Source: Gemmatimonadota bacterium (GTDB lineage Bacteria; JAAXHH01). Taken from it: a stretch of 52,831 nt of DNA. The stretch's first letter is position 1, and every line of letters starts with the position of its first letter. The stretch covers positions 1 to 52,831 of the forward strand of contig VXTP01000016.1 in assembly GCA_009837395.1 (NCBI GenBank), given 5' to 3'. The translations under genes were made by a program, and so were the position numbers. Of the stretch, positions 1 to 52,831 are shown one piece after another. The notes beneath the pieces are model-generated. The model saw only the letters and a list, made by a program, of their open reading frames with translations. It made no database searches and was not told the DNA's origin.

Positions 1-2556
1 GGCCTGCGCCATATGCGCCTTGCCCCCGCCGCCGCCCCCGATGAAGGCGGCCACGTCCCGCGCCAGTTTGCCCGCGTGCAGGCCGCGCTCGGAGATCGCG
101 CCGTCGGTCACCACGACGATGCAGACCGGGCGTTCCTCGAAGCTTGCGAACAGCACGCCGACCGAGGCGCTGGAAAGTCGTTCTCGCAGCGTGTCTCCCA
201 TGGCGCGGAGGGTGTCCATGTCCGGGCAATCCACCCGGCCTGCGGCGACGGCAACGCCGTCCGCATCCACGGCGCCGTCAATGAGTTCATCGGCCCAGTT
301 CTGCGCCGTGGACCGGCCCATTTCGCGGATGTGCCGTTCCAGCTCGCGGACCCGCGCGGTCAGGTCACCGGCCCTTTTCACCAGGTCCTCCGGTTCGCTC
401 TTGAGGGCTTCCGCGGCCCCCGCGACGAGTCCTTCGTCCTGCTTGACGGCTTCGTACGCCCCGGCGCCGGTCAGGGCCTCCACCCGCCGCACGCCGGCGG
501 CAATGCCCGATTCCCGGACCAGCCGGAACAACCCGATCTCGCCCGTGGCGCCGAGGTGGGTGCCGCCGCACAGCTCCAGGCTTACCTCGCCGATGCGCAC
601 CACGCGCACCCGGTCCTCGTACTTTTCCGTGAAAAGCGCCATGGCGCCCTGTCGCTTTGCGTCTTCCAGGTCGGTTTCGAAGGGCTCGACGGCGATGTTC
701 TCCCAGACGAGCTCGTTGACCCGGCGTTCGATCGCGTTCTGTTCTTCGGTCGTAACGGCGCTGAAATGCGAGAAATCGAAACGCAGGCGGTCGGGCGCGA
801 CCACGGAGCCCCGCTGTTCCACGTGGGCGCCCAGGGTCTCCCGAAGCACGGCGTGCAGGAGGTGGGTCGCCGTATGGTTCTGCATGATGGACTGCCTGCG
901 CGCCCCGTCGACCCGCGCGGAGACGGTCAAGCCGGGTTTGAGATCGGCGCCGCCGTCCGGGTCGCAGTGGTGGATGATGGTGTCGCCGTCCCGCGTGGTG
1001 TCCAGCACGGCGATCCGCCCGCCCGATTCCGTCTCCAGCCAGCCGGTGTCGCCCACCTGTCCGCCCGATTCGGCGTAGAAGGGGGTTTCGTTGAGGATGA
1101 CGAAATCACCCTCTGCCGTTACGACCTCGGCATCTTCGACGGCGAGCTGATCGTATCCCAGGAATACGGTAGGGTTTACAACCTTTACATCAGCCGTTAC
1201 TGACGGCGTACCGCTCGCGTTCCTCGCTTTTGTCGACCGCTCCCGCTGCCCCTCCATCTCCGCCTCGAAGCCGGCCATATCCACGGTCATATCCTTCTCA
1301 TCGGCCATCAGCTGGGTCAGGTCCACTGGGAAACCGTAGGTATCGTACAGTTTGAAAGCCTCTTCGCCCCGGATTTCATCTCGTCCTTCGGCGCCCGCCC
1401 GCTTGACGATATCCTCGAAGAGTTCGATGCCGTGATCGAGCGTGCGCCCGAAGCTCTCCTCTTCGGACCGGATCACCTGCTCCACCTTTTCCTGCGCGGA
1501 GGAGAGTTCAGGGTAGGCCGCGCCCATCTCTTCGATGAGCGTCGGCACGAGTCGGTAAAGGAAGGGATCGGACAGGCCGAGATTGCGGCCGAACCGCGCG
1601 GCGCGCCGGAGGATGCGCCTGAGGACGTAACCCCGACCTTCGTTGGAAGGCAGGGCGCCGTCGGTAATGGCGAAGGCCAGGGCCCGGATATGATCGGCGA
1701 CCACGCGATAGGCTACATCCGTATCCCCTTCCGCGTAGGGATGTTGCGACAGTTCTCCGATGTGGTCCATCAGCGGGCGGAACACGTCGGTCTCGTAGTT
1801 CGAATCCACGCCCTGCAGGATGCTGAGCATGCGTTCGAACCCCATGCCCGTGTCGACATGACGGGACGGCAGGGGCGTCAACGCGCCGTCGGCGCCCCGG
1901 TCGTATTGGATGAAAACCAGGTTCCAGATTTCCACGAGACGCGTAGGGTCGTCAAGTGTGCGGTCTCTGTCGACCCCGTCGCCATGGCCGGGATCTCCAT
2001 TCCGACCTGTCCGCTCCGGACCCAGGTCGTAGTGGATTTCCGAGTTGGGCCCGCAGGGCCCGGTCTCACCCATTTCCCAGAAGTTGTCCTTCTCGTCGAA
2101 TCGAAGTATGCGGTCGGCGGGCACGCCTGTGTGGCGCTGCCAGAGCTGCTCGGCCTCGTCATCCTCGCGGAACACGGTAACCCACAGTCGTTCGGCGGGG
2201 AGTTTCAGCCTCTCCGTGAGCAGTTCCCACGCCCAGGTTATGGCTTCTTCCTTGTAGTAGTCGCCGAAGGACCAGTTTCCCAGCATTTCGAAGAAAGTCT
2301 GGTGAATGGGCGATCGGCCCACGTCTTCGAGGTCGTTGTGCTTTCCGCCGGCGCGTATGCACTTCTGGAAATCCACCGCCCGCACGTACTCGCGTGTGCT
2401 CTTCCCAAGGAAAACGTCCTTGAACTGGTTCATCCCCGCGTTGGTGAAGAGCAACGTGGGATCATCCCAGGGCACCACGCTGGCGCTCGGCACGATCGTA
2501 TGGCCACGGTCGGCGAAAAACTCGATAAAGGACTTTCGCAGTTCGGCTCCGGTCAA
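1..2556 (-). CDS. alaS: Alanine-tRNA ligase, C-terminus cut by window edge
   Basis: Charges tRNA-Ala in the cytoplasm. Translation from a TTG at 2556-2554 gives 852 codons open to base 1, so only the last few dozen residues are missing (family about 870-880). The N-terminus reads TGAELRKSFIEFFADRGH, typical AlaRS. The editing domain carries HTATH near residue 561 and CGGTH near residue 663, the usual zinc-site histidines and cysteine. The C-Ala domain is visible as a Gly5 run (GGGGGKAHMAQA) at the edge. The TTG start is supported by GAGGAG eight bases upstream and by overlap with the recX stop (TTGA), so the two are translationally coupled. The reading frame does not appear as a closed ORF because its stop lies outside the window. 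Confidence 0.97.
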   Translation of the reverse strand, partial: MTGAELRKSFIEFFADRGHTIVPSASVVPWDDPTLLFTNAGMNQFKDVFLGKSTREYVRAVDFQKCIRAGGKHNDLEDVGRSPIHQTFFEMLGNWSFGDYYKEEAITWAWELLTERLKLPAERLWVTVFREDDEAEQLWQRHTGVPADRILRFDEKDNFWEMGETGPCGPNSEIHYDLGPERTGRNGDPGHGDGVDRDRTLDDPTRLVEIWNLVFIQYDRGADGALTPLPSRHVDTGMGFERMLSILQGVDSNYETDVFRPLMDHIGELSQHPYAEGDTDVAYRVVADHIRALAFAITDGALPSNEGRGYVLRRILRRAARFGRNLGLSDPFLYRLVPTLIEEMGAAYPELSSAQEKVEQVIRSEEESFGRTLDHGIELFEDIVKRAGAEGRDEIRGEEAFKLYDTYGFPVDLTQLMADEKDMTVDMAGFEAEMEGQRERSTKARNASGTPSVTADVKVVNPTVFLGYDQLAVEDAEVVTAEGDFVILNETPFYAESGGQVGDTGWLETESGGRIAVLDTTRDGDTIIHHCDPDGGADLKPGLTVSARVDGARRQSIMQNHTATHLLHAVLRETLGAHVEQRGSVVAPDRLRFDFSHFSAVTTEEQNAIERRVNELVWENIAVEPFETDLEDAKRQGAMALFTEKYEDRVRVVRIGEVSLELCGGTHLGATGEIGLFRLVRESGIAAGVRRVEALTGAGAYEAVKQDEGLVAGAAEALKSEPEDLVKRAGDLTARVRELERHIREMGRSTAQNWADELIDGAVDADGVAVAAGRVDCPDMDTLRAMGDTLRERLSSASVGVLFASFEERPVCIVVVTDGAISERGLHAGKLARDVAAFIGGGGGGKAHMAQA

Positions 2557-3209
2557 TTTCGGGACTCCTCTATCTCGTCCAGCACGCGATGGACGACCTG
2601 GTAGATGACGGCCTGCCCGAACCCGCGTCTGCCAAGGAAGGCGACCATGCGGCGGTGTGCCGCGTCGCGGTCAAGCCGGGCATATCGATGGGACTGGCGG
2701 CGCAACGCCTCGTAGGCCCGTTCGGTTTCCCCTTCGCGGGATGCACTTTCCTCGAGGGCGGTATCGACGATTTCGGCGTCGATCCCCTTCTGACGCAGCT
2801 CGCGGCGCAGCAGGGACAGGCCGGCCGGCCTTCTCCGTAGCCTTTCGTCGATCCACAGCCGGGCGAAGCGCCCGTCGTCGATCAGTCCCGAGTTTTCAAG
2901 CCGGTCCAGCACCTGGTCGATTACCTCGTCCGGCCGTCCCCTGGCCTTGAGTTTCACCGCCAGTTCGCGGCGCGTCCGCATGCGGTGGTCGATGAGCCGG
3001 TGGGCTTCGGTCATGGCCCGGGAGACGCCGTCGGCCAGTTCCACTTCCTGCAGGCGTTCCGGGTCCATCGCCTGCCCGTCATAAAGTCCGAACCGGAGGA
3101 AGGTCTCTTCCGTGATCGTCAGGATGCGCTCGCCGTCGATCGTGACCTTGCGTTCCCGTCGCCCGCCGCTCCCCCGCGGCGTGATATCCGTTATGGTCGG
3201 CATGATCAT
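2553..3209 (-). CDS. recX: RecX family regulator
   Basis: 218 residues with the helical repeats of RecX (for example RMRTRRELAVKLKARG and LRRELRQKGID). RecX binds RecA filaments and limits their extension and strand exchange. A second start, ATG at 3203, would remove two residues. Its stop overlaps the alaS start and thpR ends nine bases upstream. In many bacteria recA sits immediately upstream of recX; here it does not, so the regulator is separated from its target gene (see findings). The assignment rests on sequence pattern and neighbourhood. Confidence 0.9.
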   Translation of the reverse strand: MIMPTITDITPRGSGGRRERKVTIDGERILTITEETFLRFGLYDGQAMDPERLQEVELADGVSRAMTEAHRLIDHRMRTRRELAVKLKARGRPDEVIDQVLDRLENSGLIDDGRFARLWIDERLRRRPAGLSLLRRELRQKGIDAEIVDTALEESASREGETERAYEALRRQSHRYARLDRDAAHRRMVAFLGRRGFGQAVIYQVVHRVLDEIEESRN

Positions 3210-3218
3210 TCCAGTTGG

Positions 3219-3773
3219 TCATTCCAGTTCGACATGATCAATGACCGTGTACAACGGCCCGTCCGGTTTCAGGTCGCTCTTCACTACGGCCGCGCGCTTC
3301 ACCGTAAACGGTTCGGTCTCGAACGCCATCTCCCCGATCAGATCCGTAAGCTTGGCCAGGCCCCGTGGCGATCGTACCCGGCCGATGGTCAGGTGCGGCG
3401 AAAACGGCCTTTCCTCGCGAACGAAGCCGCGGGCGTGCAGTTCGGCCTCGATGCGCTGCTGCATGGCGACCAGCTCTTTCCGTCCTTCTATGATCGAAAC
3501 CCAGAAGACGCGCGGGCGGTTCATATCCGGGAAGGCGCCGATGCGTCCCAGCTTCAGGTCGAAGGCACCCGCCGAATCGAGCGCAGCGCTAAGGCCATCG
3601 CGAATGACCGCCGGCTGGTCCGTCCCGATGTTGCCGAGGAACTTCAGCGTGACGTGGATGTTGTCCGGTTCGACCCACTTGATGTCGGTCCCCGTCGTCT
3701 TGAACCGGTTGACCAGTTGCGCGATCCGGTCCCTTGCGGAATCCGGGACTTCCACGGCAATGAACGTACGCAT
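3219..3773 (-). CDS. thpR: RNA 2',3'-cyclic phosphodiesterase (2H family)
   Basis: 184 residues, normal length for the LigT/ThpR family, which opens 2',3'-cyclic phosphates to 2'-phosphates and was named for RNA 2'-5' ligase activity. Both catalytic HxT motifs are present: HVTLKF at residue 40 and HLTIGR at residue 127, each with its flanking strand. ATG at 3773 is preceded by AAAGG at good spacing. It lies 11 bases after cinA and 9 bases before recX, so it belongs to the pgsA-pgpA-cinA-thpR-recX-alaS run. Confidence 0.92.
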   Translation of the reverse strand: MRTFIAVEVPDSARDRIAQLVNRFKTTGTDIKWVEPDNIHVTLKFLGNIGTDQPAVIRDGLSAALDSAGAFDLKLGRIGAFPDMNRPRVFWVSIIEGRKELVAMQQRIEAELHARGFVREERPFSPHLTIGRVRSPRGLAKLTDLIGEMAFETEPFTVKRAAVVKSDLKPDGPLYTVIDHVELE

Positions 3774-3784
3774 CGATAACCTTT

Positions 3785-5071
3785 CTACGTGGCCTGCGGG
3801 TTGCGGTTCCCGGGGATCCGGTTCGTGCCGGCCGCGCGGGTAAGCGCCTGCCGCAGCAGGTTCAGGGCGGCCAGCGCGGCCCGGGTCTTGTTGACCTGCC
3901 GGTCCGGCCCCAGCATGAGTTTTCGCGTCTCGACGCCGTCCACCGAGGCGAGACCCAGGTAGACCAGTCCCACCGGTTTCTCGGGCGTCCCGCCGCCGGG
4001 CCCCGCGACGCCGGTAGTGGACAGTCCGAAGGTGGCACCGCTGGTATGACGGATACCCTGGGCCATGGCGGCCGCGGTTTCCTCGCTGACCGCGCCATGG
4101 CGATCGATCGTTCCCACCGGCACCTCCAGGCGCGCCATTTTCGCGGCGTTGCTGTAGGACACGACCCCTTCCAGCAGGTAATCGGAACTGCCCGGCACAT
4201 CGGTCATGCGGGAAGCCACGAGGCCGCCGGTGCAGGATTCGGCGATGGCCACGGTCGCGTCCGCCTGCCGGAGCAGGCGTCCCACCACCTCTTCGAGGGT
4301 ATCGTCGTCCACGCCGTAGATATGTTCACCGGCCCGGGCGACCATCCTGGTTTCGACGGCTTCAATGCGCCGCCGGGCCTCCTCCTCCGTGCGGCCCTCG
4401 GCCGTGAGCCGCAGGTTTACCCCGGTCTCCTGGGGCAGGGAGGCGATCTTGACGTCCTCCGCCTCTTCGATGACATCGCCGATGATCTGGGAGAGATTCG
4501 ATTCGCCGATGCCCGTGGTGCGGATCCACCGGTGCAGGATGACCCTCCCCACGCTGTGGTCCTTCAGCCGCGGCAACACCTGTTCATTCAGCATCTTCAT
4601 CATCTCGCGGGGCACGCCCGGCATGACGAACACGGCGGCGTCGTGGTGGCGAACCAGGAAACCGGGCGCCGTGCCCACGGGATTGTCGAGCACTTCGGCG
4701 TTCCGGGGCATATAGGCCTGGATGCGGTTCGATTCCGGCATGGTCATGCCCCGCTGGGTGAACATCCGCTCCACGGTATCCAAGATTTCGGGATGAAAGA
4801 CCAGGTCCTGTCCGATCGCCTCGGCGATGACGGTCTTGGTCACGTCGTCGTGCGTCGGCCCGAGTCCGCCCGTGACGAGCACCACGTCCGCCTGGCGGCA
4901 CACGGTTTCCAGGGCCCGGCCGATGCCCGGTCCCTCGTCGCCCACGGTCATGGAACAGACCGGCTCGATGCCCGTTTCCGTCAGGCGCCGGCCGATATAG
5001 GCGGCGTTGGTATCGACCACGGAACCGTAGAGCAGTTCGTCGCCGATCGTGATAATCGCGGCGGACTTCAT
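3785..5071 (-). CDS. cinA: CinA family protein: MoCF domain plus NMN amidohydrolase
   Basis: 428 residues, full length for two-domain CinA. The N-terminal half is the molybdopterin-binding fold (ITIGDELLYGSVVDTNAAYI; VLVTGGLGPTHDD; VMPGVPREM), associated with ADP-ribose hydrolysis in characterised CinA. The C-terminal half is the PncC-type nicotinamide mononucleotide deamidase (AIAESCTGGLVASRMTDVPG; STTGVAGPGGG; GLVYLG). Its role is pyridine-nucleotide recycling; in naturally competent bacteria cinA is linked to recA. The ATG overlaps the pgpA stop (ATGA), so translation is coupled. Confidence 0.95.
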   Translation of the reverse strand: MKSAAIITIGDELLYGSVVDTNAAYIGRRLTETGIEPVCSMTVGDEGPGIGRALETVCRQADVVLVTGGLGPTHDDVTKTVIAEAIGQDLVFHPEILDTVERMFTQRGMTMPESNRIQAYMPRNAEVLDNPVGTAPGFLVRHHDAAVFVMPGVPREMMKMLNEQVLPRLKDHSVGRVILHRWIRTTGIGESNLSQIIGDVIEEAEDVKIASLPQETGVNLRLTAEGRTEEEARRRIEAVETRMVARAGEHIYGVDDDTLEEVVGRLLRQADATVAIAESCTGGLVASRMTDVPGSSDYLLEGVVSYSNAAKMARLEVPVGTIDRHGAVSEETAAAMAQGIRHTSGATFGLSTTGVAGPGGGTPEKPVGLVYLGLASVDGVETRKLMLGPDRQVNKTRAALAALNLLRQALTRAAGTNRIPGNRNPQAT

Positions 5072-5523
5072 GACAGGAACCCCGTTACGATCCGCAAGAG
5101 GAGATGGGCGTAGACCGCGGCCACGGCATCGTCCATCATGACCCCCAGTCCACCGGGGAGGCGCTGCACCCGGTCGCAGGGAAAGGGTTTCCAGATATCC
5201 AGGACGCGAAACAGGACGAACCCCGCGATCACGGTAAAAAGGTCAAAGGGCACGCCGGCGAAGACGATCAGGACGCCGGCGATTTCGTCGATGACGATCC
5301 TGGGCCCGTCGTGGCCGAACAGGGTCTCCGCCCGGCTCGATACCCAGACGCCGAGGACGAAAAAGAGCACAGTGACCAGCAAGTAATACGGTACGGTCAG
5401 GCCGAGTGGACCGGTCAGCGTCCAGACCAGCCCGAGCCCCAGAATGCTGCCCGCAGTGCCGGGCGCGCGGGGCGTGTAGCCGACGTAAAATCCGGTCGAC
5501 AGCAAGGTGATCAGGGCGCGCAT
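5068..5523 (-). CDS. pgpA: Phosphatidylglycerophosphatase A
   Basis: 151 residues. It dephosphorylates phosphatidylglycerol phosphate at the inner membrane, the step after PgsA. Family motifs are YTPRAPGTAGS near the N-terminus and GHDGPRIVIDEIAGVLI in the middle, with hydrophobic helices between. The frame stays open far upstream inside pgsA; ATG at 5523 is chosen because MRALITLLSTGFYVGYTPRA is the family N-terminus and it begins two bases after the pgsA stop. It overlaps cinA by four bases. The pgsA-pgpA pair makes consecutive enzymes from adjacent genes. Confidence 0.93.
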   Translation of the reverse strand: MRALITLLSTGFYVGYTPRAPGTAGSILGLGLVWTLTGPLGLTVPYYLLVTVLFFVLGVWVSSRAETLFGHDGPRIVIDEIAGVLIVFAGVPFDLFTVIAGFVLFRVLDIWKPFPCDRVQRLPGGLGVMMDDAVAAVYAHLLLRIVTGFLS

Positions 5524-5525
5524 GC

Positions 5526-6110
5526 CTACCTCAGCAGACTGGTGAATATGGACCGGTTCTTGACCACGTAGTCCAGGCCGGAACTGACCGTGAGCACCAT
5601 GGAGACGAAGACCATGCCGTTGAGGACCCACCAGGCGATATCGTCGAACTCCACGTTCCACTGGCCGAAGGCGATCATGGTCGTCTGGACGTTGATATAG
5701 AGCAGGATGATCACGATGACCACCATCTGCGAGGCGGTCTTCCACTTGGCGACCTGGGTCGGCAGGATGAGCAGGCCCCGGTACGCCGCGATGCACCGCA
5801 GGCCGGTTACGATGAAGTCCCTTCCGATGATGACCAGGACCATCCACGTATAAATGTAGCCGAGGGACGCGAAGCAGATCAGCGCGGTGGACGTAAGGAT
5901 CTTGTCCGCCAGGGGGTCCATGAACTTGCCGAAGCTGGTAATCACCCCGGTCTTGCGCGCCAGGTAGCCGTCGTACAGGTCCGTTAGCGCCGCGATCATG
6001 AAGATGACCAGCGCGATATACCGTGTATACAATGTATCTACCAAGAAGAAGACCATGAAGATGGGACTCAGAATGATGCGGAATATGGTCAGCTTGTTGG
6101 GTAGGTTCAT
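5526..6110 (-). CDS. pgsA: CDP-diacylglycerol-glycerol-3-phosphate phosphatidyltransferase
   Basis: 194 residues, integral membrane. It transfers the phosphatidyl group from CDP-diacylglycerol to glycerol 3-phosphate, the committed step of phosphatidylglycerol synthesis. The complete CDP-alcohol transferase signature is seen: D44, D47, G48, A51, R52, G61, D65, D69 with exact spacing. Several hydrophobic helices surround it. It begins 51 bases after recR with no obvious Shine-Dalgarno, and is followed two bases later by pgpA. Confidence 0.95.
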   Translation of the reverse strand: MNLPNKLTIFRIILSPIFMVFFLVDTLYTRYIALVIFMIAALTDLYDGYLARKTGVITSFGKFMDPLADKILTSTALICFASLGYIYTWMVLVIIGRDFIVTGLRCIAAYRGLLILPTQVAKWKTASQMVVIVIILLYINVQTTMIAFGQWNVEFDDIAWWVLNGMVFVSMVLTVSSGLDYVVKNRSIFTSLLR

Positions 6111-6161
6111 GGCGGCAAGGGATTCGCCGGTTCGGTCCGGCGGTCTTGATTCAGTTCCGTG

Positions 6162-6764
6162 TTACAACTCCGTGCGGCCTTCCAGGGCGCGTGCGAGGGT
6201 CACTTCGTCGGCGTATTCCAGGTCGCCGCCCATGGGAAGACCCCTGGCGAGGCGAGTAACCCGCACGCCCAGGGGCTTGATCAGGCGGCTGAGGTAGAGC
6301 GCGGTGGCCTCTCCCTCGATATTTGGATTGGTCGCGATGATGACTTCTTCCACCGATTCGCCCATCCGGTCCACGAGCTCCCGGGCGCGAATGTCGTCCG
6401 GGGTGATGTTGTCGAGAGGCGAAAGCGCGCCGTGGAGCACGTGGTATAAGCCGCGGTACTCTCCCGTGCTTTCGAGCGTGATCACATCGCGGGGCTCTTC
6501 CACCACGCAGATGGTCTCCGGTTTACGCCGGGCGTCGTGACAGATCTCACAGGTTGCGGACTCGGTGATGTTCCAGCACACGCTGCAGTACCGGACCTTC
6601 TCCTTCACCGCGCGGATGGCGTCGGACAAGGAAAAGGCGCGTTCGGCGGGCCCCTTCAGAATATGGAAGGCCAGCCGCTGGGCCGTCACCCTGCCGATGT
6701 TGGGCAGACGGCTCAACTCGTCCACCAGGATGGCCAGGGCCTCGGAACTGTATTTACGCACCAT
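6162..6764 (-). CDS. recR: Recombination protein RecR
   Basis: 200 residues, exactly the family size. RecR loads RecA at single-strand gaps with RecO/RecF. It shows the N-terminal helix-hairpin-helix (LSRLPNIGRVTAQRLAFHIL), a four-cysteine zinc site (CSVC then CEIC, residues about 58-72), the Toprim core (ICVVEEPRDVITLESTGEY) and the C-terminal TRLARGLPMGGDLEYADE. A GTG one codon in is an alternative start. It is the last gene of the conserved dnaX-ybaB-recR trio; the gap before it holds a 13-bp tandem repeat. Confidence 0.97.
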   Translation of the reverse strand: MVRKYSSEALAILVDELSRLPNIGRVTAQRLAFHILKGPAERAFSLSDAIRAVKEKVRYCSVCWNITESATCEICHDARRKPETICVVEEPRDVITLESTGEYRGLYHVLHGALSPLDNITPDDIRARELVDRMGESVEEVIIATNPNIEGEATALYLSRLIKPLGVRVTRLARGLPMGGDLEYADEVTLARALEGRTEL

Positions 6765-6774
6765 GGGTTAACAT

Positions 6775-6826
6775 CCAGTACGACCGGATAGTACGATCGG
6801 GCAGTAAGACCGGCCAGTACGACCGA
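6775..6826. repeat. Four tandem copies of a 13-bp unit
   Basis: Four consecutive 13-base units, consensus CCAGTACGACCGG with one to three changes each, fill most of the space between the end of ybaB and the start of recR. They lie in the recR leader on the minus strand. No known protein site is recognised. Confidence 0.85.
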
Positions 6827-6859
6827 ACCGGGATCGGCGAAACGTCTCGGAATGGCGTG

Positions 6860-7177
6860 TTACGGTCCCAGGCCGGGGATGTTCAGTCCGCCGGTGATCT
6901 GGCCCATTTCCTGGTTCACCAGTTCCTGCGCCTTCTGCTGGCCCTGGTTGACGGCGGCCACTATGAGATCTTCGAGCATCTCCACGTCTTCGGCGTCCAC
7001 CACGGCCGGATCGATCCTGATCTCCACGACGCTCAGCCTGCCGTCAACCACCGCGGTCACCATCCCGCCGCCCGCCGTACCTTCGACCCGCTTCCCGGCC
7101 ATTTCTTCCTGAATCTGCATCATCTTCTTCTGCATCCGCTGGACGCGCTTCATCATGCCCGACATGCCCTTGGCCAT
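6860..7177 (-). CDS. ybaB: YbaB/EbfC family nucleoid-associated protein
   Basis: 105 residues, typical of this small dimeric DNA-binding family. It has the Met/Gln/Lys-rich N-terminal helix (MMKRVQRMQKKMMQIQEEMA) and the core strand pattern VEGTAGGGMVTAVVDGRLSV, followed by IDPAVVDAEDVEMLEDLIVA. AAAGGA precedes the ATG. Placement between dnaX and recR is conserved in many bacteria and supports the call. Its exact role (nucleoid binding, local expression effects) varies by species. Confidence 0.95.
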   Translation of the reverse strand: MAKGMSGMMKRVQRMQKKMMQIQEEMAGKRVEGTAGGGMVTAVVDGRLSVVEIRIDPAVVDAEDVEMLEDLIVAAVNQGQQKAQELVNQEMGQITGGLNIPGLGP

Positions 7178-7210
7178 ATCCTATTCCTTTCCTGCCCGCC
7201 TTCGCTTGCC

Positions 7211-7266
7211 GCGACCCGGTCTCAGTCCTTTAACTGTCGCGCCCCGGTCTCAGTCCGTCATGATCT
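7211..7266. repeat. 28-bp duplication spanning the dnaX stop codon
   Basis: Units 7211-7238 and 7239-7266 share CCCGGTCTCAGTCC in register. Read on the minus strand, the real dnaX TGA (7252-7250) is copied as a second TGA 28 bases downstream (7224-7222). One of several stop-codon duplications in this window. Confidence 0.85.
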
Positions 7267-9442
7267 GGCCGTCGAAGGCCTCCACGATTTTCCTGACGGC
7301 CGGATCTTTCGCGGCGCCCGCGCGGGTGTTTGCCGCCTGGCCGCCTGTTTTGCCGACCGTAGTGGTATCCTGTGCTTCGCTGACGATTTCTTCGGCCGAG
7401 CCGGGATATTCGTCCAGACCGGCCCCTGCGATATCCGCCCGGTTGCCGTCGGTCATCTCCGCTTCGGCGCCATCCGCCCGGTTGCCACCGGCCATCTCCG
7501 CTCCGGCGTCATCGGTTTTGCTGCTGCCGCCGGCAATCCTGGTATCGGCGTCATCGGTTTTGCTGCTGCCGCCGGTCTTTCCCGCTCCGGCGTCATTGGT
7601 TTTCTGTGCGTTGACCTCCTCCGCCGAGTTTTCGCTGCTACTGGTCATTTCTGCGCCGAAGTCTTCGGTTTTCGGTGTGTCGATCTCGCATTCGATCCGG
7701 ACCGGCATGCCCAGTACCCTGGAGCATTCCTTCTGTATCAGCGATTTGTTTTCACGTTTTTCAATCTGCTGCATATGAAACACATGGCCGGCCTCGAACC
7801 TGAGGGTAATCCTGCTGGGACCTTCCGGACCGGCGTCATCCGGAGGCGAGCAGGCCGAAAGCACGGCTTCTGCCAACAGGATACCCAGGCCGTTCCTTTG
7901 CCGTGTGATCTCATCCACGATGGCGGGCCATCGGCTGCGGGCCGTCTGGAGATCCAGTTTCGACGAAACCGGGGCGCCCGTCGATGATTCGGAGGATGCA
8001 GTAGAAGCCGGGGCGCCCGCCGATGACTCGGAGGATGCTGCCGATGACTCGGTGGACTCTGCCGTTGACTCGGAGGACTCTGGCGTTGATTCGCTGGATG
8101 TCGCGGGGCTTCGGCCCTCACCATCTGCTGGGGCGGGTCCCGATGGGGCTGCCACCGCTGGGGCAGGCGAAGGCACAGGTGCGGAGCCAGACGATGGATC
8201 GGCATGCTGAGCGGACGGGGATTCGGAATCCCCTGTGCTGGAATCCTCTGTGCTGGAATCCTCTGTGCGAGGACCTTCACCCCCTTCTCCCGTTTCCACT
8301 CGGCTTGCCATTTCGGACAACCGGGCCATGACGTCCGTCAGTTGAACTGATCGGGCCATGCGTATCATGCGGACGACGCCCGTCTCGAGCTGCACCCGGG
8401 GAAGCGCGCTGGTCTTTACCGACTGTTCCATCTGCGTGGCCAGCTGGGAAAGCCGGAGCAGGTCTTCCGTCTCGAATCTTCCGGCCTGTTCCCGGTAGCG
8501 GTCCAACGCGAGGGCGGCATCGCCGATCAGCACTTCCGCTTCGGGTGCCGCCTTGACGACGAGCAGGTTGCGCAGGTGTTCGAGGATGCCAAGGACAATC
8601 TCTTCGAGATCGTGGCCCTGGCCGAAGATCCGGTCGACCAGGTCCAGCCCTTTGGGCACGTCCTGCTCCGCCACGATGTCCAGCAATTCGAAATAGACGT
8701 CCTGGTCCACGATACCCAGGACCTCCGCCGCCTCGCGTGCGGTCAGCGCGGTGCCGCCGAAGGCGACGACCTGGTCCAGCAAGCTTTCGGCGTCCCGCAT
8801 GCTGCCGTCCACCCGGCGCGCAATGAGGGCGAGGGCCTCACGCTGGACATCGTATCCGCTCTTCTCGCTGATCATGGCCAGGTGATCCACGATGGTGGGA
8901 CCCGATATGCGCCGGAAGTCAAAGCGCTGGCACCGGGAGAGCACGGTGGGGATCACTTTCCGGGGGTCCGTCGTCGCGAAGATGAAGTACACGTGGGCAG
9001 GCGGCTCTTCGAGCGTCTTCAACAGGGCGTTGAAGGCCTCCTTGGTCAGCATGTGCACTTCGTCGATGATGTAGATCTTGTGCTTGCCCTGGCTGGGCGT
9101 GTACTTGACGCTCTCGAGCAGATGCGTCCGGACCTGTTCGACCCGGTTGTTGGACGCGCCGTCGATCTCCAGCACGTCGACGCTGCGTCCTTCCGAGATT
9201 TCCCGGCAGAATGTGCAGGCGTTGCAGGGCGTCACCGTGGGGCCGTCGACGCAGTTCAGGGCCTTGGCCAGGATGCGGGCCGTGGTCGTCTTGCCCACGC
9301 CGCGGGGTCCGGCGAAGAGGTAGGCATGGGCGATCTGGCCCGCCTGTATGGCGTTTTTCAGCGTGGTGGTGACGTGTTCCTGCCCGATCACGCCGTCGAA
9401 TTCCTGGGGGCGCCATTTTCGGGCGGTGACTTCGTAGGCCAA
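7250..9442 (-). CDS. dnaX: DNA polymerase III subunit gamma/tau
   Basis: 730 residues from a TTG at 9442, chosen because GGAGG sits eight bases before it and AYEVTARKWRPQ is the family N-terminus; an ATG at 9457 would place that Shine-Dalgarno inside the gene. It is the AAA+ clamp-loader ATPase: Walker A GPRGVGKTT (about residue 45), a four-cysteine zinc module, DEVHML Walker B, LSRCQRF sensor region, then the collar domain. Residues about 385-500 are a Ser/Glu/Ala/Pro linker made of small repeats, and the C-terminal part has 13-14-residue repeats (GNRAD, SSKTDDA). I saw no A-rich slippery heptamer for a gamma/tau frameshift. SRP RNA lies upstream, ybaB and recR downstream. Confidence 0.95.
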   Translation of the reverse strand: MAYEVTARKWRPQEFDGVIGQEHVTTTLKNAIQAGQIAHAYLFAGPRGVGKTTTARILAKALNCVDGPTVTPCNACTFCREISEGRSVDVLEIDGASNNRVEQVRTHLLESVKYTPSQGKHKIYIIDEVHMLTKEAFNALLKTLEEPPAHVYFIFATTDPRKVIPTVLSRCQRFDFRRISGPTIVDHLAMISEKSGYDVQREALALIARRVDGSMRDAESLLDQVVAFGGTALTAREAAEVLGIVDQDVYFELLDIVAEQDVPKGLDLVDRIFGQGHDLEEIVLGILEHLRNLLVVKAAPEAEVLIGDAALALDRYREQAGRFETEDLLRLSQLATQMEQSVKTSALPRVQLETGVVRMIRMARSVQLTDVMARLSEMASRVETGEGGEGPRTEDSSTEDSSTGDSESPSAQHADPSSGSAPVPSPAPAVAAPSGPAPADGEGRSPATSSESTPESSESTAESTESSAASSESSAGAPASTASSESSTGAPVSSKLDLQTARSRWPAIVDEITRQRNGLGILLAEAVLSACSPPDDAGPEGPSRITLRFEAGHVFHMQQIEKRENKSLIQKECSRVLGMPVRIECEIDTPKTEDFGAEMTSSSENSAEEVNAQKTNDAGAGKTGGSSKTDDADTRIAGGSSKTDDAGAEMAGGNRADGAEAEMTDGNRADIAGAGLDEYPGSAEEIVSEAQDTTTVGKTGGQAANTRAGAAKDPAVRKIVEAFDGQIMTD
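7430..7600. repeat. 39-42-bp in-frame tandem repeats in the dnaX 3' part
   Basis: GGCGTCATCGGTTTTGCTGC recurs at 7505 and 7547, with a partial copy at 7589 (42-bp period), and ATCCGCCCGGTTGCC recurs at about 7433 and 7472 (39 bp). Both periods are multiples of three and encode repeated GNRAD / SSKTDDA peptides near the tau C-terminus. Confidence 0.8.
8233..8270. repeat. 15-bp in-frame repeat in the dnaX linker
   Basis: CTGTGCTGGAATCCT occurs twice in tandem with a third partial copy, encoding the TEDSS repeats of the tau linker on the minus strand. Similar weaker Asp/Ser/Glu codon repeats extend over about 7980-8100. Confidence 0.85.
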
Positions 9443-9569
9443 TGCCCAACCCTCCATGCCTGGGTTACTCGGAACAAGAGGCAGGCGGAACGAAGGGGAA
9501 AATGTAAAGCGGTCGTGCACCCACCCTCGAATCTACTCGTATCGAGGCATCCGTGCCGCCGGCTCCGGC

Positions 9570-9660
9570 CAGGCGCTCCCGCGGCACACGCTTCAGGCGC
9601 TTACCGCTGCTACCTTCCGGTCCTGACGGGGTTGGGCGTTGTCACGTTGCGCGGGACCTG
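9570..9660 (-). ncRNA. ffs: Signal recognition particle RNA, small bacterial (4.5S) type
   Basis: The minus strand carries the hallmark apical motif GTCAGGACCGGAAGGTAGCA followed by GCGG, close to the universal SRP core (GGTCCGGAAGGAAGCAGC). Flanking sequences pair: TCCCGCG near 9656 with CGCGGGA near 9577, giving a hairpin of about 90 nt. It recruits Ffh and the ribosome for co-translational membrane targeting. Its place immediately upstream of dnaX is common in bacteria. Ends are estimated from the helix, not mapped. Confidence 0.93.
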
Positions 9661-9864
9661 ACTTTCAATACCGGATGCAGCGCATACCGGCGACGCAAGT
9701 GCGATCCTCGGGATGGGAATTCGATCCCGCTGTAGCGGGTTGCGGGTTACAGGGCACCGCTAACTCCCCATCTAGCACGACCGTAATCGATCCAAGCCTG
9801 TAAAACGGGATGGCAGGACAACGGCTACCTCGTAAACTGGCTGCCTGTCGCCCGGCCTTCCGAG

Positions 9865-9937
9865 TGGAGCAGAGCGGAATCGAACCGCCGACCTCCAGAT
9901 TGCGATTCTGGCGCTCTCCCAACTGAGCTACTGCCCC
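9865..9937 (-). tRNA. tRNA-Ala(CGC)
   Basis: 73 nt. Acceptor GGGGCAG/CTGCTCC contains the G3-U70 wobble pair that is the alanine identity element. The anticodon stem CCAGA/TCTGG encloses ATCGCAA, giving anticodon CGC (codon GCG). The TTCGATT T-loop is intact. CCA is not encoded. Confidence 0.95.
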
Positions 9938-9947
9938 AAAACAATTA

Positions 9948-10033
9948 CGGAGAGGGTGGGATTCGAACCCACGGTCCACATGGTGAACACACGCTCTCCA
10001 GGCGTGCCGATTCGACCGCTCTCGCACCTCTCC
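9948..10033 (-). tRNA. tRNA-Ser(GGA)
   Basis: 86 nt with the long variable arm of serine tRNAs. Acceptor GGAGAGG/CCTCTCC, discriminator G73; anticodon loop CTGGAGA gives GGA (codons UCC/UCU). The T-loop TTCGAAT is intact. No encoded CCA. Confidence 0.95.
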
Positions 10034-10104
10034 CAGGTCTATGTCTGAAACCATTGCCGTGGCCGGTAGCCATCCTCCGGGATTCCGTTCAGCGGGCTGT
10101 GGAA

Positions 10105-10189
10105 CGGAGAGGGTGGGATTCGAACCCACGGTGCCCGAAGGCACAACGGTTTTCGAGACCGTCCGATTCAACCACTCTCGCACCTCTCC
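10105..10189 (-). tRNA. tRNA-Ser(CGA)
   Basis: 85 nt, class II. Acceptor and D-arm are nearly identical to the neighbouring tRNA-Ser(GGA). Anticodon loop CTCGAAA gives CGA (codon UCG); the variable arm GTGCCTTCGGGCAC is a clean hairpin. Its first 22 nt also encode the last codons and stop of tadA (10168-10189). Confidence 0.95.
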
Positions 10190-10683
10190 GGCAACCTCGG
10201 CTCGTCAGCTGTATCGCCCGCTCCCCTTTTTGCCCTGAAGAAGTCCTTCAGCAGTCTTGAACAGGTTTCCGCCAGCACACCTCGCGTTACTTCCACCCGG
10301 TGATTCAGCCGGATGTCCCGCACGATATCGCGCAGGGATCCGCAGGCCCCGGTCTTGGGATCGTCTGCCCCGTACACGAGGCTATCCAGCCGGGCCAGGA
10401 CGATCGCGCCCGCGCACATGGCGCAGGGTTCCAGCGTAACGTAAAGCGTGGCCCCGGCCAGCCGTTCATAACCCAGCGAAGCACTGGCCTCGCGGATCGC
10501 GAGGATCTCGGCATGGGCCGTGGGATCGCGCAAACGCTCCACGCGATTCTGGCCCCGGCCGACTACCACGCCATCGTGAACGATCACGGCCCCGACGGGC
10601 ACATCGCCGGCAGCTCCCGCCGACCGGGCTTCTTCCAGTGCCAGCCTGAGCCATTCTTCGTGTTCGCCGTCATTGCTTCTCAT
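10168..10683 (-). CDS. tadA: tRNA-specific adenosine-34 deaminase
   Basis: 171 residues from ATG 10683. TadA converts A34 to inosine in tRNA-Arg(ACG), letting it read CGU, CGC and CGA. The zinc deaminase motifs are present: HAEILAI (His ligand and catalytic Glu) and PCAMCAGAI (two Cys ligands). An open frame continues upstream into the tRNA-Arg gene, but MRSNDGEHEEWLRLALEEA is the natural N-terminus. Gene order is notable: its substrate tRNA-Arg(ACG) ends 21 bases upstream, and its stop codon lies inside the D-arm region of tRNA-Ser(CGA), so processing of that tRNA would cut the tadA message. Confidence 0.95.
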   Translation of the reverse strand: MRSNDGEHEEWLRLALEEARSAGAAGDVPVGAVIVHDGVVVGRGQNRVERLRDPTAHAEILAIREASASLGYERLAGATLYVTLEPCAMCAGAIVLARLDSLVYGADDPKTGACGSLRDIVRDIRLNHRVEVTRGVLAETCSRLLKDFFRAKRGAGDTADEPRLPERCESG

Positions 10684-10704
10684 GCTACCGCGTCCCACGA
10701 ATAA

Positions 10705-10778
10705 TACGCCCGGAGGGAGTCGAACCCCCAACCTCCTGATCCGTAGTCAGGTGCTCTATCCAATTGAGCTACAGGCGC
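10705..10778 (-). tRNA. tRNA-Arg(ACG)
   Basis: 74 nt. Acceptor GCGCCTG/CGGGCGT with G1-U72; anticodon loop CTACGGA gives ACG, the tRNA that needs A34-to-inosine editing. T-loop TTCGACT, discriminator A. No encoded CCA. It is the first RNA of the transcript that continues into tadA, and a plausible sigma-70 promoter lies 27-55 bases upstream. Confidence 0.95.
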
Positions 10779-10804
10779 TCAGGACCAGCATAACAGAGCA
10801 CCGC

Positions 10805-10833
10805 AAACTACAGAACAGGCCCGTCAAAGTCAA
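10805..10833 (-). promoter_or_regulatory. Putative sigma-70 promoter for tRNA-Arg-tadA
   Basis: Minus strand: TTGACT (10833-10828), 17-base spacer, TAGTTT (10810-10805). Predicted start near 10798, about 20 bases before the mature tRNA. It lies between the gamma-carbonic-anhydrase gene end and the tRNA. Confidence 0.55.
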
Positions 10834-10840
10834 GTGGATT

Positions 10841-10886
10841 CTGACGCCTGATACGGAGTCCGGAACGTCGAGAATCAGGCGGTCAG
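10841..10886 (-). terminator. Stem-loop at the end of the gamma-CA gene
   Basis: CTGACCGCCTGAT on the minus strand pairs with ATCAGGCGTCAG about 20 bases later, a 12-pair stem with one bulge, starting at the gene's TGA. There is no U-run after it, so it may be a factor-dependent or weak terminator, or a message-stabilising stem. Confidence 0.45.
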
Positions 10887-11455
10887 GAAGCGCCTTGAAC
10901 CCGCCGTTCGAGATAGATTCCGCGCCGTTCGACGTACCCCTCGGCGGTCCGGTGTATGCGTTCGATCTGCTCGTCCGTAACGGAACGTACGACGCGTCCG
11001 GGAACGCCCACGACCAGGGAACCCGGAGGCACTTCCATGTGCTCGAGCACCAGCGCACCGGCGCCGATAATGCTGTGCCTGCCGATCCGCGCGCCGCTGA
11101 GAATCACGGCGCCCATGGAGATCAGCACGTGGTCCTCCACCACCGCGCCGTGGACGATGGCGCGGTGCCCCACGGTGACGCCCGTGCCCAGTACGGTGGG
11201 CATGCCAGCGTCGATGTGCAGGACGCTGCCGTCCTGCACGTTGGTTCCCTCGCCGATGGTTACGGGCTCGTCGTCCGCCCGGATCACCACCTGGTACCAG
11301 ACGCTCGCGTCCTTCCCGATGTCCACCGCGCCGATCAGGTCGGCGCTTTCTGCCACAAAGGCGGACGGATGGATGACGGGAGTATGGTGTACGTACTGGT
11401 TGGAGGTCATGGAAAGCTCGAAATCGGTCGGCGGCGTGACCCGGCCGCGCGTCAA
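10883..11455 (-). CDS. Gamma-carbonic-anhydrase-like hexapeptide-repeat protein
   Basis: 190 residues, a left-handed beta-helix (hexapeptide repeats such as IGAVDIGKDASVWYQVVIRA). The three histidines of gamma-class carbonic anhydrases are in place: VLHIDAG, then VGHRAIVHGA. Some relatives hydrate CO2, others have no shown activity, so function is uncertain. The start is either TTG 11455, which overlaps the LarA-like stop (TTGA), or ATG 11410, which begins nearer the conserved core; neither has a strong Shine-Dalgarno. It ends in a stem-loop before tRNA-Arg. Confidence 0.85.
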   Translation of the reverse strand: MTRGRVTPPTDFELSMTSNQYVHHTPVIHPSAFVAESADLIGAVDIGKDASVWYQVVIRADDEPVTIGEGTNVQDGSVLHIDAGMPTVLGTGVTVGHRAIVHGAVVEDHVLISMGAVILSGARIGRHSIIGAGALVLEHMEVPPGSLVVGVPGRVVRSVTDEQIERIHRTAEGYVERRGIYLERRVQGAS

Positions 11456-12744
11456 CCCGCTGCGTCCTGTCCGGGCACCACCCGGGGAATGACGTAGGGC
11501 CCTCTCGGGACGACCGCGATGGTGGCGCCTGCGCCGTGGCGCTTCAGGGCCCGCTCGATGCCGGCTTCCACGGACGATACCGGCTCGACCAGGCAGTCCC
11601 GGACGTCGTCGTCATTCAGTCCGTCCGTGTAGAAGTAGATCTTGCCCTTCTTCAGCGCTTTGACCAGTTCCTCGATCTCCCACTGGTCGATGGTGAATAC
11701 GCCCGGTTGCTGGATCCAGTGGATGAAGGCGTCGATGTCCTTCGTCTTCCGGAGCAGGTCTTCGAACTCCGCGCTGCCGATCCCGTCGGCACATCCCGCG
11801 GCGATGACGATGGATCCGCCTTCCTTCAGGATGTCCAGCACCCCGACCATGCCCTTAACGGCCTGGTAGAAGGTGGTGTCCAGGGGATATCCGGCCGACG
11901 ATGTCACGACGATGTCCACCGGTTCCTCGACGGAGGCCACGACCATGCCGTCCACGTGGCGGACGCCGTGCCGGTGCGCCCGGTCGAGCTCGCCGGCGAA
12001 GACTCCGGTGACGCGGCGGTCCTCGTCCATGGCCACGTTGAGGATGAAATCGACCCCGGCCCGACGGGCGATTTCCAGCGCGGCCTCGTGGAGCGGGTTG
12101 CCGTCGAGCACGCCCGTCGTGGCGTTGGGATGCTCCAGGATACCGGGTCCGTGTAGATGCTCTATCGTCTCCACGCCCACGAGTCCGGGCGCGACCAGCT
12201 TGCGTCCGCCCGAGTACCCGGCCATGAAGTGCGCCTCGATCAGCCCGGTCAGCACCTTGAGATCGCTCTCCACGTACCTGCGGTCCACGCGGATCGGGAT
12301 CCCCGTGCTGGTGGCGCCCAGGTCGGCCTGTTCGTTACCGTTGCGGGCGAAGTGGTTGACGACCGGATACCGGTCCACCACGTTGTCGGTCAGGGTCTCG
12401 CGGAGCTGTTCCTCGTCCATGGGGGCGTGCAGGCCCGTGGCGACCAGAAGAGTGATGTCCGCCGGCCTGATCCCGCTTCGCTCCAGGCATTCAAGAAGCG
12501 GCGGCAGGATGATGTCGTGGGGGACGGGCCGGGTGATGTCGGAAACGACCACGCATGCGTTGCGGCGGCCCCGGGCGATTTCCGCGAGAGGCGGACCGGC
12601 CACGGGACGTTGCAGGGCCTCCCGGGTCGCGGCCACGGGGTCATCCAGCGGCGGCGTTTCCCGCATGTTGAGGACGGCGGCCAGGTTTTCGTCCGGGACG
12701 CTAACTTCGAGGCCGGATTTATGATAGTCGAGGGTGATGTTCAC
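11452..12744 (-). CDS. LarA-like nickel-pincer racemase/epimerase (DUF2088)
   Basis: 430 residues. Characterised LarA interconverts L- and D-lactate with a nickel-pincer cofactor covalently bound to a lysine; many homologues act on other 2-hydroxyacids. Recognisable motifs: VVSDITRPVPHDIILPPLL, LVATGLHAPM, EAHFMAGYSGGRKLVAPG (the cofactor lysine and an active-site histidine), DGNPLHEAALEIA. LarB, LarC and LarE, which make the cofactor, are not in this window. The neighbours (sugar-acid enzymes, sugar kinase) suggest a sugar-acid substrate rather than lactate; this is inference. Confidence 0.85.
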   Translation of the reverse strand: MNITLDYHKSGLEVSVPDENLAAVLNMRETPPLDDPVAATREALQRPVAGPPLAEIARGRRNACVVVSDITRPVPHDIILPPLLECLERSGIRPADITLLVATGLHAPMDEEQLRETLTDNVVDRYPVVNHFARNGNEQADLGATSTGIPIRVDRRYVESDLKVLTGLIEAHFMAGYSGGRKLVAPGLVGVETIEHLHGPGILEHPNATTGVLDGNPLHEAALEIARRAGVDFILNVAMDEDRRVTGVFAGELDRAHRHGVRHVDGMVVASVEEPVDIVVTSSAGYPLDTTFYQAVKGMVGVLDILKEGGSIVIAAGCADGIGSAEFEDLLRKTKDIDAFIHWIQQPGVFTIDQWEIEELVKALKKGKIYFYTDGLNDDDVRDCLVEPVSSVEAGIERALKRHGAGATIAVVPRGPYVIPRVVPGQDAAG

Positions 12745-12753
12745 GGCGGCTCC

Positions 12754-13737
12754 CTACGGATCTTCCTGCTCGATTTCAAGCCCGGGTCCCGGTGAAGGCT
12801 CGAGTATGCCCGCGGCGCCGGCATCCATCATGACCCGCGCCAGTTCGCCGGGGGTGTCGTGAAGCGCCACGATGGCGCCGCTGCTGCCCGCCAGCTTGGC
12901 GCCGGACGCGCCTGCCCGCCGGGCAAGTTCGATGAACCGGTCGTCCTCGGGATTGGATCCGCCGAGTGACTGCGTCAGCGCCTGGTTCTCGTTCATCAGT
13001 TCCCCCAGCGTGTCGAGCCGGTTGTCGAGGATCGCTTTCTTGCCTTCCCGGGCCAGGGCCGCGATGGCGTCGTATGCTTCGACCACTTCGGTTTCTCCGA
13101 CAAGCCAGCGTTCCCGCAAGGGGGTGTGCACGCCTCCCGAGACGCGCTGGCCTCCCGTGATGACCACGACAAGCGGCAGGGCCGGATCGGAAGCCATCGG
13201 TTCCATGGTGGCGAAGGGATCGGTTCCGTATTCCAGGTGGAATTCCTTTCCCCTGAAATCCATGTAATGAAGCCCGCCGAAGGTGCACATGTAGGCGTCC
13301 TGGTACCCGCAGAAAGTAAGGTTCTGGTACTCGATCCTGCGGACGAGTTCCGCCTGGTGGTACGGACTGTGGCGGATACCTCGGAAGGCGAGCAGGCCGG
13401 CGACCATCGATACGAGCAGCGCGGTCGATCCCGACAGGCCCGCGCGAAAGGGTATATCGGTCGACCACGATATCCTGGCGAGCAAGTCCGCGGATTCGGT
13501 TCCGGACAATGCGACCCGGGCGATATCGAATATGTCCTCACGTGGGGCCAGGCCGTCGGGCGACGTGATGACGCGCTGCTCGGTACCGGCGTCCAGGACC
13601 AGGCGGTCCGCCGGCTGGATCCTGACCCGTGCCCGCTCCTTCGTCGAGCACGAGACCACGCTCCCGCCGTACATGTCGGTTGGATTGCCCACGATGCCCA
13701 CGCGGCCGGGGGCGGATGCGGTTACGGTCCCGTTCAT
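12754..13737 (-). CDS. GHMP kinase, glucuronokinase-like
   Basis: 327 residues from ATG 13737. GHMP kinases phosphorylate small metabolites. Motif 1 is APGRVGIVGNPTDMYGG; motif 2 is PFRAGLSGSTALLVSM, the glycine/serine-rich ATP loop; the C-terminal motif is GASGAKLAGSSGAIVAL. The spacing of GNPTDMYGG, FGGLHYMDF and VHTPLRERWL resembles plant glucuronokinase, which makes glucuronate 1-phosphate. A nucleotidyltransferase lies directly upstream, as expected for a kinase/pyrophosphorylase salvage pair. The open frame upstream of 13737 is formed by an 18-bp repeat and is probably not translated. Confidence 0.8.
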   Translation of the reverse strand: MNGTVTASAPGRVGIVGNPTDMYGGSVVSCSTKERARVRIQPADRLVLDAGTEQRVITSPDGLAPREDIFDIARVALSGTESADLLARISWSTDIPFRAGLSGSTALLVSMVAGLLAFRGIRHSPYHQAELVRRIEYQNLTFCGYQDAYMCTFGGLHYMDFRGKEFHLEYGTDPFATMEPMASDPALPLVVVITGGQRVSGGVHTPLRERWLVGETEVVEAYDAIAALAREGKKAILDNRLDTLGELMNENQALTQSLGGSNPEDDRFIELARRAGASGAKLAGSSGAIVALHDTPGELARVMMDAGAAGILEPSPGPGLEIEQEDP

Positions 13738-13783
13738 TGGTATACCACTTGGCGCGTACCTCGCAGACCACGCAACCCATGCA

Positions 13784-13855
13784 GCCCGTGCGGACTGGGT
13801 GGCCCGTGCGGACTGGGCGGCCCGTGCGGACTGGGCGGCCCGTGCGGACCACCTG
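13784..13855. repeat. 18-bp tandem repeat in the GHMP-kinase leader
   Basis: Three exact or near-exact copies of GCCCGTGCGGACTGGGCG at 13784, 13802 and 13820 plus a partial fourth at 13838. They lie in the 160-base gap between the nucleotidyltransferase stop and the kinase ATG, upstream of the kinase start on the minus strand. Confidence 0.9.
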
Positions 13856-13897
13856 ATCGACAATGGCGCCGGATCTTGGGAGGTATGGACGCGGTAA

Positions 13898-14818
13898 TCA
13901 TGATTCGTTCATCCGCCCTCGGAGAAGATCGCGGAAAGCCGGTCCGTCGACCTCGTCCTCTACGGCGTAATCGGCGAAGGCTTCCCAGTAGGTCAACGGC
14001 GTGCCGATGTCGTAGCGCCGGTCGGCGGATACAAGGGGTACGCACCAGACCTCGCCGCCTGGACGGCCCCGGACTCCCGGACCGCGCGCGCCGGCAACGC
14101 CGTCCTGATCGCCCGCCCCAAGCAGGCCCCGAATGGCGTCGGCGAGCCACAGTTCGCCGTTCCTGCCACGCGGCGTCGCCTCGAGCGCGGGGAAGATGCC
14201 GGGGCCGCATATGTATCGGGCCGATACGGCGTAACGGCTGGGTGCGCTTTCCGCGGGCGGTTTTTCCACGATATCGTCGATGGGGAAGGCCGCGCCCGAT
14301 TCGTACCTGGGCTTTACGATGCCGTACCGCGACACCTTGTCTTCGGGCACGTGCTCCACTGCGATGGTGCACGCGGAGTTTTCTCTCGCGTGGGTCGCTA
14401 TCATGCGATTCAGGACGTTGTCTTTTCCCGTAGACCTGATGACGGCGTCGCCCCAGGCCACGACGAAGGCGTCCGATCCCGCGAAGGCCTTTCCCAGGCG
14501 CACGGCGTCGCCGTTTCCCCCCGGAATCTCCTGTCGGACAAACGAATAGTCCAGTGCGGGCGGCCCATCGGACGTTCCGCCGGGCGTGATTGCCGCCCCA
14601 TCGGACGTTCCGCCGGACACGAAGTATTCCTCGATCGCCTTTTTGCGGCTGGAGGTCACGAAGAGGATGCGCTCGATCCCCGCGGCTGCCAGTTCATCCA
14701 CGACGTGGTGAATGGCCGGTTTGCGCCCGAGGGGCAGCATTTCCTTGGGGACGGACCGTGTGAGCGGCAGCATCCGCGTGCCCAGGCCCGCGACGGGCAC
14801 GACGGCCTTGCGGATCAT
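13898..14818 (-). CDS. GalU-type nucleotidyltransferase (UTP-sugar-1-phosphate)
   Basis: 306 residues. The start ATG at 14818 overlaps the aldolase stop (ATGA). The N-terminus RKAVVPVAGLGTRMLPLTRS followed by VPKEMLPLGRKP is the G-x-G-T-R and P-K-E-M-L-P nucleotide-binding signature of UTP-glucose-1-phosphate uridylyltransferases; AWGDAV is the metal-binding region and VEKP follows. Two small insertions, with repeated SGGTSDG/PGGTSDG near residue 90, come from a local DNA duplication. Given the adjacent glucuronokinase-like gene, the substrate may be a uronic acid 1-phosphate rather than glucose 1-phosphate. Confidence 0.85.
   Translation of the reverse strand: MIRKAVVPVAGLGTRMLPLTRSVPKEMLPLGRKPAIHHVVDELAAAGIERILFVTSSRKKAIEEYFVSGGTSDGAAITPGGTSDGPPALDYSFVRQEIPGGNGDAVRLGKAFAGSDAFVVAWGDAVIRSTGKDNVLNRMIATHARENSACTIAVEHVPEDKVSRYGIVKPRYESGAAFPIDDIVEKPPAESAPSRYAVSARYICGPGIFPALEATPRGRNGELWLADAIRGLLGAGDQDGVAGARGPGVRGRPGGEVWCVPLVSADRRYDIGTPLTYWEAFADYAVEDEVDGPAFRDLLRGRMNES
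14564..14616. repeat. 33-bp-spaced duplication in the nucleotidyltransferase gene
   Basis: CCCATCGGACGTTCCGCCGG occurs at 14564 and again at 14597, in frame, producing the repeated GGTSDG peptide. Confidence 0.85.
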
Positions 14819-15474
14819 CCCCCACCTTCCTGTTTCGCGTTCCGGACCGTTTCCACGTATTTCCGAGCTGTGTCTGTGAGCACATGCCACTCGCCCGCGG
14901 CCACGGCGGCCTTGTCGACCAGGTTTCCGCCCACGGCCACGGCGCAGGCGCCCGCCCGGATGAAGTCGCCCGCGTTGTCCAGGTCCACCCCGCCCGTGGG
15001 CATGAGATCGATCTGGGGGAGCGGCGCCTTGACGTCCTTGAAATACCGGGGTCCCACCGCCGTTGCGGGGAACACCTTCACGATGTCCGCGCCGCATTCC
15101 CAGGCCGTCAGGATCTCCGTCGGCGTCAATGCGCCCGGGATGACGACCTTGTCATACCGCCGGCAGAGGGTGATGACGTCCGGGTTTAGTGTCGGCGTCA
15201 CGATGTATTCGGCGCCGGCCAGAATCGCCGCCCGGGCCGTTTCGGGGTCCAGCACGGTGCCCGCGCCGAGGAGGATTTCGTCCCCCAGCCGGTTCGCGCA
15301 TTCGCCGATGACATCCAGGGCCCCGGGCGTCGTCATGGTGATCTCGACGGCCCCGATGCCGCCCCTGCCTATGGCCTGGGCGACCTGGACCAGCGCGTCG
15401 GGCCGGTCATCCCTGAGCACCGCAACCACGCCGCAGGCCTTGATGGAAGCGAGGTTCTCAGATCTCGAAGACAT
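14815..15474 (-). CDS. eda: 2-keto-3-deoxy-6-phosphogluconate (KDPG/KHG) aldolase
   Basis: 219 residues, class I aldolase of the Entner-Doudoroff and uronate routes, splitting 2-keto-3-deoxy-6-phosphogluconate to pyruvate and glyceraldehyde 3-phosphate. Motifs: GVVAVLRDDRPD, AVEITMTTPGA with the catalytic glutamate, GAGTVLDPETA, and DIVKVFPATAVGPRY carrying the Schiff-base lysine; LMPTGGVDLDN closes the phosphate site. It lies 19 bases after the cupin gene and overlaps the nucleotidyltransferase. No KDG kinase is in the window. Confidence 0.93.
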   Translation of the reverse strand: MSSRSENLASIKACGVVAVLRDDRPDALVQVAQAIGRGGIGAVEITMTTPGALDVIGECANRLGDEILLGAGTVLDPETARAAILAGAEYIVTPTLNPDVITLCRRYDKVVIPGALTPTEILTAWECGADIVKVFPATAVGPRYFKDVKAPLPQIDLMPTGGVDLDNAGDFIRAGACAVAVGGNLVDKAAVAAGEWHVLTDTARKYVETVRNAKQEGGG

Positions 15475-15493
15475 GGATATACTCCAACGGATG

Positions 15494-15895
15494 TTACTCC
15501 AGGGTGACCTTCACCTTGCGCTCCGGCCGCTCGTGCAGGTGCCCGTGTCCCGTCAACGCCACGCCAAGCCGGATGGACGGCTTGCCGCCCACGGGGAAAA
15601 TGTGATGGAACGTCAGGGCCGGCACGAAGATGAAATCCCCCGCCTTCGCGTGGACGGTCTCGTCACGGCCCTCAATCACCCAGTCGATTTCTCCCTCCAG
15701 CACCAGCCACCACTCGTCGTAATCGTGGCAGTGATTGTCGTTGATCGTGCCCGATTCCTGCCAGATGAACGCCGCGGTCACGTGGTCCGCGGCAACGACG
15801 GCGCAGGAGGCGGGCGGCGGACCGATCCGTTCCTTGATCTCGTCTATATTGATGCGGTTGAGCGCGGCGTGCATGATCGGGTTCGGCGGGGCCAT
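15494..15895 (-). CDS. Small cupin-domain protein
   Basis: 133 residues from ATG 15895, with AAAGGAG seven bases upstream; a TTG one codon earlier is possible. Single cupin barrel with metal-ligand motif 1 as HCHDYDEWWLVLEGEIDW and motif 2 as HAKAGDFIFVPALTFHHIFP. Small cupins next to sugar-acid genes are often isomerases, lyases or metabolite sensors; which applies here cannot be told from sequence. It sits between the dehydratase and the KDPG aldolase. Confidence 0.85.
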   Translation of the reverse strand: MAPPNPIMHAALNRINIDEIKERIGPPPASCAVVAADHVTAAFIWQESGTINDNHCHDYDEWWLVLEGEIDWVIEGRDETVHAKAGDFIFVPALTFHHIFPVGGKPSIRLGVALTGHGHLHERPERKVKVTLE

Positions 15896-15921
15896 CAAGA
15901 TGCTCCTTTGGTGAACCGGGC

Positions 15922-17037
15922 CTACGCGACCCGGTACTTCGATACGGTTTCCTCGTTTACCGTGACGCCCAGCCCGGATCCGTCAGGCACCGCCACAAAT
16001 CCTTCGTCATCGAGGACAAACCGTTCATGGGTCAGTTCGTGCCGCAGCGGCGAATCGGACATGCAGAACTCGAAGACGGACGCATTGGGCAGGGCGGCCA
16101 GGGCGTGCAGCGACGCCGCCATGGTAATGCCGCTCTTGTAACTGTGGTTGACGACCTTGCGGCCGTGCCGGTGGGCGGTCCGGCCGGCCGCGGCCATGGT
16201 CGTGATGCCGCAGCGTCCCGGGTCCGGCTGGATCCAGTCCAGCCCGCCCTCTGTGACCAGCCGTTCGAAGTCCTCGAGCCGGGACTCCGCTTCCCCGGTG
16301 GCGATGGGCACCGGACTCTCCGCGGTCAGCGCGGCATACCCCTCGATGTCGTCCGGATGCAGCGGCTCTTCGATCCAGAAGGGCCGGAACTCGGCGAACT
16401 GCCGGGACCGGGTGAGCGCGGTCTTCCAGTCCCACACCTGGCCGGCGTCGATGAGCACGTCCACCTCATCGCCCGTGCCCCGCCGGGCCTCCCGCACCAG
16501 GGCGACGTCCTGCCCTTCGTCCTTGCCCATGGGGCCCCAGCCGAACTTCACCGCCGTGAATCCCTGATCGGCAAACTTCCGGCCGATCGACCGGGTCGCC
16601 TCGGGCGTGTCGCCGAACAGGACGGAAGCATAGGCCCGGAACCTGTGCTGGTGCGCGCCGCCCAGGAGCTCGTAGACGGGCCGTCCGTTCGCTTTCCCCG
16701 CGATGTCCCAGAGCGCCAGGTTGATCCCGGCCATGGCATGCCGCCCGACGCCCACCCGGCCATAGTAGTTGGCCGACGCCATCATCCGGTCCGTGCAGGC
16801 GTCGATGTCCAGCGGATCGGCGCCGGACAGCGCGTTGGCCAGGCCGTTGCAGATCTGGTGCGACAGCGGCGCGTCGATGACGGCCTTGACCACGGTGGGA
16901 CACGAATCGACTTCGCCCCAGCCTGTTACGCCTTCGTCCGTTTCGATTTTGATCAGGCAGGTATCCTGCGTGCCGTCACAGGCCTCCGTCACCTGGGGCA
17001 GCCGCAGGACCAGGGCGGAAACCTCGACGATCCGCAC
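15922..17037 (-). CDS. Mandelate racemase/muconate lactonizing-family sugar-acid dehydratase
   Basis: 371 residues, enolase superfamily. The capping domain is about residues 1-120, then the barrel. Metal ligands appear as VLIDAG, WIEEPL and IATGEAES; AVKFGWG matches the catalytic lysine region at the end of strand 2; VVNHSYKSGI supplies the histidine. This pattern fits acid-sugar dehydratases that make 2-keto-3-deoxy acids, which the adjacent aldolase family can cleave after phosphorylation. Start GTG 17037 has AAAGGAGGT eight bases before it. It is the first gene of the minus-strand run. Confidence 0.88.
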   Translation of the reverse strand: MRIVEVSALVLRLPQVTEACDGTQDTCLIKIETDEGVTGWGEVDSCPTVVKAVIDAPLSHQICNGLANALSGADPLDIDACTDRMMASANYYGRVGVGRHAMAGINLALWDIAGKANGRPVYELLGGAHQHRFRAYASVLFGDTPEATRSIGRKFADQGFTAVKFGWGPMGKDEGQDVALVREARRGTGDEVDVLIDAGQVWDWKTALTRSRQFAEFRPFWIEEPLHPDDIEGYAALTAESPVPIATGEAESRLEDFERLVTEGGLDWIQPDPGRCGITTMAAAGRTAHRHGRKVVNHSYKSGITMAASLHALAALPNASVFEFCMSDSPLRHELTHERFVLDDEGFVAVPDGSGLGVTVNEETVSKYRVA

Positions 17038-17087
17038 GCGAACGACCTCCTTTGGCCCTCATCCCGGCAACATAGAATCACGTCGGT

Positions 17088-17116
17088 AATGTGTGGGACG
17101 ACACGGGGGGTGTCAA
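17088..17116 (-). promoter_or_regulatory. Possible promoter for the sugar-acid gene cluster
   Basis: Perfect TTGACA (17116-17111 on minus), 17-base spacer, weak CACATT (17093-17088). It would start transcription about 44 bases before the dehydratase GTG. Confidence 0.4.
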
Positions 17117-17214
17117 GGGGAGATGCCCCTGGATAGGCGGCGGGACGCAAGCCCCCGGACAACCTGCCAGAACGCAGGTTTTGCGCGGTCTGAATCCGCC
17201 GGGGAGAACGCCCC

Positions 17215-17262
17215 GGTGACGCCCACGAGAACGCCCACGGTGACGCCCACGAGAACGCCCCC
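17215..17262. repeat. 24-bp direct duplication
   Basis: GGTGACGCCCACGAGAACGC plus four more bases at 17215 is repeated at 17239, with a truncated third unit (GTGACGCC) following. Confidence 0.9.
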
Positions 17263-17290
17263 GTGACGCCCCGGAACCGGGAAATAAACC

Positions 17291-17319
17291 TTGACACCTC
17301 CGCGCGTCCGCTTGCACTT
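17291..17319 (+). promoter_or_regulatory. Possible promoter of the oligopeptide-permease operon
   Basis: Perfect -35 TTGACA at 17291 with a poor -10 (GCACTT) after 17 bases. If used, the whole 10-bp-period array would lie in a 5' leader of about 235 nt. Confidence 0.3.
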
Positions 17320-17370
17320 TGGGGGCTGGATTAACGGCATTCCCGCTCACTTTGCGAACCGGCGGCCTTG

Positions 17371-17525
17371 CTTGGCCTTGCCTGGTCTCGCCTGGCCTCA
17401 TCGGGTCTCAACCGACCTTGCCTGGACCAGGCTGGCTTTGTCTGGCTTTGCCCGGATTCACCCGGCTACATCCGACCTCGTCCGGACTCGTCCGGATTTG
17501 CCCGGATCGGCCCGAACTCGCCCTG
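17371..17525. repeat. Degenerate 10-bp-period tandem array, about 15 copies
   Basis: Consecutive 10-base units such as CCTGGTCTCG, CCTGGCCTCA, TCTGGCTTTG, CCCGGATTCA, TCCGACCTCG, TCCGGACTCG, TCCGGATTTG, consensus roughly YCYGGMYTYG, run without a break in phase for about 155 bases. The period equals about one turn of B-DNA. The array ends about 35 bases before the OppB-type ATG. Units diverge from each other but the period does not slip. Confidence 0.85.
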
Positions 17526-17560
17526 TTTAGCCGCCGCGGCGCATCAGAAAACCCGATCCT

Positions 17561-18493
17561 ATGTTCCGATACATCGTATACCGCATCGTAGGCCTGGTCG
17601 GCGTGCTGTTCCTGGTCACGATCATCACCTTCAGCCTGATGCACGCGGTACCGGGCGGCCCCTTCGACGAAGAGAAGATGCCCCTGTCGGCCGAGGCCAA
17701 GGCGAATATCCTGCGCAAGTACGGACTGGACCGCCCCCTCTACGAGCAGTACGGGCGGTACATGTGGAACGCGCTGCAATTCGATTTCGGCATCCCCTTC
17801 CAGAGTCCGGGCGAGACGGTGACGGACCTGATCGCGCGGACCTGGCCCATCAGCATGCAACTGGGCGGCATGGGCCTGGCCGTGGCCTTCTCCTTCGGCA
17901 TCCTCCTGGGCATCCTTTCCGCCATACGCCAGAACACCTGGGTGGACTACGGTACCACGGTTATCGCCACCCTGGGGATCACTGTGCCCAGTTTTGCCAT
18001 ATCCATACTGTTCATCGTCCTCTTCGCGACCATCTGGAGGGTCCTGCCCACGGGCGGATGGGGCGGGCCGGAGACCTGGATCATGCCGGTGATCGTCTAT
18101 GCCCTGGGGCCCATGGCCATCATCGCCCGCTACACCCGATCGAGCATCCTCGAGAACCTCCGCATGGACTACGTGCGCACGGCGCGGGCAAAGGGACTGA
18201 AGGAGCGCAGCGTCCTGTTCATCCACGTGCTGAAGAACTCCCTGATCCCGCTGCTCACCATCATGGGGCCCATGCTGCCCGGGGTGATGACCGGGTCGCT
18301 CTTCGTCGAAGGCATCTTCCGCATACCGGGACTGGGGCAGTTCTTCGTCACGAGCATCTTCGAGCGGGACTACCCCATGATCATGGCCCTTACCCTGCTG
18401 GTCGCGGTGCTGATCGGATTCGTCTACCTGATTACGGACATCCTGTACGCGCTCGTGGATCCCCGGGTCAGATACGTTCGCGGGAGCAAGTAA
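17561..18493 (+). CDS. Oligopeptide/dipeptide ABC permease, OppB/DppB type
   Basis: 310 residues, six predicted transmembrane helices, starting with [20 protein letters not shown], the DppB/OppB N-terminus. The cytoplasmic coupling loop ([20 protein letters not shown]) carries the EAA-type contact with the ATPase, followed by [12 protein letters not shown]. It forms a heterodimeric channel with the OppC-type protein at 19436. The stop overlaps the ATG of the DUF368 gene (TAATG). No OppD/OppF ATPase gene is in the window, so the energising subunits must be encoded elsewhere. Confidence 0.93.
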
Positions 18494-19401
18494 TGGACAA
18501 CGGTTCCCCGCGCTCGAAACGGACGTTCCGGGACTACCTGGGCATCTCGGCCCGTGGTTTCTGCATGGGGGTGGCCGATGTCGTGCCCGGCGTGTCCGGG
18601 GGTACGATGGCCTTCATACTGGGCGTATACGAAGAGTTGCTCGATGCCGTGCACGCCGTCAACGCCAGGTTTCTGCGTTCGCTGGTTACCTTCCGGTTCA
18701 GCGATGCCTTCGACGGTTTCCCCCACCGGTTCCTGATCGCTCTCGTCACCGGCATCTTCGTGGCCATTTTCAGCCTGGCCCAGTTTTTTGCCTGGGCGCT
18801 CGAACACCATCCCGTCCACGTCTGGGCCTTTTTCTTCGGACTGGTGCTGGCGTCGATCATCACCGTGCGGGTGAAGGTGTCCCGCTGGACCGTGAAGGAA
18901 GCGCTCGCTCTACTGCTGGCGGCCGTGGCCGCCTTCGTCCTGGTGGGCGCCGTTCCGGTCGATACGCCCTCGGCCGCCTGGTTCGTCTTCCTGAGCGGGG
19001 CGATCGCCATCTGCGCGATGATCCTGCCCGGCATATCGGGCTCGTTCATCCTGGTCATCCTGGGGAAATACCAGTACATGCTCACCGCCGTGGTCGAGCG
19101 TAATTTCCTCCCCATCCTCATCTTCGGGTGCGGCGGGATCCTGGGACTGGTCTTCTTCGCGCGGGTGCTCAGGTGGCTGTTGCGCCGCTACCATGACGTG
19201 ACCGTGGCGGCGCTCATCGGACTCATGGCCGGTTCATTGCGCAAGATCTGGCCGTGGAAGGAAGTTGAGGAAAACGTCCTGCCCGCGTCGCTATCGGGAG
19301 AAGTCCTGCTGTCCATCGGCCTGGGTATCGCAGGCTGCGCGATCGTAGTGATCATCGAGCGGCTCGCGTCGAGGCGATCCGCCGGAGCTACGGAAGACTA
19401 G
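18493..19401 (+). CDS. DUF368 membrane protein (polyprenyl-phosphate translocase family)
   Basis: 302 residues from ATG 18493, overlapping the permease stop. The two inverted halves each carry the family motif: VVPGVSGGTMAFILGVYEEL near residue 30 and ILPGISGSFILVILGKYQYM near residue 175, within eight or more hydrophobic helices. DUF368 proteins have been shown to recycle undecaprenyl phosphate across the membrane (PopT). Lying between OppB- and OppC-type genes is unusual and may mean shared expression only. The 3' end enters a 15-bp triplication. Confidence 0.88.
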   Translation: MDNGSPRSKRTFRDYLGISARGFCMGVADVVPGVSGGTMAFILGVYEELLDAVHAVNARFLRSLVTFRFSDAFDGFPHRFLIALVTGIFVAIFSLAQFFAWALEHHPVHVWAFFFGLVLASIITVRVKVSRWTVKEALALLLAAVAAFVLVGAVPVDTPSAAWFVFLSGAIAICAMILPGISGSFILVILGKYQYMLTAVVERNFLPILIFGCGGILGLVFFARVLRWLLRRYHDVTVAALIGLMAGSLRKIWPWKEVEENVLPASLSGEVLLSIGLGIAGCAIVVIIERLASRRSAGATED

Positions 19402-19434
19402 TACACGGAAGACCAGCACAGGAAAGACCCGTAC
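19390..19434. repeat. 15-bp triplication across the DUF368 stop
   Basis: Three 15-base units beginning ACGGAAGACTAGTAC. The DUF368 TAG lies in unit 1; unit 2 has CAG there; unit 3 gives GGAAAG, which serves as ribosome site for the next ATG at 19436. Confidence 0.88.
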
Positions 19435-19435
19435 C

Positions 19436-20299
19436 ATGACGGAAATCACCCCATACGACGGCGGCCTGTGGCGCGACGCCCTGCGCCGCTTCATGAAGAA
19501 CAAACTGTCCGTCGCCGCGGGCATTATCATCATCGTCATCACCTTCATGGCCGTCTTCGCGCCCTGGGTCTCGCCGTCCCATTATTCCGAGGCCAATTTC
19601 GACGAAGCGTGGCAGTTTCCGTCCTGGACCCACCCCATGGGCACGGACAGCATCGGCCGGGACTACTTCAGCCGGATCGTGTACGGCGCCCGGATCTCGC
19701 TCATCGTGGGGTTCGTCGCGCAGATGATCTCCCTGCTTATCGGCGTGCCGCTGGGCGCCATCGCCGGATTCAAGGGGGGCAAGGCCGATTACATCGTCAT
19801 GCGCCTGGTGGACGTCATGTCGGTCTTTCCCAGCCTGCTCTTCGCCATACTGATCATGGCCTGGCTGGGAAGCGGGTTGAGCAACGTGCTGTTCGCCATC
19901 GGCGTGACCGGCTGGGTGGGCGTATGCCGCCTGGTCCGCGCGCAGTTCCTGTCGCTGCGGGCTTCCGACTTCGTCCGCGCCGCCCGTTCCATGGGCGCCT
20001 CCAACGTGCATACCATCGTGCGCCACATGCTGCCCAACGCCCTCAGTCCCATCATCGTCGGCCTGGCCATGGGCATTCCCCAGGCCATCTTCGCCGAGGC
20101 GGGACTGAGCTTCCTCGGACTGGGCATCAATCCGCCCACGCCGAGCTGGGGCCAGATGGTCAGCAGCCACCTGCCCAACGTGATCTACTACTGGCACCTC
20201 GCCCTCTTTCCGGTATTCATGATCGCCCTGGTCATGCTTGGATTCTCGCTCATCGGCGACGGCCTGCGCGACGCCCTCGACCCGAGGATGAACGAGTAG
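19436..20299 (+). CDS. Oligopeptide/dipeptide ABC permease, OppC/DppC type
   Basis: 287 residues. The N-terminal cytoplasmic tail and first helix (FMKNKLSVAAGIIIIVITFM), then THPMGTDSIGRDYFSRIVYG, the DppC signature, and the coupling loop RAARSMGASNVHTIVRHMLP. C-terminal GLSFLGLGINPPTPSWGQM is characteristic. It pairs with the OppB-type subunit. The start is set by GGAAAG from the 15-bp triplication. The substrate-binding protein gene follows 27 bases later. Confidence 0.95.
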   Translation: MTEITPYDGGLWRDALRRFMKNKLSVAAGIIIIVITFMAVFAPWVSPSHYSEANFDEAWQFPSWTHPMGTDSIGRDYFSRIVYGARISLIVGFVAQMISLLIGVPLGAIAGFKGGKADYIVMRLVDVMSVFPSLLFAILIMAWLGSGLSNVLFAIGVTGWVGVCRLVRAQFLSLRASDFVRAARSMGASNVHTIVRHMLPNALSPIIVGLAMGIPQAIFAEAGLSFLGLGINPPTPSWGQMVSSHLPNVIYYWHLALFPVFMIALVMLGFSLIGDGLRDALDPRMNE

Positions 20300-20326
20300 G
20301 GATTCCCGCCCCATGGCAGGTGCAAC

Positions 20327-22066
20327 ATGCGAAACAATACCGGCATTTCGATGTCAAGGCGTTCGAGCTTACTGATCCTCGTCGCGGCTATAGCCTGGTC
20401 GGCCTACGGCCTGGTCGATACCCTCCTCGCCGACACCGAACCGCGCTACGTCAATTCCATCGGCGTGCCGCTCCCCGGGGACGCCCTTCCACCCGAACAA
20501 CAGGTCATCCGCGTTTTCTCCGAGTCACGGCCCTATAACGAGTGGTTCCGGACGGTTTACAAGGGCGCCGCTGGGAAATACATCATCGCCGAACCCCTGA
20601 CCCGCACCAACCGTAATTTCGAGTTGCGGGGCGGCGCGGCGGAACGATGGGAGGTGTCGGACGACGGGCTGGACTGGACCTTCCACCTGCGGCCGGGGCT
20701 GCAGTGGAGCGACGGCCGGCCGTTGACGGCCCACGACTACGTCTTCTCCCTGCGCCGCGGCGCCGATCCGGAAAACGCCTACGATTTCGGGTGGTATTAC
20801 CAGCCGATCCGGCACTGGCAGGCCGTCGTCGCCCGCACGGTGCCGGTGGACTCCCTGGGGGTGTGGGCTTCCGACGATCTGACCCTTCACATCGCGACCG
20901 AAGAGACCACGCCCCACCTGCCCCTGCTGTTGACTTACTCGTGGGTATCGCCCGAACACACGGTGCGCAAGTATGGCGACACGTGGTCCACCCGGCCGGA
21001 AACCTGCGTGTCTTCCGGTCCCTTCGTCATGGTGGAATGGATAAAAGGCGAGCGGATGGTCTATGAAGCCAATCCCATGTACCGAGGGGTCGACAAGCCC
21101 TACCTGGAGAGGTTGATCTACAAAATGTTCAACCTGACCACGCCGCCTCCGAGGATACCGGCATACGAGGCCGGAGAGATCGATTTCACCGAGGTGGAGA
21201 ACCAGGCGGAACTGGCCCGGCTTCTCTCCGACGACGCATTGAGCGACCAGGTCCATACCTGGCCCAATTTCTGGACCCATTACCTGTTTTTCGACGTCAC
21301 GCAACCGCCCTTCAACGACCGGAGGGTTCGGCTCGCGCTGAGCCTCGCCATCGACCGGGACGCCATATGCCGTTCCGCGCTGAAGGGGTTCGCCATTCCC
21401 GGCTACGCCATGCTGCCGCCCGGATTCCCGGCCTACTCCGACGATGCTTACGCGGAAAGCCAGGGTTATGACCCGGAACGCGCCCGTCAGTTGCTTGCGG
21501 ATGCGGGGTATCCCGATGGTCGCGGCATTCCCGAACTGGACATGTGGCTGCGGAACGAGATCGTCATGCACCGTGACGCGGCGGAGGGGATCCAGGCGAT
21601 GCTGCAGCGGAACCTGAACATAGAGGTCGAAGTACGCAACGTGGAGAACAAGGTCTTCATGGACGGCCTGAACAACCACACCCTGGCCTTCGGAATGGTG
21701 CCCTACGAGTTCGATTTCGTGGATCCCAGCAATCTCCTGGGACTTTGGCGGTCGAATGGGCGGCATAACTGGAACAACGCCGCTTTCGACGAACTGATGA
21801 CCGAGGCCGAGGCCGAGGTCCGGGACCCGCGCCGTCGGATTTCACTGTACAAGGAAGCCGAGAGGCTGCTGGTGGAAGACGTGGCCGGCGTGTTCCTGTG
21901 GCACCGGCAGCGCGCGCAGGTCTGGAAGCCCTACCTGAAAGGATCGGCGCTTGAACCGAACGCGGCGGGTTACCGGACGTGGCGGGGCGACCAGGTGATG
22001 AGTTCCACCATCACTTTCTATCTGGCGGAAGACGAACCGGGACTTGCCCTGCCTGCCCGGAGATAG
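20327..22066 (+). CDS. Oligopeptide-binding protein, solute-binding family 5 (OppA type)
   Basis: 579 residues. An N-terminal hydrophobic segment (about residues 11-30) is a signal peptide or anchor without a lipobox cysteine. Family-5 features: WEVSDDGLDWTFHLRPGLQW, LTAHDYVFSLRR, ALSLAIDRDAICRSALKG and ARQLLADAGYPDGRG. It captures peptides or other oligomers in the periplasm for the two permeases upstream. It is clearly related to the second OppA-type protein at 47625-49394, so the two are likely old paralogues. Confidence 0.93.
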   Translation: MRNNTGISMSRRSSLLILVAAIAWSAYGLVDTLLADTEPRYVNSIGVPLPGDALPPEQQVIRVFSESRPYNEWFRTVYKGAAGKYIIAEPLTRTNRNFELRGGAAERWEVSDDGLDWTFHLRPGLQWSDGRPLTAHDYVFSLRRGADPENAYDFGWYYQPIRHWQAVVARTVPVDSLGVWASDDLTLHIATEETTPHLPLLLTYSWVSPEHTVRKYGDTWSTRPETCVSSGPFVMVEWIKGERMVYEANPMYRGVDKPYLERLIYKMFNLTTPPPRIPAYEAGEIDFTEVENQAELARLLSDDALSDQVHTWPNFWTHYLFFDVTQPPFNDRRVRLALSLAIDRDAICRSALKGFAIPGYAMLPPGFPAYSDDAYAESQGYDPERARQLLADAGYPDGRGIPELDMWLRNEIVMHRDAAEGIQAMLQRNLNIEVEVRNVENKVFMDGLNNHTLAFGMVPYEFDFVDPSNLLGLWRSNGRHNWNNAAFDELMTEAEAEVRDPRRRISLYKEAERLLVEDVAGVFLWHRQRAQVWKPYLKGSALEPNAAGYRTWRGDQVMSSTITFYLAEDEPGLALPARR

Positions 22067-22077
22067 TGAGGCGCGGA

Positions 22078-22125
22078 CCGGAGCGCGGGAGCCGCGGCGA
22101 TCCACGGTTAGCCGGAGCGCGGAAG
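22078..22125. repeat. Duplicated element before the MBL-rhodanese gene
   Basis: CCGGAGCGCGG(G/A)AG occurs at 22078 and 22112 (34-base spacing) in the short intergenic gap. The second copy provides the AGGAG ribosome site of the gene at 22135. Confidence 0.7.
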
Positions 22126-22134
22126 GAGTCCGAC

Positions 22135-23529
22135 ATGATACTCAACCAGTACTACCTGGGCTGTCTCGCCCATGCGTCCTATTTCCTCGGGGACGAATCC
22201 TCCGGCGTCGCGGCCGTCGTGGACCCGCAGCGCGACATCGGCCAGTACATCGAAGAGGCCGAAGCCCGTAACATGACCATCGGCCATGTCTTCCTGACCC
22301 ATTTCCACGCCGATTTCGCCGCGGGCCACCTGGAACTGAGGGACCGTACCGGCGCCATGATCCACCTCGGGGCGCGCGCCGAGGCGGATTACCCCTTCGA
22401 GCCGATGAGGGACGGCGGCGGCATGGATCTGGGCCGGATTCGGCTCGCGTTTCTCGAGACGCCCGGGCATTCTCCCGAGTCCGTCTGCATCCTGGTCTTC
22501 GATCCCGATGGGGCGGCCTCACCTTACGCCGTGCTGACCGGGGACACCCTGTTCATCGGCGACGTGGGCCGTCCGGACCTTCGGGCCGCGCTCGGTTGGA
22601 AGGCCGAGGACCTCGCCGACCTGCTCTACGATTCCCTCCACGGGAAGCTGATTCCGGCGACCATCGACGAGACGCTCGTCTACCCCGCGCACGGCGCCGG
22701 CTCGTTGTGCGGCAAGAACCTGAGTACGGACACGGTGTCCACCATGGGAGATCAGAGGAAGTACAACTACGCCCTGCAGCCCATGGACCGGGCGACCTTT
22801 ACCCGCCTCATCACGACGGACCAGCCCGAGGCGCCTTCGTACTTCACCTACGACGCCGCGTTCAACGCGCAGGAACACGAAACGCTGGATCATCTGCTGA
22901 AGCGCAACCTGAACCCCCTTTCATTGGAGGAGGTGTTGCGCAAGGTGGAAGACGGCGCCCAGTTGCTCGACACGCGGGACGCCGCGGACTATGAGGGCGC
23001 GCACCTGAAGGGGAGCATCAACATCGGCCTCGGGGGCCAGTACGCCAGCTGGGCGGGCACCCTGCTGCCGCGGGACCGGCCGATCGTGCTGGTCACGGAA
23101 TCGGGCGCCGAGGAGGAATCCGCCCTGCGTCTGGGACGCATCGGCTTCGACCATATCGCGGGATATCTGAAGGGCGGCATGCACGCACTGGATGAACGGC
23201 CCGACCTGTTGAGCCGGACCGACCGCATCACCGCGGCGGCGCTCCGGGACCAGTTGGACTCGGAACGCCCGCCCCTGGTGCTCGACATCCGGACCAGCCA
23301 GGAACGCGCCGCCAGGTCCATACGGGGCAGCCTCCACGTTCCCCTGAACCACCTGGAGGAACGACTGGGCGAGATCCCCACCGGCACCACGGTGGTCGTC
23401 CAGTGCGCCGGCGGTTATCGTTCCGCCATGGCGGCCAGCATCCTGAAGCGGAACGGTATCGCGGACGTGATGGACCTGGTCGGGGGCCTGGCGGCCTGGG
23501 AGGCCGTCCAGCGCGAGGCCGCGGATTGA
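22135..23529 (+). CDS. Metallo-beta-lactamase/double-rhodanese protein, persulfide dioxygenase-like
   Basis: 464 residues from ATG 22135 (AGGAG, seven-base spacing). Domain 1 (1-240) is an ETHE1-like metallo-beta-lactamase with THFHADFAAGHLEL, GHSPESV and GDTLFIGDVGRPDL. Domain 2 (about 270-360) is a rhodanese fold whose loop reads VTESGAEEE, without a catalytic cysteine. Domain 3 (about 375-464) is an intact rhodanese with QCAGGYRSAMA. The family oxidises glutathione or protein persulfides to sulfite and transfers sulfane sulfur. The His-to-Phe change in the HxHxDH motif (HADF) is usual in this subfamily. Confidence 0.9.
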   Translation: MILNQYYLGCLAHASYFLGDESSGVAAVVDPQRDIGQYIEEAEARNMTIGHVFLTHFHADFAAGHLELRDRTGAMIHLGARAEADYPFEPMRDGGGMDLGRIRLAFLETPGHSPESVCILVFDPDGAASPYAVLTGDTLFIGDVGRPDLRAALGWKAEDLADLLYDSLHGKLIPATIDETLVYPAHGAGSLCGKNLSTDTVSTMGDQRKYNYALQPMDRATFTRLITTDQPEAPSYFTYDAAFNAQEHETLDHLLKRNLNPLSLEEVLRKVEDGAQLLDTRDAADYEGAHLKGSINIGLGGQYASWAGTLLPRDRPIVLVTESGAEEESALRLGRIGFDHIAGYLKGGMHALDERPDLLSRTDRITAAALRDQLDSERPPLVLDIRTSQERAARSIRGSLHVPLNHLEERLGEIPTGTTVVVQCAGGYRSAMAASILKRNGIADVMDLVGGLAAWEAVQREAAD

Positions 23530-23598
23530 CCTGCTGGCCGGGCCTGCGCCTGCACCCGCGCCGAACAGGCCGGATAGGCTACACTCACCGTGCCGGTC

Positions 23599-24516
23599 TC
23601 ATTTATACATGGGTACGTTGAATTCCATGAGATCCCGCGCGACGCGGGTGGCGGGAAAGACCTTGCGCGCTTCGGCGGCCAGCGGCCCATCCTGCATGTA
23701 GCGGGAACTGATATGGGTCAGCACGAGGTTGCCGACCTTCGCGCGCCGGGCGATGCGGGCGGCCTGCACGACCGTCGAGTGGTGCTTCTGCCGGGCCTGC
23801 GCCCGCAGGTCGTCGCTGAACATGCCGTCGTGGATCAGCACGTCCGCCTCGAGGGCGAGCGACACTACCTGGTCGCACGGCCGGGTATCCGTGGCGTACA
23901 CGATCTTCCGGCCCCGCCGGGCGGGACCCAGTACCTGGTCTGGCTCGATCACCCGTCCATCCCGCAGCGTCACGGCCTCACCCGCCTGCAGCCGCCCGTA
24001 TAGCGGTCCCGGCGGTATGCCCATCCGCCGCGCTTCCTCGACCTGGAACTGACCGGGCCGCTCCCTTTCCTGGAAGGCGAACGCCAGCGTAAAGCAGCTG
24101 TGGTCCACGGGTACGGCCTCGACGAAGACCGTATCGTCCTCGGAGACCAGGCCGCCCCGGGTCTCCGTGACGATCACGGGGAAGGGGCACTGGTGGCCCA
24201 GAAAGCGCCGGTTGCCTTCCACGAATTCTGAAATGCCCGGAGGGCCGTGGATGTTCAGGGCCCGTTCCCTGGGTATCTGCCCCATGGTCATCAGCAGGCC
24301 GGGCAGTCCCATTACGTGGTCGCCGTGCAGATGGGAAATGTAGATCCGCTCGATCTTGCTCAGCGGCAACTTCGCCCGGACCATCTGCGTCTGCGTGCCC
24401 TCCCCGCAGTCGAAGAGGAACACGCGGCCGTCGCACTGGACGGCAACGGCCGGCAGGTTTCGCGTCAGGGTCGGAATGGCGCCTCCGGAGCCCAGTATAA
24501 CGATGTCAATGGTCAT
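23599..24516 (-). CDS. rnz: Ribonuclease Z
   Basis: 305 residues, the short bacterial form. It cuts tRNA precursors after the discriminator base, important here because none of the five tRNA genes in the window encodes CCA. Zinc-site motifs: YISHLHGDHVMGLPGLL, VPVDHSCFTLAF, YATDTRPCDQVV and LVLTHISSRY. N-terminus IDIVILGSGGAIPTLTRNLP is typical. ATG 24516 is taken in preference to a much longer upstream frame that runs through folP. It is the last gene of the tilS-hpt-ftsH-folP-rnz operon. Confidence 0.95.
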   Translation of the reverse strand: MTIDIVILGSGGAIPTLTRNLPAVAVQCDGRVFLFDCGEGTQTQMVRAKLPLSKIERIYISHLHGDHVMGLPGLLMTMGQIPRERALNIHGPPGISEFVEGNRRFLGHQCPFPVIVTETRGGLVSEDDTVFVEAVPVDHSCFTLAFAFQERERPGQFQVEEARRMGIPPGPLYGRLQAGEAVTLRDGRVIEPDQVLGPARRGRKIVYATDTRPCDQVVSLALEADVLIHDGMFSDDLRAQARQKHHSTVVQAARIARRAKVGNLVLTHISSRYMQDGPLAAEARKVFPATRVARDLMEFNVPMYK

Positions 24517-24551
24517 GATGGAAGATGGATGGCCTTGTTTTCGGTGGGCGT

Positions 24552-25406
24552 CTACGCCTGCCGCGCCTTGCGGATCGCGTCGGTCATGCGGACCACGCGG
24601 CTCATTTCCCTGACATCGTGGACCCTGACGATGCTGGCGCCGTTGGCGACGCTGAGCGCGACCGCGGCCGCCGTGCCCTCCATCCGGTCGTCTTTCTCCG
24701 CGTCGAGCACACGGCCGATGAAGGACTTCCGCGACGGGCCGATCAGAATGGGACGATTCAGTTGCCGGAATGATGCCAGGGACCGGATCAGGAGCAGGTT
24801 GTCGCTGAGCCGTTTGCCGAAACCGATGCCGGGATCGACAATGATCCGCGATCTCCGGATGCCGTGCGCCACGGCATGGGCCATGCGCGCGTCCAGCCAC
24901 TCGACGATTTCACCCACGGTATCCCGGTAGCCGGGATTCCGCTGCATGTCCCGCGGTGTTCCCGCCGTATGCATGATTACCACGGGAACGCCTTCAGCGG
25001 CGACCGTCCCCGTCATATCCGGATCGGCGGTCAAGCCGCTGACGTCGTTCACCATCCGGGCCCCGGCGCCTATGGCTCTGCGGGCGACTTCCGCCTTTCG
25101 CGTATCGATGGACACCGGTTGTTCGATCCGGTCCTTCAGTTTTTCAATAACGGGAATGACCCGCCGAAGTTCTTCCTCCAGTTCGACCGGTTCCGCGCCC
25201 GGCCGGGTGGATTCTCCGCCCACGTCGATGACGTCCGCGCCTTCTTCGGCCAATCGCTGGCCGTGCCGTACGGCCGTCAAAGGGTCCCAGTACCGGCCGC
25301 CGTCATAGAAGGAATCCGGCGTGACGTTGAGGACGCCCATGATCCGTGTGCGTTGCGCACAATCCCAGTGGAACCCGGCACCCTCGATGAACTGTTCATC
25401 ATCCAC
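24552..25406 (-). CDS. folP: Dihydropteroate synthase
   Basis: 284 residues, a TIM barrel joining p-aminobenzoate to dihydropterin pyrophosphate in folate synthesis. Motifs: IMGVLNVTPDSFYDGGRY at the N-terminus, GADVIDVGGESTRPGAEPV, and IIVDPGIGFGKRLSDN for pterin binding; ILIGPSRKSFIG near the C-terminus. The start is GTG at 25406, two bases after the ftsH stop. The ftsH-folP order is widely conserved. Confidence 0.96.
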   Translation of the reverse strand: MDDEQFIEGAGFHWDCAQRTRIMGVLNVTPDSFYDGGRYWDPLTAVRHGQRLAEEGADVIDVGGESTRPGAEPVELEEELRRVIPVIEKLKDRIEQPVSIDTRKAEVARRAIGAGARMVNDVSGLTADPDMTGTVAAEGVPVVIMHTAGTPRDMQRNPGYRDTVGEIVEWLDARMAHAVAHGIRRSRIIVDPGIGFGKRLSDNLLLIRSLASFRQLNRPILIGPSRKSFIGRVLDAEKDDRMEGTAAAVALSVANGASIVRVHDVREMSRVVRMTDAIRKARQA

Positions 25407-25408
25407 GA

Positions 25409-27520
25409 TCAGACTCCGGGTGCGGCCAGGGGAGGCTCCTTGAATGGCGTGGGGGCCGGCGCTTTTTCATCGTCTGTACGAGCCTCCTCCGCCTGCCCGG
25501 CTTCATGCTTCGCGTCCTGCTCCGATGGGGCTTCACGCTTGACGGCCGGTTCCAGCGTTTTCCCCGCGAGCAGCTGTTCCATCTGGCCCCTGTCCAGCGT
25601 TTCATGCTCGAGGAGGGCCTCGGCCATCCGGTGCAGGGCGTCTTCCCGTTTCGAAATGATGGATTCCGCACGCTGCCGGCAGGCATCCAGGATGCTTCTC
25701 ATGTCCTCGTCGACCTTCACGGCCGTCTTGTTGCTGTAATCCCGCTTCCGGGTGAGTTCCCGGCCCAGGAATACTTCACCTTCCTGGTTGCCGAGAGCCA
25801 GGGGGCCGAGTTCGCCCATCCCCCAGCCGCAGACCATGTGACGCGCCAGTTCCGTGGCGCGCTTGATGTCGTCGCCGGCCCCGTTGAATGTGTCACCGAC
25901 CCCGATGCGTTCCGCCACCTGTCCGGCCAGCAGGCACGCGATCTGGCCCCGGCACCAGGCTTCCGAATACAGGTACTGGTCTTCCTCCGGAATGGAGTAG
26001 GTGATCCCGAGGGCCTGCCCGCGAGGTATAATGGTGACGCTGTGCGGAGAGTCGATCTCGGGGATCAGGGCGGCAGTCAGGGCGTGGCCGCTTTCGTGGT
26101 AGGCCACGGTCCTGCGCTCTTCTTCCGACATGACCAGCTGGTGTTCCGAGCCCATGACGATGCGGTCCCTGGCGCGTTCGAGGTGCGACATGGCGATCCG
26201 CTTGTGATCTTCCCGTGCGGCGAGGAGGGCCGCCTCGTTCATGATGTTCTCCAGGTCCGCGCCCGACATGCCCGGCGTGAGCCTGGCCATGGTCTTAAGG
26301 TTCACGCACTCCGCCAGCGGCTTGCCCTTCGCCTTGATTCCCAGGATCTGCTCGCGCCCCCTGACGTCAGGCCGGTCCACGGTGACGTGCCGGTCGAACC
26401 GTCCGGGACGGAGCAGCGCCGGGTCCAGCACGTCGGGGCGGTTCGTGGCGGCGATGAGGACCACCCCGCTGTTCGGCTCGAAACCGTCCATTTCCACGAG
26501 CAACTGGTTCAGCGTCTGCTCCCGCTCATCGTGCCCGCCGCCCAGGCCCGCGCCCCGGTGGCGGCCCACGGCGTCCAGCTCGTCGATGAAGATGATGCAC
26601 GGCGCGTTCTCCTTGCCCTGTTTGAACAGGTCCCGCACCCTGGACGCGCCGACCCCCACGAACATCTCCATGAAATCCGCGCCGCTCATGGTGAAGAAAG
26701 GAACGCCCGCTTCACCGGAAACCGCGCGGGCCAGGAGGGTCTTTCCCGTGCCGGGCGGACCCAGCAGGAGCACGCCTTTCGGAATGCGCGCGCCGAACCG
26801 GCTGAACTTCTCCGGATGCTTGAGAAACGCCACGACCTCCTGCAGGTCGCGCTTCGCCTCTTCGACGCCCGCCACTTCGCTGAACTTCACGCCTTCGCGC
26901 TCTCCCGTAAGCCTGGCCTGGCTCTTCCCCATGGAAAAGAGCCCCTTCTGGCCGCCCTGCATCTGGCGGAAGATGAGGATCCCCAGACCGATGATGAGGA
27001 GCAGCGGCAGCCAGGTGACCAGGTGCGCATACCAGGGGCTCGATTTCGGCCGCGCGGTGATGGTTACGTCTTTCCGCACCAGTTCGTCGATCAGTTCCGT
27101 ATCTTCGAAAGGTATCTCGACCTTGAATCGGGTCTCCATGGATTCCCGGCCGCCGGGCACGGGTGTACTGACCCCGTTTCTGAATTCACCGACGATGGTC
27201 TTTTCGAGTATCGTAACGCTGAGGATGTTCCCGTTGGCCAGGTGGTCCCGGAAAGTGGAGTATCCGATTTCCATCCCGTCGGACCGGTTCCGGCTGAAGA
27301 ACTGTACCAGCACTACCGACAGCAGGGCCAGGAGAACCCACATGACGATGGTGCGGGTACGGCGAGGCGCTTGCTGCCGGTTGCCGCGACCCCGACCGGG
27401 CGCTTGCTGCCGGTTGCCGCGACCCTGGCCGGGTGTTTGCTGCCGGTTGCCGCGATTCTGGTCCGGTGGGGCGGGGCGTCGTCCCCGCGGCCCTTCCTTG
27501 TGCTGCCTGGAGTTCGTCAT
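25409..27520 (-). CDS. ftsH: ATP-dependent zinc metalloprotease FtsH
   Basis: 703 residues from ATG 27520 ([13 protein letters not shown]). Membrane-anchored hexameric AAA+ protease for misfolded membrane proteins and regulatory targets. Order: a basic, repeat-rich N-terminal tail with three 11-residue GNRQQ(A/T)PG repeats, TM1, periplasmic domain, TM2 ([19 protein letters not shown]), Walker [14 protein letters not shown], Walker [30 protein letters not shown], and the zinc site HESGHA. The N-terminal extension is longer than usual (FtsH often begins 10-20 residues before TM1). ATG 27520 has no strong ribosome site; the frame is open to 27610. Confidence 0.96.
27368..27466. repeat. 33-bp in-frame triplication in ftsH
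   Basis: Three tandem 33-base units (27368, 27401, 27434) containing TTGCTGCCGGTTGCCGCGA encode three copies of an 11-residue GNRQQ-type peptide in the cytoplasmic N-tail of FtsH. Confidence 0.93.
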
Positions 27521-27612
27521 TTGAACTTGCCCGTCCCGAGTGCTTGTGCGCTGCGCCAATAAATAAGCGTGAGGATATGCGAGGCCGTATTCACGCCCGC
27601 ATGCCCCCACGC

Positions 27613-28128
27613 TCAGGCATCCTGTTCATCGACCACGGCGACGTACGGCAGGTCCCGGTACCGCTCACCCCAGTCGAGGCCGTACCCGACGACGAAATCG
27701 CCCGGTATGTCGAAACCCCGGTAATCGATCGTCACGGGCCCCCGTTGCGCCCCCGGTTTGACCAGCAAGGCGCATACCTTCAGGGACAACGGTTCCTGCT
27801 TCGTCAACACTTCCGTAAGATAGCCCAGCGTCAGCCCCGTGTCAACGATGTCCTCCACGATCACGGCGTGCCGTCCGCGGATGTTCACATCGAAAATATC
27901 GGCCTTTACGACGCCGCCGGAAACCTGCCCCTTCCCATAGGATGAAGCGCGTACGAAGTCGATGGCGTGAGGTACCGTGATTTCCCGCATAAGGTCGGCG
28001 AGGAAGACCACGCACCCCTTGAGACATCCGATGAGTACCGGGTTCTTCTCCCGGTAGTCCTTGGAGAGTTGCGCACCGAGGCTGCTGACCTTCTCTGCGA
28101 TCTGTTCTTCGGTGAGCAGGATTCTCAT
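27613..28128 (-). CDS. hpt: Hypoxanthine phosphoribosyltransferase
   Basis: 171 residues from ATG 28128, overlapping the tilS stop as TGATG. It salvages hypoxanthine (and often guanine) with PRPP. The PRPP-binding loop is VIVEDIVDTGLTLGYL, the N-terminal motif is PVLIGCLKGCVVFLADL, and VVGYGLDWGERYRDLPYVAVV forms the C-terminal purine pocket. tilS-hpt-ftsH is a strongly conserved order. Confidence 0.95.
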   Translation of the reverse strand: MRILLTEEQIAEKVSSLGAQLSKDYREKNPVLIGCLKGCVVFLADLMREITVPHAIDFVRASSYGKGQVSGGVVKADIFDVNIRGRHAVIVEDIVDTGLTLGYLTEVLTKQEPLSLKVCALLVKPGAQRGPVTIDYRGFDIPGDFVVGYGLDWGERYRDLPYVAVVDEQDA

Positions 28129-29522
28129 CACTTCGGATCTTTCACCATGAGTTCGGCGACCATCACGCGCCGGGTCTTCCCGGTGACCAGGCCCTCGTTG
28201 CTCTGCCGGTAGCCCGCCACCCAAAGGATCTGCGTTCCGTCCGTGACAACCGGCACGCGGTCGCGCAACAGGCGAGGCACGTCCCATTCGTTGAACAGCT
28301 TCTTCAGGGACTTGTGTCCCGCCAGGCCGAAGGGCGTCATGCGGTCGCCCTGTTCGCGGGAACGCACGGTCCACGGCCGGCGCACGGCCGCCGCATCGAA
28401 AACGGCCCTTTGCGCCGTCGCGCCGGGCGCGGTTTCCGCGGAACCTTCTGCGACGTGGATCGACAGGTTCGTGCCCGGTACCTCTACCTTACCGGGAATC
28501 TCCAGATTCAGTCGGAAAGGCGTTGACAGACCTCGACATAAAACCAGTTCGGACCTGCGGCATTCCATGCGGATCCCGCTGGGCAGTTCATGGATCCGGC
28601 CGACCGGCCCCCGGCCGATCCATGCGCGGGCATCTTCCACCTGGTCGAAACGCAGTCGCTCCTCGTTGCCGCCCAGGGTCCGGACCAGGCGCCGGACCAG
28701 GACGCGCTGCAGGGCAGGCGCCGCGTTCGCCCAGGCATCGAGGTCCAGCCGAAGAATCTTGCCGTCCTCGAGCCGGGTATGATCTGCGAGAAAGGTCGTC
28801 GCCTGTCCGTCCAGGTACTCCGCCTCGCCGCGCGACACGTCGGCGAGGCGCGACAGTCCCTGCACGATATGGGGATTGTACTCCCTTTGCAGCAAGGGTA
28901 CCAGGTGGCGCCGGATCCGGTTGCGGAGCACGTCCTGGTCCTCATTGGTGCGGTCGGCCCGGTAGGACAGGCCGTGCTTCCGTGCGTATTCGGCGATCTC
29001 GCCGGTGGTGACGTCCAGCAGAGGCCGGATGACCCATCCGTCCCTGACCGGCCGGATGGCGGACAGCCCCGAACTGCCGCTGCCGCGCAAGAGCCGCATC
29101 AACACCGTCTCGGCCTGATCGTCCGCCGTATGGCCGGTTGCCACGGAATCCGCATCCTGGTCCAGCAGTACCCTTTTCAGGAATCCGTATCGCACCTCGC
29201 GTGCGCCCTGCTCGACGGAACAGCCGTTCTCCCGGCAGTAGGCGGCGACGTCCGCACGCTCCGCGACGCAGGGCAGCCCCAGGGACGCCGCGTAGTCCAT
29301 GACGAAGGCGGCGTCTTCCCGTCCTTCCCCGCCGCGGAGGCCGTGGTCGAGATGGGCCGCCCCCAATTCCATGTCCGTCTTGCCGCGTAGGCCGTGCAGG
29401 ACGTGCAGGAGGACCACCGAGTCCGCGCCGCCCGAAACCGCGGCGATCACCCGGTCGCCCGCTCTGATCATCCCGTGGCGCCGGACCGTATGCTCGATTT
29501 TATGTTCAATGGTTTCCGGCAT
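28128..29522 (-). CDS. tilS: tRNA-Ile(CAU) lysidine synthetase
   Basis: 464 residues from ATG 29522 (an in-frame ATG at 29537 is possible; neither has a clear ribosome site). TilS adds lysine to C34 of tRNA-Ile(CAU), switching it from Met to Ile decoding. N-terminal PP-loop ATPase: AAVSGGADSVVLLHVL; then LGAAHLDHGLRG, ATGHTADDQAETVLMRLLRG and IRPLLDVTTGEIAEYARKHG; the C-terminal domain has KSLKKLFNEWDVPRLLRDRVPVV. A CAT-anticodon tRNA lies directly upstream, but its acceptor fits elongator Met, not the TilS substrate. Confidence 0.95.
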   Translation of the reverse strand: MPETIEHKIEHTVRRHGMIRAGDRVIAAVSGGADSVVLLHVLHGLRGKTDMELGAAHLDHGLRGGEGREDAAFVMDYAASLGLPCVAERADVAAYCRENGCSVEQGAREVRYGFLKRVLLDQDADSVATGHTADDQAETVLMRLLRGSGSSGLSAIRPVRDGWVIRPLLDVTTGEIAEYARKHGLSYRADRTNEDQDVLRNRIRRHLVPLLQREYNPHIVQGLSRLADVSRGEAEYLDGQATTFLADHTRLEDGKILRLDLDAWANAAPALQRVLVRRLVRTLGGNEERLRFDQVEDARAWIGRGPVGRIHELPSGIRMECRRSELVLCRGLSTPFRLNLEIPGKVEVPGTNLSIHVAEGSAETAPGATAQRAVFDAAAVRRPWTVRSREQGDRMTPFGLAGHKSLKKLFNEWDVPRLLRDRVPVVTDGTQILWVAGYRQSNEGLVTGKTRRVMVAELMVKDPK

Positions 29523-29599
29523 GGGAGATCCCGGCATGAGGATTAGCGGAGGGAGACATAATGAAAATGGCCTTCCGAGTGCAGAAAGGCCATGGAACA

Positions 29600-29673
29600 T
29601 AGCGGCGCAGGGATTCGAACCCCGGACACTCGGATTATGATTCCGATGCTCTGACCAACTGAGCTACGCCGCC
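29600..29673 (-). tRNA. tRNA-Met(CAT), elongator type
   Basis: 74 nt. Acceptor GGCGGCG/CGCCGCT with G1-U72, anticodon loop ATCATAA (CAT), T-loop TTCGAAT. The GGCGG...CCGCT acceptor resembles elongator Met tRNAs; G4-C69 and G5-C68 differ from the C4-G69/C5-G68 pairs typical of the lysidine-carrying tRNA-Ile. First product of the tilS operon; no encoded CCA. Confidence 0.93.
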
Positions 29674-29689
29674 TCGAATCGAACATCCC

Positions 29690-29718
29690 AATATAGACCC
29701 GGACGGGTAGGGTGTCAA
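29690..29718 (-). promoter_or_regulatory. Near-consensus sigma-70 promoter for tRNA-Met-tilS operon
   Basis: Minus strand TTGACA (29718-29713), exactly 17 bases, TATATT (29695-29690). Predicted start near 29683, about ten bases before the mature tRNA. Strongest promoter in the window. Confidence 0.88.
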
Positions 29719-29831
29719 GGCATTAACCGGTTCGTTCAGCCGGCTCCAATGTGAATGTTATTGACCTGCGAATAGGGATGTATTACACATGTTTATGCTT
29801 GATTTCACAGGCATTTCCGTCGAGGTGAGGA

Positions 29832-31259
29832 TTGGCTGAAACCGATTCGAATATCGCCGCTGATCCGGTAGCCGATACCGAAGACGAAGGTCTCGTCAGG
29901 GGGCTCGGTCCCCTCGAAGCCACGACCATCATCGTGGGCGGCGTTATCGGTTCCGGCATCTTCCAGGCGCCGAGCGCCATCGCCTCCAACGTAGGCTCGC
30001 CGGGCATGAGCCTGCTCGTCTGGCTGGTCTGCGGCCTCCTCGCCCTGTGCGGCGGGCTCTGCATCGCCGAACTCGGCGCCATGCTGCCCCGGACCGGCGG
30101 CCAGTACATCTACGTCCGCGAAGCCTACCGCAGGCGCTGGGTCACCTTCATCTACGGCTGGTCCGCCTTCTGGCTCGTGTGGCCGGTTTCCATCGCCGCC
30201 GTCGCCAATGTCTTCGCCAATTACCTGGCCAGCGTGGTCAATATCATCACAGCCGACCCGGGCGGCCAGGGCATCGTCCTGAGCGACGGCGCCCAGGCGG
30301 TGATCGCCTCGGCGTGCGTGTTGGTCCTGATGATGATCAACGTGGTCGGCGTCCGATGGAGCGGCCGGGTCACCAACCTGTTTACCTTCATCAAGGTGGC
30401 CGCACTCGGCGGACTTATCCTGCTGGGCCTGTTCATGGCCGAGAAGGGATCGTTGGATCATTTCTCGCCGTTGTTCGGCGGCGGCGGCGGGACGGCCGTG
30501 GGCGGATTCGCACTGGGCGCTTTCGGCGCGGCCATGGTGACCGGCCTGTTCTCGTACGAAGGATGGACCTTTTCCAGTTACGTCGCCGGGGAGATGCGCG
30601 ACCCGCGCCGCAATCTCCCGCTGTCGATCATCGTCGGCATTCTCTTCGTCATCGTGATCTACCTGGCGGCGAACTTCGTGTACATCCTGGTCCTGCCCTT
30701 CGAGCAGGTCCAGACCTCGCAGTGGATCGCGGCGGACGTGATGAAGGTCCTGCTGGGCGACGGGGGCGCCCTCTTCATCTCGATCGGCGTGATGTGTTCC
30801 ACCTTCGGAGGGGTGAACGTCCACATGCTGGTGGCTCCCCGACTGTTTTTCGCCCAGAGCAGGGACGGTCTTTTCTTCAAGGGGCTCAGCCGCGCACACC
30901 CCAGGTTCCGCACGCCGGCGGCGTCCATACTGGCCCAGGGCATTCTGGCCGCCCTGTTCGCGCTGACGCCGAGATTCGAGGATATCATCTCTTACGGCTC
31001 CTTCACTTCGTACTTTTTTTCCATCCTCGCGATCGCCGCGGTCATCGTGCTGCGCTACAGCCGGCCCGACGCGAAGCGACCTTACCGGACCTGGGGCTAT
31101 CCGGTTACGCCCCTGCTCTTCCTCGCCGTCATATCCGGATACCTGGTGTCTCTGCTGACCAACGTGGCGTTCATCTACAATACGCTCATCGGCCTGGCCA
31201 TCGTCGCCGCCGGCTTTCCCTTCTACTTCTACTGGGAAAAGAAAAACAAAGGAAACTGA
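29832..31259 (+). CDS. APC-family amino-acid permease
   Basis: 475 residues with about twelve hydrophobic helices. The TM1 signature GGVIGSGIFQAPSAIA is the unwound substrate-binding helix of amino acid-polyamine-cation carriers; LPRTGGQYIYVREAYRRRWV and SYEGWTFSSYVAGEMRDPRRNLP match the LAT/serine-threonine exchanger branch. Start TTG 29832 has GAGGTGAGGA just upstream and lies at the end of the divergent region from tRNA-Met. The amino acid taken up cannot be told. A CorA-like gene begins eight bases after its stop. Confidence 0.92.
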   Translation: MAETDSNIAADPVADTEDEGLVRGLGPLEATTIIVGGVIGSGIFQAPSAIASNVGSPGMSLLVWLVCGLLALCGGLCIAELGAMLPRTGGQYIYVREAYRRRWVTFIYGWSAFWLVWPVSIAAVANVFANYLASVVNIITADPGGQGIVLSDGAQAVIASACVLVLMMINVVGVRWSGRVTNLFTFIKVAALGGLILLGLFMAEKGSLDHFSPLFGGGGGTAVGGFALGAFGAAMVTGLFSYEGWTFSSYVAGEMRDPRRNLPLSIIVGILFVIVIYLAANFVYILVLPFEQVQTSQWIAADVMKVLLGDGGALFISIGVMCSTFGGVNVHMLVAPRLFFAQSRDGLFFKGLSRAHPRFRTPAASILAQGILAALFALTPRFEDIISYGSFTSYFFSILAIAAVIVLRYSRPDAKRPYRTWGYPVTPLLFLAVISGYLVSLLTNVAFIYNTLIGLAIVAAGFPFYFYWEKKNKGN

Positions 31260-31267
31260 GGGATTTC

Positions 31268-32200
31268 ATGCGGGATTTGCTGATCGTGGAACAGAACAAC
31301 GTCATCCGCTACGATGACGTGTCACTCTCCCATCTCCAGGAGACCCTCGACGGCTCCAGGGGCCTGTTCTGGCTGGATATCGAGCAGATCACGGACGAAG
31401 ACGCGGCGTTTCTGAGCGAATTCAAGGAGTTCGGCGTCCATCCCCTGTCGGTGAAGGCCTGCCGGGAGGTCTCCACCCGTCCCTATTCGGCGGTGTTTCC
31501 GGGACATCTGTTCATCGTCCTGCACGTGCAGGAGAGTCCGGACGCGCCGCCGGCCAAGTTGGGGTTCTTCCTGGCGCCTGACTACCTGGTTACCGTCCAT
31601 GCCACCCCGCTGGCTTTTTTGCAGGAAGTCAAGGACCGGATCCAGCGGGATGCCCAGCTGATGCGGTCGACGGACCAGGCGGTCGGCCTGATCATGCAGA
31701 CCATTGCCGACTGCCAGGACCCGCTGGTTGCCGAGATTGCCGTGGAAGCGATGCCACCGGACCAGGACCTGGAAGCCCGATGGATCTACGACAGGCAGCG
31801 CCGCCTGAACGACATGATCCATCTCGTCAAACCGCAGTGCGACATCGTCCACTCGCTTTATGCCGGCGAGAAACTCTCCCTGCAGGCCGATGCGGTCGTC
31901 CAGCTGCAGGACGCGTATCAACGGTTCAGGAACATGGCCGACGCGCTCACGCGCACCTGGGAAATGCTGAACGACGCGGCGATGGCCGCCCAGACGAAAG
32001 CCCTCAGGAGCATCGACGCCTCCTCGCGGCGCATGACTTTCCTGGTCGCCCTGTTGCTTCCCGTGCTCGTCATAGCCGTCCTGCTCGGCATCGACGATCC
32101 GGTGATAAGCAACCTGGCCACGCCGGCGGTCGTGGGCATCGGCCTGGCGGTTTCATTGCTGGTCGCCATCGTGCTGGTCCTCACCGCGAGAAAGCGATAA
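31268..32200 (+). CDS. CorA-like transporter, GMN motif absent
   Basis: 310 residues from ATG 31268. The cytoplasmic part has the CorA pattern (FWLDIEQITDEDAAFLSEF; LGFFLAPDYLVTVHATPLAF; a long stalk helix with DAYQRFRNMADALTRTWEML). Two C-terminal helices follow, MTFLVALLLPVLVIAVLLGI and ATPAVVGIGLAVSLLVAIVL. In Mg2+-selective CorA the first helix ends in GMN; here the aligned residues read GID, so ion specificity is uncertain. The amino-acid permease is upstream, and an ABC solute-binding gene follows 25 bases later. Confidence 0.82.
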   Translation: MRDLLIVEQNNVIRYDDVSLSHLQETLDGSRGLFWLDIEQITDEDAAFLSEFKEFGVHPLSVKACREVSTRPYSAVFPGHLFIVLHVQESPDAPPAKLGFFLAPDYLVTVHATPLAFLQEVKDRIQRDAQLMRSTDQAVGLIMQTIADCQDPLVAEIAVEAMPPDQDLEARWIYDRQRRLNDMIHLVKPQCDIVHSLYAGEKLSLQADAVVQLQDAYQRFRNMADALTRTWEMLNDAAMAAQTKALRSIDASSRRMTFLVALLLPVLVIAVLLGIDDPVISNLATPAVVGIGLAVSLLVAIVLVLTARKR

Positions 32201-32225
32201 CGGATATCAACTCCCCGAGGTACCG

Positions 32226-33674
32226 TTGAACCGTCGGCCAGTCATTCGTTCCCTTTTACAGGGTCTCCTCCTACGGGGTCTCCTCTTCACGGGTGTCGTA
32301 TTTCACGCCGACGCCCCGGCTTCCATTTCCGCGCAGGACCGCCTGGTCATCGTCTCTCCGCACTGGGAAGGCATCCGCTACGAATTCACCCGGGGTTTCG
32401 AAGCCTTTTACCGCGAAGAGACCGGCCGCGGGGTCGAGCTCGAATGGATGGACGTGGGCGGGACTTCGGAGATCATCCGGTTCATCAAGTCCGAGTTCAC
32501 CGGCAAGCCGGAGGGCATCGGGATCGACATGATGTACGGCGGGGGCAGCGATCCGTTCGTGGAACTGGCGCGCCTCGGCCTGCTGGCGCCTTACCGCCTT
32601 CCCGACGATCAGTTGGACGGACTGCCGGCCGAGGCGGGCGGCTACCCGATTTACGACGCGGATTACCGGTGGTACGGCGCGACGATGGCCGGGTTCGGCA
32701 TCATGTACAACAAGCGGGTGGCGCAACTCGTGGAACTGCCCGTGCCGGAGACCTGGGAAGACCTGGCCGATCCCGGACTCTACTCGTGGGTCGGCGCGGC
32801 CGATCCCAGGAAGAGCGGCAGCGCGCACGTGCCATTCGAGATCATGCTGCAGGTCTACGGCTGGGAACGGGGCTGGCAGATCATCACCGCCCTGGGCGCC
32901 AACGCCCGGGGGTTCGCGAATTCGGGAAGCCAGGTGCCCAAAGACGTGACGTCCGGCGAAGTGGCCTACGGGATGGCCATCGATTTCTACGCCTGGGCAC
33001 AGATCAATGCCGTGGGCCCCGAGATGATCGGATATACCATGCCCGACAATCTCACGATCCTTAATCCGGACGGCATATCCATTCTGAAAGGCGCGCCCAA
33101 TATGGCCGTGGCGCAGTCCTTCCTTCGCTATGTCCTGTCCGAGGCCGGACAGCGCCTGTGGATGCAGAAACCCGGCACGCCGGGCGGGCCGGAGCAGTTC
33201 CAGCTGAACCGGTTCACGGTGCTGCCCCGCCTCTACCAGCGCATCGATCCGGCGCACACCTCGGTCACGTTCAATCCGTTCGCGTGGCAATCGACCTTCG
33301 TGTACGATGCGGAGAAAGGCGCCGCGCGGCGTCACATCGTGGACGACATGATCGGCGTCTTCGTCATCGACGCCCACGCGGCCCTGCAACGTACGTGGCG
33401 GCGCGCCATGGAAACTGGTGGCGTGGAGCGCCTCCTGCCGTCGCTGGGCGCCGTACCGATCACGGAGGAGGAATCGCTGACCCTGGGCGACCGCTGGCGG
33501 GACCAGGCCTTCCGGAACCGGACCCTGCTCTCGTGGAGCCGGCTGGCGGCCGAGAAGTACGGATCGGGCGGGTCCGGCTGGGCCGGCGCCAGGTACCTTC
33601 TTTTCTCCGGCAGCGGCCTGGTACTGGCAGGGATGGTGCTTTACCTCTGGAGGTTGAAGCGGAGAAGCGGTTGA
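32226..33674 (+). CDS. ABC solute-binding protein (family 1-like) with C-terminal membrane anchor
   Basis: 482 residues from TTG 32226 (GAGG upstream). An N-terminal signal segment (LLQGLLLRGLLFTGVVF, itself a small repeat) is followed by a periplasmic-binding fold of the FbpA/spermidine type: LVIVSPHWEGIRYEFTRGFE, DMMYGGGSDPFVELARLGLL, PETWEDLADP, VAYGMAIDFYAWAQ. The last 30 residues (YLLFSGSGLVLAGMVLYLWR then basic residues) form a membrane helix, unusual for a binding protein. It is the first gene of the importer with 33771 and 34915. Confidence 0.88.
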   Translation: MNRRPVIRSLLQGLLLRGLLFTGVVFHADAPASISAQDRLVIVSPHWEGIRYEFTRGFEAFYREETGRGVELEWMDVGGTSEIIRFIKSEFTGKPEGIGIDMMYGGGSDPFVELARLGLLAPYRLPDDQLDGLPAEAGGYPIYDADYRWYGATMAGFGIMYNKRVAQLVELPVPETWEDLADPGLYSWVGAADPRKSGSAHVPFEIMLQVYGWERGWQIITALGANARGFANSGSQVPKDVTSGEVAYGMAIDFYAWAQINAVGPEMIGYTMPDNLTILNPDGISILKGAPNMAVAQSFLRYVLSEAGQRLWMQKPGTPGGPEQFQLNRFTVLPRLYQRIDPAHTSVTFNPFAWQSTFVYDAEKGAARRHIVDDMIGVFVIDAHAALQRTWRRAMETGGVERLLPSLGAVPITEEESLTLGDRWRDQAFRNRTLLSWSRLAAEKYGSGGSGWAGARYLLFSGSGLVLAGMVLYLWRLKRRSG

Positions 33675-33770
33675 GGTCCCGGGCCAGCCTTCGGCGGGCG
33701 TGTTACGGCGCGGAGAGACGCGTGTTATTTCATACCCTGAATGGTTTTTCATATCTGGAGAGACCGTAGC

Positions 33771-34892
33771 ATGGTCAGCCTGACTCTGAAGGGAATAACC
33801 CGGAAATTCGGTGACGTGACGGCGGTCGACGACGTATCGGTGGAGATCGCCGGTGGCGAACTGTTCTTTCTCCTCGGTCCTTCCGGCTGCGGAAAGACGA
33901 CGCTCCTGCGATTGATCGCCGGGTTCTACGCGCCCGACGCGGGAAGCATCCTGTTCGACGACAAGGACGTGACGAGGACGCCGCCCCACCGGCGGAACAC
34001 AGGCATGGTGTTCCAGAACTACGCGCTCTGGCCGCACATGTCCGTCAGGGAGAACGTGGCCTATGGACTCGTCCTGCGCAAGGTATCTACATCGGAACAG
34101 AACGACCGCGTCTCGGAAGCCCTGGGGATGGTGCGGATGGATCGCTACGGGGAGCGGTCGCCGAACCAGCTGTCCGGCGGCCAGCAGCAGCGCGTGGCCC
34201 TGGCCCGCGCCCTCGTGATCCGGCCCGACGTGGTACTGCTCGACGAGCCGCTGTCCAACCTGGACGCCCGGCTCCGCCTGGAGATGCGCGATGAGATCCG
34301 GCGGATCCACGATGAGACCGGCACGACGATGATCTACGTGACCCACGACCAGAAGGAAGCTCTTTCCATGGCGGACCGCGTGGCCGTGATGGACATGGGG
34401 GCCGTGGCCCAGACCGGGGCGCCGCGTTCGATCTATGATAGGCCCGCGAACGCGTTTGTGGCGGATTTCATTGGGGAGACGAATTTCGTGGCCGGCCGGT
34501 TGACGCGTTCGGAGCTTCCCCTGGCCGTCGAGACCGCGGTCGGCGTCCTCCATTCGACGGTCGAACCTGTCGAGGAACTGTCGCTGGGAGACGAAGTGGT
34601 CTGCTCCGTCCGGCCCGAGGCCATCCGCGTATCGGATCCGGACGCCGACGCCGTCGAGGACACCGCCCCGGGCGAGGACACCGCCGCCCGCGAGGGCGAG
34701 AACGTGATGAACGGCGTCGTGCGGCAGACCGTCTACCTCGGCGACCACGAGCAGTATTCGGTCCGGCTGGACGACGGCACGCCCATGAAACTGGTGGACC
34801 ACCGTCCCGGGCGGCAACTCGCCGGCCCCGGAGCGCCGGTCCGGTTGACATGCGACGCGTCACAGGTCGTCGTGCTCGGTAAACCGGGATAG
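33771..34892 (+). CDS. ABC importer ATPase, FbpC/PotA type
   Basis: 373 residues from ATG 33771; an upstream in-frame start at 33741 is less likely because VSLTLKGITRKFG is the family N-terminus. Walker A GPSGCGKTT, Q-loop NYALWPHMSV, signature LSGGQQQR, Walker B VVLLDEPLSNLDAR, H-loop VTHDQKEAL. The C-terminal part (about 235-373) is a TOBE substrate-sensing region with an acidic Asp/Ala/Glu insertion near residue 300. It energises the fused permease immediately downstream. Confidence 0.94.
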   Translation: MVSLTLKGITRKFGDVTAVDDVSVEIAGGELFFLLGPSGCGKTTLLRLIAGFYAPDAGSILFDDKDVTRTPPHRRNTGMVFQNYALWPHMSVRENVAYGLVLRKVSTSEQNDRVSEALGMVRMDRYGERSPNQLSGGQQQRVALARALVIRPDVVLLDEPLSNLDARLRLEMRDEIRRIHDETGTTMIYVTHDQKEALSMADRVAVMDMGAVAQTGAPRSIYDRPANAFVADFIGETNFVAGRLTRSELPLAVETAVGVLHSTVEPVEELSLGDEVVCSVRPEAIRVSDPDADAVEDTAPGEDTAAREGENVMNGVVRQTVYLGDHEQYSVRLDDGTPMKLVDHRPGRQLAGPGAPVRLTCDASQVVVLGKPG

Positions 34893-34914
34893 CGGTACCG
34901 CGGAGCCTGCCCTC

Positions 34915-36615
34915 ATGCCCAGAAGCCGATTCGATCTCTCGGACCTTACCCCCGGCGTCATCGCCATCCTGGGCGTGCTCGTCGTCTTCTTCGGCCTCTT
35001 CCTGTTCTACCCGATCCTGCACGTCCTGTTGAACGCCTTCTACACGGACCAGCAGTTTTCCGTGGAGTTCTTCGGGCTGATGCTGCAGAGCCCCGTGCAG
35101 CAGCGGGCGCTGATCAACAGTTTCGAACTGGGCATCGTCACGACCGCCCTTACGACGATCATCGCCCTGCCCATGGCCGTCGCCCTCGTGCGGTACGATT
35201 TCATCGGGAAGGGCCTGCTGGGCGGACTCGCCCTCGTGCCCATGATCATGCCCCCTTTCGTGGGCGCCATCGGGATGAAGCAGATGTTCGCCCGGTTCGG
35301 TTCGATCAACCTGTTCCTCCTGGAAACGGGCCTCATCGACGCGCCCATCGACTGGTTCGGAGGCGGCGGATTCTGGGGCGTCGTGATCCTCGAGGCGCTG
35401 CACCTGTACCCCATCATGTACCTGAATATCGCCGCCGCGCTGGCCAACGTGGACCCCAGCCTGGAGGAGTCGGCCCGCAACGTGGGCGCGGGCGGATTCC
35501 GCCTGTTCCGCACCGTTACGTTCCCGCTCATGCTGCCTGGATACTTCGCCGGCGCGATCATCGTGTTCATCTGGGCCTTTACGGATCTGGGCACGCCCCT
35601 GATCTTCGAATTCCGCGAGGTGGTGGCGGTCCAGATCTTCAACATGTCCACCGACGTCCACGCGAATCCCCTGGGATACGCCCTGGTCGTCTTCGTCGTT
35701 CTGGTCACGCTCGCCCTGTTCTACCTCTCCAAGAAGTTCTTCGGCGGCCGCCACTACGAGATGGTCGCCCGCGGCCACGTGGCGTCGGCCTCTAAACGCG
35801 CGACCTCGTTCGAGACCGTCCTGATCTGGGGCATGCTCCTCTCCATCACGGGCATCGCGCTGATCCCCCACCTCAGCGTGGTCCTCACCTCCGTGACCGA
35901 ACGCTGGTTCATGACCGTGCTCCCCTCCGACTACACCGTCGCCTATTACGGGCAGATCTTCGCCCACGACCTGACCCTGCTTTCCATCAGGAACAGCCTG
36001 TGGCTGAGCGTGATGAGCACCGTCATCGATATCGTCCTCGGCGTCGCCATCGCCTACCTGCTGACCCGCCGGCGCTTCCCGTTCCGGGACGCGCTGGACG
36101 CCGTGGCCATGTTGCCCCTGGCACTGCCCGGCCTGGTACTCGCCTTCGGCTACATCTCCGGTTTTTCGGGAACCATCCTGGACGTCCGCGTCTCTCCCGT
36201 GCCCCTGCTGATCATCGCCTATGCCGTGCGCCGCCTTCCCTACATGGTCCGGGCGGCCTACGCCGGATTCCAGCAGATGAGTGTCACCCTGGAAGAGGCC
36301 TCCATGAACATGGGCGCCGGCCCCTTGAGAACGCTCTGGAAAATCACCATGCCCCTCGTGCTCGCCAACGTGGCGGCGGGCGCCATACTTTCCTTCTCCT
36401 TCGCCATGCTCGAAGTGAGCGACAGCCTGATCCTGGCCATCAAGGAACAGTACTATCCCATTACCAAGGCCATCTACAGCCTGATGGGGCGCATTATCGA
36501 CGGGCCCTACATGGCGAGCGCCATGGGCATGCTGGGCATGATCCTCCTGGCATGCAGTTTGCTGTTTACAGGAAAAGTACTGGGCAGAAGAATGGGTCAA
36601 CTGTTCAAGGTATAG
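34915..36615 (+). CDS. ABC importer permease, two fused halves (FbpB type)
   Basis: 566 residues, about twelve helices. Each half has a coupling loop: LEESARNVGAGGFRLFRTVT in the first and LEEASMNMGAGPLRTLWKIT in the second, so the protein is an internal duplication that works without a partner, as in ferric-iron FbpB permeases. GGAG lies eight bases before the ATG. With the binding protein and ATPase it makes a complete importer for an iron complex, polyamine or phosphonate-like solute; sequence alone does not decide. Confidence 0.93.
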   Translation: MPRSRFDLSDLTPGVIAILGVLVVFFGLFLFYPILHVLLNAFYTDQQFSVEFFGLMLQSPVQQRALINSFELGIVTTALTTIIALPMAVALVRYDFIGKGLLGGLALVPMIMPPFVGAIGMKQMFARFGSINLFLLETGLIDAPIDWFGGGGFWGVVILEALHLYPIMYLNIAAALANVDPSLEESARNVGAGGFRLFRTVTFPLMLPGYFAGAIIVFIWAFTDLGTPLIFEFREVVAVQIFNMSTDVHANPLGYALVVFVVLVTLALFYLSKKFFGGRHYEMVARGHVASASKRATSFETVLIWGMLLSITGIALIPHLSVVLTSVTERWFMTVLPSDYTVAYYGQIFAHDLTLLSIRNSLWLSVMSTVIDIVLGVAIAYLLTRRRFPFRDALDAVAMLPLALPGLVLAFGYISGFSGTILDVRVSPVPLLIIAYAVRRLPYMVRAAYAGFQQMSVTLEEASMNMGAGPLRTLWKITMPLVLANVAAGAILSFSFAMLEVSDSLILAIKEQYYPITKAIYSLMGRIIDGPYMASAMGMLGMILLACSLLFTGKVLGRRMGQLFKV

Positions 36616-36793
36616 AACCAACCACGCGGGATCTGCGTCTAACAGACAAGAAGGGTTTGTGTGGGAGAGGCCGAACCTCGGTTGCGGGCCGGATGGAAAG
36701 GCCTGCGGGCGCGTGGATGGCACGGCCTCGTCGTGAATAGACACCGTCTCGCTGGGGTCGGCGGATCCAGGTTGCGGAATTGAGGCGCATACC

Positions 36794-37660
36794 ATGTCCA
36801 CCTTCAATATGGATAACCTTCCGAAGCGCCAGTCCAGGTTTTCCAGGATCCGTCATAGTCTCAAGCGAACGATGGTGTCCGGGCTGATCGCACTCATACC
36901 GCTCACCATCACCATCGCCGTACTGAGCTGGCTGCTGACCTGGCTGGACTCCTTTGCCGCACCGGTCATTCGCAGGTTGCTGGGACTGGATACCCATATA
37001 CCGGGACTGGGTATCCTGCTCATGCTGATCGTGACTTTCCTGGCTGGCTTCGTGGCTTCGAACGTGTTGGGCAGGAAGCTGATCACCTGGTTCGAAGATC
37101 TCATGATGCGGCTTCCCGTCGCCCGAAGGGTGTACCACCCGGTACGGAAGATCCTGGACACCTTCACGATGGCGGGGGAGACCAGGACCTGGAAGACCGT
37201 CGTGGTCGAGTACCCTCGCCGCGGCGCGTGGATGATCGCCTTCATCGCGGGTGACATTCCGAGTGAAGAACCACGTGACGATCTGGTGAGCGTTTTCGTG
37301 CCCAATACGCCCAATCCCGCCGCGGGCCGCGTGGTCATCGTGCCGCGACGGGACGTGGTACCCGTGGACCTGTCGGTCGAGGAAGCGCTGGAATTCGTCG
37401 TTTCGGGCGGAACGGCCTTCAGCAACGTACTGACCCTGCCCGCGCTGCCGTCGCGCGATCAGGCGGAGTCCCGTTCGGCGGAGTCCCGTTCGGCGGAGTC
37501 CCGTTCGGCAGAATCCCGTTCGGCGGAGTTCCAGCAGGACCTTCCAGTTTCCGCATCACGAGACGGACATCCGGTCTCCCCGTCCCGCGGCAACCGGCTG
37601 GCGCCCGCATCCATGCGTGGCCGGCGCGTTCCCCTGACCCGGTCCGACGACCCGGTGTAG
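36794..37660 (+). CDS. DUF502 membrane protein
   Basis: 288 residues. Two N-terminal membrane helices (TMVSGLIALIPLTITIAVLSW; LGILLMLIVTFLAGFVASNV) precede the conserved DUF502 domain (PVARRVYHPVRKILDTF; VVVEYPRRGAWMIAFIAGD; VFVPNTPNPAAGRVVIVPR). Function of the family is unknown. The C-terminal 75 residues are a variable tail starting with five ESRSA repeats from a 15-bp DNA repeat, and the last 16 codons plus stop are duplicated downstream (37674-37722). GAGG lies before the ATG. Confidence 0.9.
   Translation: MSTFNMDNLPKRQSRFSRIRHSLKRTMVSGLIALIPLTITIAVLSWLLTWLDSFAAPVIRRLLGLDTHIPGLGILLMLIVTFLAGFVASNVLGRKLITWFEDLMMRLPVARRVYHPVRKILDTFTMAGETRTWKTVVVEYPRRGAWMIAFIAGDIPSEEPRDDLVSVFVPNTPNPAAGRVVIVPRRDVVPVDLSVEEALEFVVSGGTAFSNVLTLPALPSRDQAESRSAESRSAESRSAESRSAEFQQDLPVSASRDGHPVSPSRGNRLAPASMRGRRVPLTRSDDPV
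37464..37538. repeat. 15-bp tandem repeat in the DUF502 gene, five units
   Basis: CGGAGTCCCGTTCGG three times exactly (37464, 37479, 37494), a fourth with two changes, and a diverged fifth. Encodes (ESRSA)n in the C-terminal tail. Confidence 0.95.
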
Positions 37661-37722
37661 ATACGCCCACATTCATGCGCGGCTGTTGCGTACCCCTGGC
37701 TCGTCCCGACGGCCCGGTGTAG
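37612..37722. repeat. Duplicated gene end of DUF502, with stop codon
   Basis: Bases 37612-37660 (last 16 codons and TAG) are matched by 37674-37722, 62 bases downstream and also ending in CCGGTGTAG. The copy is an intact open codon series (CVPLARPDGPV then stop) but has no start. Confidence 0.88.
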
Positions 37723-37763
37723 AGACGGCCGGATCCTGAGTCTCCGGAGTTTTTGCAAAAGTC

Positions 37764-37792
37764 TTGTGTTTTCTTATCTTTATAGTGATTAT
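37764..37792 (+). promoter_or_regulatory. Possible promoter of the cdaA fusion gene
   Basis: TTGTGT, 17 bases, GATTAT in a locally AT-rich 60-base stretch upstream of the cyclase gene. Moderate match only. Confidence 0.35.
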
Positions 37793-37848
37793 ATATCTTC
37801 TATCATCCGTATGGTTTGATATAGCCCGCACCCAAGGATGCCTCGCCG

Positions 37849-39402
37849 ATGTTTGATCTGGTCAACCTGCTGGACATTTTCATCATAGCGGCCCTGATCT
37901 ACAGTCTCTACATGTGGCTGAAGGGGACCCGGGCGTACCATATCCTGATCGGCCTCGGCATTCTCGGCATCCTCTACAGCATCGCGAACTGGAGCGGGCT
38001 GCTCCTGACCAGCCAGATCCTGCAATACCTGCTCGGCGTGACCCTCCTGTTGATTATCGTGGTTTTCCAGCCCGAAATCCGGCAGTTGCTGGAACGGGTC
38101 AGTCCCCTGGTCATTTTCAGGCTTCAGTCCAGTCCCATCTCCCGGCGCATTCTGAAGGAAATCACCGAGGCCTGTTTCGAACTGTCGGAGAAGCGCATCG
38201 GCGGCCTGCTGGTCTTCCCCCGGGCGACCGGGATCTCCGGTGTCGTGCAGCACGGCGTAAAGCTCGACAGTCTCGTGAGCCAGGAACTGGTCGTCAGCAT
38301 CTTTCATCCGTCATCGCCGATTCACGACGGCGCGATTATCGTGGAGAAGGACCGCGTGGTCGAAGCCGCCACCTATCTGCCCCTCTCGACCCGTGAGCAC
38401 CTGCCGCCACGGTACGGCACGCGCCACCGGGCGGCCCTGGGCGTGTCGGAACTTGGCGATACGTTCTGTGTCGTGGTCTCCGAAGAAAGCGGCGAGGTAT
38501 CCGTGGCGTCCGGCGGGGACATCTCGGCCATGGCGGACCGGGAGAAGCTCTGGCAGACGCTCGAAAAGTCTCTGCTTCCCATCGAGATCCCCCGAAGCAG
38601 ACCGTCGATGCGGGAAGCGATGAAGAAGATCGTCGCCCTCCGGCAGGGATACCGGTTCAATCGCTCCAACCTTACCGCCAAACTGGCGTCCATCGGTGTA
38701 GCGTGCCTGCTCTGGTTCTTTCTGATCGGGCAGCAGCTGTCCGAGATCGCCATAACCGCCGCGCTCGAATTCCAGAACATCCCGGCCAATATCGAGTTGA
38801 TAGACGTTTCGACCAGCGAGGTAAACGTCCGCGTGCGGGGACCCCAGGGGAGCATTTCGACGCAGACGGCGGACCAGGTCCGCGTTATGGTAGACCTGGA
38901 CGATATGGAACCCGGGACGCACACCATGCCGCTCACGGACGCGAACGTGGAGTTGCCCTACGGCGTGGTCGCCACTTCGATCGATCCGAGAAGCCTGACC
39001 ATAAAATCCGACCGTATCGTAAACCGACGGATCATGATCGACTATGACCTGGCCGGTCAGCTGCCCGAAGGGCTGGAGCTGGCGCGAGACGTCAGGGTGG
39101 AGCCGCCTTCGGTGCCGATCACGGGCCGTGAAATGGAGCTCGACCAGATCGAACGGATCATAACGTCGCCTGCGATCGACCTGTCCCAGCTCACTGCCAG
39201 CCAGATTTTCGACTGCACCTTGAAAGTCCTTCCTCAGAACCTGACGTTTGCCTCGTTCAGCATCGAAGGGCGCGAGGTCAGGGTCCATATCGACCTGCGA
39301 CCCGTCGGCGATGGCCAATCGGTATCTGAAGAAACCGCCGGACTTGACCGGGTAGCGGCTTCCCCGCAGACCAGCCTGAGTGACCGGCTGAATTCACCTT
39401 GA
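37849..39402 (+). CDS. cdaA: Diadenylate cyclase CdaA fused to YbbR/CdaR-like regulator
   Basis: 517 residues. Residues 1-90 hold three membrane helices; 95-235 form the DAC domain, with catalytic DGAIIV and RHRAALG motifs intact, which makes c-di-AMP from two ATP. After a linker (to about 265) a fourth membrane helix (KLASIGVACLLWFFLIGQQL) leads into two or three YbbR domains (for example NIPANIELIDVSTSEVNVRV and GLELARDVRVEPPSVPITGR). In Firmicutes CdaA and its regulator CdaR are separate adjacent genes; here they are one polypeptide. Neither ftsH-folP nor glmM adjoins. Confidence 0.93.
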   Translation: MFDLVNLLDIFIIAALIYSLYMWLKGTRAYHILIGLGILGILYSIANWSGLLLTSQILQYLLGVTLLLIIVVFQPEIRQLLERVSPLVIFRLQSSPISRRILKEITEACFELSEKRIGGLLVFPRATGISGVVQHGVKLDSLVSQELVVSIFHPSSPIHDGAIIVEKDRVVEAATYLPLSTREHLPPRYGTRHRAALGVSELGDTFCVVVSEESGEVSVASGGDISAMADREKLWQTLEKSLLPIEIPRSRPSMREAMKKIVALRQGYRFNRSNLTAKLASIGVACLLWFFLIGQQLSEIAITAALEFQNIPANIELIDVSTSEVNVRVRGPQGSISTQTADQVRVMVDLDDMEPGTHTMPLTDANVELPYGVVATSIDPRSLTIKSDRIVNRRIMIDYDLAGQLPEGLELARDVRVEPPSVPITGREMELDQIERIITSPAIDLSQLTASQIFDCTLKVLPQNLTFASFSIEGREVRVHIDLRPVGDGQSVSEETAGLDRVAASPQTSLSDRLNSP

Positions 39403-39428
39403 CTCGGCATCACATCCCGTCCTATTTT
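39399..39428 (+). promoter_or_regulatory. Possible promoter overlapping the cdaA stop
   Basis: TTGACT (39399) overlaps the upstream gene's TGA; 18 bases later TATTTT. Start would fall within a few bases of the DD-peptidase ATG at 39437, which has no ribosome site, so the message could be nearly leaderless. Confidence 0.35.
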
Positions 39429-39436
39429 CCCTTGCT

Positions 39437-40456
39437 ATGAGCAGCCTTAAACCGATCTGGCCGAGGGCGGTATGGGCGAGTTGCGCCTTGCTGCTTTCGA
39501 TCGCTTCCGTATCCGCGGACACAAGACCGTCCGATGGACATGCTCCGGTAGACGGTCCGATCGGACCGGCCGAGCCACCCGCCGAAATAGCCGGGCCATC
39601 CGCCGAAGTGGACGGACCATCCGCCGAAGTGGACGGACCGTCTGCGACGCCAATCAGGTCGAGCAGGTGGAACACGGGCGTCCGTGTGCGTGCACGGGCC
39701 GCCCTCGTGGTCGACATGCAGTCGGGCGAGGTGATCTATCAGAAGAACGCGACGTCGCCGTTCCCGGTAGCGAGCATCACGAAGCTGATGACGGCCGTGA
39801 CCTACATGGGATTGAATCCGGACCTGGACAAGCAGGTCAGCATCACCCGGCAGGACGTCTACCGGTCGAACTGGACGAAACTGAGATACAGGGAACGGGT
39901 CTCGGCCCGGGATCTGCTATACGCCACCCTGGTCGCTTCGGACAACGCGGCGGCCCGGGCGCTGGCCCGTGCGACGGGCCTGACGATCGAGGCGTTCGTG
40001 GAGCAGATGAACGCAACGGCGGCTGCACTCGGCCTGGCGAACTCGCGATTTACCGAACCCACCGGATTGGATTCAGGCAATACGTCCACCGCGGTGGACT
40101 GCGTAGCGCTTCTGTGGAATGCGCTGCAGGACGATCTGCTGGCGGAGATCCTCCTGGCTAAGGAGTATCGTTTCGGCACGAACCGGCGCACCCATACCAT
40201 CAGGACCACCAACCGGCTGGCCCGCGATCCGGTATCCGAAAGCCGGTGGGCGTGCGTAGGCAGCAAGACCGGATACATCCGCAGAGCCGGGTATTGTCTC
40301 GTGCTCAGGGCTGTCGGCAACGATGGCGACGATCTTTATGCCGTCATACTTGGCGGTCCGACGAGCAGGACCCGGTTCACGGACATGCGGCGCCTGCTGG
40401 ACTGGAGCGTGAATACCGCCCCCGCCGTGGGACCGCGGGCCGGGGTCGGCGGCTGA
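39437..40456 (+). CDS. D-alanyl-D-alanine carboxypeptidase/endopeptidase (PBP, S11 family)
   Basis: 339 residues. Signal peptide (about 1-28) followed by a Pro/Ala/Glu/Val spacer built of 7-residue PSAEVDG repeats. Catalytic motifs of low-molecular-weight PBPs: SITKLMTAV (SxxK), SDNAAARAL (SxN) and GSKTGYIRRAGYC (KTG). It trims or cuts peptidoglycan stem peptides in the periplasm. There is no C-terminal amphipathic anchor like that of DacA. It follows the c-di-AMP cyclase, an enzyme often tied to cell-wall homeostasis. The stop lies in a duplicated segment. Confidence 0.93.
   Translation: MSSLKPIWPRAVWASCALLLSIASVSADTRPSDGHAPVDGPIGPAEPPAEIAGPSAEVDGPSAEVDGPSATPIRSSRWNTGVRVRARAALVVDMQSGEVIYQKNATSPFPVASITKLMTAVTYMGLNPDLDKQVSITRQDVYRSNWTKLRYRERVSARDLLYATLVASDNAAARALARATGLTIEAFVEQMNATAAALGLANSRFTEPTGLDSGNTSTAVDCVALLWNALQDDLLAEILLAKEYRFGTNRRTHTIRTTNRLARDPVSESRWACVGSKTGYIRRAGYCLVLRAVGNDGDDLYAVILGGPTSRTRFTDMRRLLDWSVNTAPAVGPRAGVGG
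39579..39641. repeat. 21-bp in-frame triplication in the PBP spacer
   Basis: Units at 39579, 39600 and 39621 (CCGCCGAAGTGGACGGACCAT and variants) encode PSAEVDG repeats after the signal peptide. Confidence 0.92.
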
Positions 40457-40480
40457 CGCGGCCAAGATCGGCGGCTGACC
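40446..40480. repeat. Stop-codon duplication after the PBP gene
   Basis: TCGGCGGCTGAC, containing the PBP TGA (40454-40456), recurs 22 bases downstream at 40468 with its own TGA. Confidence 0.8.
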
Positions 40481-40549
40481 GAATTCGGGGAGAAAACGAT
40501 CGAAGGACGTCCGGGTGGACGTATCTTCAGCACCGGTTGAGGAGAGCGT

Positions 40550-40717
40550 ATGTTGGCGACGATTGGTTTCAGCGTGATCGGTACGGTAATCCTGGGTCTT
40601 GTCGCGATTGGCCTGGTCTACCTGATGGCCCTCGCGGGAGGCGGGCAGCGCGTGCGCGCCTCCGCACGGCGCGCGGGAGGCAGAACCCGCCCCGCCCGTC
40701 CCGGCGACCGTAGATGA
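40550..40717 (+). CDS. Small single-helix membrane protein, 55 residues
   Basis: ATG 40550, with GGAGAG four bases before it, to TGA 40717. One hydrophobic helix (IGFSVIGTVILGLVAIGLVY) followed by an Arg-rich C-terminal tail (RASARRAGGRTRPARPGDRR). No family recognised. It lies 16 bases before the DUF4159 gene and is probably co-transcribed with it. Confidence 0.6.
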   Translation: MLATIGFSVIGTVILGLVAIGLVYLMALAGGGQRVRASARRAGGRTRPARPGDRR

Positions 40718-40733
40718 CCGGGAGCTTCCCGCG

Positions 40734-41423
40734 ATGATCTCCCTTCGCAGAAGCGTGCACGTGCTCCTGCTGTGCGGCATCATCCTCGGGTGGACGGGTT
40801 ACGAAGGGCGGGCGGCCGAGCGCGAAAACGGCAGGCTGACCATCGCGCGGATGAAGTACGACGGCGGAGGCGACTGGTACAACGACCCCGAAGCCATACC
40901 CAACCTGGCCCGTGAGCTGCAGTTGCGTGCGGGCATAGAGACGAACCCGGATCAGCGTGTCGTCACCCTGACCGACGATCTCCTGTACTCTTCCCCCTTC
41001 CTTTTCATGACCGGCCACGGCGAAGTCAGGTGGACCGAACCGGAAATCCGTAACCTCCGCACCTACCTGACGCGGGGCGGTTTCCTCTACGCCGATGACG
41101 ATTACGGGATGGACGAGGCCTTTCGCCGGGAGATGAAACGGGTCTTTCCGGACAAGGACTTCGTCGAGCTGCCCTTCGACCATCCCATCTATCACATCAT
41201 CTATGACTTCCCGGCCGGGCCGCCCAAACATCATGAGCACGACGGCAAGCCGCCCCAGGGGTTCGGGCTCTTCCACGACGGACGGCTGGTGGTGTATTAC
41301 ACGTACGAAAGCAATGTCAGCGACGGCTGGGCCGACGAAAAGACCCACAACGATCCGCCGGCGAAACGCGAAGCCGCGTTCAGAATGGGCATCAACATCG
41401 TCGCATACGCGCTCTATCGTTGA
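40734..41423 (+). CDS. DUF4159 domain protein, secreted
   Basis: 229 residues. N-terminal signal sequence (LRRSVHVLLLCGIILGWTGY). The rest is one DUF4159 domain: FTIARMKYDGGGDWYNDPE-like start (here LTIARMKYDGGGDWYNDPEA), TDDLLYSSPFLFMTGHGEV, LRTYLTRGGFLYADDDYG, FPDKDFVELPFDHPIYHIIY, and INIVAYALYR at the end. DUF4159 resembles a ThuA/GATase-like fold; its biochemical role is unknown. It is often found with ATPase (MoxR) and von Willebrand clusters, which are absent here. Confidence 0.9.
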   Translation: MISLRRSVHVLLLCGIILGWTGYEGRAAERENGRLTIARMKYDGGGDWYNDPEAIPNLARELQLRAGIETNPDQRVVTLTDDLLYSSPFLFMTGHGEVRWTEPEIRNLRTYLTRGGFLYADDDYGMDEAFRREMKRVFPDKDFVELPFDHPIYHIIYDFPAGPPKHHEHDGKPPQGFGLFHDGRLVVYYTYESNVSDGWADEKTHNDPPAKREAAFRMGINIVAYALYR

Positions 41424-41448
41424 CGCGGGTGCCGGCTTGCGGTATACT
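41420..41448 (+). promoter_or_regulatory. Strong sigma-70 promoter of the 112-residue gene
   Basis: TTGACG (41420), 17 bases, TATACT (41443). The -35 box overlaps the DUF4159 stop codon. Predicted start near 41455, about 95 bases before the ATG at 41551. Confidence 0.78.
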
Positions 41449-41550
41449 GAAACCCGGAAGGCGAAACGGACGTCTAACCACTAAAGACCATACGGCCGCT
41501 GAAGCCGCGGTTCAGTAACGCACGAAGGAACCAGGAAAAGGAGTCCCATC

Positions 41551-41889
41551 ATGAACCTCTGGCAAACGATCAAGTCGGAATTGGACGGTCCGATCGAAAC
41601 CGTACGCAAGAGCCTGTCCGGCGCGCTGGACATGGCGGAAGACCTCACGCGGAAGGGCCGGATCAAGCTGGAGATCCAGTCGGCCCGTGCCGATATCCGC
41701 AACCAGATGACCGAATTGGGCGGCAGGGTGCATCAGTTGGTGGTCGATGATGGTATCACCGACGTGTCGGGAGATACGGAAGTGACTGGCATCCTGGATC
41801 GCATCAAGGCGTCGCAGCAGAACATCGAGGACCGGGAAGAAGAGCTGCGGCGCGAGGATACGGAACCCGCGGAGAAGAAAGCCTCCTGA
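41551..41889 (+). CDS. Small helical coiled-coil protein, unknown
   Basis: 112 residues, no membrane helix or signal peptide. Almost all predicted alpha-helix, with an N-terminal WQTIKSELDGPIETVRKSL, a basic middle (LTRKGRIKLEIQSARADIR) and a Glu/Lys-rich C-terminus (DREEELRREDTEPAEKKAS). AAAAGGAG stands seven bases before the ATG. It has its own promoter and a strong terminator, so it is a monocistronic and probably well-expressed gene. No family recognised; the shape suits a stress or cell-envelope-associated helical protein, which is speculation. Confidence 0.8.
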   Translation: MNLWQTIKSELDGPIETVRKSLSGALDMAEDLTRKGRIKLEIQSARADIRNQMTELGGRVHQLVVDDGITDVSGDTEVTGILDRIKASQQNIEDREEELRREDTEPAEKKAS

Positions 41890-41926
41890 CGCGGCGCCGC
41901 CACGGAGGATGAACGGAAGAGCACAG

Positions 41927-41962
41927 ACCCCGGCATGCCGCCGACGCATGCCGGGGTTTTCT
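41927..41962 (+). terminator. Intrinsic terminator
   Basis: Ten-pair stem CCCCGGCATG/CATGCCGGGG with a nine-base loop, followed by TTTTCT. Ends the 112-residue gene and insulates the ribose-type operon. Confidence 0.93.
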
Positions 41963-41985
41963 GTATCCCCACCGATACGTTTTCC

Positions 41986-42013
41986 TTGATTTAGGCCTGC
42001 GGTCCCTTACAAT
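41986..42013 (+). promoter_or_regulatory. Promoter of the ribose-type ABC operon
   Basis: TTGATT (41986), 16 bases, TACAAT (42008). Predicted start near 42020, giving a short leader before ATG 42044. No operator palindrome or LacI-type gene was recognised nearby. Confidence 0.65.
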
Positions 42014-42043
42014 TTCAGGACACCCCGTCCACCGAGAAAAACC

Positions 42044-43108
42044 ATGCGAACGCCCGGAACGACGATGCTGCCGATGCTACGAATCCTGCTCGGTTCCCAG
42101 CAAACGGGACTGATACTCGTCATCCTGCTGCTCGGCGCGGTACTCTCCGTTTTCGCGGGGTATCACGTGGACCGTACCACGGGCGAACTCGTCAACAATT
42201 TTCTGAATTCCCGCACGTTGATGCAGACGGCCACGGACGCCAGTTTCTTCGTGATCATGGCCGTCGGGGCGACCATGGTAATCATCTCCGGCGGGATCGA
42301 TCTCTCGGTCGGCTCGATTTACGCCCTGTCCGGCGTGATGACCGCCATGGTCCTGCGGGCCATGGCCCCGGAAGCTCCCTTCGCGGTGGTCGCGCTGGCC
42401 GTCGTGACCTGCGTCAGCCTGGGGGTGCTGTGCGGTCTGCTGAACGGGTTGATGGTGGTCGGACTCCGCGTGCACCCCTTTATCGTCACGCTCGGTACGA
42501 TGTGGGTATTCCGCGGCGTCGCTTTCGTGGCCAGCGAGGCGGAGAGCATTCTCGTGCCGCAGCCTCTGACCGACGCGATCAAGCTGTCCTTCGGGTCCGA
42601 CGCCCTCTATCCCATGCCCATGATCATCATGCTCCTCATCACGGCCGCCGGCGCGGTTTACCTGTCCAGGACCGTCATGGGCCGCCATATTTTCGCCGTG
42701 GGCGGCAACGTGGAGGCCGGCCGATACGCCGGTTTGCGGATCGACCGGATCCTGGTTGGTGTATACGTGATTTCAGGACTCACCGCGGGCATCGCCGCGC
42801 TGGTGGGCAGCAGCTACTACGGCTCGGCCTCCTGCGCCGATGCCACGGGTTACGAACTCTACGTGATCGCTTCAGCGGTCGTCGGCGGCGCGAGCCTTCG
42901 CGGTGGCCGGGGAAGCGCGGTCAACGCCATGCTCGGCGCCATGTTGATCGTCCTTATCCGCCAGTCCATCCGCACCCTGCACCTGGACCAGAACTACGAA
43001 TGGGTCGTAATCGGTTGCGCGATCATCGTCGCCGTCGTCCTCGACCAGGTGAACCGCCGGCTCACGGCACGCAGACTGGCCGGAGCGGGCCGGTCCGTGA
43101 CCGTATAG
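42044..43108 (+). CDS. Sugar ABC permease, RbsC type
   Basis: 354 residues with about ten helices. Typical motifs: TDASFFVIMAVGATMVIISGGIDLSVGSI, here split as VGATMVIISGGIDLSVGS; GLLNGLMVVGLRVHPFIVTLG; and GRHIFAVGGNVEAGRYAGLR, the cytoplasmic loop of RbsC/XylH-like proteins. It imports a pentose, hexose or related polyol together with the lipoprotein and dual ATPase downstream. In-frame ATGs further in are possible starts. The stop and 20 neighbouring bases are duplicated. Confidence 0.93.
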   Translation: MRTPGTTMLPMLRILLGSQQTGLILVILLLGAVLSVFAGYHVDRTTGELVNNFLNSRTLMQTATDASFFVIMAVGATMVIISGGIDLSVGSIYALSGVMTAMVLRAMAPEAPFAVVALAVVTCVSLGVLCGLLNGLMVVGLRVHPFIVTLGTMWVFRGVAFVASEAESILVPQPLTDAIKLSFGSDALYPMPMIIMLLITAAGAVYLSRTVMGRHIFAVGGNVEAGRYAGLRIDRILVGVYVISGLTAGIAALVGSSYYGSASCADATGYELYVIASAVVGGASLRGGRGSAVNAMLGAMLIVLIRQSIRTLHLDQNYEWVVIGCAIIVAVVLDQVNRRLTARRLAGAGRSVTV

Positions 43109-43133
43109 GCCCGGTCCGTGACCGTATAGGCCG
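43092..43133. repeat. 21-bp duplication across the RbsC-type stop
   Basis: GGTCCGTGACCGTATAGGCC occurs at 43092 and 43113. The TAG at 43106-43108 is repeated in the same frame at 43127-43129, a second in-frame stop. Confidence 0.95.
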
Positions 43134-43154
43134 GTTCAGAAAGGAACGAAATCG

Positions 43155-44282
43155 ATGATTCCCCTGAAGAAGATGCTACAGTTGCTGTTTGTGCCGACCG
43201 TGTCGACCGCACCGGCCGCGCCGACCATGCCGATCGTGCCGGCCGCGCTGACCGCGCTGACCATGCTGGCCAAGCTGACCATGCTGGCCGCGGGCTTGTC
43301 CATTGTTGCGGCAGGTTGCGGTGGAACCGCGCCGCCGGACGACAACCGGCTCGTGATTTCCATGATCGCCAAGAGCACGACCAATCCCGTGTTCCTGTCG
43401 TCCCGTACCGGCGCCGAGGCGGCAGCCAGGGAGTTGTCGGAAGCCCACGGCGTCGACATCGTGATCGACTGGCGCACGCCGCCGACGGAGGACGGCCAGG
43501 TCCAGGCACAGCGTATCGCGCAGGCCGTGAACGAGGGCGCCGACGTGGTCCTGATCTCCTGTTCGGACGCCGCCAAGGTCACGGGCGCCATCAACGACGC
43601 GGTAGACCGGGGCGTGCCGGTCATGACCTTCGACAGCGACGCGCCGGACTCGAAGCGGTTCGCCTTCTTCGGCGTGGACGACATCAAGACCGGCGGCCTG
43701 ATCATGGGGGAACTGGCCAAGGCGATGGACGGCCGGGGCCGCGTGGCCATCCTCGCGGGCAACCAGAACGCGCCGAACTTGCGCAAGCGGGTGGAAGGCG
43801 TGCTGCAGAAGGCCGCCGAATATCCGGAAATATCGATCGTGGGGACCTTCTATCACATTGAAACCCCCCAGGACGCCGCCGCCGAAGTCGTGCGCGTCAA
43901 CAATGCCTATCCGGACATCGAGGGATGGGCCATGGTCGGCGGATGGGCGCTTTTCACGCAGACCCTGCTGACCGACCTGGATCCTGAACGCATGAAGATC
44001 ATCTCGGTTGACGCGCTGCCGCCCCAGCTGACCTATATCGAACAGGGCATCGTTCCCGTGTTGTGGGGACAGCCGACCTACCTGTGGGGATACGAATCCG
44101 TCCGCCTGATCGTCGAGAAGATCCACCTGAAGCAGGATGTGCCCGTGATCAACCCGCTCGAACTGGTCCACGTGTCCCAGGAGAACCTCGGCGAATGGGC
44201 GGCGATGCTCCAGGGGTGGGGATTCACTGACGTGCCGGAACGGTACCTGCAGATGGATAAACAACCCGCCTCGGGCGACTGA
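43155..44282 (+). CDS. Sugar-binding lipoprotein, RbsB-like (type-1 periplasmic fold)
   Basis: 375 residues; AAAGGA lies before the ATG. The signal peptide is oddly long (about 50 residues) and built of small Thr/Ala/Pro/Met repeats, ending in the lipobox VAAGC. Mature part: RLVISMIAKSTTNPVFLSSR, ADVVLISCSDAAKVTGAIND, VPVMTFDSDAPDSKRFAFFG and GRVAILAGNQNAPNLRKRVE, the pattern of ribose/galactose binding proteins. It feeds the permease upstream and the ATPase downstream. Which sugar is bound is unknown. Confidence 0.92.
   Translation: MIPLKKMLQLLFVPTVSTAPAAPTMPIVPAALTALTMLAKLTMLAAGLSIVAAGCGGTAPPDDNRLVISMIAKSTTNPVFLSSRTGAEAAARELSEAHGVDIVIDWRTPPTEDGQVQAQRIAQAVNEGADVVLISCSDAAKVTGAINDAVDRGVPVMTFDSDAPDSKRFAFFGVDDIKTGGLIMGELAKAMDGRGRVAILAGNQNAPNLRKRVEGVLQKAAEYPEISIVGTFYHIETPQDAAAEVVRVNNAYPDIEGWAMVGGWALFTQTLLTDLDPERMKIISVDALPPQLTYIEQGIVPVLWGQPTYLWGYESVRLIVEKIHLKQDVPVINPLELVHVSQENLGEWAAMLQGWGFTDVPERYLQMDKQPASGD
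43257..43292. repeat. 18-bp duplication in a lipoprotein signal peptide
   Basis: CTGACCATGCTGGCC plus a codon, twice in tandem (43257, 43275), giving LTMLAKLTMLAA. The 60 bases before it are weaker repeats of the same kind (CCGACC, GCCGGC, GCGCTGACC). Confidence 0.85.
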
Positions 44283-44294
44283 TCCGGTAACGCC

Positions 44295-45794
44295 ATGGAC
44301 CGCAACCGACCGAACTCCTATATCGAATTCGACCGGATCACCAAGCGGTTTCCCGGCGTGACGGCCCTCGACGAAGTGACCTTCGGCATCCAGGCGGGAA
44401 CCTGCCATGCCGTGGTCGGCGAGAACGGCGCCGGCAAGAGCACGCTGGGCCGCATCCTGACCGGCATTTACGGCCTCGACGGCGGACAGATCCGCATCGA
44501 CGGCCGGCCCGTGCAGTTTCTTGAACCGGGAGACGCCCTGGAACTGGGCATCGGCATGGTTCACCAGGAGCTCGTTTTCTGCGAGAACCTTTCCGTCGCC
44601 GAGAACCTCTGCCTGGGGAACCTGCCGGCCCGGGGCGGGTTCGTCTCCGACCGGAAGATGGCGCACCGTGCGCGCCGGCTGCTGTCGGCGATCGAAGTCG
44701 ACATGGACGTGGAAACGCCCATCGGAGAACTGCCGGTGGCCCAGCAGCAGCTCGTCCAGATCGCTGCGGCCCTGGGCAGCGGCGCCCGCGTGATCGTCTT
44801 CGACGAGCCGACCAGCAGCCTCTCCCACGTGGAAGCGGAACGGCTTCGGGAGAACATCCGTCATCTCAAATCTAAGGGGGTGACGTCGATCTACATCTCC
44901 CACGACCTGGACGAGATCTTCCGCCTCTGTGACGTCGTGACGGTGCTTCGGGATGGACGGCACGTGGCCACCCGGCCGGTCGCCGAACTCGACCGCCCGG
45001 CCCTGATCAACCTCATGATCGGCCGCACCTTCGAGGCCTACTTCCCCTCCCACGTGGACACCGAGCCCGGCGGACAGATGCTGGCCGTGGAAAACCTGTC
45101 GAGTCCCGGCAAGTTCGAGGACGTGTCCTTCTCGGTGCGGTCCGGGGAAATACTGGCCCTGGCCGGCCTGGTGGGCGCCGGCCGGACCGAAGTGCTGCAG
45201 GCCGTGTTCGGGCTGGACCCCATGGCCACGGGCAGGATCAGCGTTTCGGGCCAGCCGACGAAAATCCGGCACCCGATCGACGCCATGCGGTCGGGCATCG
45301 GCCTCGTGCCCGAGGACCGCAAGCGCTTCGGTCTCGTCCTTTCGCTCCGCGTGGATCAGAACATCGGTCTGCCCACCCTGGCCAGCCGTTCCGATTTCGG
45401 ATGGATCCGCGGCAGCCGGGAGGAAGAACTGGCCCGGGAATATGTGCGGCGGCTGTCGGTGCGGCCCGACAATGTCCGGTACGACACGGCGGGCCTGTCG
45501 GGCGGCAATCAGCAGAAGGTGGTCCTGGCCAAGTGGCTGGCCGCGAACTGCCCGATCCTGCTCATCGACGAACCCACCCGGGGGGTAGACGTGGGCGCCA
45601 AGTCGGAGATGCACGCCCTCATCGATCAACTGGCCCATGAGGGCACGGCCATCGTGCTCGTGTCGAGCGAACTGCCCGAGGTGCTCAACCTGTCGACACG
45701 GATACTCGTGTTGCGTTCCGGGCGTGTGGCTGGAGAACTTTCCCGCGATGAGGCGGACCAGGGCGCGGTGATGCGAATGATGGCGGGGGTGTAG
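44295..45794 (+). CDS. Sugar ABC ATPase, RbsA type (two nucleotide-binding domains)
   Basis: 499 residues. Domain 1: Walker A GENGAGKSTLGRILTG, a degenerate signature region (VAQQQLVQIAAAL) and Walker B VIVFDEPTSSL. Domain 2: degenerate Walker A GLVGAGRTEVLQ, intact signature LSGGNQQKVVLAKWL and LLIDEPTRGVDVG. This alternation is usual in RbsA/MglA. It completes the importer. Downstream the base composition drops sharply into the AT-rich island. Confidence 0.95.
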   Translation: MDRNRPNSYIEFDRITKRFPGVTALDEVTFGIQAGTCHAVVGENGAGKSTLGRILTGIYGLDGGQIRIDGRPVQFLEPGDALELGIGMVHQELVFCENLSVAENLCLGNLPARGGFVSDRKMAHRARRLLSAIEVDMDVETPIGELPVAQQQLVQIAAALGSGARVIVFDEPTSSLSHVEAERLRENIRHLKSKGVTSIYISHDLDEIFRLCDVVTVLRDGRHVATRPVAELDRPALINLMIGRTFEAYFPSHVDTEPGGQMLAVENLSSPGKFEDVSFSVRSGEILALAGLVGAGRTEVLQAVFGLDPMATGRISVSGQPTKIRHPIDAMRSGIGLVPEDRKRFGLVLSLRVDQNIGLPTLASRSDFGWIRGSREEELAREYVRRLSVRPDNVRYDTAGLSGGNQQKVVLAKWLAANCPILLIDEPTRGVDVGAKSEMHALIDQLAHEGTAIVLVSSELPEVLNLSTRILVLRSGRVAGELSRDEADQGAVMRMMAGV

Positions 45795-46048
45795 GGGGTT
45801 CGGGTTACATCACATTTCCTACTTCTCAATTAACCCGACATTCAGATAAAAATATAACATTCTATGTCATACTCCCAATGCTCGCGATTCGTATTGCAAC
45901 ATTCCTCGATTTTTAGGCAAATAAAACGACCAATCATTTAGCAACGTCAGTAAAAGCAACGAAAAAACCAAAATGTTGTAAGAAGGTCACCATGTAAATA
46001 GGCTGATTTGATCGAAGCTTGATTAACACTTCCAAGGGAGCGATTGGA
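45795..46048. other. AT-rich intergenic segment, left part of an island
   Basis: About 250 bases, visibly AT-rich (21 G+C of 60 in bases 45841-45900). No gene, tRNA, terminal inverted repeat or clear promoter recognised. It marks the left border of the compositional island that continues to about 46780. Confidence 0.6.
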
Positions 46049-46645
46049 GTGAATCTTACTTCCAACGAGATCATAACGATTTTATTGTTTCTATTACCCG
46101 GATTTGTAACTGCTGCGATTTTCTTCAGTTATACTTCACATCTCAAACCCAGTCCGTTTGAAAGAGTAATCCAGGCTTTGGTATTCACTATTATGAACCA
46201 CGCAGCGGTAGAAGCTATACGGTTGTGTGGAAGGACATTGCACTGGTTATCTATGAAACTGGACGTCGTTTGGATATACGTGACCGTTTCACGGGTTGCA
46301 TCGATATTCGATTTGGTCCCAGAGGTATTGTTATATGTTGTAATTGCCGTTTTACTTGGTTTTACAGCTGTGTATATTACTAATAATGACACGTTCCACC
46401 GAATACTCCGTAAATACAAATTTACAGTGGAGGATTCCTACCCATCAGAATGGTATTCGGCTTTTGCACAAAGCAGGACTTACGTTGTTCTACACCTTAT
46501 TGGCCAAAGGCGCCTTTATGGTTGGCCCAAAGAATGGTCCGGAAATCCAGACAATGGTCATTTATTGATTTCAGAATGTGAATGGCTAGACGGAGAGCAG
46601 CGAATACCTGTACAAGGCGTTGATACAATGTTGATTCCGGATTAG
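46049..46645 (+). CDS. DUF6338-like membrane protein, AT-rich
   Basis: 198 residues from GTG 46049, chosen for AAGGGAG eight bases upstream; a TTG at 46019 is possible. Three hydrophobic helices lie in the N-terminal half (ITILLFLLPGFVTAAIFFSY; VIQALVFTIMNHAAVEAIRL; EVLLYVVIAVLLGFTAVYIT); the C-terminal half is soluble and ends with a conserved-looking block (YGWPKEWSGNPDNGHLLISE). This matches my memory of the DUF6338 family, whose function is unknown. Codon use is unlike its neighbours (many ATA, TTA, AAT codons). A polyproline peptide gene follows three bases after the stop. Likely horizontally acquired. Confidence 0.7.
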   Translation: MNLTSNEIITILLFLLPGFVTAAIFFSYTSHLKPSPFERVIQALVFTIMNHAAVEAIRLCGRTLHWLSMKLDVVWIYVTVSRVASIFDLVPEVLLYVVIAVLLGFTAVYITNNDTFHRILRKYKFTVEDSYPSEWYSAFAQSRTYVVLHLIGQRRLYGWPKEWSGNPDNGHLLISECEWLDGEQRIPVQGVDTMLIPD

Positions 46646-46648
46646 TTT

Positions 46649-46768
46649 ATGGCTAAAAAACCATTACCTCCGCCAAGAAGAATCAGTGAAGAAACAAGGG
46701 GGCAGACACCAAAACCGGCAAACGTGGTAAAACCACCACCGCCACCTCCGCCTCCACCCAAGAAATAA
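46649..46768 (+). CDS. 39-residue polyproline peptide
   Basis: ATG 46649 to TAA 46768, three bases after the stop of the DUF6338-like gene and with no ribosome site of its own, so translation probably depends on termination-reinitiation. Sequence pattern: basic-proline start MAKKPLPPPRR, a polar middle, then nine consecutive prolines and KK at the end. A nine-proline run would need EF-P. The codons for proline are varied (CCA, CCG, CCT, CCC), so the run is not a simple trinucleotide expansion, suggesting it is selected as protein. Confidence 0.6.
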   Translation: MAKKPLPPPRRISEETRGQTPKPANVVKPPPPPPPPPKK

Positions 46769-46786
46769 CGCCTGATTTTAGTGTGA

Positions 46787-47611
46787 CTAAACTTTCGTAT
46801 CCCGCTTCCCCGGCGCGGCCGCCACGCTCTCCATGCCGCCGCTCACCCGCAGGACTTCGCCGGTGATCCATCCCGCAGCCGGGCTGCAGAGGAAGGCTAC
46901 ACCGTTCGCGATGTCCTCCGGTTCGCCCCACCTCCCCAGCGGTATGGCGCTTCGAATCCGTTCGATCAACTCTTCTTCGGAAAGCCCCAGCGTCTTGCTG
47001 CGCTGGGCCATGTTGAACCGGTTGAACGCGGTGTAGACCGGGCCCGGACAGACGGCGTTCACCCGGACCCCGTAGGCCGCCAGTTCCAGGGCCAGGGTCC
47101 GCGTCAGGCTGATGACGCCCTCTTTGGCCGCGTTGTAGGCCGCCACCAGGGCCGCCGGGTTCTGTCCGTTGATGGATGAGATGTTCACGATGGCGCCCGA
47201 CTCCTGACCCTCCATGATCCGGCCCGCCGCCCGGCAGCAGTAGAAGGTCCCGGTCAGCGTGACCCGAAGGACCCGGTCCCATTCCTCGTCGTCCAGTTCG
47301 ACGACGAGCGCGACCTTCTGGCCTACTCCGGCATTGTTGACCAGTATGTCGAGCCGGCTGTGTGCTTCGGCGACCTCCATAAATAGCCGGTCGACCGAGT
47401 TACTGTCCGAAACGTCCACGTAAGCGGGGAGCGCTTGCAGGTCCGATTTGCGGAGCCTTCCGGCTTCCTCCTCGACCTTCTCGCGTTGCAGATCGGCCAT
47501 CACCACGGTCGCGCCGTTGCGTGCCAGTCGCTCCGATATGCCCAGACCGAGTCCCTGCGCCGCGCCGGTCACGACCGCGATCTGGCCGTCTATACGATGT
47601 GGATCGTCCAT
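46787..47611 (-). CDS. Short-chain dehydrogenase/reductase
   Basis: 274 residues, classical SDR. Cofactor motif VVTGAAQGLGLGISERLA, NNAGVG, catalytic Ser in ISSINGQNPAALVA, then YNAAKEG with Tyr and Lys, and VCPGPVYT. NAD(P)-dependent oxidoreductase for an alcohol or ketone of unknown identity; similar enzymes act on sugars, polyols or 3-oxoacyl thioesters. AAAGGATC precedes the ATG. It begins 13 bases after the OppA-type gene stops, so it is co-transcribed with it. Confidence 0.93.
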   Translation of the reverse strand: MDDPHRIDGQIAVVTGAAQGLGLGISERLARNGATVVMADLQREKVEEEAGRLRKSDLQALPAYVDVSDSNSVDRLFMEVAEAHSRLDILVNNAGVGQKVALVVELDDEEWDRVLRVTLTGTFYCCRAAGRIMEGQESGAIVNISSINGQNPAALVAAYNAAKEGVISLTRTLALELAAYGVRVNAVCPGPVYTAFNRFNMAQRSKTLGLSEEELIERIRSAIPLGRWGEPEDIANGVAFLCSPAAGWITGEVLRVSGGMESVAAAPGKRDTKV

Positions 47612-47624
47612 GACATGGATCCTT

Positions 47625-49394
47625 TCATCCGTCCAGTCTCGCCCTGCCGATGTACATCTCGGTGTACACGGTATTGTTCTCCCAGAAGGGATAGAAACCC
47701 GCCCGGTCGCGCTTTAGTCCTTTGATCCACGGCTTGCGGAGCTGGAACCGGTGGTTGTGCCACAGAAACGCCCCGCCGACCTCGGATGTCAGAATCCATT
47801 CCGCCTCCTCGTAGAGCTGCATCCGTCTGTCCCGTTCGGTTTCCCTCCGGGCCCGGTCGATCAGGTCGTTGTAACGCGCATTGTTCCAGTCATGGCGGGT
47901 GAAACCCCGAGGCTGGGAGCGCCAGGGCACACCGAGCAGGCTCTGGGGATCGGAAAAATCGGCGCCGTAGCTGACCATGCCCATGGGTATCTCCCATTCA
48001 TACATCAGCCGGTTGAAGGCGTTCGCCTGCATGTTGCGGATCTCGAGCCGGATGCCGAGTATGTCGAGCAGCTGTTCCTGGATCATCTGCACGGCCTGGC
48101 CGCTCTGTGAAGAGGGTGGCGCGTCGCGTAGCCAGACCTCGAGGACGGGGAATCCCCTGCCGCCGGGATATCCTGCATCGGCCAGCAGGCGGCGGGCGGT
48201 TTCCGGGTCGAACTGCTGCAGATGCCGCAGCTTTTCTCCCGCGTAGCCGGGGAAATTGGGGGGACGCATGCCGTAGGCCGGCCGGACGGCGCCCTTGAAC
48301 AGAACATCGGCTATGGTCTGCTTGTCGATAGCCCGGGCGATGGCCTGGCGCACGCGGACGTCGTTCAGAGGTGGTTCCCGGGTCCGGAAGAACAGGTATA
48401 CCGTGGATACGCCGTTGAACTTCCAGAGCTGTTCGCTCAGCCGGGAGTCGCTCCGGATGCGGTCGAGATCGGCCGGGCTTCCCACGCCGACCAGATCCAC
48501 CTCGTCGTTCTCGTAAGGAAGAAGCCCCACTCCGCCAGACGCGCTGCCGGTCCCCGCCGTCCCCGAGAAGAGGCGGACGATCTTCCTGAGATGACCGGGG
48601 TTATTGCCTTTGTAGTGTGGATTCAGCCGGAACGTCATGTACTTGCCCTGCTCCCATTTATCCAGCCGGAAGGCCGAATTGCTCACGCACCTTCCGGCCT
48701 CCGTCCACCTCGCGCCATACTTCTCCACCTGCCACCGCGGCACCGGAGAGGACGCAGTGTAGGAGGTTACGTAGGGCAGGTAGGCGCAGGGTTCTTCGGT
48801 TTCGATTTCGAAGGTGAGGTCATCGATCGCTCGGACTCCAAGCAGGTCCGGGTCGTCGGCTTCCCGCTGGTTGTATGCCCTGGCGCCCTTGATGTCGTAG
48901 TAGAAGAAGGCGTACACGTTGCCGCTGTCCGGGTGAAGCAGGCGCTTGTAGGTGTATTCGAAGTCGAGGGCGGTGACGGGCGTGCCGTCGCTCCAGCGCG
49001 CCCCGGGATGGAGGTGGAAGGTCCAGGTCCTTCCGTCGGGCGAACGCTCCCACCGGTCCGCCGCGCCCGGGATCAGCTCCCCGTTTTCGTCGACCATGCA
49101 GAGCCGTTCGAAGAGGAACGCGCTGCCCAGGGACTCGTACAGGGCGACGCTGACGTCCAGGCTGGAGGGTTCGTTGGAGAAGTAGCGGAGTACCTGGCGT
49201 TCGGGGGGCGCCGCGTCAGCCGGGAGTGGCCTGGCCGCGGCTTCTTCCGACGGGACGGTCTCGACAAAAGGATGGCCGGGAGAGTCGGAGGGGCGGTTGC
49301 CGCAGGACGTGGCCGTAAGCAGGACGAGGAATAACCCGTAGACGAGAAACCAGTACAGGGAAAACGGGTGGTATGGTCTGCAAGGTACGAGCAT
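47625..49394 (-). CDS. Oligopeptide-binding lipoprotein, solute-binding family 5
   Basis: 589 residues from ATG 49394 (GAGG upstream); a GTG at 49430 overlapping the SulP stop (GTGA) is an alternative giving 601. Lipobox LTATSC after a single hydrophobic segment. Family-5 motifs: ADRWERSPDGRTWTFHLHPG, TPVTALDFEYTYKRLL, VRQAIARAIDKQTIADVLF, ARRLLADAGYPGGRG. It resembles the OppA-type protein at 20327. No permease or ATPase genes are adjacent, so it may serve the OppBC-type channel at 17561-20299 or another system. Confidence 0.92.
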   Translation of the reverse strand: MLVPCRPYHPFSLYWFLVYGLFLVLLTATSCGNRPSDSPGHPFVETVPSEEAAARPLPADAAPPERQVLRYFSNEPSSLDVSVALYESLGSAFLFERLCMVDENGELIPGAADRWERSPDGRTWTFHLHPGARWSDGTPVTALDFEYTYKRLLHPDSGNVYAFFYYDIKGARAYNQREADDPDLLGVRAIDDLTFEIETEEPCAYLPYVTSYTASSPVPRWQVEKYGARWTEAGRCVSNSAFRLDKWEQGKYMTFRLNPHYKGNNPGHLRKIVRLFSGTAGTGSASGGVGLLPYENDEVDLVGVGSPADLDRIRSDSRLSEQLWKFNGVSTVYLFFRTREPPLNDVRVRQAIARAIDKQTIADVLFKGAVRPAYGMRPPNFPGYAGEKLRHLQQFDPETARRLLADAGYPGGRGFPVLEVWLRDAPPSSQSGQAVQMIQEQLLDILGIRLEIRNMQANAFNRLMYEWEIPMGMVSYGADFSDPQSLLGVPWRSQPRGFTRHDWNNARYNDLIDRARRETERDRRMQLYEEAEWILTSEVGGAFLWHNHRFQLRKPWIKGLKRDRAGFYPFWENNTVYTEMYIGRARLDG

Positions 49395-49426
49395 GTGCCC
49401 TCGCCTTGTCCCTGTATTCAGCGGGA

Positions 49427-51046
49427 TCACATCCCCAGCAGTTTTCGGGCGACCTCGCGTGCTTCATCCAGTGTTTCCACGATATGCGCCGCAGGTACGC
49501 GCTGGATGATCCCGAGGGCGGAAAGGGTATCCTCGACGGAACCCGAAAGCGACATGACGATGAACGCGGTGTCTTCGCTCGTGGCGACGCCCATAAGCTG
49601 TTCGACGACCATGGCCGCGCTGTCGTCGATGTACGTGGCCCCGGAGAAATCGAAGATGACGACATCATGGTCCTTGATGTCCTCGCTGATCACGCCCACC
49701 AGCTTTTTGGACGAGGCCACGGTGAAACTGCCTCTGAGCGCAACCAGGCCGACCCGGGCCGTGAACTCGTCCGTGCTGGGGATTTCATCTTCTTCCTCCG
49801 CAAAGAACTGACGGTCCAGCAGCGGAACGGAAACCACGCTGTCCAGCTCGAGGCTTTCCAGCTTCCTGGCGTGGGCCATGCCGGCGACGATCAATCCGAT
49901 GGCCACGGCGGTGACCAGGTCGACGAATACGGTCAGTCCCAGGGTTATCAGCAGAATGATGAGATGTTCCCCTCGGAGACGGTGGATCCGCTTCAGCATC
50001 CGCCAGTCGACGATGTCCCAGCCCACCTTCATGAGTATGCCCGCCAGTACGGCGTGGGGGATCGGCTCGACGATCCAGCCCAGGCCCATTAGAAGCACCA
50101 GGAGTATGGCAGCACGGACCGCGCCAGACAAACGGGTGGTACCGCCGGCCCGGATATTGGTTACCGTGCCCATGGTGGCGCCGGCGCCGGGGAGACCGCC
50201 GATCAGTCCGGCCACCATGTTGCCGATGCCCTGCCCCACCAGTTCCTGGTCCGCCCGGTGGCGCGTCCCCGTCAGCGAATCGGCGATGAGGGAGGTGAGC
50301 AGGCTGTCCACCGAACCCAACAGCGCGAGGATGAGCGCGGGCTCGATGGCGCGCAGCAGGAAGTCCGCGGTGGGCGGTACGAGAACAATTTCCGGCAAAC
50401 CGGACGGGATGACCCCGATTACGGGCACTCCGGTCAACCAGAGCACGCTCAACAGCGTGCCGACGACAAGCGCTACCAGGGTCCCGGGTACGATTCGCGA
50501 CAGAGCCCTCGGCCAGAGCACGCCGACGGCCAGGGTGACGAAGGCGATCGCGAAAGCGCTGTAGTTGATGTGTCCTACGGCATCCGACAGCACCTGGATG
50601 GTACCGACGACGCCGCCCGGGGCGGCGGGCGCGCCGATGAAGGGCATGGCCTGGATCAGCATGACGATCAGGCCGATACCGGACATGAATCCCGAGATCA
50701 CCACGTGGGGGGTGTAGGCGACGTAGCGTCCGATCCGCAGCACGCCCAGCAGAATCTGCAGGAAGCCGCCCATCATGACGACGACCAGGGCTTCGCTCAT
50801 CGAACTGGCGTGTTCTGTGATGATGACCGCCATGGCCACGGTCATTGGCGCCGTGGGACCGGAAATCTGGGAACGGGTCCCGCCGAACAGCGCGGCGAAC
50901 AGGCCGACGCCGATCGCGCCGTACAGTCCGGCCGCCGCACCCATGCCCGACGCGACGCCGAAGGCGAGTGCGACCGGCAGGCCCACTACCGCCGCGGTTA
51001 TCCCACCGAACAGATCGCCGCGAAAGGTGTCCAGGCTGTAGTTCAA
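49427..51046 (-). CDS. SulP-family anion carrier with STAS domain
   Basis: 539 residues from TTG 51046, chosen because GGGAG lies seven bases before it; ATG 51151 would add 35 residues without similarity. Carries the SulP transmembrane core (about residues 1-400; GGITAAVVGLPVALAFGVAS at the start; LVGQGIGNMVAGLIGGLPGA) and a C-terminal STAS domain (HDVVIFDFSGATYIDDSAAM). The family imports sulfate, bicarbonate or dicarboxylates; substrate not evident. No carbonic anhydrase gene adjoins, although a gamma-CA-like gene is at 10883. Confidence 0.92.
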   Translation of the reverse strand: MNYSLDTFRGDLFGGITAAVVGLPVALAFGVASGMGAAAGLYGAIGVGLFAALFGGTRSQISGPTAPMTVAMAVIITEHASSMSEALVVVMMGGFLQILLGVLRIGRYVAYTPHVVISGFMSGIGLIVMLIQAMPFIGAPAAPGGVVGTIQVLSDAVGHINYSAFAIAFVTLAVGVLWPRALSRIVPGTLVALVVGTLLSVLWLTGVPVIGVIPSGLPEIVLVPPTADFLLRAIEPALILALLGSVDSLLTSLIADSLTGTRHRADQELVGQGIGNMVAGLIGGLPGAGATMGTVTNIRAGGTTRLSGAVRAAILLVLLMGLGWIVEPIPHAVLAGILMKVGWDIVDWRMLKRIHRLRGEHLIILLITLGLTVFVDLVTAVAIGLIVAGMAHARKLESLELDSVVSVPLLDRQFFAEEEDEIPSTDEFTARVGLVALRGSFTVASSKKLVGVISEDIKDHDVVIFDFSGATYIDDSAAMVVEQLMGVATSEDTAFIVMSLSGSVEDTLSALGIIQRVPAAHIVETLDEAREVARKLLGM

Positions 51047-51217
51047 CTTAGCGCTCCCGTACTTGACTGATTGGGCTTGCTTCGCGGGGAATGCTACGTA
51101 TCTTCGCTGTTTAGATGGTATACGTCGATCCGAAAAGGTCAATATTTCCATCCGTGTACTATTGTTCTGCTCGGCAATATAGACGCGCGAATCTTTAAGA
51201 AACGGACGACTGCGCCC

Positions 51218-51913
51218 ATGTGCGGACGCCTCTCACAGAACCTGACCTGGCAGCAGATCTATACGCTGTATACGCTGCCTGTTTCCGCGCCTCGGCTTGA
51301 TCCGCAACCCAGGTTCAACGGTGCGCCGACCCAGGATTTCGCGCTCTGCCGCCTGGACGAAAGCGGGATGAGATCCATGTCCGTGCTTCGGTGGGGATTG
51401 GTCCCGTTCTGGGCCAAGGACGTCAAGATTGGCGCGCGGATGATCAACGCCAGGGCGGAAACCGTTCAGGAGAAGCCGGCCTTCCGATCGGCTTTCCGGT
51501 CGAAGCGGTGCCTCATCCCCGCGAATGGTTGGTTCGAATGGAAGCGGACCGGGCCGACCGGGAGCGGCAAGCAACCTTATTTCCTGGCGCTTGAAAGCGG
51601 TTTAGCCCTGTCTTTCGCCGCGCTGTGGGAGCAGTGGGGCCGGGGCGGCGAGCATCTTGAAACGTTTACCATCATCACGACCGAGGCTTCGCCCGCGCTT
51701 TCGGATATACACGATCGACAACCCGCGGTGGTCGATCCGGACGACTATACCGACTGGCTCGACCCCGGGACGCCCGCGGAAACGCTTCAGGAGATCATTG
51801 GAACGCCCCACGAAGGCCCCTATGAAATCCGTCCTGTAAGCGACCTGGTAAACCGGGTGGCTAACGACACGCCGGACATCCTGAAACCGCTGGAGAGGCA
51901 AACGCTGTTCTGA
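51218..51913 (+). CDS. SRAP domain protein (YedK/HMCES): abasic-site DNA-protein crosslinker
   Basis: 231 residues beginning MCGRLSQ, so removal of Met1 exposes the catalytic Cys2 that forms a thiazolidine with abasic sites in single-stranded DNA. Other active-site elements: NGAPTQ, RWGLVPFWAKD, MINARAETV, CLIPANGWFEWKR with the glutamate, and DIHDRQPAVV with the histidine. The last motif usually reads RMP; here RQP. Role: shield abasic sites at replication forks. It is divergent from the SulP gene across about 170 bases. Confidence 0.93.
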   Translation: MCGRLSQNLTWQQIYTLYTLPVSAPRLDPQPRFNGAPTQDFALCRLDESGMRSMSVLRWGLVPFWAKDVKIGARMINARAETVQEKPAFRSAFRSKRCLIPANGWFEWKRTGPTGSGKQPYFLALESGLALSFAALWEQWGRGGEHLETFTIITTEASPALSDIHDRQPAVVDPDDYTDWLDPGTPAETLQEIIGTPHEGPYEIRPVSDLVNRVANDTPDILKPLERQTLF

Positions 51914-51917
51914 CGGC

Positions 51918-51957
51918 TTGGCGCATTCTTTTTGGCGCAATCTCTTGGCGCAATCTG
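51918..51957. repeat. Short tandem repeat after the SRAP stop
   Basis: TTGGCGCATTCT, TTGGCGCAATCT, TTGGCGCAATCT at 13-14-base spacing, immediately after the SRAP TGA and over the first codons of the next open frame. Confidence 0.75.
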
Positions 51958-51983
51958 CGTCTAAAGTACGCGAGGCGTGTACC

Positions 51984-52466
51984 GTGTTTCAACCACCCCG
52001 TGTGACTCCGCTAGACGATGCCGGAACGCTCCGGCGACTCGTCCTGGCCGTGCTGACGTTCGGTATCGTCGGCGTCGGTTTCGAACTGGTGTTACTGGAT
52101 CACATGGAAGATCCCTGGCAATGGGCGCCGATCGCACTGCTGGCGGCCGCGCTGCCGGTTTCGATCTGGCTCATCCTCTCGCCCGGATTCGCCGTCGTAC
52201 GGACGTACCAGGCCATGATGGTACTGTTCGTTATTTCCGGATTCATCGGGCAGTGGCTGCACTACAAGGGCAACGTGGAGTTCGAACTGGAAATGTATCC
52301 GTCGCGGCAAGGGCTCGAACTGGTGTGGGAGGCGTTGGGCGGCGCATACCCGTCCCTCGCGCCGGGCACCATGATATTGTTCGGTTTGCTTGGCCTGGTG
52401 GCCTGCCTTCGCCATCCGGCCCTTCATTCAAGATCTGTATCCACCAATACCCTGGAGAATCCATGA
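51984..52466 (+). CDS. Multi-pass membrane protein, unknown
   Basis: 160 residues from a GTG at 51984; the frame is open to a TTG at 51918 (182 residues), but that part lies in a repeat and has no ribosome site. Four hydrophobic helices (VLAVLTFGIVGVGFELVLL; WAPIALLAAALPVSIWLILS; AMMVLFVISGFIGQWLHY; GTMILFGLLGLVACL). No family recognised. Its stop overlaps the next ATG (ATGA), so it is coupled to the lipoprotein gene. Confidence 0.7.
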   Translation: MFQPPRVTPLDDAGTLRRLVLAVLTFGIVGVGFELVLLDHMEDPWQWAPIALLAAALPVSIWLILSPGFAVVRTYQAMMVLFVISGFIGQWLHYKGNVEFELEMYPSRQGLELVWEALGGAYPSLAPGTMILFGLLGLVACLRHPALHSRSVSTNTLENP

Positions 52467-52831
52467 AAAACTCAATGAAACCCAGTTCTGTTCTGCTGCA
52501 TGCGCTGATCACGGGCCTGTTCGTGGTCGTGATGGGAGGATGCGGCAGTTCGGAAACGGACGGTTCGGACAGTCCGAGCGATCCGGGCGATCCTGCCCAG
52601 CCCGAATCGGCCGTCGAATCGGCGTCGGCGGTCATCAATCCCAATCTCGCCGGAAACGACGATTTCGGGATGCTGCCGGGCATGACCTCCGAGCTCGCAG
52701 ACGCAGTGTTGGATGCGCGTCCCTTCATGGACATGATCGAACTGGACGGGCTGGTCACCGGGCACCTGGGCAGCGATGAGGCCGCCGCGCTCTACGCGCA
52801 GATGTTCATTCCCCTGAACCTGAACACGGCC
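52463..52831 (+). CDS. Helix-hairpin-helix lipoprotein, 3' end outside window
   Basis: First 123 codons only. Signal peptide with lipobox VMGGC (Cys near residue 27), then an Asp/Ser/Pro-rich linker. VINPNLAGNDDFGMLPGMTS followed by ELADAVLDARPF resembles the ComEA-type helix-hairpin-helix (INxNxA...LPGM...A..I...RPF), and FIPLNLNTA at the edge begins a second repeat. Such lipoproteins may bind DNA at the envelope or use the fold for another contact. ATG overlaps the upstream stop. Confidence 0.75.
   Translation, partial: MKNSMKPSSVLLHALITGLFVVVMGGCGSSETDGSDSPSDPGDPAQPESAVESASAVINPNLAGNDDFGMLPGMTSELADAVLDARPFMDMIELDGLVTGHLGSDEAAALYAQMFIPLNLNTA

Follow-up and report, generated by a model that had tools for sequence, protein, structure and literature searches.

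The closest described counterpart of the locus analysed here comes from P. stutzeri ATCC 14405, in which, according to PMC10433244, a DUF6338 gene and the genes of three proline-rich proteins of fewer than 50 amino acids (SEP1, SEP2, and SEP5) are predicted to form an operon. The SEP peptides are well expressed and were detected by mass spectrometry, whereas the DUF6338 membrane protein was undetected, membrane proteins being under-represented in that proteomics study. That paper describes the peptides as confined to P. stutzeri and perhaps encoded by genes of recent birth, and raises an antimicrobial role as a possibility. A second point of comparison is the hipIN organisation (PMC8262856), which is matched by a kinase-HIRAN pair in sister genomes of the one studied here. 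PADLOC 2.0 gave no match for our DUF6338 protein or its peptide, no family for either protein was present in PADLOC, NCBIfam, or PHROGs, and Pfam held no family for the peptide or for six sampled relatives. In the literature searched, most subscription journals being outside its coverage, PMC10433244 is the one paper that names DUF6338, and no defence-related or Sm-related account of it was found. The peptide family, which gene finders often leave unnamed, is the companion of a widespread membrane protein without known function; DUF6338 thereby gains a partner, a predicted fold, and a setting in prophages, plasmids, immunity operons, and a variable chromosomal hotspot. We establish the pairing, its exclusivity in the tested sample, the purifying selection acting on the peptide, and the mobility of the pair.

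The window, by which we mean the whole 52,831-nucleotide stretch of DNA analysed, carries the pair in a cassette whose features are listed in Table 1. The cassette has a G+C content of 0.412, compared with 0.639 in the rest of the window, where the next-lowest 970-nt stretch has at least 0.581 (mean 0.638, SD 0.022). Its leader is presumed to carry the cassette promoter. The DUF6338 protein scores 41.4 bits against Pfam PF19865, above the curated cut-off of 26.5 bits. An alternative start is the TTG at 46019, where the mechanically called ORF begins; GTG 46049 is the likelier one because the same start is present in the closest relative (L002/L008, 84% identical). The stop codon at 46643–46645 is followed by TTT and then by ATG 46649 of a 39-codon ORF; no obvious Shine-Dalgarno sequence precedes that ATG. 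The preliminary description, made from the nucleotide sequence alone, had proposed an AT-rich island in GC-rich DNA, a DUF6338-like gene, and a peptide ORF tightly coupled to it three bases past its stop, and all of these stand.

Table 1 Coordinates of the DUF6338 cassette, its parts, and its flanking genes in the window
Feature	Position	Strand	Basis
AT-rich cassette at variable site	45810..46780	.	composition; ABC-SDR interval of about 35–46 bp in G002/G009, other cassettes in other congeners
Cassette leader, non-coding, GC 0.36	45810..46018	.	composition; without long ORF
DUF6338 gene: predicted three TM helices and C-terminally truncated Sm/LSm-like domain	46049..46645	+	Pfam PF19865 E 1.5e-10; start from L008 alignment; fold from relatives
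Junction of in-frame 51-nt deletion versus L008, 17 codons gone (last Sm strand)	46638..46639	+	DNA and protein alignment
Proline-rich partner peptide, 39 aa, MAKKPLPPPRRISEETRGQTPKPANVVKPPPPPPPPPKK	46649..46768	+	ORF; homologue in L002/L008, dN 0.19, dS 2.8; family relatives
Hotspot left flank: sugar-type ABC transporter ATPase gene, ordinary	44295..45794	+	Pfam ABC_tran; 84–94% DNA identity within genus
Hotspot right flank: SDR-family dehydrogenase gene, ordinary	46787..47611	-	Pfam adh_short_C2; kept in genus

A point missed by that earlier description is the truncation of the window DUF6338 copy at the deletion junction relative to L002/L008. Only profile positions 7–166 of 205 are matched, so that the full-length PF19865 criterion is failed, while L008 is complete. 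Without its last Sm strand the window copy may be decaying and is possibly non-functional, L002/L008 being the intact relative; the peptide is still present despite this C-terminal loss. The nine consecutive prolines of the peptide, their mixed codons (CCA, CCG, CCT, and CCC), and its basic ends are all as originally noted. It meets the partner criteria by its position directly 3' of DUF6338, its length (39–72 aa being the range), its hydrophilic character, and its PP(P)KK-type tail, the C-terminal end reading PPPPPPPPPKK. The G[YFW]xP motif is absent, with RGQTPKP (GxTP) standing where congeners have RGYRPKP, and on these sequence features the peptide is treated as a divergent member of the proposed GYxP/proline-rich partner family.

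The pairing looks like a recurrent arrangement, found in at least three phyla and dozens of prophages, and not a local oddity. DUF6338 genes followed by one to three short, basic, hydrophilic ORFs occur in Latescibacterota, Pseudomonadota, and Actinomycetota, as well as on plasmids and prophages, and GYxP motifs recur within the partner ORFs, which also have a tail resembling PP(P)KKP. Within the same genus, further DUF6338 genes precede short basic proline-rich ORFs with a core such as TRGYRPKP..PKPPN. Plasmid pairs are found in Acinetobacter, Proteus, Fluviibacter, Mesorhizobium, Sphingomonas, Pantoea, Rhodococcus, and Streptomyces, and a further one on a Klebsiella phage-plasmid; their partner ORFs, often labelled 'hypothetical protein', carry GYxP-type motifs and in many cases a PP(P)KKP end. 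E. coli prophages likewise encode partner peptides, for example MSDTKRSYKEDGYTPIEKGYQPKNDLANNGFQPSKQTSQPAPPPKKP, and the single nucleotide query used found matches in 6 of 5,426 E. coli genomes. Among the 53 viral loci found in IMG/VR with alignment A3, 52 have one to three partner ORFs, in tandem sets of two or three at 18 of them, and the sole exception stops at a contig edge. Single-query viral scans returned nothing with L003 and L031 and one fragment with L022; phage records yielded the pair once in 50,697, against the 53 IMG/VR loci. The gap between DUF6338 and peptide has a median of 5.5 nt and overlaps are common. The expectation that DUF6338 genes would be repeatedly trailed by short proline-rich ORFs in other genomes is thus met.

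Several observations lie at the edges of the family. A DUF6338-like subfamily (L013, L016, and L019; MPNSIQAIYILIVLLPGFFVV...) has no peptide downstream, and the ORFs that follow these three genes resemble translated tRNA genes. At L017 a C-terminal DUF6338 fragment continues in frame into the peptide ORF, which looks like either a fusion of natural origin or the remains of a decayed copy. The GYxP signature does not cover the whole partner family, since divergent DUF6338 clusters precede proline-rich ORFs with other motifs; those downstream of L079, L082, L085, L086, L068, and L078 include KGSNPPPPP, RSGVQPTKG, and KKGYTAPPPQP. DUF6338 is also present in the archaeon Haloferax volcanii, a control genome.

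The association was quantified with DUF6338 proteins clustered at 60% identity. Under strict terms (an ORF of 25–110 aa with at least 10% Pro, a G[YFW]xP motif, and a start −60 to +120 nt from the stop), a partner follows 19 of 35 DUF6338 clusters and 7 of 381 other ORFs of the same loci (odds ratio 63, P = 6e-18); with the motif dropped, the proportions become 31/35 and 113/381. Because the motif was derived from the same loci, the strict test somewhat overstates significance, a weakness to which the loose and reciprocal tests are less exposed. With a wider downstream range, partners lie downstream in 20 of 36, antisense in 4, and upstream in none. Reciprocally, when 398 Pseudomonadota genomes were scanned with a profile built from 28 peptides, there were two hits, both directly behind independently found DUF6338 genes. 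Searching IMG/VR for exact occurrences of PPPKKP followed by TAA gave 59 matches, of which 25 adjoin DUF6338 and 11 are too close to the end of their stretch to be judged.

Codon comparisons establish that purifying selection acts on the peptide at the protein level. The window and L008 peptides give a dN/dS of about 0.07, with dS saturated, and the other informative pairs range from about 0.01 to 0.27 (dN/dS values, in this order: L005/L011, 0.05/0.26; L006/L012, 0.11/0.43; L007/L012, 0.16/0.82; L058/L047, 0.08/1.58; L047/L050, 0.05/0.85; L022/L026, 0.22/1.09). Since dN is much lower than dS in all informative pairs, the selection inferred earlier from the mixed proline codons is borne out, and the ORF is conserved as protein. 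Polyproline stalls ribosomes, and this, together with the extreme shortness of the ORF and the lack of an obvious Shine-Dalgarno sequence in the window copy, would fit a proline-stall regulatory leader or a chance open frame and not a protein gene. Such an explanation can hardly be maintained in the face of the low dN, the recurrence in three phyla, the operon-end position, the tandem divergent copies, and the mass-spectrometry detection in P. stutzeri reported in PMC10433244. A chance ORF, taken by itself, is ruled out by dN/dS, the background test, and the reciprocal profile search. The recurrence in three phyla rules out a species-specific orphan gene, which is how PMC10433244 reads the P. 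stutzeri peptides.

DUF6338 is predicted with good confidence to consist of three transmembrane helices and a C-terminal Sm/LSm barrel, a model that rests on relatives and not on the truncated window copy. In the AF2 model of L123, a natural pair translated across its stop codon (34-row alignment, mean pLDDT 76.9), the transmembrane helices span residues 2–29, 37–64, and 72–99 with pLDDT of about 90, in keeping with the three-helix membrane protein first suggested; they are followed by a short helix (114–120) and a five-stranded barrel (125–193, pLDDT about 75–90). When this model was compared with the PDB using Foldseek, the top 50 matches were all Sm/LSm proteins (best E 2.3e-4, probability 1.00), and an earlier, shallower model also pointed to Sm/LSm; a sequence-level search of DUF6338 against PDB Sm chains gave no match. 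The highly conserved residues are PGF in TM1, Y47, S48, N51, and Y52 in TM2, and R98, W115, G134, G139, F146, S148, and E191. The polar residues of TM2 would suit a membrane assembly, and the charge distribution, read by eye, suggests that the barrel is cytoplasmic. As we read the alignments, the DUF6338 consensus has SFASS..P where Sm proteins usually have their RNA-binding loop (Sm1 D..MN).

The partner peptides are hydrophilic, with a mean GRAVY of −1.58, a mean charge of +4.4, and 20% proline. In the L123 readthrough fusion the peptide is mostly modelled with pLDDT below 50, only the PPSKKR tail, its last 20 residues, is at 59–70, and no confident docking is seen. The basic proline-rich composition is what would be expected of a secreted antibacterial peptide, for which DUF6338 would serve as exporter or immunity protein, and an antimicrobial role is the possibility raised in PMC10433244. 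We regard this as very improbable: none of the 35 peptides has a hydrophobic 15-mer or signal-like region, the GYxP and PP(P)KKP motifs are conserved, copies are borne on prophages, and DUF6338 has only three transmembrane helices and no transport family match.

The tail of the partner peptides also occurs apart from DUF6338. Phage small proteins without an adjoining DUF6338 end in GYQ[PT]..PPPKKP (L160, L170, L188, L195, L202, L204, and L176; also L155, L185, and L186), and several of them sit between endolysin- or spanin-like and terminase-like genes. At L176 the tail SGYQPKHEIKNPTPPPKKP is carried on an unrelated N-terminal part, which suggests a portable docking motif. No DUF6338 was found elsewhere in any of 10 phage records with the PPPKKP tail and no adjoining DUF6338, and these records may be fragments.

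A portable docking motif on proteins with unrelated N-termini is also what would be expected if the partnership were structural and non-toxic, the Sm-barrel protein serving as a scaffold or as a receptor for RNA or a ligand, with the peptides as its constitutive subunits or adaptors. The Sm/LSm fold itself speaks for such an arrangement, and LSm domains of Edc3/Tral-type proteins bind short linear motifs. The patchy mobile distribution, the co-located immunity genes, and the SFASS..P sequence in place of the usual RNA-binding loop do not sit well with it, and we give it only minor weight.

The cassette occupies a slot between the ABC transporter and SDR genes (window 45795–46811; L108–L116) that is a cassette hotspot in the genus. 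DUF6338 and its peptide are present there in G000 and G004, the slot is empty in G002 and G009 (46 and 35 bp between flanks, respectively), and a HipA_C kinase and a HIRAN protein occupy it in G003, G005, G006, G008, and G010; G007 retains only a hipN-like remnant, and G011 has a frameshifted DUF5131 gene and a further ORF. The acquired module that had been supposed is thereby supported: two congeneric genomes have nothing in the slot, and in others it contains AT-rich cassettes of unrelated content.

Elsewhere, DUF6338 lies beside a SMODS cyclase (CD-NTase, CBASS) and a SLATT-like 2TM effector at L028, behind E2 and E1/JAB genes, together with an annotated metallohydrolase, at L022 and L025, with Tn7-like genes, TIR, and caspase at L023, and with TIR and caspase at L032. 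In prophages the pair forms a separate unit, usually opposed in orientation to its neighbours, and some copies are near TIR and SIR2 genes. Many DUF6338 copies are solitary, without any recognised defence gene as a neighbour; no cyclase lies beside the window pair, and a CD-NTase neighbour was seen only at L028. These contexts were read from examples, without an enrichment statistic; they favour a defence or toxin-like role, which remains unproven.

The mobile setting, the small downstream partners often present in two or three copies, and the hipIN-like cassettes in the same chromosomal slot of sister genomes could also be read as a classical two-component toxin-antitoxin system, with DUF6338 as membrane toxin and the peptides as antitoxins, serving mainly to stabilise mobile elements and not to sense phage. 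In P. stutzeri (PMC10433244) the peptides are abundant and the membrane protein undetected, as expected of antitoxin excess, but membrane proteins are under-represented in that proteomics anyway. The peptides lack any folded or DNA-binding domain, and operons with E1/E2/JAB or CD-NTase would be unusual for a plain toxin-antitoxin pair. We therefore consider this reading unlikely, though not negligible.

As the preferred reading, we propose that the pair is a membrane effector under peptide control, probably related to defence; its function is unproven, and we judge the proposal about as apt to be wrong as right, its main rivals being a plain toxin-antitoxin pair and a non-toxic scaffold. The unit would be a mobile accessory module made of DUF6338, with three transmembrane helices and a cytoplasmic Sm/LSm-like barrel, and of one to three short, disordered, proline-rich partners. 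DUF6338 is inferred to oligomerise through the Sm barrel into a membrane assembly, and the peptides may bind its cytoplasmic face, either keeping it inactive or licensing assembly; both the binding and the direction of control are inferences. Infection, or an upstream sensor where one is present (CD-NTase, the E1/E2/JAB pathway, or a TIR-caspase pair), would release this control, and the released DUF6338 would compromise the membrane, leading to abortive infection or superinfection exclusion, a defence role that is likewise inferred. A more specific version, which we put forward only tentatively, is a new class of bacterial immunity or conflict module in which a membrane-anchored Sm-fold ring or pore is gated by the disordered peptides and plugged into CD-NTase, E1/E2/JAB, and TIR-caspase systems; the GYQP..PPPKKP tail on lysis-region phage proteins could then be a sensed or mimicked signal. 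The function is now directly testable with two-gene constructs.

We regard the pair as new by its architecture because the peptide family is in no library searched and no known system joins a three-TM Sm-fold protein to dedicated disordered peptides; it would extend the known toolkit of mobile-element membrane proteins by an Sm fold with disordered peptides as partners. Should it turn out to act as an ordinary toxin-antitoxin or abortive-infection system, the pair would be less novel than this architecture implies. Pfam gives no function, fold, or partner for PF19865, for which we propose the three-TM and Sm/LSm architecture and an obligate-looking peptide partner. Like archaeal SmAP, eukaryotic Sm, and LSm proteins, DUF6338 would have an N-terminal helix and a five-stranded barrel with LKDG..G and a final hydrophobic strand; unlike them, it carries the barrel behind three transmembrane helices and has the conserved SFASS..P in the RNA-binding loop. 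The hipIN-type toxin-antitoxin (PMC8262856) is an alternative AT-rich two-gene cassette at the same slot, with unrelated proteins, namely a HipA-family kinase, which is soluble, and a HIRAN protein. Immunity operons with 2TM/SLATT effectors, CBASS among them, offer a small membrane protein of similar size and mobile distribution, as beside the CD-NTase of L028; DUF6338, however, is usually without a cyclase, has three transmembrane helices and an Sm barrel, and comes with extra peptides, and at L028 a SLATT-like effector already accompanies it. The P. stutzeri operon (PMC10433244) shares the same DUF6338 and short proline-rich partners, and SEP1, SEP2, and SEP5 are inferred, without comparison of the peptide sequences, to belong to the GYxP partner family, which here crosses phyla, shares a motif, and is under purifying selection.
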